NCBI RefSeq assembly: GCF_036370855.1
Contig: NC_088105.1
Location: forward strand, 14,265,619 to 14,329,618
From: Dromaius novaehollandiae
Taxonomy: Eukaryota; Chordata; Aves; Casuariiformes; Dromaiidae
Reading direction: 5' to 3'
DNA: 64,000 nt
The translations under genes and the position numbers were made by a program. The stretch's first letter is position 1, and each line of letters begins with the position of its first letter. The notes under the pieces are model-generated. The model saw only the letters and a program-made list of their open reading frames with translations, had not been told where the DNA came from and searched no databases. This document shows positions 1-64,000 of this stretch, in pieces.

Positions 1-3000
1 TACATTTGACAATTGAGTTACTGCAAGCCTGTGATTTGTATATTCAGTCATCTTGCATGGAATTTAAGTTTTCTCCTCTTTTTCCCCCCTTTCTGTAAGC
101 AGTCAAAGTGAAGAGGTGCAGTGCCTGGGGACAGGACTTTATATGTTCACTTCTAATTCAGGGTATATGTGAATGGCTAAGTCTGAGAGCTTTCAGTGTC
201 CATTTTACTAACTTTCAATAAATGCAAAGTGATCTATTTAAAAAGCTGTCAGGATGTCAGTTTATCATTAATACATGGATGAATAAAATATAAAGGTGAA
301 GTCTTTTGAATTCAATACGAATTTAAATCATTACTATTTCAATCAAAAGTGTTATTGTAAGCAAAGCACACAGATCTGGAACTCCCCAGGGAAGGCTGCC
401 GAGCTGCAAAGACCTGGGACCACAACCATCTGCAAGCTCAGGCTTATCTGGGAAACAGCTAGGAAACATCTTTGTAACTGTGAGGGCGATGGGCCTTGCT
501 CATTTATCTCATTACTCTCCGCTGAGCCCAAAGACCCAAGGCAGAAGTTTCACACAAGCGAATGTTGCAGTCACTTACTATTTCTAAGTGCATAAGCGGC
601 CAGAATCTGGGCACAGCAATTCAAGAATAAATCCGAAGTTTGTAGCAGTGCTGATACTGTACTTCAGTCATTCTTACCACTATAAAATGCACCTTTTGAG
701 CTTGTCAGCTTCCATTTTTTATGAACTGTCAACACTCCTGTGATCCTTGCCACAGCTGTCACATGAATGAACGAATGCAGAGAAAGGCAACTTTCTATGC
801 TGAAGTCAGTATATTTTTTTCTGAATAGATCATTTATCTTTGCTGTTTGGAAGCATTTCTCTGGAGTCAGATCCCCCTTCCCACTATTTCTCTCTCCCCT
901 AAACATGAAGCAGTTCTCCCAGAAATAATCCTGTTTCTAATTAGGGAATCTTTGTATCACCAGCAACATCTGGATGTCAGAGTTCTCATATATTTAAAAT
1001 ATGCATGTATCTATGGTTTGTGTTGCTAGTTTTGTTAAAGAAAAAGAGTAGACCACCTCAAAGACTTCCATTCTTTGTGGTATAATCAAATTATTCAAAA
1101 CTCTTATAGCACAATAGCTATTCCACTATTTGGGGCAGTATTCCTAGCAAGTGTTTCACTCTGAGTCCTTTTTCTGCAAATCGAGAGAGAGACTGTCTCA
1201 TGTTCTATTTAGTTTCATGGCCAGCTCTTCATACAAATTCAACACATTCAGGCTTTGTTCTACTGTTTCTTTGCAGGAGATCTGAGAAATTCAACAATCC
1301 CTGGTGCCTAAATCCTTATAGGCTGCCTAAAATCTTCTTGCCTTGTGTATCAATACACTGTCCCTTACTGCAGGCCTCACTTTTTGCCCAGTGGTTCTTG
1401 CATGCTCTGCCAGATGATAGCAAGAGAGCGCTTCATCAAGAAAGACCTTTCTTTCCCGAACTAAACTCTATTTATAAAGCTGTTTAAACAGCGCATCCAA
1501 CTGCTGCTAATAATATGTTGTTCTGTGTGCAAAGACTTACTAGCTGTTGCTGCACCCAAAACGTTTTTCTGTGGGCTCACCTGTCCGGACTACATCCTGC
1601 CAAGTGCCACATCCTTGTCTGATAGCTCTTTTTATCATTAAGAGCGGGTCTATTACAAACACAGGCATAAAACTTATACGAATTGAGAATCTAGCTGCAA
1701 AGTTTGACTATGTTTGTTCATACCAGCTCAGAAGCTGGAGCTTCACTCTTGCTGTTGATAAAATAAATAAGAAAAAAATATATTTTTTAATACTATTGAA
1801 CCCCCCCCCCCCAAACAAATGGCAAATATAGCACCTTGACTAAGACTTTTTCTTCCTGAACAGAAAATCAACTGTTAGTCAAAAGTGTCTGTAATAATAA
1901 ATATAAGTCCACAAATGCCTTTTCTTTCCTTTCACACATACACGGAAAATTTTGCTCATCTCCAGGGAGACCTTCCTCAAACCATCGTTCGGTATTACTG
2001 ACAGTGCTAGTCCCTTTTGAGAGGTTTATAATGAAAACAAATAAATAAGATATTCTTGGTAGCTGCTTATGCACATGTTTTACAAAGATAATTATGAAGT
2101 GTAACAGAATCCACAGCAGACGAATGCCATGGGAACTACTGTAAGAAGGAACTCAAGATAAATCCAGAGAAAGGAAAGCAGAATACACCAAGATAAGCTA
2201 AAATGACATCATTATCTGACAAAGGGGTTCTTTTCTAGAAGAGGCTCCCTTTAGTGAGGAAAAAATGAAGCCAGAGTCTTCGCCTACAAAATAAAACGGT
2301 CTTTTGAGTCATCAGTCTCACCTATTTGGTATCTATCATTCACTGAAATTTTTAGGACCTGTGCTTAAAGTAAACATAAAAACGCTCTTGATCTTTTTTC
2401 TTTTGAATCATTTCTTGCAAGTTGAAAATGAAGAACAGAAGACAACAGATCCTGGTCTGAGGAGCAAAACCTGATGGTACGCAAAACCCACGCTGTAGTG
2501 TGTCAAGTGCAAATAAGTCAGTCACAAATAATACAGACCAAAGAAGTCATCAAGAAAACTCCCATCTGGCTCCAGCACCAATTACAAATGCACAGAGTGC
2601 TGAACCGTAATACTATGCGCAAAAGGAAACACTAAAAACTTTTATTTTGTAACAGTAGCTATAACCATACCTTTTCTAAAAAGATACTTCAGGAAGCTAA
2701 AGAACCCATTTTTGCAACATTTTGTTTTAGTTCAAATTAAAAGTTTCTAAAATACACATCAGATACAAAGTGTTAATGATACCATTCAAAATCAGAAATA
2801 TGTTAATAAATGGAGAAAAACACACAATATAGACTTACATTTGGGCATCAAAATATGTAGGATGCCCATCTGCAAATGCAGAGTCAATTAAGGCACCTCT
2901 GAATTAAAGGGAGGGATATGAGCTGTTCAGTCATGCAACTTTGGTTGTTAAAAGGGGGAATTTAGGAACATGTCTCTACAGGCAAAGCTTCCAGTGAATT

Positions 3001-6000
3001 TGACTGCTCTGTCTGTGTATATGTAGGAGAAGAAAGGTATACTTCATTTCTCATGTCATTTACTGTTTTTATTTTCCTGAAGATGCAGGTTTATTTATCA
3101 TTTTGCTCAGCAGGGGGATTTACTTTTGAAAAATAGAAGTTACCTGGACTATTTTAAATGAGCAAACTAAAGTCCAGAATTTCCAGGAAAGTAGGTGGAG
3201 GAAAAATACTGTGGTCTTTGTGCACTCTAATTGTGATGATCATATGACCAAAAATGGACTCTCCAGATTTAAATGTAATACATCCTGATGGACTGAATAT
3301 GAAGTAGATGCAGTATACGTTACATCACTTAAAACAGCTCAATAAATTCAGCCTAGTCCAATCTCAGCAGAAGACAGCTGGTTATTACTATTGTGGGTGG
3401 CTTTCACTAAATATTGTGTTCCCTTAAATATTCTATCTTTTGTTCCTCTTCTCTGAAAAATTGCAAAGAGCCTTTCAAGTGCTCTACCATAACTCTGGTA
3501 GATGAACAAATTTATTAGAAGTTGATGATGCTTTTCCAGCATTCAGTTATATAGGACTGATCAGATCAAGGCCTAGCCCTGTATAGGTGCATTTGTAGTA
3601 TAAACCTTTGAGTAGTAGCAGAGAATATAGTAAGGCTTCTCTAGTTTTGGCAGAATCAATGCCATAGTTACATAAATCCTGTTGTTTAACTGACAAAGTG
3701 CAAATAGTATCTCTATAAGCCGTATTAAGCAAGTATTTTCATCAGGGTTTATTTTATAAAGAAGCTTTTTAGATTTACATATGTGTCATTCAACAGTCAG
3801 TAAGAGCTCTCAAAAACTCCTCTTACCAGCACAATACTTCACCCTAAATACTTTGCTTTATTCCTCATGTACATGAAGTCTCCAGACCCCCAAATGATAA
3901 TAAGGGAAATAATCTGCTAAAGAGTATAGCACAAAGGTTTGTCTCCTGTTTCAATATTTAGATCTAATTAGATGCATTAAATTAGCTAAGTTATTGTCTT
4001 TTGTTCTTGTTTTGTTCTAGAGAGATTGGAGTATGTAACTATATACACATTTTCTTTGGCTTTCAGGATTTGTTACTGAGTGAAGAATAACTTGATTAGT
4101 TTTTGAACCGACAGCAAGAAACAAGAGGAATGAAATCTCACCCAATGAATTTCAAAGAAAAGGACAGATTTCCATCTTCCACTAAGACAGCAAGAATGTC
4201 TTTTACATGCCCTTACTTGCCACAGCTTGTAAGAGACTCAGAAAAGGCAGATCATTTCTTTCTCCTCTCTTTTCATCCCCAGTTGTTCAGCCTGCCTTAA
4301 TTAACTACTGCTTTGAATACAGTTCCCTCTCCTTTCCAGGCATATTGTCAAAAGACGTCAGCTAAAAAAAAAAAAAATGCATAAAATCCTCCTCCTCTCT
4401 TTGTTGGTTCATATGCTTATACACTTAGGCCTTGCTCAGATACCCATCCTGGGTTCCTCTCCCTTTTTTGCATTATAGTCAAATGCCTCAATCAAATGAG
4501 CTGTGAGCTTTCATGCAGCTTTGTGCCAAAGATATAAATACCTCTTTCTCTCTCCTCCATCCCTGTTTGTCTCTTGTTAATGCTCTTGCTGCCGCCTTCC
4601 ATTTTTTTAAACTCTAATCATTTAAAGCTGCGCTTGTAAAAGCTCCCTCTGCTTTTATACCAGACCTCTTCTTTCTCCTCTTCTAGATTACATCTGTTTG
4701 CATGACTCCTCGTAGGAGATTATCTGAATATCTAGATTTATGATTTAACCTTTACCTTTGTGTTCACTATAAAACTTAACTAAAATTAACTAGCATGAAA
4801 TAAAATCCTATGGAAGTCAAGGCAATTGGTAGTTTTCAAACAGGACAGAACATTAAGCTTAAGCCTAATATAAGGACAACTCTTAACTGTTGTTTCTTCA
4901 AACTGCAACTTGTGTACTTTAGAAACTCTCATTACTTCATAACATTTCAGACTCATTTTAAATTTATACGGTTAACACTACTCCAACGTTTCCTTAAGGA
5001 AGACAAGACTTTTAAGGATTAAATCCTAATGTGGACTACCTACATCTAGAGGCAATCAGTAGGAGATCTCCTACACTGTAGCCACATTTGGCCCAGATTA
5101 CTTGGCTGTGGGCATGCAGGAGAAGTCAGGAGATACACATCCAGTAACCCTTTATGGAGAGAGGGAACCAAGAGCATTAGAACACTGGTTTTTCCCTTTA
5201 TCTCACTACCTAGCACAACTTGGCTTGGTACAAACCAGCAGCAAGGCACTATTCAGGAGATAAGTGACACGGGGACTTATGCCTTTTGATTCATGTCTCC
5301 TGGAGTCTGTGCAATATATACCTGTCTCCAGTCACAAATCCACGGTATGGTTCTGTGTATTTGCATTATAATGGCTTTCTGTGCAAATAGGAAGTTTTTT
5401 GAAGCCTGATGATATATAAATAACAGTTAATTCATCCAGGACATTAGCTGTGCTGAACAATCTGACAGTTAGTACTAAATGGGAATCTTTCAAGGTTGCA
5501 CAGCTTCTTGAGAATTTTTTCCAATTCTCTGCTAATGTAGGTTTCTGTAGTACTTTGAAATCCTATGTATGAGGCATCCAGAATGCTGTTAAGTATTTTA
5601 GCAAACTGAATTTGAAATCAAAACATTTTACCTGAAGGACATACTTTGCTTGGGTGGAAAATAACAGCTTATTTCCTTATGCAAAACAATTCTGTGGCAT
5701 GCTGAAGACACACAAAGTTATGCATATGGAAAAAAATATATTTTTGTAAATTGACCTTACTTTTCTCAATCTGTGCAGTGCTATTGGAAGGTGGAAGGTG
5801 GCCATTTCCATAGCACTACAATTAAAATGCATTTGCATCCCATATGACAGGCAGTTCCATATTACTAAGATGCCAGCAGCGCCCAGATCATCTTGGTTTC
5901 TCCCAATATAAGAAAGGTAATGAAAGTCTGTTTCAATTGCCTGGACCAACAGAATATTACCTTTTTTTGTGCTGAAGTTACGCTATACGAAGCAGAAGCA

Positions 6001-9000
6001 TCCAAACAAGCCTGGGTATGCAATGGATTCAACAGAGGGCAAGTGCTGAAGGGCAATAAGATATTGAACCTGATCAAGGGGAAACACGGGGAAAACAAAA
6101 CAGCTATTGGAGAGTGGGTCCTTTTCTCACGTTGCACTCAGGTGAGTACAAGGCAACCCTTTTAGGAACACATATAAACGAAGATGATTTCTTAGGTTAA
6201 TACACTAATTGAACAAGAAGAGAAGAGCTGTTTCATACTGTCTATTGAGGCTAGCATCTAGCTCAGGTGTGGTTCAGGGATCCAAAATTACATGCCTAAT
6301 TTCCCTAAACAGCTGGGGGTTTTTTCTTTGTTTGTTTTGTTTTTTAAAATAAAGGTAGGGATTTCTGGAGGAAAACCCAGTGAACACAAATGCCTAAAGA
6401 TACTTAAAGAATAAGTGATGATTATCACTAAAAAGTCAAACAGTAAGCCTGAAAGTTCAGAAGATTTAAATATTTAATAAATCAATGGTCCTTTATCAAG
6501 CAATATCAGAAAAGGAGGAAACATGTGACCAAGAGATCCACACTCCATTTCCTACAGTTTTAGCTCTCCTGCGGGCTGCCGAAGGCTGGGGACTCAAACC
6601 AAGGATCTACATCACAGTCATCAGATTTGAGGAAACCTTAAGCCAGAGCCCTCATAGATGAAGTTTTTGAAATACACTGGAATTAGCTAAGCAGATATGG
6701 GCCCAAACTCCAAAGTCCAGCCTGGGTTAACAGAGAACTGAAGCTGCAGACACAAGCAGCGAAAGCTGGATACAGATTTCCAGAAAGCTTAGCAATAGCT
6801 CTGTGTGGGGTTTGCAGCCTCTCTCAAGTACACATTCATATTTCTCTTTTTTCATTTGAGACTGTATGTTATGAATAGCCAATACATTTGCACAAGCAGC
6901 TAATGCATCTATTTTAATACTAAGATCAATTTTTCTCCTTCGGAAATTGTAGCAAAATACTAGAGTCCCTTTCCAGGAATTATTAAATTCCAAACAGAGC
7001 AAGTACATGACAAAATTATAAAAATCCTTCTTGTACTACTGGTTACTTTTTATGGGAAGGGCTGACTGTGCTTAACTTTGGTACTGTGCACTTGTGATAC
7101 TTGTGCTGGGGTAATATTACCAGATGACTCACCGATGACTGAAATACCTTGAGAGAGTCACAGGCTGTCATGAACAGTAACTGAAAATAGACAATATTTC
7201 TGAGTACCTGAAATACAGTCAGATCACATATACTGAGCAGTCATGGTACAGCATATTACACAAGTGAAAATGTTTGATAGCTTTATTATCTTTGGGGGAA
7301 TTGTGGTCTGGTTCCCATCCAAGTGCCTGGGCAGCTGACATCTGTTTAATTAAATCGCCACCACAGAAATAACACATGGCTGGCAGTCAAGTAAGGCCAA
7401 GGACCTTAAACTATCCTCTACACCAGGAACAATCCTCCAAATGCAGGCTGAGGCACGCTGCATGCGGGCAGATTAACTAGAGAAGCTGGCACTGTGATTC
7501 CCCAGAAAACGTCAAGAGCTGTCGATCAAGCACCAGCACCCAGCAACAAGTACCCCATAAAATGCAAGAGGAGTCTGATTACACACACCTGGTTACTGTG
7601 TGCTGCACAGACCCCGCAGGGTTATTCGCATCCTTCCACGGCTGCTATCACGATTTGCTATGCAATTAACTTCATTGCACAATGGATGCTTGAAAGGTCC
7701 AAAGTTTTGGAAAAGCACATGACGAAAAAGAAACCAAAATGCACTGAGAAACATTAATCTCAAAATATCCTTAAAAAAAATAGGTCTATCCAGTCAGGCA
7801 CATCATTAGGAGCCTTTTTAAATTACAGTAATCAGGAAGACTGATTTTAAAAACTTACGTACATTGAAAGTCTTCAGGGAATGGTTATATCTGTATCACT
7901 CAGACATCAAGCAATTAGAAAGAAATTTTTCAAACTTCTTTTTTTAAATGTGTATCATCAGCTGGTTATAAAAGAATAGGCACAGACCTTGCAATCCTTC
8001 CTCTCGTGGATAGTCTCACAGGAGCTAATGGGACTATTCTCATTAGCAAGGCCTACTCAGATGTACTCTACTGCACTGTTGATTACACTGTATAAGAATT
8101 ATAAGTAGTGCCTGCACCGAATTCGAGAATAAATATGCTTCTGGTAGTTAATGCACCAAAAGCACTGGTGCTTTCTAAAGAATTTCATTTATAATCAAAC
8201 TTTCTAAGGTGGGAGAATAGTGTAATCGTCAGGATTGTACACAAAGTAAATACCAAGGGGACCGAATGGAAGCATACAAGAAGGACTTGTTGCTAGATGT
8301 GGTGTCATCTCCACCCTTGTAACTGCACTGACTTTCCTGACATTGATTGCCCTTGTAAATCACGAGAAAATTTGCACCAAGCCTTTATCTATAATTATGT
8401 TACTTGGCTGAAAATTCAACACCTTTTTCAACTGCTCCTAAATCTTTGACATTCCTCAATGAGAACCTAAGGTGTTTAAAGTCCCTCCCTAAAAACACCA
8501 AGACATATTGACTTCTTATGGTATTATTTGCTGCGGTAACATCACCTATGATTGGTTGCTCTGAGAGCCTCACATGCAGTCTAAACAGAAGTACATCAGA
8601 ATACGCAAACATTTTCTACGATTTGCCCAGAAATTTTCAAGGATACATACTGGTTTGGAAAAAGTAAGCATCTTCATGCAACTTCTTATCTTTCAGCTCT
8701 GGGGTTTTTTGTCTGTTTGGGAGGGGGATTTTTGGACTTTGTGCTAACAATGCAATGATAACCCTTTAAGTTAAATTAGTTAAAACCATTATTCTCCAAG
8801 ACCAGTACCTCATTTCTTTAAAATGGAAAGAGCAGAGAGACCACAACAAGAGCGGAAGACAAAATGCCTTAAGAAAGTTCTGGGGGCAGAATGATGCTCC
8901 TAGAAGTTGACACACAGAAGGAAATATCAATAACAATGGGAAAAATCACTGCATTAAAAATATTAAATACTGTAGTCACTATGTGACCTCTTTATTTGTA

Positions 9001-9512
9001 ATGGTATCAACATGCCTACCACAAGCATCCCAGCACTCCTTGGTCCCCTTGTGGTAAGTCCTGCATAAATGAACAAAAGAGACAATGGCTCTCAAGGGCC
9101 TAAGAATTGCAAGACGTACAAGGTGATGGGTAAGCTTTGTGGATGCAATATAAGAGTAAGCGAATATAGTGAAGAATTTACTGGCTATATGCACCGAACC
9201 TGTTTTCCTCTTTTCTTTTCCACAGTCAGCAAACCAAACAGTCAGTGAGAAAAATCACAAGATGATTTCTCTGCTAAGATTTTGTCCAGAGCATAAATAT
9301 ACCTTGGAAGATGTTTGCATATAAACTGTGTTTAGTTAAATAACAATTGTTTACTTTTGGTAGATTAAGTTAGACCAGTCAGTGTTTAAAAAAAGCCATG
9401 TTTCTGAAACAGAAAGAACTTGAAAGTGTTAAAAACAGAGTGTCAAATTGCATCATATTGTTTGGTTATTCACATACTAATTGTTTTGTTCCTGCTGTCG
9501 CATTACCTTCAG
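1..9512. other. non-coding 5' flank of RGS21, no gene recognised
   Basis: AT-rich sequence with only short chance ORFs on both strands. No RGS-box coding exon (the expected left neighbour is RGS18) and no recognisable transposon was found. A poly-C run of about 12 lies at 1801-1812 and an A13 run near 4363-4376. The untranslated first exon of RGS21 may lie here or further left, but I could not place it. An open frame at 5893-6141 that closes on a consensus splice donor is listed in the findings. Confidence 0.6.
1801..1812. repeat. poly-C homopolymer
   Basis: Uninterrupted run of twelve C between AT-rich sequence. It is a length-variable site prone to sequencing error; no function is inferred. 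Confidence 0.9.
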
Positions 9513-9587
9513 CTTGAAGATCAGTCAGAAAAAGAAATTTGACCTTACCTGTGACAGTCAGACAGTGGGACAAAAAATGCCAGTGAA
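9513..9587 (+). CDS. RGS21: RGS21 exon with ancestral start codon (coding part 9577-9587)
   Basis: ATG CCA GTG AA at 9577-9587 runs directly into a consensus donor (gtgagt at 9588), encoding M-P-V-K with the lysine codon split in phase 2. This matches the human N-terminus MPVK and the phase of the next exon. The left edge at 9513 is inferred from a pyrimidine-rich acceptor ending in ttcag at 9512; the 64 nt before the ATG would be 5' UTR. The start context has A at -3 and C at +4. With only eleven coding bases, the call rests on splice phase and position. Confidence 0.7.
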
Positions 9588-12500
9588 GTGAGTTGTTGCT
9601 TATGCGCCTCTCAGTCTGAGGACACTAATGGGATGGGATGGTCAACTTTCCATTAATCTCGACAGCTTTTATTTTCCTTCCCACTTTATAGTATATATGC
9701 CGATTTTGATAACTTGCCATCAATTCTGCTTGCTATTCAAGTGAATCCAACAAGGTCAGTGAGATCGTTCTCTGAATGATTCAAATAATATTACTCATGA
9801 GGAAGATGAGCAGGATTAGGTCCATGCTTGTCTCATTCTGGTCCTCACTCACTGGACAAGAAAGCTGTTCGATATCCACTGAACAACTCATAAATTTGTT
9901 ATAAATTTAATTAAAGTTTACTGAAGTTACTAAGACAAACTGTCCCCTGGTTAATTCCATCAGCTCGTAATGTGTCACGAAATACTATGTAATGCTATAT
10001 TTAGTTTTCATTCATGTTTTCAATATATATATAATATATTTACACTCCAATTTTACTCATGTATGTGCATATATATGTGTAAATATGCATAATTTTATTC
10101 ATTTCATTTAAACATCATTTTGTGCAGTAAACAAGCAAACTGGCAGCTACAAAAAATAATGCTTGCCTTTTCAGAGTGTCAATGCAATAATCTTATAGCA
10201 ATGCTTATAAATATAACTGCAGTTAAATATTTGTGTTGACGCTATCACATAAACTCTTGATGAATTCACAATTACAGAGGACCATTACTGCTGAATCTTG
10301 CAAATGTCTGTGGGACAAAGCTCTCAGACTACCCTAGGCACTTCAGAGAAGGGCTTTGACAGTATGGCTCTCTGAGTCCCCTTAGGGACATCAAATACTT
10401 TTACAGAATTCTAGGGGCTTTTTTTGTAAGTTAAAAAAAACTTTAATATTTTATATAGACCAAAGCTTTTGGCCCATTTGTCAGACCCCAGAGCCTTTTA
10501 GCCTTTTTAAGCTAGCAGCAGAAATTTTTACGCAGGTCAATAGCTGGCATAAAGGTCCTTCCTTAAATGACTGCAGAAACATCTTGGTCACGCAAAAGCA
10601 TTGTGAACTTCACGTCAAAGGTTACTTTAACATGCTCTCCCGGCCAATGGGTATCTGGTGAGCAGCGGGAATACGTTATAACCCCAGTTCAGGGAACAGC
10701 ACACTGTCTGTGGCTTACCCATGCTTTGCAGAACCAATAATCATCTCCCCTGTTTTCAGTTGGGACCAGTTACTGTCTTCACTAAGGGCCATGAACATAA
10801 GGCCTAAGCATGAGTTTGAAAGGAATTACACTCCCTAAACTTGCATGTTTGAAACCAGTAAGACCAACTCAGGAAACTTTTCAGTATAAAATGACTAAGT
10901 TCCACACAAATTAATTTGTGAGGTTTTTTGATTGGAAACAGGATTCTATACATTCTAAGCAGAAAGTGCCATAGAAATTAATGGTTAATCCATCCAAACT
11001 TGAGAAGAAATTCAGTACACACGCCAGAACACTAATATCCATCCTGTGCTTTTATTATAGTTCAGCCAATTGCAAAACTTGCGTACGTACATAGGGTAAC
11101 ACAAGTGACTCGTCCTGCTCCCTCAGCAAGATAGCTAACTTTCCAAATAATAGAATAGCCGTGATAGACTGCACCGGCAAAAGATCACAATGCTATTTTC
11201 AAGGACAGGTGTTGTTTCTACAGGTGAGCCACTAGGGAAACTATGGCCTGGTTCGAGTCTGTGGATACGCTACTGGCCAATAAAGGTAAGAAGTATGTTA
11301 AAAAAATATTTTAAGCAGCATTCATCAACACTGTGCACAAACACTGATGCCAGGTTTTCACACTGCTTTCCAGTGCAACTCACCACATGCTTCGAACTAC
11401 ATCAGCTCCATTGCTAGAAGCATTTGAGCTGGTGCACTGAAAGCTGGTGGGGGCATGTTTCTTCAAGCTGCAAGCACAATATGCCTTCCAACCAAAGTTT
11501 AAGGGACTTTCCAAAAGGCAGAATTGATACAAAAGAAGTTTCATTTTATGAAGATAATAGTTGTTAAACTCAGTGCAATGTATTCTGTCTTTCCTATTTT
11601 TTAAATGATGCATTTAGCAGCTGTACTATTTGCTTTTCAACAGAGTACTGCTGTCTTCAAATACCATTGAAACAACAAAAGAGTCTAACACAAATCGAAC
11701 TTGAGCGCTGATCTTGAATTTACACAGTTTATCAAGATGATTCCTGTGGTGATAATTAAGCAAGTAGAATGGGAATAACTGAACAAGTTCGATGCTTTAG
11801 GGGAGTAGATTCTGATGAGCTTATTTTTGCTATTCACGTTATAGCTAACCCATTTCACTAACGTAAGTGTAAAAAAGAAAACAAAACCCTTCTTAGATAT
11901 TCCCACTATAAAGAAATATGCACATACTGTGCATTGATTTTCAGTAAAACAAAGAGTGATTATTTCTAAAAATTCCCAGGTCATTTCTCGAAGAGATCTC
12001 ATTCTCACTGACCTTAAACCCCAAACCATGCGGAGCTGTTCCAAATTTCCTTGCACCTGCACCATTTTCCTGCTGGCACTTTGCAGCCTGGACCCTGGGG
12101 TGCCTCCCCATTGTTTCGGAGTAGTAATGACCTAACAAACACAGCTAATTTTGGGTGCTGTCACCTTTCTCTTCTAGGAGGTTGTGATGTGGATTCGTTC
12201 TAAAACAGCTTCTTCCAAAACAGCCTCTGTCTCATTTTTCTCTTAAAGCACACAAAATGCTGAACAAAGTATCAAAGAGTTCATCTTTTCATTGAAAATG
12301 TAATCATTAATTGAAAGCAAGTGTGAGCGCTATTTAGCCCAGCTACCCTTATCTCTGGGAGAAGCGTGCTACTTTACCACAGCATGACTTAATTGTGAGG
12401 GTATGGCTTAGAGACGTCAGCCTCAAATCACTGATTGCCTCATGACTTCAAATCCTTTTATAGACCAAAAACTCTAAGCTCCCCATTTGGACTAGTCTAC

Positions 12501-14103
12501 CAGTGCTACAAAGACCTATGCCAGGCAGGTATGAGGAGCGTTCCTTAGTTACTGACTCGCTGAAAGAATTCCCTTGGCCACCTTATCATTGCTTCCGTTT
12601 CATCTGCTATTTAATTGCCCCACAACAACCTTTTAGGATGAACTCCTGCCTGACAGACAGAACAGTAACAGGCAGATAAATGGCTGCATATATGATACTT
12701 TTACAAATAATCTGCATGGACCTTCTGGTTGTCCTCCCCCCATCACCTGGCCTGTTCCTTTCCAGACGGCTTGGCAGCTTTTAGGACATTTCTCAAGTCC
12801 GAGTTCAGCGAGGAGAACATCGAGTTCTGGCTGGCCTGCGAGGACTTCAAGAAAACCAAGTCCTCTACTAAGATTGCCTCAAAAGCCCAAAAGATTTATT
12901 CTGACTTCATACAAGCTGACGCTCCCAAGGAGGTAAATAGTTTGGTATGTACTTTGGGTACTCACCGCGGATGGGAATTGAGCGGGAAGTTCAGAACCAA
13001 ACTCCTTCGAATGACCAAAAATACAGTTCACCATGGCTTTTCTTCCATTTTCACATCCGCTCTTTGCCGGGGAGAAAGCCGTGGGGAGCTCTGTGAAGCA
13101 AAGACACCTTATGGTTAACTAGTAGTTCAGATGCATTCTTCCCCTAGGGCATAGGCTTAGCTCACAGTCTGAAACTGCTGCCTTAACATCTAAGGAAACC
13201 TGTGTTCAGTATAATTTGTTTTCACTGACTACTTTACGGCACAATAAGCACCATTTCCTCTATATTATAGGCACTGGTATTTCGGAATGTTAATGATTAT
13301 TTATGCATTTTCTTTTGTACAGGTATTTTTGACATGATGAATATTAAAGCAGCAACTTGCAAATATTTGTCACCACAGTCAGTTTGATGACTATGTAAAG
13401 ATTGCTTTCTGTGAAGGAACAGATTTGCTAATTAATTATCAGAGGTGTGCTCACAACAAGCTTTTACACTGATGGTTGATAGTGACTGCAATTTGAATGT
13501 CCACATGTCCTATAGATGATCCAAACCCATTTTATTATTATGAAAACCAAAAAATCCTTGCAGAATTAATTGTGTCAAATCCTAAAAAGATGCTAAATAC
13601 CTACATACTTAATTAATTCTTCTGTAATCAGTACTTCATAAGATTTGGCTTGGAAAAAAAGATGAGATAAGCAGAGACAGGTTCTCCCTCCCCACCTTCT
13701 TTTAGTGACATGATTTCTTTAAGATTAGAGAGCCCAATTAAATTAAGAATTCAGTATACTAGAAAAGGCAGCCACGAATTTCCTGCTAATTTGCATCAGC
13801 CAGGGCATTTTGAGAGGGAATTCAAATGCTGACCGTCATGTACACAAACAGCTTTCCAATCAAGCTGAAATTCATTTCATGCCTCCTTCTCACCTACAGA
13901 TAAACATTGACTTTCACACCAGAAACCACATCTCTCGGAACATCTCAGAGCCCACCCTCAGCTGCTTTGACGACGCGCAGAGGTTAATCTATAGCCTCAT
14001 GGCAAAGGACTCCTTCCCCAGGTTCCTCAGGTCAGAAGAGTATAAGGAGCTAGTAAATAAGCAGCAGGATGGAAACCAGAAGAGATGGCTCCCGTTTCTG
14101 TGA
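9577..14103 (+). CDS. RGS21: RGS21, regulator of G-protein signalling 21 (spliced; TGA at codon 10 of the ancestral frame)
   Basis: Small R4-family GTPase-activating protein that speeds GTP hydrolysis on Gi/Gq-class alpha subunits in the cytosol and at the plasma membrane; in mammals it is reported in taste cells. Coding exons are 9577-9587, 11209-11285, 12766-12932 and 13900-14103 with phases 2, 1 and 0. They join to 152 codons plus stop, the same length as human RGS21 as I recall it. The start MPVK CCFYR, the [12 protein letters not shown] helix and the C-terminus KRWLPFL identify the gene. The RGS box is residues 31-147. The contact residues corresponding to RGS4 N88, N128, L159, D163 and R167 are N47, N87, L118, D122 and R126, all present. 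The oddity is codon 10: TGA (11225-11227) where the human protein has Ser, probably TCA. Translation may instead begin at Met16 (11243), giving 137 residues with the whole RGS box. The intact box argues against an old pseudogene; a polymorphism, recent nonsense change, assembly error or alternative first exon remain possible. Confidence 0.88.
9588..11208 (+). other. RGS21: RGS21 intron between first and second coding exons
   Basis: Begins gtgagt and ends ggacag, with a weak pyrimidine tract. Contains an AT-alternating stretch near 10022-10090. No repeats or genes were recognised. Confidence 0.65.
11209..11285 (+). CDS. RGS21: RGS21 second coding exon, carries the in-frame TGA
   Basis: 77 bp, phase 2 in and phase 1 out; donor gtaaga at 11286. 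Translated in phase it gives (K)CCFYR, stop, [19 protein letters not shown]. Human RGS21 reads CCFYR-S-PTAETMTW and then ends DTLLANQ, so the homology continues on both sides of the stop. The TGA is at 11225-11227. The Met16 codon at 11243-11245 has A at -3 and G at +4 (actATGg). Cys5 and Cys6 would be lost if translation starts at Met16. The TGA also lies inside CAGGTGAGC, a good consensus splice donor, preceded by tttctacag, which resembles an acceptor. Confidence 0.9.
11225..11227 (+). other. RGS21: premature in-frame TGA, RGS21 codon 10
   Basis: Stop codon seen directly in the reconstructed frame between AGG (Arg9) and GCC (residue 11). The human protein has Ser here; a Ser TCA codon would need one base change to become TGA. 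Using the other acceptor-like sites at 11223 or 11227 after the MPVK exon does not restore an open frame. Confidence 0.85.
11286..12765 (+). other. RGS21: RGS21 intron between second and third coding exons
   Basis: Begins gtaaga and ends in a strong acceptor (gttcctttccag). The ORFs inside are short and unlike any RGS sequence; no transposon was recognised. Confidence 0.8.
12766..12932 (+). CDS. RGS21: RGS21 third coding exon, N-terminal half of RGS box
   Basis: 167 bp, phase 1 in and phase 0 out; donor gtaaat at 12933. Encodes residues 30-85, including the R4 hallmark [17 protein letters not shown] and ending ADAPKE. Asn47 of SEEN is the first Galpha-contact residue. Nucleotides 12789-12863 are unusually GC-rich at third positions and nearly identical to the matching block of RGS1. 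Confidence 0.97.
12933..13899 (+). other. RGS21: RGS21 intron between third and fourth coding exons
   Basis: Bounded by gtaaat and a strong acceptor (ccttctcacctacag). Nothing else was recognised. Confidence 0.85.
13900..14103 (+). CDS. RGS21: RGS21 last coding exon, C-terminal half of RGS box and stop
   Basis: 204 bp, 67 codons plus TGA at 14101-14103. Opens with INIDF (contact Asn87) and contains the CFDDAQ helix, then [11 protein letters not shown] carrying Leu118, Asp122 and Arg126. The tail KRWLPFL separates RGS21 from RGS1, RGS8, RGS13 and RGS16. No frameshift or stop is present. Confidence 0.97.
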   Translation: MNIDFHTRNHISRNISEPTLSCFDDAQRLIYSLMAKDSFPRFLRSEEYKELVNKQQDGNQKRWLPFL

Positions 14104-14261
14104 GCAGGTAAATGCCAAAGCCACAAGGGACTGTGGATTTGTAAACGCCTTCAGTTGCAACTCAGCAAAGGTAACAGTTTCTTAAAGCGATTGTACAAGC
14201 TAGACCTAAGAACTCCCTTTGCCAGGCTGTTTTTCAGTACATTGTGCAAATCATTCAATCT

Positions 14262-14267
14262 AATAAA
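14262..14267 (+). terminator. candidate RGS21 poly(A) signal AATAAA (proximal)
   Basis: AATAAA 159 bases after the stop codon, followed by GT-rich sequence (gttggtggag). Confidence 0.5.
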
Positions 14268-14462
14268 GTTGGTGGAGAAATATTCAAGAAGCAGCACAGA
14301 ATGCACTGAGGCATTTTAGCTACACTTTTACACGCAAGGAAATCTTCTATTAATAATTTTTCCAATGCTTGCTTTATTTGTCAAGGGCTTCTCACATTTT
14401 AAGCAAAATGTTCTGGTTTTCTGCTTTGCCATTGATTTGTCTTTAGAAGCATAGCCTCGAAA

Positions 14463-14468
14463 AATAAA
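14463..14468 (+). terminator. candidate RGS21 poly(A) signal AATAAA (distal)
   Basis: Second AATAAA, 360 bases after the stop, followed within ten bases by ctgtgtg, a GU-rich downstream element. Either this or the proximal signal could be used. Confidence 0.5.
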
Positions 14469-15222
14469 TTCCTCTGTGTGACATGAATATAAATGAACTC
14501 ATTCATTCATTTTATTTGAAATATGTAAACACTTTAAAAATCTGCTTTTAAAAATGTCGTATACTAATTCAGAACAGGAGGAAAAATTGAAACATGGCAG
14601 CAACATATGTTGTGAAAGATGATGAATTATGGACAATATTTCATAATTAGCTGCCTTCTAACAATTGTTCCTAGCATTAGGAAGAAATTAATGTTCCATA
14701 ATACAATTTTCTTCAATATGACTCTCTCCAATGTTCTTTGTGTTTTTTTCATTTTTCATTGAAATGTCCCACTTTAGGCATTTTGAAAGAAAGGAGTAAA
14801 TCATTCTGTGTAAATGTTCTATTAATAATTCATTTTCTTCACTATCCAAATATATCAGTTGTACTGTGCACATATAAAAGTAGTAATGTGAATAATTATT
14901 ATTTTTGCAATGAAATGCAGCTAGGCAGAAAAGTAGGCATCACAGAAACAGTTTTAGAAAAATAACCATTTAAATCGGAATTTAGCCATTGGTGTTACTA
15001 TCCGAACAAGCAAGGTATGACAGAATTGTAGTGCAATGTTCAGGTGTCTCTGAGCACACACCCACTGATGTGGTTCAATGCTGCTAGAGGATTTATTGCC
15101 TCTTTGTGGGTGGAGGAAGGAACCGTGGTGCACTCTTGAGGAAAACATATTCTGAACACTTTTGGCAGGAGAAATCTTTACTGCAGAAAATAATTCTAAA
15201 TAGAATAGACAGCAATAACATT

Positions 15223-15242
15223 AAAAAAAAAAAAAAAAAAAA
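15223..15242. repeat. poly-A run (A20)
   Basis: Uninterrupted A20 on the + strand. No recognisable retroelement body lies upstream. Confidence 0.9.
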
Positions 15243-17220
15243 CCCTTTCATCTGATATGAACTTAATCCATCTGCTTTTGAGCTGCTCTGCATTTCCAGG
15301 AATCTCTCCCCTTTGAGACCTCTGTTCCTTCCTCCTACGTGCCATCATGTTCTCCACATGAAAGATCCTTTCCATTCATCGAACCAAATTGGGGAACTAA
15401 TTCAGTTTAGACAATAAAAGACCTTAAGTAGTCTGAAAGCCCCGACGTTCTGCCTTCGGTTACGTGCTTAGATTAACGTACTGCCACAGCTTACGTAGGT
15501 TATGTGCTGTGTAAAATAGCTATTCTTCAATACCCCAGATCTATTCCACTTCCAAGCTCTTATTCTTGCCTCTCCATTTCTTCTTCTTGCCCTTCTCCCC
15601 CGGTGCAAACAGTTAACTGAGAAACAAACACAGGGCTGCGGCTGAGCTCGAGGAGGATGTGGTTTTCTTTTGCAGTCCCACAGCTACCATTCATTTTGCA
15701 ATGATACTTCAGTGGAAAATCACAACTTCCGCCTGCAGCGCAGCCTTGATGCCTTTTCTGCCCTGGGGAATTTCTGCTGATTAAAGTCACCATGAAGACA
15801 GAGTCCAGGATTGCTGAAATGATGCCATTTACTCGGAAATGTAGCAGGTCACCTCTCCTTCTTACTCCAAATCCAGCCCTCATTTTCATGACAGAAAATT
15901 CCCGCAAGTAGGAAGAGGCAGGATCAGGTCATCTTTCTTATTAGGGCAAGTACGAAGCTGAAATGTTCTGCTCTATTAATTGCGACCTAAGGATAAAAAG
16001 TACCCTGAAAATAGGTGCATGATCATGAAATCTCATACATTTGCCTGTGTTCCTTTAAAACACACATACCTCTGACTTTCCCTGTCACAAACAGCTGGAA
16101 AGTAACAGATAAGGTGGCAGCTGCCAGGAACCTCCACTTTCCTGGTGGTTTGAAAACACAAAACAAGGAGAAATTAAAAATAAAGACCACATAGTCAATC
16201 TTGATAAAAATAATGCTTATTATTATTCTGATGACTATATAAAAACTATAGTAGGAATCCCTCAACAGAAATACTGTCCCCTCTCTGTCCCTTGATATCT
16301 GAGTAAGTATCTACAATCAACAGCATAATTATCTCCAGGAGTGGACCACTCCTAACATTTTAGCATATGACATTCCTTTTAATATTTATAGAATAAAGGA
16401 TCATGAATGAGTTTAACATTATTTCAACTAATTTTAAATGTTTTACCAGAAACGTAAAGTAATTGCACTTTCAAAGGTCATTACCAGACTCAAGTGGAAT
16501 GTAACTATACTAATTCTTCCACAATCTGCCAATTAAAACTATGTTAGTCTACAGGCCTGAGTTACAAATTTGTTTTTGAATAGGCCTTGCAACAATTTAA
16601 TTTATAAAATCGCTTCAGGTGTTTAATATGAGATGAAACCTTGCAAAATTTAAATAAATGAATCACTATAAATTTATATATATACCATAATAATCAGATG
16701 TGCGCGACAATTTTTAAAAACCATAGAGCACTATCTGGCCATACCACATGCAATTAAACAAAGGAATCTACAACATATTGAAGTGCCTCAGATGCGCAAT
16801 CATATTGCTTAAAATTTATGTAACTTATGCATTATTAAAGATTTATTTCAGACAGTATCTGAAAATGCCCAGATGTGAAAGCTGTATTAATTTATAAACT
16901 TTATTTTCTTGTCAACTGACAACACTTTAGGAACAAAGTCCTAGAATCCTATTCAGAGAAAGCACCCACTGACTTGAAAATGTTCCTGAAAATGTTCCTA
17001 AAGCATTTTTTCATTTATTTCCTTTAATGCACAAATTTCCAGAGGTTTTTTTATCATTTAATTTTACTCAGTACACTACTCTTTAGGAACAGCGCTTTCT
17101 TGCAAATGGAGAAATCCACAGAAGATTAAGGACTAAATCTTGGAGCCATTGGTCTTCATTTCTGTTTATTCTCCGAGATCTAAAACTGATGCTTCGAAGC
17201 TTTATAACATCAATTCATCC

Positions 17221-17240
17221 AAAAAAAAAAAAAAAAAAAA
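17221..17240. repeat. poly-A run (A20)
   Basis: Uninterrupted A20 on the + strand, with no AATAAA or retrocopy recognised upstream. Confidence 0.9.
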
Positions 17241-20200
17241 GTTCACAACGAAGCATCCCAGCTCAACAGCACCCTCCGCTCCGTCACGTGCACACACACG
17301 CGCCTCCCCACACCACGCGGTGCTTTTCGGGACCAGGCTGCCCGGAATTAGGGAGGCAGGAAGTAGGGGCTGTCCTGAAGCACAGGATCCCAAAATATCA
17401 GAAGCCGGGCATGTTTCCAAAGGCAGACAAGCTCTGGTGAGGCTCCTACCTGAGTTTTGTCAAAGGTTTGCCAAATTCAGCCTGCTTCTGCAAACGCTGG
17501 GTCCGAGGAATGGGCATACTCTATTTTGTTAGAGAATTCCTTGCTAACACAACAATGCTAAAACATCCTTGTGCACACACATACATAAGCTCAGGCTTTG
17601 CACAAAAAACTCTTAGACTCCTGTTTCCATCTCGATTCAAAATAAAAGCCCAAAATGCTGAAGCCCTCAAGAAGCGTCTGCTGCTAAAAAGGATTACCAG
17701 CACAATGAGAATCTAGGTGTCTTCAGAAGAGTTTTATACCCATTAACCCGCATCGAACAACAGTTTTGCTTGCAGACCCAGATATGCGAGTCTGCTAGTC
17801 ATTGCTGGTTGTAACGTTGCCATTGTGTTTTAGGGGTTTTTCAATTAGCAATTTTCAGTGCTGTCCTTCCATAAGGCATTTTTTACTGATTGCGCGGGCT
17901 CTAGAGAACTGCCCCACAGTGCACATCAACACCCCTCCTCTTCCTCTCCTCCCTGAGCTCTCCAGTCACTCTGTCAACTCTCTGCTATACATATAGCTTT
18001 TTAAACCAAATTCAATCAAAACTAAAGGCTGGTGACAGGGTTAATGCTAACTTCAATTTATCCAAATGTGAATGACACCAGTGTGGTAACCTATGTAAAC
18101 AGCAGCTAGGAAACATTTGGTTTGACAACTTCCCGCAAGCACAGAGCACAGAGGGGGTTCATTACATTAGTGATTTTATCACCCCTCTGTGCCAAACACC
18201 TGTAGAAATGCAACAGCTTGTATGGAATTGCATGCGCAAAAGGCACATAAGCCAGGGGAAAAGCCCCCACCACGCTGTGCGGGTGTTAGAGCAGACAGGG
18301 GATGCAAGGTAATACACTCCACTGTCTATCAGAGCTAGAAATGTAAAATATCCAAAAGTTCTGAGGTCCAGAGGCTAAAAAATAGCTGTTTTTTCCCAAG
18401 ACATACTCCATCCTGAATTTTGGGGAAGACTACCTGCTTATTGCATGTAAATTTTACTCCTATCTCTAACAGAGGGAAGTGTGTCATATATATACACAGA
18501 TATAGATGAAATTCATTAAATTTATGTAACATCTTTACTCCTGAACAACAATTACACTTCGCATTAGTGGTGGAACTTTATAGCCTGTCATGAACCTTAA
18601 GCACAAAACATATCATGTGCCTTTCAATATACTGAAAACCAAAGGGGAAAAAAAAAGATATGAAAAGAGGAATTGTCATATATCTAACACTGGTTATAGA
18701 TCTCATGTAGCTAAGGAAGAAGCTCCTTTTTGTAATGGAAAAATGAATTTGAGAAACGAATGAGATCACCATGCATATTCATCGGTTTTTAGTAAATACA
18801 GGACAATATAAAACCCGGTAACTTTGGCTCTACACTACCTAGGAGTTGGAATTATTTCATACTGTCATTTTTGTTTTGAAGTAAAATTACTTCATTTGAA
18901 ATACTCATCTAGTAATAGAAAGTATTCTGAAGGACTGACAGATGGCACTGAAAGTACCATGAAAAGCTCTACTTTAAATGTCTTTGCAAAGGTCATTTTT
19001 GAGGAAAACACTTCCTAGAAAAGTTTCTTTTCCATTTCTCCCTGTTTTCCAACTTCTCTAATATTAGGCCTTGGAAATTAGACTCAGTGTATTCTTAGAC
19101 ATTTCTGGGGCGGTTCTGGATGCTCTGATCTTTAGTTAGTAAAGCTATACCATATTAGAGTGAATGATTTAACTGCCTTGTTTCTCTGTTTGGCTGCTTA
19201 CGGTTCCTAGCTGCCGTGATATCGTTTCTCTGTCCTACGAGAGGCATTACCTTGTATTCTTTTCTCCATTGCATGGGTTTAGTTATTTGCATATAAAACG
19301 AGCAGAGCTGGATTTGTCTCCCAGTCCAGATCTGTTTGCATCTAGGTTTGCATGTAGGTTATATTTAGCTCTGTAAATAGTTTCCTCACTATGCATAACA
19401 GTGCTAGAAAGGCAAACAAAAGCACGTACTCAATAACAGGCAAACAAGCAAAAATATCTCTGGGGAAAACATTTCTTGTAATGCAATAGTTATAACCTAA
19501 AGGCTCATAAACCAGAGAGGGAAAAAACCTTCTCAAATAAATTATGTTTCTTGAAGAATTTCAGATATATTATGTTTTCTTCTAAATCTCATGTTTTAGC
19601 AGAGAAAGACAGGAAGAGAAGAACTTATAAGATCCATGATGTAGTATTTTGAATAATAAAATTCTTATTATTATCTGCACTGGCAGCAGCACTCCCATGA
19701 CTGCACAGCTATGGAAATACAGAAAGGCAGGATAGGAAAACATTGCCCAATTCAGCCTCCCATACTGCTCAATTGTGCCCAGGTTAAAGCTTCTTAGATG
19801 GGCTGTACTCTATTCACCTGTCAATTTTTCACCAAATTTGAGTGGCATAAAACTCCCATTAAAAATATATTTCCCTTTTCTTCTTCTGAAATATGAAGTA
19901 ACAGTGCTTTGCTAACTGCAGGCTGCAGAGCCTGTAGTCCCTAGACTAACACCATGTGTAATAACATTTAATAATTCTTCTTGGTCGTAGATATCTCTTC
20001 TTCTAGACATAGATATTTCTGCCACTAACCCAAGCAAATGCGCAAAATCCAGGGCACACGGGACATTTATTTCTAAACAGTTACATGATAAAGAATCTGA
20101 AAAAAGTGTTAATATATCATGGAAGAAAACCACAGTCTCAAGAAAACTCATTCTTCATAGAGCATAACAGGGTGAGCTCTTTTGGATGGTTGAACTAATT

Positions 20201-23200
20201 TGCTATTTAAAACATTACATTCAGTAGAGAAGATACATAAGCAAATTCAGACTGAATGGGCTGACAACAGAAAACCTCTGAAATGCTTGATACTGTAAAG
20301 TGATGCTCCATAAACTAGGGGATATCAGATGAAATGACATTGACTGACACTACAATATTAACGCTTGTATTGCTAAGATTTTTCTGCACCATCTACCTGC
20401 CTGTTTATCCGGGCTCAGCATCATGAAGGAACTTTCTGCAAGTCCTTTCTAACTTTGTGCAGCATTATCACTTGTCTTGAAGCACTATCAGCAACTATAC
20501 AGCAGGCGCGGTTTCACAGGTATTTGAACTTAATTCCCGGAACAGATATACTGGATTTTGATCTGACTGCAATCAATTTGCCTGTTGAAATGAGGAAAAA
20601 TGGCAGTTGTGAAAGGCCTTTGAACTTATTGCATTTCTTACCGGAGCTGAGCCTTTTAGAAGAGTAGAACAAAGAATGCAGATGGCTAAATGGCATAAAA
20701 AAGGTTCTTGTAACACAATATGTTTGTGTGTTAAATGCAATATAAGTGCAACATGTTCTAGACTAGACAGAAATATTAATACCGACCCCTTTAACAGTCT
20801 CAAATAAATTTCGTTGTTGATAGTGAGCCAATAATGGAAGCTCTATATTCAGAGAAAGGAATTACTAGAATAAGCTCTACTTGGATCAAACTTACTTCCC
20901 AATATTTATGCCATTTTTCAGTTATTCTCACACTACAGTTTATGCAGAGCTGTCTGCATTCTCAGCACTGACCACATACGGAGCAGAGTGGTGCTGGCTT
21001 TTCTTGCCAAGACGACATTACTTTTCTTAGTGAAATTACATTTTTGCCTAAAATCTAAAACTGAAAATTGGATTTTTTTAAAAATATGCTTCCTAGTTAC
21101 AGTCATATTTCATGGTAACTCTCCAAATTTTTTCTAACATTTTCACATGGCATTTTTATTGGTACTAACAAAATGTTTCGCATGACTAGGTAATAAGCCT
21201 ATATTCTGAGCTGAAATGAAAACCGGAGGAACGGTCACAGAAGGAGGGTGCCAGTTATAGATTAAACAGGTGCAATTTTTAAAAATGTTTTTCTGTGCCA
21301 CTTAAAATCTCCATAGGTTTCTGTGAAGTGAATTAATAAAAAAGAATACCTACTGCTGTGAAGAACTTCATCCACTAAAAATGCAGTTTCAGCTCATCCA
21401 CACCTATGAATTTAATAATTATTAAAATAAAAAGTTGGGTTTCTTTCTTGAAAAAAAATGGGGGCATGTGTTTTTGTTTCCTTTTAGAATGGACTAAAAT
21501 CCTAATGTATTCATGTTTTACTGTCCTCAGTGAAACAGATTCTTTGGGCATTGGTATCTGGAGTCAATCAGACAATTCTTGTGAGTGACTGCCTACCAAA
21601 ATGCTTAGTAAAGGCATTGCACTCTATGCCACAGAGTGGTGGATTTTTATTTAAAAAAGAAAACTTTGTACCTCACACGATCTTGTTTTTATAATAAAAT
21701 CCAGTAATATTTTAGTATTTTGTTTTCCTTTTTTTGTTAGTTACATATTGAAAATTATCCCAGGAACTGATCCTTCGCTGGCAGTGCACATGAAAAAAGG
21801 TGAAATGACAAAAGGAAACATCCATTAGAGAACTTCTTCAAAATCTCCTTCAGTGCTACAGCAGTGAGGGAAGCGCGTCCCTAAGGGAAACCTGCGGGCA
21901 CTAAATCGGGAGGCAGGGCAACGCAAGCACGGGGCACGGCACAGAGGCAGCAGAACAGGGACAGAAAAAACATAATGAGATTCAGCTTCACAAGTGTGAG
22001 CTAATATATTTAAGGGAAACCACTTAAAATGCAGGCAACGGGGTGGGTGATACCTAACAATACTGTCGAAAGCCTGTACACCGTAGTGTGCCAGCTGCTG
22101 ACCAAAACTCCCAGATGTGTCTAGGTGTGGGGAGCAAACAGGCCGTCACCTGCCAGTGAAAAACAGCCACAGAAATGGACACGGCAACTTCACGTCCAAC
22201 AACGCCGACAGACACAGCATTTCACAAGGCAGAGGACAGTTCCTCTCTCCAAAAAGTGTCCTAAACTGGCATTTTGAAATAGGAAGTACCTCATTTATCA
22301 GAAGACATTAGTGAACAGGCAGGAATTGGGAAATTTCTAGAGACTAGGAAAACAGGGCAACAGGGATTCGACTTAGGAAGAGATGTCGAAGAGGTGAGCA
22401 TGAATACAGTGCCTCAGGCAAGGAGATGTGCAAGTCAACCATGTGTGCTAAAGAAGTGCACAAACAGAAGACATGAAGTGTGATTCAAGCAACCAGAGTA
22501 ATGAGATTATAGCTACAAAATACAGATTTAGGTTAATGAGGATTTTTTCATATTTTCCTCAAGGGAAATGTCAGCATTCCCATCACATGGGATGTTCACT
22601 GAAATAATAAGTACAAAATGAACCAGAGAAAAAAAATACTGACTGACACAGCAGACGGGCCTTACCATTAAATAAAGCTTTTCGCCTTTAATTCACTTCG
22701 ACCAAATCCTAAATCCATCACTACAGCAGACACTGAGCACAAGGTTGGTGGTCAGATCCCATACAGCAAAACTCAGGTTTCCTGCTCCACTGACTCCTAA
22801 GCGTCCTACCACTTTCAAGGAAACATCTTCATACAACTCAGGCACAACTGTCCTTACCAAGGGACTGAAAATGTTACAGTGGCTAACACAGGAGAGAAGC
22901 AAGGTGAAGAATCAAGACAGACATTAAGATTACTTTGCTTACTTAGGTCATAACTTAGGAAGTGATTTAGCCTGCTTAACTTGCAGCATAAATAATGCTG
23001 TCTTCATCAATTATGGCAGGAAAGTGCATTGTATAAGTCAGTTTTCTGTTGAAAGAGCCTGAAGGTTGCCACCAGCTGATGGACAGACCCGCTTGCTAGT
23101 GCTTTTATAGGAGCAATTTGAAGTTCTGCAGGGAGTACTTCTACAGTATTAAAGGGTATTTCTTATAGGTAACATCTTAAGGGCATCTTGTATTCACAGC

Positions 23201-25046
23201 TATTTTACATTAAACCTGTGTTAAGAAAACTGTTTTTATATGGTAATTTCAACATCTTACAAAATACTGTGGTACCACCTTGTGGCAGTTTTCTGGATAG
23301 CACTGTTGGCACTGAGACCATGAATGAATATTTTAAAATGGAACGAGAACAACTCAAATTTATTTTGATCAGAGTTTTGAGCTACCGTCAGCACCTTCAT
23401 GGATAGGATATTACACCTTTATGAATTTATGATTCTCTGTGTTACAGAATATTTGAGGTAAATTTCAAACACATTTCAGCAGAAGCTGAACATCAGTGTT
23501 CCAACACTATTAGAAAATCACTGTACATATATAAGAACTCAATGGCATTGAATCTTCTCTGTCTGGAGTTACTCTTGTACACAAATATTAAGAAACCTGG
23601 GAAACAAAAAGACCTACAATCCTAAAAACAAATCCTAAAAATACATCATCTGTTTTGGATTGGAAATTGCTGTTAGTTTGTTCTCCTTGAGTTTGATCCA
23701 TCTTTTATAAGAGGATGTACAAAGAGATATACAAAGCAATTTGAATAGATAAATGGGGGAAAATTAACAGTTTTGATGTCCCTTTCTGCAAGAGTCCCAT
23801 TTTAGAGGCATTGTAGGGAACATCTTTGAAAGGACCAAGATAGAGTTTTTCTCCAAGAACAGTTCTGAATGGATAGCTACACTTGAATGTAGAGTTCACA
23901 GACTGCTTCTTAATTGCAAGTTATTAATAAATCAATAAACCACTTCATCCTGATTTGATTTAAACTACATTTAAAAGATTGAGCATTTTTTTCCTGCCAC
24001 AACATCCAGCTACGTTTTTGGCTCTGCAAAAAAAGGGAGGATTTCTATCAGTGATTCCCCATTTTCTTTCCAGGCATACTGCCATTATGTCCCATTTCAG
24101 ACCACATGCCTCCAAGATTTCTGAACCAGCAGTATTGAGACCAGGAACACTGTTGGTCACATTTGTCAGAATCCTGGTCTTGAACCCTTTGAGTTTACCT
24201 GCACTGCAGAGATGCTCTCCACGGTATCCTTCTGGACATCTATTCTGGCTCAAACCATGATATCTCAAACCAAACAAGCATCTCTTGGTCCACTTCTCCC
24301 ACAGCCATCTTCATCCTTCTTTCTGCATCACTGCTGGCAATGAGGGTTTCGCTCTTGAGCAAGGCGTAACATCTGTTTAAACTTTGTGCTTTGGTCCATC
24401 TTGGGCTGTTGCACTCTACATACAGCTTAATCTCTTACAGCGTTGACTGGCAAGAGTATGATACACAACAAGCCCTGGCAAGCTGAAGACACAGAGTGGG
24501 AAGGAGAGCTTCTCTGGTTTGAAAATGGTAGTTAACAGGACATTTATTATGTTTACAAGGAGTTCTAGGTTTCTCCAAACTAATGCTTCAGACATGAAGC
24601 TGCTTGCCACATTCTAGCTCAAACTTCTGTGTGTTCCTCTTTGGTCCGCTAACTACAAGCCTCAGTCCAATGTAACAAAGCTTTAAACTGGCACAGATAT
24701 TATGCATGAACAAGCCAAATGGAAGCAAGTGTTTTAGGCTCTGCAAGGTCTAGTCTTCCTTCAGCACCCTGGTTTCTAGTTTCCAACCGAAACCCAAAGG
24801 GAAAGGCATTGGGATTATGTATTATATCTGTTGATTAAGGTTGGTAATGAAAATGCCAAAAGATCAGGTGTTTGGGTCAAGTTGAAGAGAAGGCAAAAGC
24901 TAAAATACAGAGCAACAGAAAATTTAAACAAAGTCTCTTGCACTGTCTCAAGAGCTCCCTCTTTTTAAATATCTTCCTTTCTCACTTTCAAATCTCTCCA
25001 GCTCATTCAACACCCCACGGGTTTTGCTGCCTCTCTACCTCAGATT

Positions 25047-25068
25047 AAAAAAAAAAAAAAAAAAAAAA
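25047..25068. repeat. poly-A run (A22)
   Basis: Uninterrupted A22 on the + strand in intergenic DNA. Confidence 0.9.
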
Positions 25069-27182
25069 GGTCACAAAGGGCACACATTGGGTGATTAGAG
25101 GACATTACAGAAGGAGTAAAAACCCTTTCCCCTGAATCTCTCTGATGGATACACGTTTCCAATAGAAAAATCAGATATCTGCTTTTCACTATTCTGTTTT
25201 AAAGGCTTCCCTTTTAAAACCAGCACTACTGTGTTACCAGTGAGTGCCGCAGCCTGTTACTATAGTAAAACATTTTTCCACTAAGTAGGCATTTATGTAC
25301 CTGAGACATTTCCTTCCCAGTCTCGCATATACGCTGTAAGGCAGTGTTGATTGTAACCTGCCAAATAATGTTTGCAAATATCTATCATTTATCATATCTA
25401 TAAGCCTATGCCTTAATGTTACACTAAATAAGTCATAACTCATGACAAGAGAAGTAGAAAGGGAAGAAATACTGGATTAATTAAAGGAAGCTTTCCTAAA
25501 CAGTTTCTTTAACCTTAACATAATAAGCTCCTGATGAGCTTGTAATATATGCTTGTAATTTATGCCATGTCCTAAAGAAAGGAGGCCAATTCAGGAAACT
25601 ACTTAAATACATGCTTACCACACAGCTGTGACCAGAAAGTTAAGTGCTTTACTGTGAAGAAGTCTGAGGAAGAGAAGGAATATTATGACAAAAACATGGG
25701 CATAAGTTCCTGAGAATAAAACATACTGAAGTGCAAAGGAAATTTAGATTTCTTCTGAGCTCATCTTAGAAATCAGTTTAGGTATATGCAAGGAGATGGA
25801 TGGAAACTCTTTCCTTCATTTATGGCACAGGTGGTAAGGACACTATCACAAAGCTGTGTGTACTAATTGTACACCCACAATTGGAATTGGAAACCACGAA
25901 GACTGAGCAAGTCTCCAAACTCTGCTACAGCCCGTCTACAGCTCCCTGTGCACTTCTGCAATGCAGGCTTCATACAAGCCCTGGAGTCAGAAGGGGATAA
26001 ATCCCCCAGCAGAGGCATCGGATAAGGAAACCGCAAATTGCCATACACCAGCCACCCTGCAAAATGGAGCATGGAAAGATGGTGGAGAGAGAAGGCTGGA
26101 GGAGGCATTCATTAGGTTCATTATTTTTGCCCAGCACCAAGCTAAATGCAGTTCCCCAGCCTGTGACTCACTGTGCGGCACGTCCAGCCAGCTCATCACA
26201 CAGGCACATCACACGCGTGACCATCTGCATGCAGCTAGAGAGACAAAAAGTCCCTGAGTGCTTCCTTCCCTGGGGCTGCAAGGCTAGTCCTGAGCCACCT
26301 GCGCTGTTACACAGCTCGAACAGGGAACCTTTCTGTTCTTAGCTTATTTGCAACTTGTTCTTCCACTCTGCATGCTGGATCCTTTCACATTCAGATCTTG
26401 CAGCCAATATGCAATGAATAGCCTGCAATCCTCTGTTTTTAAATGTGAAGTGATTAAACCTGACTGGGATTTTTCAACAAAAGCTTTTTGATGGGAAAAT
26501 TCTAGGGAAAATACACATTTCCAAAGGTTGTAAGGAGATTTTCTCAGGACAAGGATGGAGGGGAGGGAAGAAAAAGCCTTCCTTCCTTGCCACAACATTT
26601 CCTCTCCCTCTCTTCAAAATAACCAGTGATTTACAAGCTAAGTTGGGATACAGGAAGGCCCATGCCAAATACAGGACTTGTATCTGAAGTCTCTCTCGTC
26701 CCAGATACTGCTTATCTTGTCATTAAGGGGTGTCTGTCTGACTGGTATGGATTCTTCTGCGAAGGCTGTAGTTTCAGTTCTCCTAAAGCGAGGAGCTAAA
26801 GCAAACACTGAAACTGCCATATTTTTCCTGAAATAGAATTCTTTCTTCCTGACCAACTCTTACTTCTGACAGTTGCTGTCAACTTTTTTTTTTCCTTAAA
26901 CCCAGCCCCTTTGTCCCCAGCTTACGCCACCCTCTTGCCTTTTTTCTTGAATTGGGGTACTTTGGTTTTTGAGGTCCAGCTGATGTCATCCCCACATGCT
27001 CCTCCACCCACAGACGGCTGAACGCTACTCACTGTGGGGGTGCACTCTGCGGTCGCGTGTGCTTTTTTGGTTCGTCTGACTAGAGTGGGAGGAGGAAGGA
27101 GACAGTAGTCTCTGTAGTAGTCTCTGGCCCACATTGAGTCTCTTTGCCTATATAGATATGTGCGTGCATATATCTATATATG

Positions 27183-27211
27183 GTGTGTATATATATACAC
27201 ACACGCGCGCG
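27183..27211. repeat. alternating GT/AT/AC/GC tract with perfect palindrome
   Basis: Twenty-nine bases of strict purine-pyrimidine alternation: GT, then AT, then AC, then GC steps. Positions 27183-27202 are a perfect 20-base palindrome. Such tracts can adopt Z-DNA or cruciform structure; this is inference from composition. Confidence 0.85.
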
Positions 27212-27829
27212 ATATTTCCACAACTGCTGGTCTTAAGGGCTCTCTCAGAGAAACAGAAAGCAGCAGTGACTCTCAGGGCAGCTATCTGCTAATGTGCCCA
27301 CCTACAGATGCATGCCCGAGTCAGGCAGCTGTCTTCTTCTCCTTGTCCCTCTTGAATTGCCCATCCTGACCATATCTGATACATAATCTCCTTTGCTCAA
27401 ATTCTCCTTCTTAGACTGAGAACTAAAAACCTGGCCAAGACATTTGCAACTGTATCTTTTTTGCAAGTTGTGGTGAAAACACTGGAATCAATGAAGCCTG
27501 TTTTCGCTGAAGAAACCTGCATCCCATACACTAAATATCACAAAAGCCTTGCCCTGCTGTCGCCTGCCGCCTCACCCTCGCAGCCCACGCTTGCATCTCT
27601 TGCCCACACAGCTCCTGCATTTCATGCCTTCTCCCTCCTGCTGCCTGCTAACTACTGGCAAAGCAAGAAACAGCAGAAACAGCGAGTGGTTCAGAGGTAC
27701 CATGTGCTGTTTGTCCAGCAGTTTGTTAAACCCGGCCTCCTCTGCCCAGCCACCAGGTTCACAAAGCCGAAAGGCACATCCCCCTCTGCCACATTCAGTC
27801 ACAGCGGGCTGACAGCGTGGAGCTATTGT

Positions 27830-28075
27830 GCACGGCGGCCGGGCAGGCAGAAGACAGGTAACTAGGCTTCATTTCCTCAGGTGACAAGTTTGCTAATTCA
27901 TTAATGTCAGTCTTTGGGAGGAGTAAATCATTCAGGGGTAGAACCTGGTTTCCTACCTGCGTGTTCTTCTCCGGCCACCTCCACCAGGTGACGGACTGAG
28001 GCGGGCCCTGCCACAGCTGCCCACTCTGCGGACGCTGCCTCCATCGCCCACCGCGTCCGCGGGACTGACTCCGTG
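27830..28075. promoter_or_regulatory. CpG-rich cluster in intergenic DNA
   Basis: About twelve CpG dinucleotides within some 115 bases (27960-28074), plus three more at 27831-27842, in an otherwise CpG-poor region. It lacks a recognisable coding exon. It could be an unmethylated regulatory element, a non-coding RNA promoter or a decayed transposon. Confidence 0.4.
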
Positions 28076-28944
28076 ACCCAAGAGCACTCAGACACAGGCA
28101 CAGAGAGAAATACCTTCACCAAGCTTTAAAAGGAGAGGGAGAACAGTAGTCTGCAGGGAAACAGGCTTAGACACGACTCCGTAAACGTGTTTCAAGAAGT
28201 TAAAGTTTAAAGTTGTTACCAGCAGGGGACAGTAAGACACAAAAACTTCTCTGCTTTTCTGCTCTGTTAAAAGAGACTGTTCAGTCTCTACATGCCATGG
28301 TCAAAGACTTCCGAGAAGGAAGAGTAATATGTGCTCAGACTCAGTCAGGAGTGTAAGTTAATGTTGGTTAAGATCCAGAATACCAGAGCTTAAGGCCCAG
28401 TCTTAGATTAAAGATACAACCACAATCACCCTATTTTACTTCCCAATGCTTTTTCTTTACTCACCAAAATATCTAGGGAGAGATTTAAGTTTGTAAACAA
28501 AGATGCCTGGTGCTATTTGAGATGCCGAATGGGATCCTACTTGGCCTCGGTTGCCATTTCAGAAGGGCCCGGATCTGCAGGCTCCGGGCCACAGCCGTCA
28601 GCCTCTGCCTCGGATGGTCTGGGGCACCTACAGCCACACTGCACACCCCTGTTCAGGCAGCTGGCTCACAGGCTCTGGCACTTGGAATGGGAACGATGTT
28701 TAAAAACATTTAAAAGATGTTTAAAAATCCTCTCTGGTCATAGCTGTTCTTACATGATTTCACATGCCAGAGGATGTGATACCGCTTTTATGACCAACAG
28801 AATGACAACATCTATGCAGTTCCCCGCTACAACCTGACAAAAGCCTGCGCTGATTATGTTTCTTAATATAAAGCAGCAGGAGGAATTCCTTATTTAAAGA
28901 GCACAGTAAAAATTGAGAAGTCTTCTTTTTAACTTTGACATATA

Positions 28945-29025
28945 AGAAAATCTGTTCCTTTTGAAAAAATATCAATAACATATTGATATTAGAAAATCTG
29001 TTCTTTTTGAAAAATAGCAATAATA
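28945..29025. repeat. 46-bp-period tandem duplication with palindromic junction
   Basis: Two imperfect direct copies beginning AGAAAATCTGTTC at 28945 and 28991. The junction contains AATATCAATA, three bases, then its exact reverse complement (28968-28990). Confidence 0.85.
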
Positions 29026-32000
29026 CATTCTAAGTTTATAAAAAACAGTTTTCAAAACATATATTACCCTATAAAATTGCCACATACTGACCATCTACAA
29101 ATAGCTATCAATATATGCTTATGCTGTGGATAATAAAACGGCAGTTTCCTTAGAAAATAAGTCTGCAGAGTCAAAAGAAAAACACTTCCTGCTCTTCATG
29201 TACAAAACTACATTCTTATCAACTCAGGAGCTGTTCATATATCGCCCACAGAGATTAGGTACTAGACCCACAGACCACAACCTAAAAATCTCTTTATGGT
29301 ATACATGCATGTGTATATATGTATATGTTACTATATATTCTATACACACAGATGCATTTCTTCCGCATTCTAAATGTGATTATGAAGCTTATTTTTGTAT
29401 TTTGATTTTTCATACAGAGGTATTAATGTCCTTGCATACAAGACAGGCCATAAATATGTAATTTTGATTTCCATGCTTCAAAACTACCATTTCCAAATTT
29501 AAAGGGTTTATAAAAGAACCAGGTCTGAGGTCCAGGAACCTGCTTTCTAGTAAAAGAACACAGAAATTCAACCTATATAATTTATCACAGAGAAGACTGA
29601 CAAATAACTTCATCACAGCCTATAATGGAAGAAAACTACAAATGAAAGACAAGTTTAAGCTAAAATGAGACACACTTAATGGTAACACATTAAGATGTGT
29701 TAGATTTGTGCCAAGACTTTAAACCCAGACTGGATAGCATTCTAAAATATGTTTTGCTCACGGAGAAATTATGGCTTCATACATGATTCTAAGGCCTTTA
29801 TTTTGCAGCGGGTCAAAGTAGGTGATCAAAGCCTTTATTTCATTTTAAAATCTCTGAATCTATTGTATGAATTTCTCTGAAATTATCTAAGCCATCTTTA
29901 ATCTCTAGTAATTCATTATTACCTCTATGATTTGACCCGTACGGTCTACTGCTGTAGGGCCTACTGCGAGCTTTGTGAACATAACTACTTATGCGGACTT
30001 CAGAAGCTGTAGAAACAGTTGTCCTCTTATTGTTACTGATGATGTACATGAGATTGTAAGATTGAGCCAGGCATCTGTTTTTCCATCAATAAATCTTCTT
30101 TTAATGCAAGCTGAGCCTACTAACATTAATCAAGCAACATTCTCAAAAAGAGAAAACACAGAGCACCCTGGCTGTTGGACCTTCCTTCTATGAGATGCGC
30201 TTGTTGCTATCAACAAGCGGAAGCAGCATTAAGCTTCTGGCAGTTGTATCGTTTCATTGTCAACACAGTTTGCAAGAACTTGAAAATCATAGCAGTGATT
30301 AGTGGACTTGATTAAGGAGCATTTCTTGAGCCATATTTTTGCAGGTCTCAGTGAAGTCAATTGAAGATCTGAGTGTGGAACAATTACAGGAACATAACTG
30401 AGTCACACTACATTGAAGTATTTTATTTGCTAGAGACTTTGTTATCTCACATGAGAAATTAAACTATGCTGTTTTATTTTAAACCATCGAAAATGGGTGG
30501 GTAACTTCCTCAATTGACAAGTATTTAGTTCTCAGCTCATTTCAATAGAAGTACTCACACTTATATTGAAAGTCCAGCACAGTACAGTCAACCTACCCAT
30601 ATGAACATAAGTGTCATCTCCATCTATGTATTTGATGAATGCTGTATTTTAATATGTAATAAATTAATATGGCACATTATACATAATTAGTATATGTATA
30701 TTACACTGTGACTTGTTGAAAATCTGGTTTTTGTTAAACATAGCCTTTCAAGACATTTGCAGGGAGAAACAGAAGAAAAAATTAGGAGAGGGGCATTAGC
30801 TTTAAAGTACTGATACTGCAGTGCATTTGGTATCTCTTTTTTCTCTTTTCCTTGCAGTTATTGATTTTGTACAAGGATTCAAAATGTATTTCATCTCTGG
30901 ACTGGATGTCCATAGTGGCTACTTTGGAATTAATCAGTCTAAAATCTTTCCTTTTATAGTGTTGCTTAAATATTCTCGAAAAGACAGAAATGTTGTAAAT
31001 TGTAAATAGAAGGTTGATGGGCCACTGGCCATCATTTGCTACATTTTTTGATTGGTGCATAAATCTCCTTACCTTTTTTTCTCAGATTTTCATTGCTTTC
31101 ATCATTAAATATTTTGAACAAACTATTTCACGTAACTAAAGCTTTTTTCTCCCATTGAAGGGGAGTCGGGGGACTTCATGAGTTCTTACCAGTTTTAGAT
31201 TAGTTAAAAAACAAAACAACAAAGAAAACACACTCTGCATCCTCCCCATCCCCTTAACAGACACAAGTCATATCTCACCACACAGCTAAAACGTTACATA
31301 AAAATAATTTCGTATTGGAATTATAAAAGTTTGAACTACTATATTGACCAGTTATGCTTTCTTTTACATACCATCTTTTCTGTTCATGCACCATTAGTGT
31401 GTGATTCAGCTTGGGCTTATAGTAACATCAAGCCATGGATGCATTTTAAAGAAATGCCATTTTAGTATCATTAAAATATTTATTTCATTGTCAGGCCTTA
31501 CAAAATCTCATTCTTCGACTGCAGTGATTGAGTTAAAAATTCATTAGACTAGGTCTTTAACGTGTTAGAGCATTTTTTTCAAGGTTAACCGTAGTTATAT
31601 TTGTTAAAGTAGGTGAGGGAGTAGTATTTTCATTAAACATGAAAATGTATATTCTGCAAACACCCACTTTATTTGCTTTAATACTTAGCTTTGACAACAC
31701 ATCATGCTATAATACAACAAAAGGATGTTCTTTCTTTATAAAATGATATATAGTTTAATTGAAAAAACAGTACCAAAGTACTAAGTACTGACGTTCTATT
31801 AAGTATGCTGATTTATTCATACAGTGAGGAGACAGTGCGTAAGATCAGAGTTGGGTCTGTCTGGCAAAAAGCATGTGGTTATGTGGGACATAAGTCTTGA
31901 ACGCAGCTTTTCAGACTACTTGTCCTCTATTTCCTTTTGTATGTTTGGTCTCCTCTGTAAAGTGGCTCTGGGTGGAAGTCTTCTGCTTCCGTTTTAAAAG

Positions 32001-33762
32001 ACTGACTAATCAGTCGGGACTCATGTTACTCATCTCACTCATTTGTAATCTCATGGTGAGATAAAAAAAGCTGCGTAGGCAGAAGACCTTCAGGACCTAT
32101 CTCCTATTATATTTTAATAATGGGACGCTAAGAGTTTGGAGGGAGCAGAGTCTCCATAAGTTCACTTTTTAAGTGAAACAGGAGAAAGCGTAAATGAGGA
32201 CCGCAGTAGATGTAATCATTTCATATGTCTAAAGCTGTAGAAATGGAAAAAAGGAAGATAAAAATTACTTTTCATTTTTAATTATCTAAGGAGCAATGAA
32301 AGCAGAAGGAAAAAACACATTTCAAAAGGACTCCTCACATGGCCAGCTAAACTAATCTGTTGTTAACTGTGATGCAGGGCCAGTCTGTCTAAAGCTGCCA
32401 GAAGTCTATGGTATTTGGCTGTTCATACTCTGAGCGAAGTGCTTAGAAATATCCAGTTAAACCCAGGCCAAGTACCTTTGACAGCTTCATAAAACTCACC
32501 AGTTCACTTTGGATTCACATTAGGTTGGACTTCCAACATTTTGAGTTCAGCTTTCCTATCGCAAGTTGAACAAATCTAAACTGAACAAAACTACCCTAGA
32601 AACACTAGTTCTGAGCTCAGGGTTATGAGAAATGCACATATCCTAACAGTCTGATGTCAAACTCAAAATTAGTCTTTGCTCACATGAAACTGGGCCAAAG
32701 TTAATTTCAGATTTTCCTCTTAACCAACTTCATTTTTGGATCTGGGTTTTAGTACTTGCAGCATGTTTGCTGCATGTCTAGCTGGAATTGCCCATCCCTC
32801 ACTTTCCCTCAGACCGAGGCTGGGAAGAAGGGTCTTTCCGTGGTTTGCAGGAAAGGCATTCAATGCTTGTAAGAGGCAGAGCACAGACAGTACTAGAGTC
32901 TTCCAGTGTCTAAAGCAGATGGAAACAGGACAGAACCTCTCACAGCATCAACCAAGGACGGCATATCATCAATCTCTTAGAAAGAAGGATTTTTTTCCAT
33001 GTTACCGATAAAACTAAATTGATAATTACTAAAGAACTTTAAAAAAAAGTGAATAATGTGACAGCCCATGTTCATGCCCTGCTACTCTAAATCTAAGTTT
33101 TCTTGAATAAAATGTTGTTGTTCTGTCTGTCAAAACTCTATTAACAATAGCAAAATTGGCAGATTTGTTTTTTTCCTCTGCGTTATTACTTAAGGGACTG
33201 AATTATTGTTGCAAATGCTCAATGACTGCTGGGATGTTAAGTTATCATTATCTTTTTATATTACATATAGCCTCTAGAAACCTTTACAATCTAAAGAGAG
33301 GACAGAAATAGAATTGGAGCAAGAAACAACTACTTCCCTCATATTACAGACAGCAAAAAAGGATAGAAGATTCAATTCAGTTGCCCACGTATATTGATAT
33401 AATGCCATCTGATATCCCCTCAGGCATCACCTGATCTTCATTCATCACCCCAGAAAGCCACAGGGCTCCCACGAGTCCTGTGTCACACTTGCCAGTCCTG
33501 TGTAGACTTTCCAGATACCCTAATGTGTCTCAGACAGCAACAGACACCCATGCGTGAGCAACCGACATGGACACAGAAAGAGTAAGTTTTGCCCTAACTT
33601 GCACAGGAAATCCATAGCAGGCCCAGAAACTGGACCCAGTTTGCTAAAGTGTCATTCAGTAACCACAGAGACCCCTGATCTTGCTGGCAATGAAACCCAT
33701 TTAAGCAGATCACAACCCTCTGGTGGTGGGAAATCACCTTCTTTTCATACAACCTTCTACAC

Positions 33763-33810
33763 AAAAAAAAAAAAAAAAAAAAAAAAAAGAAAAAGAAAAA
33801 GAAAAAAAAG
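33763..33810. repeat. poly-A run (A26) followed by GAAAAA units
   Basis: A26 at 33763-33788, then G-A5-type units to about 33810. It is a purine-only tract on the + strand and could be the tail of a lost retroelement, though no element body is recognisable upstream. Confidence 0.9.
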
Positions 33811-35164
33811 AAACTATCTTCCAATCACTATAACATGACTTCTCAGCTGTTTTTGTCTCTAACATTTGATCTACTTCCTTCTCCTGTTCTCTTTCTCGTA
33901 CTGATCTCACTGCTGTAGCAGTGAATACTGCTGACACAAGACCAACATCCAGATTAAGATCCATTGAAGCAGTAAGCCGCCTATCTGCCAATCATCTACT
34001 CTGGTATCAAACATGCTCTCGCATGCAGCATGCTCTTAGGAAGTGAAATTGTGTCTCATTGATTAAAACTGATCGTCATATAATGAAACTTTATCTATAA
34101 CACAATAGTTATAAGCCAAGTAAAAACAGACAAAATGTATTTAAATTCAAAATACACAAGTCCCAATTCCCATAATTGTTTTGAGGAAGCAAGCTGATCT
34201 TTTCTCTTTCATGTCTCCACATGGCTATATTTTCACCAGTTCCAAGTGTCTTTAGTCTGCTTTGATACTTCATCCTGTACGTGGCTGCACATGGTGAACT
34301 GACCTGAGAGTGAACTCAACAGGGCTTAGAATACTCTTAGTGTATTCTGTAAGTGAAAGGAGAAGCAAAGGGAATAGCAGACAACCCTTTACGACAAAGG
34401 GAAAAAAAAGCAGAAACATAAAGGAGGAATAAAATTCACGTGTTAGCTCATTACAGATTTAGGAGGTTGTTCCCTGCCAAAAAAGTGCCAATTGGAATCA
34501 AAACCCGATCTTACAAACGGCAAGTAACATCACTCAACATTTCTGCTCAAAACTGGAACTGGACAGGGCCAAGTATCATATGATGATGTTCTGTGAAGGT
34601 TAGCAAGTGTTTAGCAGTTCTATCAGTAGGCTCATTTCATTTGAGTTATGTTTAACGTTAAAATATTTTCCAGAGACTCAACAGAGGTTAGGGCTGTGCA
34701 AACCATTTGACAAATTCTCTTTGAGAATAGGGCAGGATTTGAGATGCTATTGCAGTCTCATATATGACACGGGACCAAAAAGCTTAGCTATTTGGAGCCA
34801 CTGCTCTATATACAATCTACCACCCTATTTGCGCGAGAATCTCCACCTTCAGAGACTTGTTTCTTCACAAAAGTTCAGAAATCTTACCCTTTAGGGAAAA
34901 AATCAAAAAGTAACCGAGTTCAACTTTTGCAGGCCCAAGGGCCATGGAATATAGCGTCATCTAGCAATTTCTCTTTTTTCTAACCTGTAGCCGTCACGCT
35001 GGGAGTGTCTCATATCATCATTTCAGCAGTTGTTCCAGGAATTCACAAACTATCTTCTTTGCATTGCAAATATATACTGGCATGGGTTGGGAGTTGCTCA
35101 TATGCTCCAGGACATACTGTCCAAACTTCTTTGTTGTGACTCCCTTAATATTTCATTTAAGGAA

Positions 35165-35214
35165 ATGGTAACAGTAACAATGGTAACGACAATGGTAACA
35201 GGTACAGTGGTAAC
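35165..35214. repeat. short GGTAAC minisatellite
   Basis: Core [A/G]TGGTAAC occurs at 35165, 35180, 35192 and 35207, with spacings of 15, 12 and 15 bases. Confidence 0.75.
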
Positions 35215-36145
35215 TCGGGAATAAAAGAAGACAGTTTTTCTCTCTCTTTCCCTTATATAAAATACACAGCTATATAAATCATTGTCAACAGCTAACCAGA
35301 ACTCCACATTTAATAAATTCCATTAATCCTTTATGGCTATCCAGGAATTACTGGCCCTCCTTCAGCTCTCTAGGGCTGAAACTAGCTCCAGTTATTCCCA
35401 TACCTTGAGGGCCCAGGACTACGTGCAACCGGCTCCTGAGAGGGGGGAACGAAGGCACAACAGCGTTGCACGCCCATGCTCATGCATGCAAGCGTGCTAA
35501 CAGCCATAGCTACCGCCATGCCTGATAGTAACAGATCAAAGTCTCTGTCCCAGGTTTTATGACAACAGAGACAGCCAAATGGAGCAGATTTACGTCTTCT
35601 CTCGTGGATGTTTGTAACATCCTTGTGCTAACGCTTTGAGCTAAAACTACGTGACCATACCAGCGTAGCAAAGAGCTTAACAAAAAAAGCACATCTCTGC
35701 AGCTGCACAGGCTTCTGGAATCTGTTACTGTCTACGCGCACTTTGTGGGCTCATCCTCTGTAACCAGGGAAGCTTATTAATTCAGTGGGTTGCACAGAGG
35801 GTGTCATTCTGCCTTTCCTCTACATAATATCTTCCAAATGCTTTCCTGTTCTAAATGGGGACAAACGACATTTTCTGACGTCCTCTGTGGTGGCGCCTGC
35901 ACAGCTCACCCTTGGCACATGGCTTAGATAACAACCCCTGTTAAGATAACAATGTTTGTAAGGTGTTTGCCCAAAATTGACCACGTTAAAGAGGAAAATG
36001 ACCATCAGCCAGGTTGAACAGTGACCAGGGACTTACAAAAACACTTCTGAAACAGATAAGGAGTCAGCCTGAAGAGAAATAAGAAAATTTGCCATTGGGA
36101 GGAAAAGACCTTGGAGTGAAAACAGCAGCAGTCAAAACCTGACTG

Positions 36146-36303
36146 CACGCTGGCAGAAGTCGCCCCACTGGCATCGCGCCTCTGCCTCGGCCGGGCAGAG
36201 CATCCTCCCCGCCGGGCGCCGCGAGCAGCCTGCATCCAGCTAGGGGAGCCGCCGCGCAGGGCGCAGCAGCGGGGACCCGCCTGGGCGAGCGTGTGTGGCC
36301 CCG
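36146..36303. promoter_or_regulatory. CpG-island-like cluster in intergenic DNA
   Basis: About twenty CpG dinucleotides in roughly 160 bases, far denser than the surrounding AT-rich desert. A TATAAAG lies just to the right at 36360-36366 on the + strand. ORFs across it on the - strand (up to 169 codons) look like a by-product of GC content, since they match no family I recognise. It could be the promoter of a non-coding transcript, an enhancer or a transposon remnant. Confidence 0.45.
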
Positions 36304-36379
36304 TGGTGGCTTTCTCACTGGTGGGGGATCCGCAGGTTGTAGGGAGCAGCACGGACACATATAAAGCTGGGGCACCTTC

Positions 36380-39300
36380 AGGTCCAACAGGAGATGGGTG
36401 TAAATACGGGAACCTGCACTCCCGGAGGGGAGGTGTGCCTGTAGTGCACAAGCCCACATCATTAGTGGAATTTAAAAAACAAACAAAAAAAGAAAAAAGA
36501 GAGAGAGACACCATTATTCTGCCTTTTTCCAGAATAACTAATAGGAAACACAGCTAGGGTATGAAAAAAAACAGCAAGCAGGGGCATGAGAATGAACCTC
36601 GCACAGCTCTGTGGTGAGCCTTAAGTGAGAGGCTGTTGACTGGGCTGGGTCTTTTACCGTTAACCAGAAAATTTCTCTCAACTTAAAAATTACTTTGAGA
36701 ATAAATTCCTGGGAAATATTTTGTTTTTTATTAACATTTCTAATGAAAAACTACACTGAAAAATTCCAAGGCAGTTTACTAAGAATGATGAACAAGCTTT
36801 CTAATGTGACTCTAGCAGAGACACAGACTTCTTATGGCCCATGGCCAAGTGACTTCCCCTTATATGCTTTTGAAATAAGATCAGTACTTCTCACTGTAGG
36901 GGTAAGCTCTTAGAAGTTGCTAATATGTATTTACGTATTTCTAGAGCATCTTAAAATTCTGTGAATGCTACATAAAACGTCTTCATCTACCTGCTGCAAA
37001 ATATGCTATAACAAGCTGGCAACTAAGCAGAGATCCCAGCAAAGGCTGTCAGGTTCATTTCTGTGGAAGAAAGTAGAGGATGAGGATGTGAATCAACAAA
37101 AGACTGCCATGCACATGCTCTGTATAAAATAAATGGTAGATTTTTGGAACTGGAATAAAGTTTATTCTAAAGAATCTTGTTATTGGTTTTGTCCTGTATT
37201 CCAAGTATTCCCTCCCTACCACAGCTTCTTGGCTATCATAACAGTGAAAAGAATCAGTTACCTTTTGAAAAAGGCTGATAAATATTGCATAGACACAGGA
37301 AAACCACTTATTCTGAAGTGGTTTCCTTCTGCCAACCCCTAGGGATAACAGCTGCAGATGTTCAAGTGCCCACAACTGCCTCAGGTGTTTTTGAGAACAG
37401 AGCACCATGCCCCACATCACATGAAAGGGGAGAGAGATGAATGCCTGACAGCTTTGGTATTAACTCTGGAAGAAATAGCTTTGCACAGGCTGAATTTTCT
37501 GTATCGCTGCTGGAGCCAAAATCTGGTAATAAGCAGACGTCACCACCGCCCTCAAAAAAAATGAGAGGTTTGAAACTATGAACCATTATTCACTTCTAAA
37601 ATCTCACAGCGTGCATCCTCAGAATGCTTGGCAAGCCACGCACCGAGGACAGCACTGGACTTGGACTTGGCTATTTTCATGGGAAGCTTCTGCGAACATG
37701 AGGAACTTCCAAGCTAAATTCTGCTGTCAAGTTAAGGGAGAAAATCAACTGGTCGATAGCTTCTTCCTCCTCTCCCTGAAGACCACTGACCTGAGAAAAG
37801 ACAGGTTTTGGCCTCTCATTCTGCAGCACAGCTGCAAGTTATAAGCCAAGAAGTGTCTTCTCACCCTTTCCTCCCTTTATTTTTCCTTTCTTACCCGCTC
37901 ATTTGTTTGTTTCAGTCACCTGTTACCGTTACCTCACAGCCCATAAGCCTTCTGCACACTCATCGTTTTAAAGTGTGACTGCAGTACTAGCACGAGGGAA
38001 GGGCTGAGCTGAACGGGCTCTTCAGGACGCCCGGCACAGCTGCTTCAGAGAAAGAACAGGACGAGAAGCAAGTGTTGATGATCGTATGGGAAAAAGTCCA
38101 GATAAGCTACTGGTCCAGGTCCAGTTTCATAACATTTTTTTCTTTCAGACATTTATGTTATTTACTTGTCTTAGTGTTAGCCCTCACCACTTTATTTCTT
38201 GAAAATGCAAGAAGCATATACAGCACTGTGTTAGGTCTTGTGGTTGTCTGTCTTCAGAGAAGAAAGCCCTAAAGAGATTATCTCAGATTTCATATCTTCT
38301 TACCTTTTTTTTTTTTTTTAATGAATACAAGGTAAAACACAAGTTAGGCAAAAAGGAAACAGGTGTGAGCAAGAGCCAGTGAAAGCAAGAAAGTAAAATT
38401 CACAGAAATGACATTTGCAGACTTAGTAAATATACTCAAAACACGTCCGGTCTTGAACTGAGCCTGTCACCTGGTATATCAGGTAAACGTCATCCTCATT
38501 CAGTAGTATAATCAGACACTTTGTAAACTGCATGTTCCATGTGTTGTAATATTTTGAGGTCTGTGATAATCCTTTGGCTTCTGTGATCATATTTTTCCAG
38601 TTGTTTTGTTCTATAACTGGCAACCATGTGCATCCCTGAGCTTTGTTATATCACAGTTCCCTAATATTTAGAGTGTTCCATAGCAACACACAGCAAGATT
38701 AAATTAGATGACAAGCGAAAGTATTATTGGTTACTCAATGAACGTAAGAGGAATCAAAAGGAAAAGTGCTGGCTTGTAAAAACACAAATCTCAGTGCAAT
38801 AGGAGGGAAAAAACCTGCTGAGGATAATATGCAAACAGTATTCTGAACTTCACACGATGCAAGCATTAGGTCTCTCCGCTTGCTCTTTTATTATGACCTG
38901 ACTTGGATTTTTAGGGGTTGATCTGCATGAAAGATGAGAATAGAGTAAGAACATATTCAATATTCTTTGGTTTGTTCTACCTTCCTTTCACTCTGCTCTG
39001 CTTACACCATCCTTGAGGGCCAAAATTAGAGTGGCCATATCAAGCAAAATATCAGACTATGTTATTTCTTCTGCAGCAGTGATAAGATATCTCCCTTTTG
39101 TTATTTTCAAGGTAACAATGTTTATTATACTTTGAGGGGGAATCTGCCATATTCAATACACTAAGCAAAAGGTAGCCAAGTAAATCACACAGTAAGAAAG
39201 CTCTTCTCATGCGAAAGAATCCATGAAGTAAAAAATTTTCACAATCAGTAATCGGCTTAAAAATAAGCAGTATGACATGCCATTTTGTTAGAGGGAAAAA

Positions 39301-42300
39301 AATATATAGAACAGGAAAAATCCTCCCATTTTCCAATGGTAGAAGCAAATCCATCAGTTTTCCATTGTTTAGCACTGTTCTTTTGGTGCAAATAGAGATT
39401 GTTATTCATTATTCATCTCAAAAATTAGTTTTCTTATTTGCTGAATATTTGTCTTTACTCATTTTGACTCTAGGTCCCAACCCTTATAACAAGTACAGGA
39501 TGTCTTTGCTCCACACTGTTTTGCCTTTCAGCAGCACAGCAAAAAACACAATAAATTTGTTAATGCATTTCCTCCTCAATAACAGTGATGAGAGGAAGGA
39601 AGTGTCAACTTAAAAGAAAGAAAAAGCTTTCAAGCTGAGGAAAGTGCCTCTTCTAACATTACAGTTAGGGGGGATATTTTAGTGTCCATCAGCCTAGCTC
39701 CAATGACTTTAATTCAGAATGGATTATTACTTTGTCTGATTTTTTCACTGAGAGTAAATAGGCTGGAGACTGCCCTGCAGTTTTCAGAAAGATAAATACA
39801 GCAAGTGCAGCATATCAAGGACATTAATAAATGTGAGAAATGAGAAAGTCATACCTAAAAATCAAGTCATCTTTGATTTCCTCCGCTTACAGGGAATAGC
39901 ACTAAATAAACTGAGTTTAGAGTAAAATTGAAATGTGTAATCAGATCCTAAACAACTCAAAAGAAGTCATACCTGTGTTTCTATACAAAATAATATCCTA
40001 TTATGTTGTTCTTTTAGTATCTAGCTGTAACACTGACTTAGGTTTGGTGTTTCTCTCTGTCACTGAACACAATGCTTCAAGTACATTGTTTGAATGTTAA
40101 ATAAGACAGCGTAGGCTTAAATGAAAACCAAGAATAAACCATGTTAGAAAAAGGACTTGGAAATCGTAAAGCTATTTTAAGTAACATTAGTAATAAAACA
40201 CACAGAGATCTACAAATATGTCTTAACAGCTACGTTTTCAACAGACCTGCCCTGCTGCAAACACTCTGATGTTGTTATACATCACATACGGAAAGAAAGG
40301 AGCCACTCCACTATTTTATTTAAAAGGATATTAGAGATAACCTAAAGGTATGCATACGTATAATATCCAAACACATTTTTAAAGAAATATCTTATGCTAT
40401 TAAAACAGAAAATATATTAAAAAGAGAAAGCTTCAGCCTCTTTTCTGGTTCCTTTCACACTGCCCAGGTTGTGCCAACCAATAAAAAAAGCCACCTTCAT
40501 AAGGAAATTAGTGATCCTGTGGTTTCCAGGCCTCATGTCTTAGGCTGAGGTTAGGAGAAAATACATCAGACTTTCATCATTGCTTTCAGAGTAACTCAGA
40601 GCAGCACAAGAGCGCTCAGCAGGTTAATAGCAAAACTATTCTCGTCACGAAACTCAAAGGCTTCCATTTTCTGATACTCATGCAAAACCTTCCCTCTGGT
40701 TTTGGTTGTTATGGTTTGCACACTGAATTTCCGTCTCCTCATCTTCAAATTCGCTTGAAAACTAAAAGGAAATGCTCACATACATTAAGACTCACCTGGT
40801 TTACAGTATAGCAGTGCTGAAATGTACAGCACACAGCCAATGGGGAATTCCAGACCTGCCAACATACAGCCTGTGTCACAGAAATAAGCACTGTTTTTCT
40901 TGTCTTTCTATGGACAATCACAGAAAGAAGGCTAAAGTGATTAGTTTTCACCCCACAATGGATGGCTACACCGCTGACGGGGAGCTGGTTCAATGTGATT
41001 ACTGTGTTTGTGTTTAAATGACAAGGCGTTAGGAAAACCCATTCTGATAGTGTAACAACTCAATTCTTTAGAATAAAGATTACATTCAGCACTCATATCA
41101 ACCAAAACTGTAGACTTCCAGATAATAGGTAAGGAACTATGCAGTGGTTTTGAATGACAAAGGCCCAATTTCCTATGCCCTGTGATTTAGACGGAAATCT
41201 AAGTAGTCACTTCCCCACCAACTTCACATAGAAGCTAGATACTTAGGGACCCTAAAAGGCAGGTAAGCATTTTACTGAAAACCTTGGCACCTACACAAGT
41301 CATACACCTAACTCCACAAGAAGGAGGTGTGTGAAAAATTAGGCTATTCTTATTCAAACTCATGCATCAAAGACTTTGCTAAGCACTCAGACTGGTATGC
41401 TGAATGATGCATGTCCGAAAGGCAGGTGCCACTGGTAATGTGGGAGAATATGTTCAGGGGTATTTGAGTTGTCAAACATAAAACCACTTGTTTGTAACAA
41501 ATAACTGGTGTTCACTGAAAGGTATCTGATTAAAGAGAAGTTCTGTTTTAAAAGAAACACAGTAAACTTGCACCGTAATCCCTCTGCCCACATTCTTCCC
41601 AGGAGTGAAATAAAGCAGTTGGTAACTGGAATTCCCCAAATGCACAGAGGGGCCAGCACTTTACAAAAAGCAGCACCTCTGGCAAAGAGACTTCTGACAG
41701 GACTCTGTCCCGTTACGCTAAACTGGCACTGATTACCCTGCTAGCAAATTCAACACCCTTCCCCAGACTAAGTTACAATTTTTCAGCAATCTTTATAGTC
41801 TGCTGTTAGCTTTGTCTTCCTCAAGCACCTGAGGGCTCTCTGAAGTCCTCATAGAGCCATGTCTCTTCCTCCTAGTTTCATCCTCCCTGTTTCAGCCCTT
41901 CCTTTGCAGCCCCCACCTGCAGCAGCAGCTATTGAATACTAGCAGGCTATCAGCTCCTCCCCAGCCAGCCCAAGCTCTGCAGGAATAGGTATGCAAACTC
42001 ATAAGGCACAGCCAAAGTTTTTGCTTCAGTGAGGATTAGCAGACAGACTGGCTTCATCTTAGAGGCTGAACGGATTGAGGCAGGTAGCACGGTTGTCAGG
42101 AAACAATCTTCTTGAGCATCAGAGAGCTCAGAGATTCAGCCGTGCTATCAGCAGGATATGTCAGGTGTGAGGCATATGGAAAGGCAAGGAGATAGACTAA
42201 CAGGATGGATATGGTCTGTCCCTACAGTATAGCTTGTGAAATGCCAAGTTCCCACGTAAAACAGCAAGTAAAGCAAGTACAAGGAAATGCAAGCCTTTCT

Positions 42301-42700
42301 AATATCTGATAATTCAGAGTAGACAGCAGGTGAGATTCAAAGTAAATAACAGGAAAGGGAACTAAGCTGTCTTTCCTGGCTCATCACAAACAGCTGGTTC
42401 TAACAGCACTTCCCAGACAGCTTCTCACTTTTAGATTTTTTTTATATATTTAAATTGAGAACATGCAGTTACCTTCCATTTTCCCATTTAAATAACTTGC
42501 TGCTAATTCACCTATGAGAGAACTATTTCAGAGGGAGATAGAGGAAACAGTAGTTTGACTGAAGCACTTTCAGTACTTAGCTTGCATTCAGAAAAGCCAA
42601 ATTGGAAATCTGGGCTAACTCCTACAATTACAGTTCTTTCCTAAGCAGAACTCCTCTAACAGAATTAAGGTTCTTTAGTGTGACTTCCATCTATTTGTTA
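36380..42700. other. intergenic, right-middle part of the desert
   Basis: No gene, RNA gene or transposon recognised. A T15 run lies at 38305-38319. ORFs are short and scattered on both strands. Confidence 0.6.
38305..38319. repeat. poly-T run (T15)
   Basis: Uninterrupted T15 on the + strand. Confidence 0.9.
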
Positions 42701-42701
42701 G

Positions 42702-44560
42702 AAATAGGATCATAGGATAATTTAGGGGGGAAGGGAACTCAGGAGATCTCCAGTACAACCCTACTCCACTACTTCACTGTCCTTGAGGGAAAAAAAGATT
42801 TTCCATATATCCAGCCTGAACTGCTTGTGTCTATTTGTGCCCATTACCTCACATCCTCCCATCACACATCGCTGTGCAGGGCCTGGCTCCATCTTCTTGA
42901 TAACGTCCCCAGAGGTACCGGGGGGCTGCTGTGAGGTCCCCTCAGAGCATTACCTCCCGCAGACAGAACAAGTCCCCAGCCCTCTCCTCACGGAGCCTTC
43001 GCTCCAGCTCCTGACCATCTTGGTGGCCCCTCCGCTGAGCGCACTCCAGTTTGACAGCACACTGGGAGGCCCAAAACTGGATGGAGTATTCTCGATGTGG
43101 TCTAAGGAGGGCTGAGTAGAGGGAGATAATCACTTCCCTCATCCTACTGGCTGTGCTCCTGTTCATACGGCCCAGGGTGCTGTCCACCACCCTTGCTGCC
43201 AGGACACACTGCTGGCCCCTGCTCAGCTTGCTGAGCTGCTCCTTAGCCAGCCAGTCCCCATCCTGTACTGTTGCACAGGGTTACTCCTTCCCAGTACAGG
43301 AAGTTTCCTACCCTTTCTCCCAGCCTATCTAGGTCCCTCTGGATGTCAGTTCTGCCCTTGAGCCTGCCTACTGGGCTCCCCAGTGTGCTGCCACTGGAAA
43401 ACTTGATGGCAGCATACTCCTTTGTCCCCCTCTAGGTTACTGAAAGATGTAAAACAGGAACGACCTCTGCAGTGCTCCCCTTCTTACTGCTCTCCAAGTA
43501 GGCTGCGACCCATTAACCACTGCCCTCTGAGCCTGACCAACCAGCTTTTTAACCAGATGGTTTTCATCCATCCAGATTGAAATGTCCTAACTGGATATAA
43601 GAATATTGTGGGATACAGTATCAAAAGCCTTGATAAAGTGACAGTAAATGACATCCACTACTCTCCACTCATCCACAAATACAGTCATTTTATTACAAAA
43701 GGTAACCAGGTGGGCCAGACATGATTTACTCTTGGTCAATCCCATGCTGACTGAGCCCAGTCATCTTCTCCTTCACGAACCCAGAAATGTGTTCCCAGAG
43801 GACTTGCTATGTGGTTTTACTAGAGGTCACAGTCAGGCTGTCCAGCCTGTAGTTTCCCAGGTTTTTGCTCTTGTTTGAAGATGGCTTCTATGTTTGCCTT
43901 CCTCCAGTCATTGGGGACCTCCCCAGATCTCCATGGCTTTTCAAAGATGATAGTGAGCAGCAGGCAAGTTCTGACAGCACCCCTGAATACAGCCCATCTC
44001 ATCAAGTTCACTCAGGTCATCTCTGACTCAATCCTCACCCACTGCTGGTTGTTCTCATCCTCCTTGAAACCTGCCTCAAAACACAGATGCCTGGCAGACC
44101 TTACCGATAAGCACTGAGTACCTCAGCGTTACGTTTGCTGTCATGAAATCACTCTTCCCATTCAGCAGCCATCCCACATTTTCCTTTTTAGCCTTCTACT
44201 ACTAATGTAGTGGTAGAAGATCATCTTGTTGCCCTTGATGTCCCTTGCAAGTCTCAATTCTAGCTGAGTTTTGGCTTTCCTCCTAAAGGCGTCCCTACAC
44301 ACCTGGTCACTCCTTCTAAATTCCTCCTTTGTAGCCTGTCCCTTCCCTCCACCCACCGTATACTGCCTTTTCAGATCAGAGCTGTCGTGCTGCCTGCTGA
44401 GCCAAGCCAGTCTCCCGCTACGTCTGCTCGTTTTCCTGAGGGTCGGGAGGAATAGTTCTTGCACTGAGCGGCTTCCAGTAGCATAAGACCACCTTTGGAT
44501 GAATCCATCCCCCTCAGCATTTTTATTGTCAGAGTAAAAGCTGCACTGCATGTGATAATT
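42702..44560 (-). mobile_element. CR1 LINE, 5'-truncated, inactivated, on the minus strand
   Basis: The left end resembles the CR1 3' terminus in reverse complement (atcataggataatt, then gaagggaactcaggagatctccagtacaac). Minus-strand reading frames show CR1 ORF2 pieces in the expected order. At 44162-44551 there is a linker region with AWLSR, QLELRLARDIKGNK and the YISS motif. At 43820-44011 the start of the reverse transcriptase appears (IIFEKPWRSGEVPNDWRKAN). RT-derived sequence continues through 43400-43800. At 42942-43190 is the C-terminal end (LYSALLRPHREYSIQFWA). Frames are interrupted by stops and shifts, so the copy cannot move itself. The endonuclease and 5' parts are missing, the usual LINE truncation. 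CR1 is the main retroposon of birds. The edges are approximate. Confidence 0.93.
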
Positions 44561-44564
44561 CAGC

Positions 44565-47500
44565 TAGGAAATTTATAACATTAGGTATAAAATAGACACA
44601 TGAAAGTGTTTATAATTCTACAGCAACTTCACCAGCTTAAATTCACATAATAGTTTGTTACTATTTTTCCTGTTTAAAAGGACCTAGCATTTTTAAAATG
44701 GAAACCAAAAGTTTTAGCTTGCTGTTTACATTCAGTCAGAAACTTTTGATATTTTAAAAGTAAATTTATCATGCTAAGAGATTAAGGCTACAGAATTTGA
44801 CCATTGTTAGAAAATTAAAAAACAAAGTGTCCGATTCTTTTCCACTAAGATTCAGGTGACACTGAGGCCTGCTAAATCCAAAAGCTCGATTTATGTTGTG
44901 TTCAAGTATCACAGGTCTGTGTTCACAGCTGTTTGCTGCGCAGTGTTCATTCAGCAAAATCCATTTCACACACCACCACCTCAGGCTCTCTTCTCACATT
45001 TTTTGCCTAATAACAAACAAGATAAACGCGGGTTCAGTGCATCGGTGTCAGTGCATAAAAATGTGAAGTAGGTAATCAGAACTGATGCGTGTTTCCCAGA
45101 TAGAGCGTGATGAACACATTTCCTGCGCTGCCCAACATCAGACACAGGAAGCATCACCATCAGCACCCAGAAGTCACTGTACTGCAGTTTTTTCAATCCA
45201 GGTGTCAGTCAGTATGGCTGAGAACCAGAAGTCCCCTGATTTCACAGAAATCAAACGGTTAATTTATTTCAGATGGAAAGCCCCACAGTGAAAAGGATCC
45301 AATTTCTGATAAACTATAAGCTTATTACACTCTAAATAAGAAATGGTCATCAGAAAAAGGAGTTACTGGGTTTGCACATATCTCAGAGTAAATGAAATGT
45401 GCACATAAACAATTCTTTGCACTGACTCTGCAGTATGGACAGGATTGTTAATGCTAAAGACATTTATCATAAAATACTGTTAATGTTTCTCTGTAAAAAC
45501 AAATTGTAACAGTTTGGTAAGTTATTTTCTCCATAGCCTCTTTTAAGCATAAAATTTTATATCTGGCAATGCTTTTTTAATTGAGGACTTCCAATAGTGA
45601 CTCACAACAGCCACATGAGATAGAGAAGTTGAGTAATATCACTGAAGTCACAGAGGCCTCGAACTCAGCGCCTATGGAAACATTTAGAGGTCGAGACAGA
45701 CAAAGGGAAAATCTGCAGTAATCTCTCTACAGAGCTTGCACTTATTCAGAGAGGATGCAGGGAATGGACTGTGTTTCAATCACCATGTAACCCATAAAAA
45801 CTGAGACTACTTCCCTTATGGGCTATTCCCAGTGATTTCAAGAACTCCTGCCAGGCCTCCGCTTCGCTGCCAAGGTGCAAGACTCCACGAGCTCCTCTGC
45901 AGAAGCTGGGGGCATCCCCAACACCCCCCGCCGGGAACACTGCCACCGCTTTAGGAGCAGACAGTGTGATTTTGGACATGACTGGCTGTTTGCAGGAGTG
46001 TTTCTATGAAGCCATTATCTGGACGATGGAAGTGAAAGAGCAAGACCAGAACTCAGGAAAGCTCTTGTCACTTTTGCTTCAGCCTCACGTCTCTGGGTCT
46101 GTCGTGCATGAGCCGAAACACTGAGCAAAGTATATTCTTTATGCTGCCCACAGAGCAAATGCAACAAAACTCTTCCAAATAGCAGATATTTAGCTGAAGC
46201 TTAACTTGTGGCCTTCCTTGTTCTGGGTTGCCATTAGGTTTCAGATATTTTTCAAATATAAAAGTCCTCTTGTATTATAAGAAGTTTGATACCATTCAGA
46301 TCTGGTTATGTCTTAATGATGGCAAAGTAAAACTTCCACTGAATTAGGCAAGAATAAAAGCTAATATTTGAAACATCTGAAAGTTCAAGCCAAAGAAATA
46401 TATCCCCCCCCTCCATGCCCTGCAAAAAAAAAATAAATAAATAAAAAGAATCTAGAGCAGATCAGTCCAACACCAAGAATGAGGCCATTAAAACCAGGAG
46501 CAACATTTTTGTTTATCTCAGTGACTTCAAAATTTCATACCAGAAAACATCTGCTTGTAAAAAAAATTAGATCTAAATAAAAACTCATAATCGATACCAT
46601 CATTTAGTTATGGACTGACTACATGGTATTAGAGACAACTTTAAAGTTCCAAAATATTATATCCCTACTGCTCAGTAGTGAAAGAAACTCTCCTTATTAA
46701 AAAAAAGCTCTGTTTCCTTTCATATAGAAACTAGTTTCTATTTCCTTGAAGTGCCTCTCTTGCTCACGAGATGGATTATCAGTAGTTTATCTCTTCAGGT
46801 CATGTAAAAGACAGTAGCATTTCAAAGAAATCACTTGTTTTCATAGCTGGGCTAAAGCGCAGCCCTTGGGACTGGTAAGAGGATATACTCTGCCGGTGCA
46901 GCTTTGCTAGCCCGAGCATCGTGGAGCTCAGCCCTGCAGGCGAGCACAGGGCTTGCCAGCTAACCCCCTCGAAGAGCATGACGAACAGCAAGAGTGCAGC
47001 AAAGCTAAAAATCAGCCCACACACCAGCTTAGGAGCTAACAGCTTGCCTAAACCAAAATGTAACATTCAGAAAGCAAACTGAGCCGAAACGGAGCATGAA
47101 TATGAGAGTAAGGCCTAGCAAAAGTGACCTAAAAGTGGAGGCAGGGGGGAGGAGAAGCTTGAAATAATTTATACCAGAAAGTAGGATGTAGAAAGTCCAT
47201 GGGACTTTTTATGCTCTTCAGCTTAACTAGACTTATTCGGTGGTGTAATCTTGGAAATTCTCTCACATTTCCTCTCTCCCTTGCACTCTACCAAGCGGTT
47301 GCCAAAAAAAAAAAAAAAAAGGGAAAGAACTTGTGGAAACATAATCAGGTAGGACGTTTGCAAGTCTTTGGGAGTTTCTTCTTTGCACATTAAGCCCTTT
47401 CTTGCACATTAATGTGTTAGATGACAATGATACAGGAGAGCTGGAAAACAGTAAAACGCAGATGGTGATAGCCAACTGTGCTACTGTTGCTGGGGAAAAG

Positions 47501-48080
47501 AAAACACCAAAAAAACCTCCCTGTTCTCTTTTTATCACACAGAGTTAAATACACACGATGCCAAACTTAGGACAGAGAGCATTATAAGTCAAATGATGGG
47601 GTTATTCTAATAAGCCTTTAAAACTGCCAGGCTCAAAATATACTTTTTGCAACTTACTGTAATGATAATAGATAAAAGGAGACTTTAATTATTAAAAAAG
47701 AAAGTATTTCAAGCAGCAACTAATAGTCATGCTCCATATGAAGTAGAGCAAAGTATTATATAGGTAAATTAAGATGGTGAGAACTGAAACAGATGGGTCT
47801 ATTACTAACCTTCTAATGAACAAACTGGAGAAAAAAGGCAAATAAAGAGAACAGAAATAACTCTATGAAAAACTTTTGACAGAGTTATGTCCTAACTATT
47901 CCACATGGTATCATGTTTAACCCCACCAGAGCCTGGACTACAATTCTGTCCACAGGAAGCAAGGTTAATGAACCTGAATATGGATAAGCACATAAGATTT
48001 TAAGGCATTATACACTTTTTTAAAAAACCTTATTTTAAGAATAAGTAGCACTTTTAACACTACAAATGTCAATCTAGTAT
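44565..48080. other. intergenic between CR1 copies
   Basis: No gene recognised. Contains an A-rich AAAT stretch at about 46424-46446 and A17 at 47304-47320. A GC-richer patch at 45840-45970 has no recognisable coding content. Confidence 0.55.
47304..47320. repeat. poly-A run (A17)
   Basis: Uninterrupted A17 followed by GGG on the + strand. Confidence 0.9.
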
Positions 48081-48087
48081 ATTCAGA

Positions 48088-48195
48088 ATGATAAAATCAC
48101 GTAGGTTGGCAGGGACCAACATCTATTCCATCTAGAGATATTAGTCCAACTCCTCCTCAAAGCAGGGTCCTGTACAATAACCATGATCATAATCA
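48088..48195 (-). mobile_element. CR1 LINE 3'-end fragment, minus strand
   Basis: Starts with agaatgataaaatcacgtag and continues with ggttggcagggacc, then tctagagatattagtccaac. This is the reverse complement of the CR1 3' untranslated end with divergence. Only about 100 bases are recognisable. Confidence 0.75.
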
Positions 48196-48199
48196 GCAA

Positions 48200-50450
48200 A
48201 ATATTTTTAATTTAAGAAATTCTGTGCAGGCATTTTTTTGGTTTCCTGTGATGTACAGAAGCAAAGCACAATTCAAGTCACAGAAAAATTCTTGTCAGCC
48301 CTATTATCCTTATAGTTTCTCTTTTTCCTTTCACTTTAATTCTACACATACCTAAGTCTTGGAGACGCTGTTCCCATTCTTAGAATGGGATAACTCATAT
48401 TGGACTCAACAAATAAAATCTTAAACATGGATAACCATGGCCAGAAAGAGTGAATCAGTCAGGGAAATATTCCATCAAGAGAGAAAAGTATGACTTGCAG
48501 ATGAGAGTTACTCAGCGGAAGAAAGTAATTGACCATCACAGCAAAAAATGAAAATGTGAATAATAATCTTGAACTTCCTAGTCGAGATATCTATTTCTGA
48601 ATGAAATAGGTTTTGGAGTTTATTATTATACATTACTACTCCAGATTTTGGCAATTTTTTGGTTTTATTTTCTCAGGTTCTGTCAAGCTGAGTCTGAGCT
48701 AGGCTTACAGGAGAAGGTGAAGACTATCACTTTACATGGTCTTTAGACTTCCTATGACCCTAATCTAGAAGCAAATTTAGATGCCATTCTTCTTCCTAGA
48801 TATATATTGTTCATCCCTGACTTCTCCAAACCAGATATTCAGAACCCCCAGCCTTTTCCTATCTTTGCCAGTCTTACATGAATCTTTACACAAGCTGATA
48901 TGTCCAAGTAGCTCAGAGTGAATCAGAAAAGCAACATTGCCCTCTTTGCACAGGGATGAAGAACAGAAGCAGTCCAGGAAAACAGAGACTGAGGCTTACG
49001 GGTTTGGGGTACTGGAGGGGACTCACAGATGGCAACTTAGAAGGTCAAGACATAACATAATATATTAAGAGCATCAGAAATTCAGAACATGAAAACAGTA
49101 GAACATAAGAATGACAGCTAATGCTAGGCTATCTCATCTCTCTCCTCTGCTTGGTAGCCACAACTCTTCCTCTTTCGACCATCCAGTACTCCATCTGTTC
49201 CTCCTTTGTGACTCCCTCCAAGCCCAGCAGAATCAGGATCCTAAAGGCAAAGGCCACTATATCTGCCAGAGCCCAGTGATGTAATAGCTTTTAAAGGGCT
49301 ATATACTATCGTTCTGCAAATAGGCACTTTTTTGAATATACTTGACCTTCCACCCATTCCAAACTTCCCCTAACTTGTAGAAAATTCAGCCAAAAAATCT
49401 CCTCCTATTTATTTCTGTTAGTATTTGCTATCTTCAAAACATCCAGGGCAACATTATCAAGAAAAGGAATGTGTCATCTCCCAATAGGGATGTCACAAGC
49501 TGTAGAGAGATGAGGCTGGAAGAAGACTTCAGATGCACGAAAATACGTTAGATACAAGCCAAGATAATTTGCGCATTATATCAGAAACAAATGCAAAGGC
49601 CTTTTTTCAAAATCCTCTAAGAAAATAGCAAAGCCAAAGCTCACAGTGAAATTGATCTATTTTACCTCCAGACACTACGCTGTTTGTCACCAATGTATCT
49701 GATTCCCTCTTCCAGATAAAACACCTGGAAAACATAAATCAAGTGTGGGAAGACAGCAGTGTCACCTGGATGTAAGTGACAAGAATATGGCTCCTTATTT
49801 ACAACATCCTCACAGTAGCAAGGTAATTCTGTTCTAGGTCTAAAGCTACACCAGTAACTTGCATAGATCTGTTTAACATACGTCAAGGGTAAAGGTAGTT
49901 GCTTCATTTCAAATAGGGCAATAGACTTTCTTTGTTTGGCAAATCAAGTGTCACTATTCCTGCCTTGATAATAGATACGAACAAGCAAACTGACTTGTTT
50001 TTCAGGGAAGCAAGTCTATGCAAGTCCCTCTTAGACCCACAGAGCCAAACTGAGTGGCTTTCTTATACTTGTTTGTAACTACAGGTTCGAAGTGATGCCC
50101 CACTTTTAGCTGGCAGCTACAAAATACAGAGAGCTGCAGGAGGGAGCCAGCCACCCTCACCTTCTACATATCCTGTAAGAGCTAACCATGCTCTCCAAAC
50201 GCTAGCTGCCCTCAGTTTTGAAGTATAAGCAGTTTAATTAGGCTTCCAAATGCATGTCCATTTAGATATCCAGACCACCTTAGATGCAGAAAGAGGACAT
50301 TTACCCACCTAACATTGATTATATAAATACAGCATTTGTGGCCCATGTCTGAAAACTGCACCTGGTTATGTTACAGATTAATTCATTTTAAAACCCTGGA
50401 CTACTTTTAAAAAAAATCCAAGCATCTCGAGAAAAAAAATGTCCTTATTA
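48200..50450. other. intergenic between CR1 fragments
   Basis: No coding exon, repeat family or RNA gene recognised. Confidence 0.55.
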
Positions 50451-50451
50451 T

Positions 50452-50800
50452 AGAACAGAATCAGATTAATTGACGTTAGAAGAGACCTCTGGAGACCACC
50501 TAGTTCAACCCCTGTTCCAAGCAGGAATAGCTTCAAAGTAAGAACAGGTTGCTCAAGGCTTCACCTGTACTTTGACTACTTCTAAGGACCTGGATTGCAC
50601 AAACTCTCTGGACAACCTGCTTCACTCTCAGTGATTTTTTTTCAGTAGGAAATCAGCAAGATTTCCCCTTGCTGCCACTTGTGTCCATTGCCTCTTATCC
50701 TCTTATTGCGCACTTCTGAGAAGAGCCTGGGTCCAGCTTCTCTATAATCCTCCCACTAGTTAGCTGAAGACAGCTACTACCTGAAGAAACTCAGCTCTGT
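50452..50800 (-). mobile_element. CR1 LINE 3'-end fragment, minus strand
   Basis: Reads agaacagaatcagatt, then gttagaagagacctctggag and ccacctagttcaacccc, the reverse complement of the CR1 3' end. CR1-like sequence continues through ggttgctcaaggcttc and cttgtgtccattgcctctta to about 50800. It is divergent and contains no reading frame. Confidence 0.88.
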
Positions 50801-50892
50801 TGGCATCTCATCGCACATCAAAAATCAACACGCTAGATATGAAAACAAATATGGTGCTGATAACATCTCTCCCTTCCTTTTTAGCCTTGTTT

Positions 50893-50913
50893 GGGGGTGG
50901 GGGAGGGCGGGGG
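50893..50913 (+). promoter_or_regulatory. G-quadruplex motif with single-base loops, upstream of RGS1
   Basis: Four G-runs of 5, 5, 3 and 5 separated by single bases T, A and C. One-base loops are the arrangement associated with the most stable quadruplexes. It lies about 1.3 kb upstream of the predicted RGS1 transcription start and just right of a CR1 fragment. A regulatory role is inference. Confidence 0.7.
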
Positions 50914-50919
50914 TTAGTA

Positions 50920-52110
50920 AATAAATTCACTTAGACAAAGGTCAGTGTTTACCTGATAACGTGAGGTCAGTGTTTCCTACGGCACAGCCTGTGCAGACAG
51001 ATTTATGTCACTGATAACAGCCAGAGGATGTGGCCTCCTGTGGCGACAGCCACCTGGACGCAGGCTTAGCCAGTCTGTCCCTCCTTGCCTGCACACCAGT
51101 ACGCAAGTGGCTTTGTCTCGCTCAACCATCAATTGTACCACAATCCACCACGAAATCACAGATCCACAAGCAGCGGATCTTCTCAGTTACCATGATCATA
51201 TGCAGCTCTGTACAAACCATTCATGAGAAGTCAGAATTGCTCGCACAGTTTAATGAAATCAAATCTTTGACGTTTCCCGGAAATTACAAATATTGCGATG
51301 TCTGGGAACCAGATGTTTAAGTACTTAAACTTCTAAATCATCATTCCAGAGAGACAAATTAAGACAATTCCTTCCCCTCTCCCCTCTCTCATAACATTTC
51401 TTCATCTGGCTCTGCATCAAGGGTGGCACCTTTGTAGTGGAACTCAAATATATGAGAAAAATGTGCACCTGCCTCAAATATGCTGTAATGTTCATATTAC
51501 CTCTACAAACAACAGCTCTTTAACTAAAACCAATCCTTAACTATGCTAGTCCACTTAAAATTATGGAGACATTCCTGACTCATGGTAGTGGGCTTCCAAA
51601 TAATCTGACTTGGAAAAATTAAACTAAATTTATTAAGTGCAGCTTCAAAAACTCTGACAACACTTTTAAACACTTCCACTGCACATGTGTCTAAGCAAAT
51701 CAGATGCTTCAAAGTACTGTTTTCAACAGCAACTGATAAATACATGACTTGCAAATATCTTGTTGAATATGGAGCTTTAATACTGGCACATCTTGAAGTA
51801 TTTGTTTCTAATTTGCCACTGAGTCCATCAAATCAATTGTAAAACACCGGATTTGAGAAGGCACCTGGTGTATCAGGCATGTAGTAGGTGAACTTTGTCA
51901 AGACGAAACTGCAACACTTGGAGCGCATTTGATCAAACCAAGAAGTGCTTCGCACTTGAAAGCACCAATCAGAAAGGGACAAGAATTTGAAGTTTGGAGG
52001 GGATTTTTTTTGATAACACACACAGACACACAAAACAAACCCAAACCGATTCAGTTTCATCCGGTCTAACCTCGACCACGAGACACCACTGTCTGTTTTC
52101 TTTCTCAAAA
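50920..52110. other. RGS1 upstream flank
   Basis: No coding exon recognised. The short ORFs on both strands match no family. Distal RGS1 control elements would be expected here, but I cannot identify them beyond the proximal promoter. Confidence 0.5.
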
Positions 52111-52137
52111 GACTCACGTCACCACGCACTGAAAAAA

Positions 52138-52147
52138 GGGAACTTCC
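52138..52147 (+). promoter_or_regulatory. NF-kappa-B site, RGS1 promoter
   Basis: GGGAACTTCC matches GGGRNNYYCC exactly and lies about 70-80 bases upstream of the TATA-like box. Confidence 0.55.
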
Positions 52148-52207
52148 ACAGTTTGTGGTGAGGATACATGATAAACAGCTCTGTTCACACCAGCTAGCTG
52201 GGCTGCC

Positions 52208-52221
52208 TGAGTCAATAAAAG
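52208..52221 (+). promoter_or_regulatory. abutting AP-1 site and TATA-like box, RGS1 promoter
   Basis: TGAGTCA is immediately followed by ATAAAAG. The close apposition puts AP-1 next to where TBP would bind. Confidence 0.6.
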
Positions 52222-52303
52222 GCGGCAGCAGAGTCGGAGAGCTGACACTTGGTGCTTGGAGGACTACCGTGGCAAAAGCCATTTCACATCAAAGTTGAGC
52301 ATA

Positions 52304-52407
52304 ATGCCAGGATTATTTTTTCCCCACAACAACATGACTGAATTGAATGGAAAAGACGACTGCAAGCTTTCAGAAGGCAAAATCCATAAAAAGAAGCAAA
52401 AGGCTTT
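52304..52407 (+). CDS. RGS1: RGS1 coding exon 1
   Basis: ATG at 52304 and donor gtaagt at 52408; encodes residues 1-34 plus two bases of Phe35. Contains the basic stretch KKKQK and a second in-frame ATG at codon 11. Confidence 0.93.
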
Positions 52408-55275
52408 GTAAGTATATACATCTTGGTATAAATTCTAAGTTTTTAGAAGCGAAACTAACGTTAGAAACTTGGAGATTATGAATTAGGGCCATTTTTCAAG
52501 CTAACTCAGTGCAAAACCTGTTTCAAGTCTAGGACTATACCACCATTAAAAATGGCTTGAGCTGATGCAGACCAATGAACCGATTCTCTAAACTAAGCAG
52601 AAAAAGAATTTGGATAAACTAGGAGCCTCTTAGTCTTTTGAGAGCAATTACTTTGATATCTAACTTCCCAAACATCAGTCATAGGATGGAGCTGTTCGCT
52701 TCTGTTTAAAAGTTTTAAGAAGTTTATGAAGAATTGAAAGGCAATTGCAATTTTAATGCATTACAAATGTCTATTCATTGGTTTCAGTGGTGCAGATCTC
52801 AAAAACTATTTGAAGTGCATGGTACCACATCTTGAATCCGGAATCAAGTCTTCTAACTCCAGAAATGTTATGTAAGTACTGAGATACAGTAAACTATAAT
52901 AAAAAAATTAACTATAGCTAGATTACTATATGGCAAAACTATTGCATTTATTTTTTATTAGTTTCTAAACTACTTCTAGAACAACAAATTACTTCTAATA
53001 TCATCATAATGTCAGTTTCCAAAATAGAAAAGAGGTAAATGTTAGGAAGGAGAAGCTATTCATGGAGTTGAAAGTTATTTCTTAGCAATACATACATGCT
53101 TGTGTGAAATGATGGGGGAAGACGACTCCTCAGTTATATCTGTTCCCTTCAGAGGCATAGTGTATCCATCTCTAACGTTTTAGAAGAAATGATGCATTAC
53201 ACTTAGTGAAGTGCAGTGATATTTCCATGCATATTTCAGGAATATGGAAACATTAGTACAGACAGACACAAAATGATTTGGTCATAGTTACACTAAAAGC
53301 TCACCCTTCTGGAAACAGAATTCAGGATAACCCCCTAGATTCCTCCATTTCCCATCTCCAATTATTTTTCCTCAACACATGCTTACTCTCAGGGTCTCAG
53401 TTCTGTCTGAGTCAGCCATAAGCTTAACAAATATCTGGTACATGCTCCTAGAATAGAATAATAAAGTGTAACACTTGCCTCCTATAAGTACGTACATGTG
53501 GTCTCTTGCCTAAAGTCTTTTTCTTTTCTTGTCAACTTAGGCTTTCTGCAGAAGAAGTAATGCAGTGGTCCCAGTCTTTGGAAAAGCTCTTGGCCAGCCA
53601 AAGTAAGTATATTACTTCTTTCTTATGAGAATGAAATTTTATGTAAACTGGTCAAAAATATGAAGCTGTAGCATTCTACAAACACTGCCAAAGAAGGGCC
53701 AGTTGCATTTCAGTTATTCACAGCTCCAGTGTAACATGGCTAGGGTAGTCAGCTTTGTTTCCAGGTCTTCCCCCCACCACCACCATTTTCCACTCCCAAT
53801 ATAGAAAACAACAACAACAACAAAAAGCCTAAAAAAGCTTAATTCGGTGGTGTTTGATCAGACTTCTGTTCTTACATAAGACTTCTCCGTTTAATTTGGA
53901 ATTGTGTATGCAACTATGTAAAAAGACAGTCCATTTAGAGAAGACTAGAATCCATTAACGTACTTTAGTATCCCGGGTCTAGTTCTAAAAACCACTGAGC
54001 ATCAATAGGAAGACTCCATGACTCCATTGCCCTTGAAATTAGAATATTTGCAGGATGTTGAAGAAGGGAAGTATGGTGTATTTTGTCAAGATTTTATAGC
54101 AGATTTCAACAGAACTTCTGCTATAAGCTGTTTATTTTATTCTCCCTGGTCGCAACTGTCATGCTATAAATGGTGACGTATTTGTGTTGGCTGTAGGTGG
54201 CCAACGTATCTTTCGGGAGTTCCTGAAGTCCGAGTTCAGCGAGGAGAACATTGAGTTCTGGTTGGCCTGCGAGGATTACAAGAAAACCAAGTCCGATCGC
54301 TTACATGGCAAAGCGGAGAGGATTTATGAGGAATTTGTTCAGTCAGATGCTATTAAACAGGTAATTACAAAATTAATCTGTGCAGTGTTATAGTAAAAGG
54401 ATTCTGGAAAAAACAGAAGAGGTGAATGGAGATTCACTGAGATGCATTTACATTCATTCAGTTACATAGGAAGACGACGTGTTTGCATGTTTTTATGAGC
54501 TGACTTGACACGTTGTCGTCTTCAGCTGTGAGATCATCAGATCTCACAAGTACAGTCGCACAGCACAGGCCAGTGCTGAGAGCAACACCAGCAGCAGCTC
54601 AGCAGCTGCCCCAGCGGGCTCAGCACATGACACTGGTCTGAGTCAGCCCCGTTTGAATTACTGGTGGTGTCTGGAGTCAGGTGCTTAGAGAAAGTTTTGC
54701 TGGTAGAAGAGCTGTGGATTTTCTCTTCTCCTTTAAAATGTGGAGGCACTTTGGGGAATTGAAACTGTTGTATTTTGATCGTCTTTCAAACTTGAGTTTT
54801 CCATTCTACACGAAGTTTCTCCTTTTTAATTGGAGGGGTTTTTTTACTTGCTCTGTTGTTTAATCTTATTACCTCTGATTTTATAAGAAAATGCATTTAT
54901 ATATTGAGTAGCAATTTTTGTGCGTAACTGGAACGTAAACTTTTAAGTCCCCTTGTTTTGCAGTTCCCATATTGAATTATCATACTGAGTTCTAAGACTG
55001 GGAATTTATTTACTGACAAGACAAAATAGTAAATACAGAAAAAGGAAGTAAATTTAAGATATCAATGATGTTTGTTTTTCTCCTCCTAGATCAATATTGA
55101 TTATCGTACAAGGGAAGCAACGGCCAAAAGGGCACAAGACCCAACTCACACAAGTTTTGATGAAGCCCAAAAAACAGTGTATATCCTCATGGAAAGGGAT
55201 TCATATCCCAGATTTTTGAAATCCAAAGCCTACTTGAACCTTTTAAACCAGCTGCAGATCAACAGTTCGAAATGA
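52304..55275 (+). CDS. RGS1: RGS1, regulator of G-protein signalling 1 (complete, five exons)
   Basis: GTPase-activating protein for Gi/Gq alpha subunits that damps chemokine-receptor signalling in activated lymphocytes. Exons 52304-52407, 52788-52871, 53541-53602, 54197-54360 and 55090-55275 join in phases 2, 2, 1 and 0 into 199 codons plus TGA. Human isoforms are 196 and 209 residues as I recall. The start MPGLFF corresponds to the shorter human form MPGMFF; no ATG in frame precedes it before the upstream stop at 52208-52210. A basic cluster lies at residues 29-33, and a probable amphipathic helix near 38-56 ([16 protein letters not shown]) is typical of R4 membrane targeting. [16 protein letters not shown] precedes the RGS box (84-195). 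Contact residues N101, N140, L171, D175 and R179 are all present. Compared with RGS21, the box is one codon shorter after KKTKS. All splice sites are canonical and nothing suggests loss of function. Confidence 0.97.
52408..52787 (+). other. RGS1: RGS1 intron 1
   Basis: 380 bases from gtaagt to ttggtttcag. Nothing else recognised. Confidence 0.9.
52788..52871 (+). CDS. RGS1: RGS1 coding exon 2
   Basis: 84 bases, phase 2 in and out, donor gtaagt at 52872. Encodes [20 protein letters not shown] and following residues, matching the human segment GMDMKAYLRSMIPHLESGMK. Confidence 0.95.
52872..53540 (+). other. RGS1: RGS1 intron 2
   Basis: 669 bases, acceptor tgtcaacttag. No repeat or exon recognised. 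Confidence 0.9.
53541..53602 (+). CDS. RGS1: RGS1 coding exon 3
   Basis: 62 bases, phase 2 in and 1 out, donor gtaagt at 53603. Encodes [20 protein letters not shown], nearly identical to human [20 protein letters not shown]. Confidence 0.97.
53603..54196 (+). other. RGS1: RGS1 intron 3
   Basis: 594 bases ending tgttggctgtag. Contains a short CAA repeat at about 53807-53823. Confidence 0.9.
53807..53823. repeat. (CAA)n microsatellite
   Basis: Short run of CAA units inside RGS1 intron 3. Confidence 0.8.
54197..54360 (+). CDS. RGS1: RGS1 coding exon 4, N-terminal half of RGS box
   Basis: 164 bases, phase 1 in and 0 out, donor gtaatt at 54361. Encodes GQRIF, then [20 protein letters not shown], ending DAIKQ; Asn101 is the contact residue. 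The first two thirds (54220-54294) share 69 of 75 bases with RGS21. Confidence 0.98.
54361..55089 (+). other. RGS1: RGS1 intron 4
   Basis: 729 bases ending in a pyrimidine-rich acceptor (tttttctcctcctag). Nothing else recognised. Confidence 0.9.
55090..55275 (+). CDS. RGS1: RGS1 coding exon 5 and stop
   Basis: 61 codons plus TGA at 55273-55275. Opens INIDYRTRE with Asn140 and contains FDEAQK and [11 protein letters not shown] with Leu171, Asp175 and Arg179. It ends [11 protein letters not shown], close to human LLNDLQANSLK. Confidence 0.98.
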   Translation: MNIDYRTREATAKRAQDPTHTSFDEAQKTVYILMERDSYPRFLKSKAYLNLLNQLQINSSK

Positions 55276-55970
55276 AGGGGCTGAGGCAATGAAGAGCTGA
55301 GTAGACCCTGTGCCAAATATCCTGTGACGAGATCCTCAGGGGTGGCTGGATGGTTGGATCCCAGCAAGGAGAACGCCTGCCTTGGGGGAGTACTAGGGGA
55401 GACATAGACAGCTCCACTAGCAGGAAAACACAGGATAAAAGCTGTCAAGATGATTACAAGCAAGGGAGCAACATGGGGAAAAAATAAATCCTCTCCTCCC
55501 ACATGCCACAGACCCAAGACAGGATACTATTTATTATCTGAATGACACTGTGAATACTGAACCAAGTACTAGATCCCAAAGACCTGCCAGTTATTAGGAA
55601 ATGGCAGGCTAACAAGCTTCTAGCCAAGAGCGATGGGGAAAGATGATCAACTTTAGAAGAACAACAAGTACAACTGGCAGTTTTGTATGCAGCAAGGAAA
55701 TGCCCAGACAAGACAGATAATAGCTTTAAAAAAAAAAAAAAAAATCTGTGAAGTGTTAATAAGCATGGGTGCAGCTCCATGATGACAATGTACTATGTAA
55801 ATACAAATTGACATGTCTTAAAATTGATTTATTTTAACTTATGTAAGAATTATATAAGCTGTGTTATTACTATGTATTCAACAAGCAGGTATGTAGCATA
55901 TTTTTTCTGTTTAATTTATTGCAAAATAATAAGCAACTCTTCAATTAAATCTACTGAGAAAAACATGAAA
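55276..55970 (+). other. RGS1: RGS1 3' untranslated region
   Basis: About 0.7 kb from the stop to the predicted cleavage site. Includes an A17 run at 55728-55744 and an AT-rich end with a single ATTTATTTT stretch near 55828. RGS1 mRNA is known to be short-lived, but only weak AU-rich content is visible here. Confidence 0.6.
55944..55949 (+). terminator. RGS1 poly(A) signal ATTAAA
   Basis: ATTAAA about 670 bases after the stop, followed by gttctgtggtcattttctgt, a GU-rich downstream element. Confidence 0.65.
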
Positions 55971-57046
55971 GTTCTGTGGTCATTTTCTGTCTTAAGTGGT
56001 CTATCCATCATAATTAGTGAAGTGTGCATTGAAGCACATGGTTCCCTTCTGTCCCACTCTGTCACTACTTCCCATCGCCTTTTTCAAACAGTAATGCCCC
56101 CTATACCTCAAGACTTTTTCCTTTCTCTCTTCCACCCATTTTATGCAGCCCTGATCTTGGTTAGCTGGAGGTGGTGATCCGGATCTACATCAGCCAAAAA
56201 CACAGAAGCAGGTCTACGTTTCCTTCCTATTTTTCATACTCCCCCAGTTACCACCACCTGAGCCAAAACTCAAATATAGAAACCATCTGATCACTGAGCC
56301 CATGGTTCAATCCACTTCCGTGCAGATGATATGTACAGCACAGCAGATCACTCATGCTTGCTTATCCAGTGAGGCAGCAACTGAGAAACTGTCTAGCAGT
56401 TACTTTCCCCATGGTGTTAGTACTACACAGCTTAATCTTGGCAAGATCCAGACCCTAATTTACAATATCAATATTAGCAGTTAAAGGACGTTTACTTTTT
56501 ACTGCAAATGTCATGTTAAATTTACCCTGCAAAATATTCAATGCTGTGAATAATCTATACCACAGTGGACATTGATGGGAACTAAAATAAAAGAGGAAAG
56601 TAGCAATTGTACTTGAACTATATAACTTCAAACACAGACACTATCAAATCTGGAGTGTTTACTGTATTGTGACATTAGATTTCATAATGAAAATAAATCA
56701 AAGAGTGTCCTGATCTTGATGAGTCACCATCACGAGACGCAGAAATCACAAGGATGACAATACAAGATTTTATCTCACCCTTACAGATTTTCCATTTTCC
56801 AGAAGAGCACAAGCTTAGTCAGGCACACTCCACTACACTGTACCAAAGGGAGAAGCTGCAAAGCCACGGAAGTCACCTCCCGGGGAGCAGAGGCTGTGTC
56901 TATGCTGCCACCTTCGGGGACCTCAGGGCTTCCAACGGGGAGCACAGAAGCAGAGCTCTGCCGGGAGCAACGTAAGTAATGGTCGTCACTGCCAGCTTCT
57001 GCAGTCCTCTCCTCCTGTAGCCTCTAACTTCTAAAAGCAATATTTA

Positions 57047-57077
57047 GGGGTGGTGGGGGGGTGGGGGTGGAGTGGGG
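57047..57077 (+). promoter_or_regulatory. G-quadruplex motif downstream of RGS1
   Basis: G-runs of 4, 7, 5 and 4 with loops of 4, 1 and 6 bases; fits the G3+N1-7 pattern. It is about 1.1 kb beyond the RGS1 poly(A) signal. Confidence 0.6.
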
Positions 57078-60000
57078 ATTGGTTGAGCGATCCTGGTCTT
57101 ACAACATTATCTTCCTTTGGTTAAATACCTATAACTGAGGAAATCTCCGAATGTAAAATTTGAATGCTCCTGAAACAATGCAAACTGGTCTGAATATGAT
57201 CTCTTAGATGAATTAGCTTTCCAAGATCAGTAGGAAAAAGTCTAATGCCTCTGGAGTAGGAATTACAACCACACCTCCCAGTACACACTGGTCACAGCTT
57301 CAGACTCATTCCGACACAGCTAAGATACGCCAAATGTCACTGAACGTAGTTCCAACCTCACTGAAGATGAAAGAAAGCTAGCGCTTGTCTTCGTGCTGGG
57401 GGAATCGGGCTTGTGTGTGCTGATTACCCACTTACCATAGAAGTCAAAAGCAGCAGTTACCTATATCTTTGTAGATCATGGGTTGTCCATACAACAGTGA
57501 AGTTATGCCATGGTGTTGAGTGCCACAGCAGCCACTGCTTGCTTCAAGGGACAGCTGAGATTGCCGCTTGTGTCCCCTGCCTCGACTTCACATCTGGCAG
57601 AGCAAATCTTTTGACTGAAAAATTTGAGCACAACCGTTGCAGTTGTTTAGGTATTTAGGCTCCGCCTGCCACCCTGACCTCCTGCAAGCATTCACTAGGC
57701 CATATACCTACCCTAACGGGAAAGGATGCGAGAGACACTAAAGCACTGGTTAGAGCCCTCTAAAATATTCTGAAGTTGGACAGAGAAGAGAATTTAACGC
57801 AGCGCTCTGACACCCTCCAGGAGCACATCAACTGCTGGTACTATGCAGAGCTGGTATAGATCAGCCTATTTGAAGATGAAGGAGGAAGGGACTTATCGCT
57901 CTTTTTCACATAAATCACTCTGATTAACGACTTGGTACAGCATGAGAATGGAAATCTTTCTCAAAAAGAAGGTGTTCCTCTCCTTACAACCCAACTTTCA
58001 TGCATCTCCAAGCCCTTCACCTCATCCGTGGTGAGAACCCAAAAAACAACTATGTCCATCAAAGTCTATTAATACCAGAGACATTCCAGCCCGCTCCACT
58101 GTCCCTAGCAACATTACCGTGTTTCACCAGGGAATAAACAGTGTAGCAGAAACTCAGAGCTGTCTCTGTGATGCTGTCGTAAGCCTAGCATTATATAGCT
58201 GTTGCTATAGCAGGGCTATACAAAGCCGGTCGTTTAAACAAAGTGCAAGAGTTCTGAAAATATTTTACTGTGATTTAGTGACGCCCATATTAATCTGCTT
58301 TTTAAAGAGAGGAAGCTATAAGTAACAGTTTAATGGTACAACTGAAGATTTATTATTTCAAGATACTTCACAATATTTACATGCTTTAAAAAATAGTCAG
58401 GAATTAGGTATTTTTATTATTTCTGCAAAACTGCTTTAAGAAATGTGATACATAATGTTTATTTTGCAGTGAATTCTTTCTTTGAAATATTGCCTAAATG
58501 GAGTTTCTCTGGACTCAGAGAAACAACAAAACAGATAGTTCAGAGGGATTAAGGACTCAAGGGTTTTTGTTTGCAAACCTCGGTTCATTCACAAGGTACG
58601 CACACCACATCAAGTCCATTTGTGATTTTTTACTCATCTCCTCCTCCTCTAACCTGTGCACACAAATAGCCTGAGTAATGTGTATTGGTTTTACAGCTGT
58701 GGGTTGTATACCATCAGGCATGGCGGACCTTTCCTAAACAGCACATGTTACACATCAGAACGCGGTAAATGTGCCTCTCCGGAAGTTTCCCGTATTCAAA
58801 GGAGAACTTGTGAATACAAGTTCCATTTACCTACTTGTAAATACATCAGTAGGCAACTGAGGGAAAACATCCTTCTTCAGCACATGCTGGACTGAGTTAA
58901 TTATTAGTTAACTGCTCAAACTTTCCAAAACAAGCCATCTGCGCAAAACTGAATTAAAACTTTTGCTCGGCTACAGGCTCCATTAACCAACCCTTAATAA
59001 AATATGTATACCAAAATCTGATTTGATTTTTTAGTTAGCTTTAGCTTTTCCCTTTTTGGAAAAAATACACCATAAAAGAATGGAAAGTTGCAGCTCCATT
59101 CATGGACTCTAAGAAAAACCATTAAATCAGATCAGTCATCAGCTACGGATAAGTATTGGAAAACAGGATGCAGTACAGAGAGAAGCTTTAAGATTTGATA
59201 GTGGTGACTCAAACTCTTCAAGCATTTTGCTTTACCTCTGAAGGAAACATTTTCTTTGCTTGTCAGAATTTCAGTACTTAAAACCCACACACAATCGTAC
59301 CATCTTAGGACATACTTTTGAAGTGAGCTAACTTCTCCTTGCAGCAAAGAACTTCTCTTTCTAGTAGGACTCAGTAGGCCAGGTTTGCAGCTGCCTGAAT
59401 GTGGATTTACAAGATTGACTCTGGTCTCCCCAGTTTGGAAAACTTTGTCCAAATATACCCCCTGAAATACATATTTTTAATATCATCTGCAATAGGATTA
59501 AAAATATAGTATATCAGATCAGTCACTCACATGTAATGAAAATGCCATCCACAAAAGCCTATTAGTAGAGACATCCTATCGTTATACACTGTGAAGCAGG
59601 AAGGAAATTAGGGGCCAGGCCCAGCTGAGATGGTAAAGAATAGCATAAATTCATCACCTTAGACTGCTAAATGCCACTCCTCCCTGCCCACACGCTGAAC
59701 TAACAGACTTTGTGAATGTCATCGCCTCCTTTGTGGTTGTGAAATGGGCTTGAAAAGCAAAGAATACATGGCAATAGGTGGAAAAATTAGACATTCTCAT
59801 CTTCCATTCGCAGACATGGGTTAATTGTGTCAGAGGGTGTAATCCCTATAAATGAAGCTTTTTGAAAGGAAATTTTTAGTCATTAAACTTAGGCAGAAAT
59901 TACAGAGCAAGTTCTTGCTTAATATTCCAGGCACTAAACAGGACAATTTAAATTTGTCTTGGATGCTCAGAAACAAAGTCAGATAAGAGTTAAGGTTATT

Positions 60001-60755
60001 CCCTAGTTTTGTTTGGATAAATACAGCCTCCAAGTTTTAGTCACAAAAAGATATAGATCTGTCAAGAACTGAAGTGCTCATTTTAAGAAATAAGCTTATT
60101 TCCCCTTCTTTCTCAAAATAGGGCCAGAAAATACTCTGTTGAAAGACCCCAAAGAAGCTCAACATTTTAATCTTACTGAGTGTTTCCCTTCAGTCTCTTT
60201 GAACAGCTTAAGTATTACCCAAACCTAAAGCACTCGGCTAGACTGCTATGGTGCTCAGCTTTTGTATGGCTCCCTTTCACTGATAATAGTAAGAATAGTT
60301 TACATGAAAAATGAAATGCAGAAATGTAAACCTTCCAGCATCACTCTAGACTTGTGTACAGATACAGAGCAGATCAGCAAGACTTCTCTCCAAAGTTTAT
60401 TGTACAGTCAATGTACTAAAGTGACAGCACAACTGCCTACAAACTTTACACCTCTGAAAATGAGAACTATTAGGGCTTTTTTTTTCAAGTTACTGTGGTT
60501 GGAGGGCTTCTGCAACTAGAGGACAACCTTTAAAAATAAAATAAAATAAGCATCCTTTACACAGTAGTAGTAACTTAGAAACCCATGAATTTCATACCAC
60601 TTATGGAAAAAGTTTGTACTATATTTATTGTTGCAAGTGGTTTGTCAAACATAAAGGTCAATAAGACAGCTTTATAGATGCACAAAAGAGGCCTCTTATT
60701 TAACAGGATTCAGAGTTTAAGCAAGACAACATGCTTGTCCATATCAGTCTGAGCA

Positions 60756-60776
60756 ACACACACACACACACACACA
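60756..60776. repeat. (AC)n microsatellite
   Basis: About ten AC units followed by AACA. Confidence 0.9.
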
Positions 60777-61548
60777 AACAGTCTTCAAGCCCAAAGCCAA
60801 ATTAGGAACCATGTGTGCTGGAATAAACAGCTGCGAGGCAGGAGGCCCTGCGTGAATGCAGTCAGATATTCTGGCCAACAGGGACCAAACAGTAATCAAT
60901 AACTTGGCACTAAAACAATCACGCAGAATTCTTACAGGAGATGTAAGCAAGCAGCCTCGCGTACTGCTGAGCTCCTGAGCAGGGGTAATTTTCAGGTTGT
61001 GAGAACTAAGGGCACGCAGCACTTCTTACCCAAACCACAGCACCCAACTCTCCTGACTAACTGGGAGCATTGAAAGTTCAAGTAAAAACTAGTCCAAGCT
61101 TCCAGTCACGTGATTTCCCTTTGCTGCTTTGAGGGTTGAGGTTCACACGATGACTTCATGGCTTTTAGGAGGAAAAGGGGAAGAGAAAGGTCATAGCATG
61201 TATCTGAGGCAAGAGGTGCTGTCTGACCTGCAGTTCAAGCACTAAACCGGTGATACTCAGTTAAGCTTGCAGAGATCAGTAGCTGTGCAAGATGTGTCCA
61301 ATCCTACAGCAAAAAACTGAAGAAACCATACATATTGAAAACACTGCAACTCTTGAAGTCAATAAATACCAGCAAGCCATGCCTGCTTCTGCCTAGCGGC
61401 AGAAACCACTGCAACATCTGTACAGCTGCAGAGTTACTTGGCCATGGTGCCCTGCAGTGAGGACCTGAACTTATTCTGTGAATCTTGGTATCTGATGCCC
61501 TGTGGGAATGGCTTTTTGCTGCACATGAAACCTAATTTTCTTGAAGGT

Positions 61549-61561
61549 TTTTTTTTTTTTT
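61549..61561. repeat. poly-T run (T13)
   Basis: T13 followed by CAG, so it resembles a splice acceptor, but no exon is recognised after it. Confidence 0.85.
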
Positions 61562-62734
61562 CAGTTATGTAGCAAGAAAGTTACCAAGAGAACCTGGTCA
61601 AAGCCACCAAGTAAGATGCAAACAGAAAAAAAGGGACTGTTCTCTTGAAACCTTAAGGGCTGTATTAAGTAAAAAAGCAAGAGCTTTGATCTGCTATTTA
61701 TGTACTATGCCCACTCAAAGAGCAGTGAGAATGAGCAGTGCTTAGATCAAGGTATCCACCTTCTGCTCTCCCTCAACTTTAGCAAGGGCCTCAGTGTTTT
61801 GCCTGATTTTTTCTTGGGATAAGTCTTGCACATCCTCAGTGCTCCTATCTGCACATCCTTATAAGATGTGGCATGAGGAACAGGAGCATCAGGCAAGCAC
61901 CAGCAAGCAGTGCTCCTACATTCATGAAAGCCAGCATGTGGGTGTACAGCAGAAGAAAGAGGAGGTTGGGTAGCTGTGTGCAAGCAAGGGAGCATGTGGG
62001 TAGATGGAAAGAACGGGTATCAATACTGAGAGAATGAGAGACAGGACTTCCAAGTTCATTCCTGTGAAACACGTAGGTGGGCGAGATGTTTATTGAGCAG
62101 AAGAGCATTAAAATAGAAACACAATAGGAAAGAGTGAATATAAGAGCAAGGAAAAAAAATTAGAGAGAAGGCATGAGAATTAAAGATGATACTAATAGCT
62201 AACTGAAAACAAGAATGAACAGAAAAGGAAATAGGAGGATATGAACAGGGGAGGCTGACAAAGTACCTTTCTCTAATGCCAAATGGTTACAGAAAGAAAA
62301 CTAATATTGACACTTAAACAGTCTTTTGAGTAGCAGATAAATCTTGAAGACAGCCTTGCTGTATTTCTTGTGTAAGGTCATATCTGTTGGATATTTAAAA
62401 ATGGCCCTGAGAACCAGGAAAGGCTGTGGGAGGACAGTACGAGCTGGTATGATCCAGGGTATAACTCATTTTCCATGAAGCCTTAGGGGATTCAAATGAG
62501 AACAGTTGCTGGGATCTATGAGCATTATCCTGGCTGAGAGGGAAAAGTTTGTGACCCAGTGGGACGAACATACTGTCTCAACCACTTGGCAATTGATAGT
62601 TCAGTCCCGGGGCGGGAACAAGACAAAAAAACCCTGATGAATTCAGCAGCTCTGACATGATATAGCCATTTCCCCTGCCTCTGTTTTGATTCTTCTGCTT
62701 CTCACTTTTCCTCATTATTTTATTTCTTTCTCAG

Positions 62735-62860
62735 AAGTGTATCCAGTTCAACTACTGAACCAAAAAGGCAACAGCTGGTCCCTTCTCAGCACATACCCTC
62801 GCAGCACCGAATTTGGCCTGCAACCATACATGTGCAACATAGAAGAAAGGATTCAAAGGA
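62735..62860 (+). other. candidate unassigned exon
   Basis: 126 bases open in one frame, preceded by a long pyrimidine tract ending ctttctcag (to 62734) and followed by gtaaga (62861). Length is a multiple of three and phase is 1 on both sides. Its peptide (VYPVQLLNQKGNSW at the start) matches nothing I recognise. It could be an untranslated exon upstream of RGS13, an exon of a non-coding transcript, or chance. Confidence 0.2.
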
Positions 62861-62869
62861 GTAAGACTA

Positions 62870-64000
62870 TATCAAAAGCCTGTTCAACATATGCTTCAGT
62901 TATCTACTGGTCTCCAGCTCACCCAAGAGACAAGTCAAGGCCCTTTCAGGCTAGATGAGACCATTCATTACCATGAAACTGCAAAGAGCTTCCGCAGAGC
63001 CTACAGAGACCCAGTTTGAAATGATGCTCACAGGAAAAATTCTGCCTTCTTCGGGGTGACACCAGGTGACATCTAGTGGAATACTCATGTAATAAGAGGA
63101 AGAACATCATTTAGGCTCAGTCACATAATTTTTTGTTCAAAAAGCGCTCCTGGTTAGTCACCAAACCTCCCAGGCCTGTTAAGTACTCTGGAAAGGGAAG
63201 CAGAAAGGCACCGTTCTGGGTATCAAGCTAAGAACGAACGGCAGTAGAAGAAACAAATTGTAAAAACATATTGGCAAGGAGCTTTGATGGAGTAGCACTG
63301 AGCCTAAATGACAGCAGTCCTGTTGAGAGTGCAAAGATGCTCTTTGCACGGGCTGCGAGGCACGGCCATGGCAGGCAACTGGCAGGTGAATACCCGCAGC
63401 GGCGGAGGCTCCCTCTGCCCCGAGGACTTGCACCTGCAGAGACCCATCGAATTTCCCAGGGCCCGTTAGGGCTGAAGGGTACAATGATACAATGAGACTG
63501 CAAACACTAAATAGGCCACAAGTCTTGCGTTTCCGATTCCTCCCACTGTACAAGCCAAAAGTAGGTCTGGACAAGTATTTTTCAGTTTAATAGTAAAAAC
63601 AAGCTTATTTTGACTTTAAACAATGTTACAATTTAATATCTGTAATATACCAAAGAAAATATTTGAACAAAGTCACTGATTACTGAAGAATCGTACTCAG
63701 GTGCTGCACAGTTTAAATTTAGAGATCTTGCATATGATGTCCTAATGATGAACACTAGCTGATAATAGAAAACCCCCCAAATAGCTCATTAGCATTTAAC
63801 ACAAATATTTTAAATGAATTCTCTTTTAATGCCAGCATGATTTCTTGCATAAATAAGCTTCTTTTACAAAAAGGACTTGCATATAGACATGCATATGTAC
63901 GTATATATCCACAAGGTTTTCAGAGTAAGAAAGTGCTCACGTAAGTAGATCAAATAATAAATACTGGTTTAAATCACTGGTGGAGATTAAGAAACAGAAT
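62870..64000. other. intergenic right edge
   Basis: No gene recognised. A GC-richer patch at about 63340-63480 with roughly ten CpG produces overlapping ORFs on both strands without family resemblance. Confidence 0.5.

What the first reader, a model, noticed from the sequence alone, without database searches (positions are those of the whole stretch)
11225..11227. RGS21 reading frame broken by a single in-frame TGA at codon 10
Joining the four coding exons by splice phase gives exactly 152 codons, the human length, with clear homology on both sides of codon 10 (CCFYR before, ETM-W and DTLLAN after). Codon 10, serine in the human protein, is TGA here. Everything downstream, including all five Galpha-contact residues, is intact. 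This suggests a recent nonsense change, a switch to a shorter protein, or an alternative 5' exon. RGS21 is linked to taste signalling in mammals and birds have reduced taste receptor sets, so N-terminal loss in this lineage would be of interest.
Basis: partly seen in the sequence, partly recalled or inferred. Interest (0 to 1): 0.75.

Follow-up and report, generated by a model that had tools for sequence, protein, structure and literature searches.

The report
Early stop in a taste-signalling gene
The gene RGS21 in this probably avian genome has a stop codon near its start, but its whole working domain is intact and could still be made from a second start codon just downstream, so this looks more like a trimmed front end than a dead gene.

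Summary
Observation confirmed. Four exons join in phase to 152 codons plus the stop, and TGA at 11225-11227 (codon 10) is the only internal in-frame stop. The neighbouring RGS1 gene is fully open and serves as a control.

The TGA is the first whole codon of a 62-nt unit that matches an RGS1 exon in length and phase. Of the three frames through it, only the TGA-bearing one leads into the RGS domain, so no transcript entering at or upstream of 11224 avoids the stop. Two routes to the domain remain. Met16 (11243), 15 nt after the TGA with A at -3 and G at +4, opens a 137-aa protein covering the whole Pfam RGS profile. Or exon 1 could splice to an AG at 11236, giving an in-frame 143-aa protein without the TGA; that site is weak.

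Best reading: a start-proximal nonsense allele leaving an N-terminally trimmed RGS21. Gene loss, a polymorphism or a base error remain possible. No other bird could be compared, so age and fixation are unknown. Taste loss is not supported: chicken RGS21 is enriched in gustatory epithelium.

The parts
9577..9587 (+). RGS21 coding exon 1: ATG CCA GTG AA, codons MPVK, phase-2 donor GAA|GTGAGT
   Evidence: join and phase; donor 4.0 bits; MPVK identical to human RGS21 as recalled
11209..11223 (+). 15-nt 5' extension of exon 2, GTGTTGTTTCTACAG, read in phase as CCFY and most of R; also the T-rich tract and AG of the second acceptor
   Evidence: acceptor at 11209 scores -2.1 bits, acceptor at 11224 scores 0.9 bits
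11224..11285 (+). 62-nt R4-type exon unit, same length and phase as RGS1 exon 53541-53602; 35 of 62 bases identical ungapped
11225..11227 (+). in-frame TGA, codon 10
   Evidence: only in-frame stop among codons 1-152
11221..11229 (+). donor-like CAG|GTGAGC across codon 10; 8.3 bits, against 4.0, 6.2 and 3.1 for the gene's three donors
   Evidence: weight matrix from recalled vertebrate frequencies; C or T as middle base of codon 10 gives 4.4 or 3.8 bits, A gives 7.9
11234..11236 (+). possible bypass acceptor: CACTAG|G, exon starting at 11236; exon 1 joined here is in frame and skips the TGA (MPVKETMAW..., 143 aa)
   Evidence: weak, -2.8 bits
11243..11245 (+). Met16, proposed start; context GAAACTATGGCC (A at -3, G at +4), 15 nt after the TGA
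12766..12932 (+). RGS21 exon 3, 167 nt, RGS domain
13900..14103 (+). RGS21 exon 4 coding part with stop TGA 14101-14103
52304..55275 (+). RGS1, five coding exons, 199 aa, open: control for assembly quality and exon homology
   Evidence: the final stop was read

Best explanation
This is RGS21 carrying a start-proximal nonsense codon. The mRNA still carries the ancestral ATG, which now opens a 9-codon ORF (MPVKCCFYR) ending at the TGA. Ribosomes reach Met16, 15 nt further on and in a strong context, by leaky scanning or reinitiation, or directly if transcripts begin after exon 1. They make a 137-aa protein with the whole RGS domain but without residues 1-15, including Cys5-Cys6. Shown: the TGA, the open frame from Met16, the complete domain, and that a frame entering at or upstream of 11224 cannot reach the domain without the TGA. 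Inferred: that the TGA is a true homozygous base, that Met16 is used, and that the trimmed protein still acts as a GTPase activator with altered membrane targeting or stability.
For: Single in-frame stop and otherwise perfect four-exon structure. Pfam RGS profile 1-117 of 117 covered by residues 6-121 of the Met16 product. Best solved relatives align from residue 2 on (RGS2 2v4z, E 2e-51; RGS8 2ode, 8.8e-48). Met16 context A-3/G+4. Codons 16-152: 104 of 137 identical to recalled human RGS21 without indels, and GC3 0.68 in a window of 40% GC. Control gene RGS1 open. AUG-proximal stops can escape decay and allow reinitiation in globin mRNAs (PMC4513866, abstract seen). Chicken RGS21 transcript enriched in gustatory epithelium (PMC5567234, passage and section 16 seen).
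Against: No transcript, read or second bird seen. Reinitiation only 15 nt after a stop is usually inefficient (general knowledge), and the first ATG has A at -3, so leaky scanning would be partial. uORF reinitiation does not fully protect from decay (title and abstract start of PMC10187673 in the listing). The trimmed protein loses the stretch that RGS1 keeps as LSAEEV before MQW. The donor-like site could divert splicing to a frame-shifted message. A weak acceptor at 11236 offers a rival open product that needs no new start.
Confidence: 0.47

Rival explanations
1. Loss-of-function allele: the TGA, helped by the donor-like site made by the same bases, abolishes or strongly lowers RGS21 protein. 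The gene is in early decay in this lineage or this individual.
For: Stop at codon 10 of 152. The donor-like CAG|GTGAGC is stronger than the gene's three donors (8.3 bits, 99.9th percentile of 2998 GT sites). If that donor were used, the 15-nt exon would shift the frame and lose Met16 (my reading of the sequence).
Against: No second lesion in the 142 codons after the stop and all splice borders GT/AG, so decay, if any, is young. A 15-nt exon is unlikely to be recognised well (general knowledge). Of 62 single changes elsewhere in the frame that would create a stop, only 6 fall in codons 1-15 (codon 10 left out of the count), so this stop lies in the part where it does least harm.
Confidence: 0.25
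2. Heterozygous or rare allele, or a base error in the assembly; the species has a sense codon 10.
For: One base is enough: eight of the nine one-step neighbours of TGA are sense codons, TCA (Ser) among them (one search lists the eight). No other in-frame stop or frameshift is seen in the gene.
Against: No homopolymer at the site and no tandem array there. A chance false stop in this CDS is about 0.2% at an assumed QV40. RGS1 nearby is open, though one gene is a small control.
Confidence: 0.16
3. Splicing or recoding bypasses the TGA. The one workable route seen is exon 1 joined to the AG at 11236, which drops 27 nt with the TGA and gives an in-frame 143-aa protein MPVKETMAW... with the whole domain.
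For: Of ten AG sites from 11127 to 11258 joined to exon 1, only 11236 gives an open frame to WLPFL. Its score, -2.8 bits, is close to the -2.1 of 11209, the acceptor of the human-like join. Acceptors 11209, 11224 and 11236 all keep the same phase.
Against: 11236 follows AGs at 11208, 11223 and 11228, has no pyrimidine tract of its own, and stands at the 76th percentile of all AG sites. The other two frames of the 62-nt unit do not lead to the domain. No Rfam match at gathering threshold in the window, so no SECIS was found. The strongest acceptor-like AG near by is 11127 (4.4 bits); joined to exon 1 it gives a stop at codon 40 out of the RGS frame.
Confidence: 0.12

Closest known systems
Mammalian RGS21 (R4 family regulator of G protein signalling of taste cells)
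   Same: Codon count, MPVKCCFYR start, complete RGS domain and C-terminus; 116 of 152 residues identical to the human protein as recalled, codon 10 counted as a mismatch
   Different: Stop at codon 10, so the human-like N-terminus cannot join the domain in one polypeptide
RGS1 (same window, 52304-55275)
   Same: 62-nt exon of identical length and phase, with Met and Trp at the same columns (V-M-Q-W and T-M-A-W), followed by the RGS exons
   Different: RGS1 has Leu (CTT) where RGS21 has TGA, and a long N-terminus
AUG-proximal nonsense mutations with reinitiation (globin mRNAs, PMC4513866, abstract seen)
   Same: Short first ORF, stop near the start, in-frame downstream AUG
   Different: Shown there by experiment; here only the geometry is seen

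Membership tests
RGS21 orthologue | RGS domain of R4 type | tested here: met
   Pfam RGS full length, E 7.5e-41; best solved relatives are RGS2, RGS8, RGS5 and RGS18, R4 members by recall. No RGS21 chain is among the 38 sequences listed
RGS21 orthologue | Position next to RGS1 in the RGS cluster (order recalled from human 1q31) | tested here: met
   RGS1 on the same strand about 38 kb downstream
RGS21 orthologue | Short MPVKCCFYR N-terminus joined in frame to the domain | tested here: not met
   Encoded, but cut off from the domain by the TGA
RGS21 orthologue | Taste-cell expression | not testable with these tools
   No RNA from this species; chicken RGS21 is enriched in gustatory epithelium
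Unitary pseudogene | Several disabling changes | tested here: not met
   One stop only, no frameshift, all splice borders GT/AG
Unitary pseudogene | Relaxed constraint on the coding sequence | not tested
   Needs relatives; none could be fetched
Start-proximal nonsense with downstream initiation | In-frame downstream AUG in good context preserving the domain | tested here: met
   Met16, A-3/G+4, full domain
Start-proximal nonsense with downstream initiation | Protein made from the downstream AUG | not testable with these tools
   Needs ribosome profiling or N-terminal peptides
Selenoprotein or recoded UGA | SECIS element in the 3' UTR | tested here: not met
   No Rfam match at gathering threshold in the window; that Rfam holds SECIS models is recalled, and a weak element could be missed

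The most novel reading that the evidence does not exclude
A bird lineage has fixed the TGA and runs RGS21 from Met16. The old start has become a 9-codon upstream ORF that throttles translation, and the protein has lost its Cys-Cys N-terminus, giving a cytosolic, possibly shorter-lived brake on taste G proteins. In addition, the RGS21-specific CCFYR peptide arose when the T-rich acceptor tract of the common 62-nt R4 exon became coding through a second acceptor 15 nt upstream.
Probability: 0.2. Interest if true: 0.55.

Novelty: new variant of a known kind. Interest (0 to 1): 0.3.

Why it matters
If fixed in a lineage, it is a natural test of what the short N-terminus of RGS21 does, in a gene whose mouse deletion lowers taste responses against expectation (PMC9329783, passage seen). 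It also warns that conservation around a stop can come from splice-site constraint as well as from coding constraint. If it is a single-individual allele or a base error, it is ordinary.

Tried and rejected
So there is no dating, no dN/dS and no test of a shared TGA. The own-genome search did not complete (6 of 6 tries), so a second copy of the gene could not be looked for.

Alternative 5' exon entering at or upstream of 11224: rejected by reading all three frames of the 62-nt unit. I therefore moved bypass from 0.05 to 0.12, the best reading from 0.50 to 0.47, loss from 0.28 to 0.25, and allele or error from 0.17 to 0.16. Selenocysteine: no Rfam match.

Papers: 'RGS21' alone (65 papers, 40 listed), 'RGS21 + chicken' (3), 'RGS21 + birds' (3), 'RGS21/pseudogene/stop codon/taste' (best 8 of 332) and a chicken-taste search listed nothing whose title or abstract start speaks of a broken bird RGS21; bodies were not read beyond the passages cited. 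An N-terminus/palmitoylation search (10 of 2,561 listed) gave no RGS21 paper. A CR1 search (5 of 12 listed) was used for background only. PMC12554172 was a false lead: its 'RGS21' hits are RGS2 residues 1-22. PMC7572916 (passages) states that no RGS21 structure had been reported.

Bird identity: frames at 42942-43280 and 44162-44563 (minus strand) look to me like CR1 pieces by recall, but Pfam found no family for any of the 5 ORFs sent (of 28 listed), and none of 10 CR1 3'-end words occurs in the window.

Full report
What is there. The plus strand holds RGS21 in four coding exons (9577-9587, 11209-11285, 12766-12932, 13900-14103). All introns have GT/AG borders, the phases match, and the joined frame has 152 codons plus a final TGA (end position). 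One in-frame stop breaks it: TGA at 11225-11227, codon 10. Human serine at codon 10 is recall, not a database result.

Controls. RGS1 lies about 38 kb downstream on the same strand. One of four tried border combinations joins its five exons to an open 199-aa frame. At assumed qualities of QV30, QV40 and QV50 a false stop somewhere in the RGS21 frame has a chance of 2%, 0.2% and 0.02%. The true quality is unknown, and one neighbouring gene is a small control.

Anatomy of the break. RGS1 has a 62-nt exon (53541-53602) that starts in phase 2 and encodes [20 protein letters not shown]. Bases 11224-11285 of RGS21 form the same unit: 62 nt, phase 2, 35 of 62 bases identical without gaps, Met and Trp in the same columns, and an AG just before it. 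The TGA is the first whole codon of this unit, where RGS1 has Leu. RGS21 as recalled from mammals also has CCFYR upstream; here that is 15 nt added through a weaker acceptor at 11209 (-2.1 bits, against 0.9 for 11224 and 7.4 and 7.9 for the two later acceptors). The CCFYR codons thus coincide with the T-rich tract of the 11224 acceptor (8 of 12 pyrimidines, against 6 of 12 for 11209 and 9 of 12 for RGS1). Their conservation can therefore come from splicing as well as from coding. That 62-nt exons are general in the R4 family is recall; only RGS1 was tested. Against a simple two-acceptor picture, the strongest acceptor-like AG of 11100-11300 is neither of these but 11127 (4.4 bits); joined to exon 1 it is out of the RGS frame and stops at codon 40.

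Consequence. Of the three frames through the 62-nt unit, the one that leads into the RGS domain starts with the TGA; another has TAG; the third is open but out of frame with the domain. So no transcript entering at 11224 or upstream delivers an open frame from an upstream start to the domain. Two routes remain. (a) Start after the TGA: the first AUG is Met16 at 11243, 15 nt further on, with A at -3 and G at +4, and there is no in-frame CTG, GTG or ACG between (codons listed). The product has 137 residues, and residues 6-121 match the Pfam RGS profile from 1 to 117 of 117. Solved RGS2 and RGS8 chains align from its second residue. (b) Splice past the TGA: of ten AG sites from 11127 to 11258 joined to exon 1, only 11236 is open to the end, giving MPVKETMAW..., 143 aa. 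Its score, -2.8 bits (76th percentile of AG sites), is not far below that of 11209 (80th), but it follows nearer AGs and has no tract of its own. An exon skip was not modelled.

A second effect of the same base. With G in the middle of codon 10, the sequence CAG|GTGAGC scores 8.3 bits as a donor, above the gene's three donors (4.0, 6.2, 3.1) and in the 99.9th percentile of 2998 GT sites. With C or T it would score 4.4 or 3.8, with A 7.9 (weights recalled). Use of this donor would leave a 15-nt exon, shift the frame and lose Met16. This is the main route by which the change could be a true loss.

How it most likely works. The old AUG now opens a 9-codon ORF. Some ribosomes would reach Met16 by leaky scanning or reinitiation. 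In globin mRNAs, stops near the AUG can escape decay and allow reinitiation (PMC4513866, abstract), but protection is not complete (PMC10187673, listing only). I give 0.47 to a trimmed, still active RGS21 from Met16, 0.25 to loss, 0.16 to polymorphism or error, and 0.12 to bypass of the TGA. These odds were shifted. Loss of Cys5-Cys6 as loss of lipid anchoring is inference; no paper on this was found.

Taste. In chicken, RGS21 is among 43 genes more highly expressed in gustatory epithelium than in both neighbouring tissues, with GNAT3, TAS1R3, TRPM5 and GNG13 (PMC5567234, section 16). A review states that mouse RGS21 deletion lowers taste responses (PMC9329783, passage). So a role for avian RGS21 in taste tissue is plausible, and nothing here shows that taste was lost.

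Limits. No vertebrate relatives could be fetched, and the own-genome search did not complete. Age, fixation and selection therefore remain open.

Noticed in passing
window 11209-11236: Three acceptor-like AGs in the same phase (exon starts 11209, 11224, 11236); the RGS21-specific CCFYR peptide coincides with the T-rich tract of the acceptor that matches the R4-type 62-nt exon.
   Followed up: partly
window 11127: Strongest acceptor-like AG of 11100-11300 (4.4 bits), upstream of the human-like exon 2 start; could serve a 5' UTR exon.
   Followed up: partly
window 52304-55275: RGS1, five coding exons, 199 aa, open; its fourth exon has 164 nt where RGS21 exon 3 has 167 nt (one codon fewer).
   Followed up: partly
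window 42942-43280 and 44162-44563, minus strand: Open frames that look like pieces of a CR1-type LINE by recall; no Pfam match at E 0.1.
   Followed up: partly
window 36005-36557: Stretch with long overlapping open frames on both strands (182 aa and 135 aa minus, 145 aa plus); the 182-aa frame has no Pfam match, the other two were not sent.
   Followed up: no
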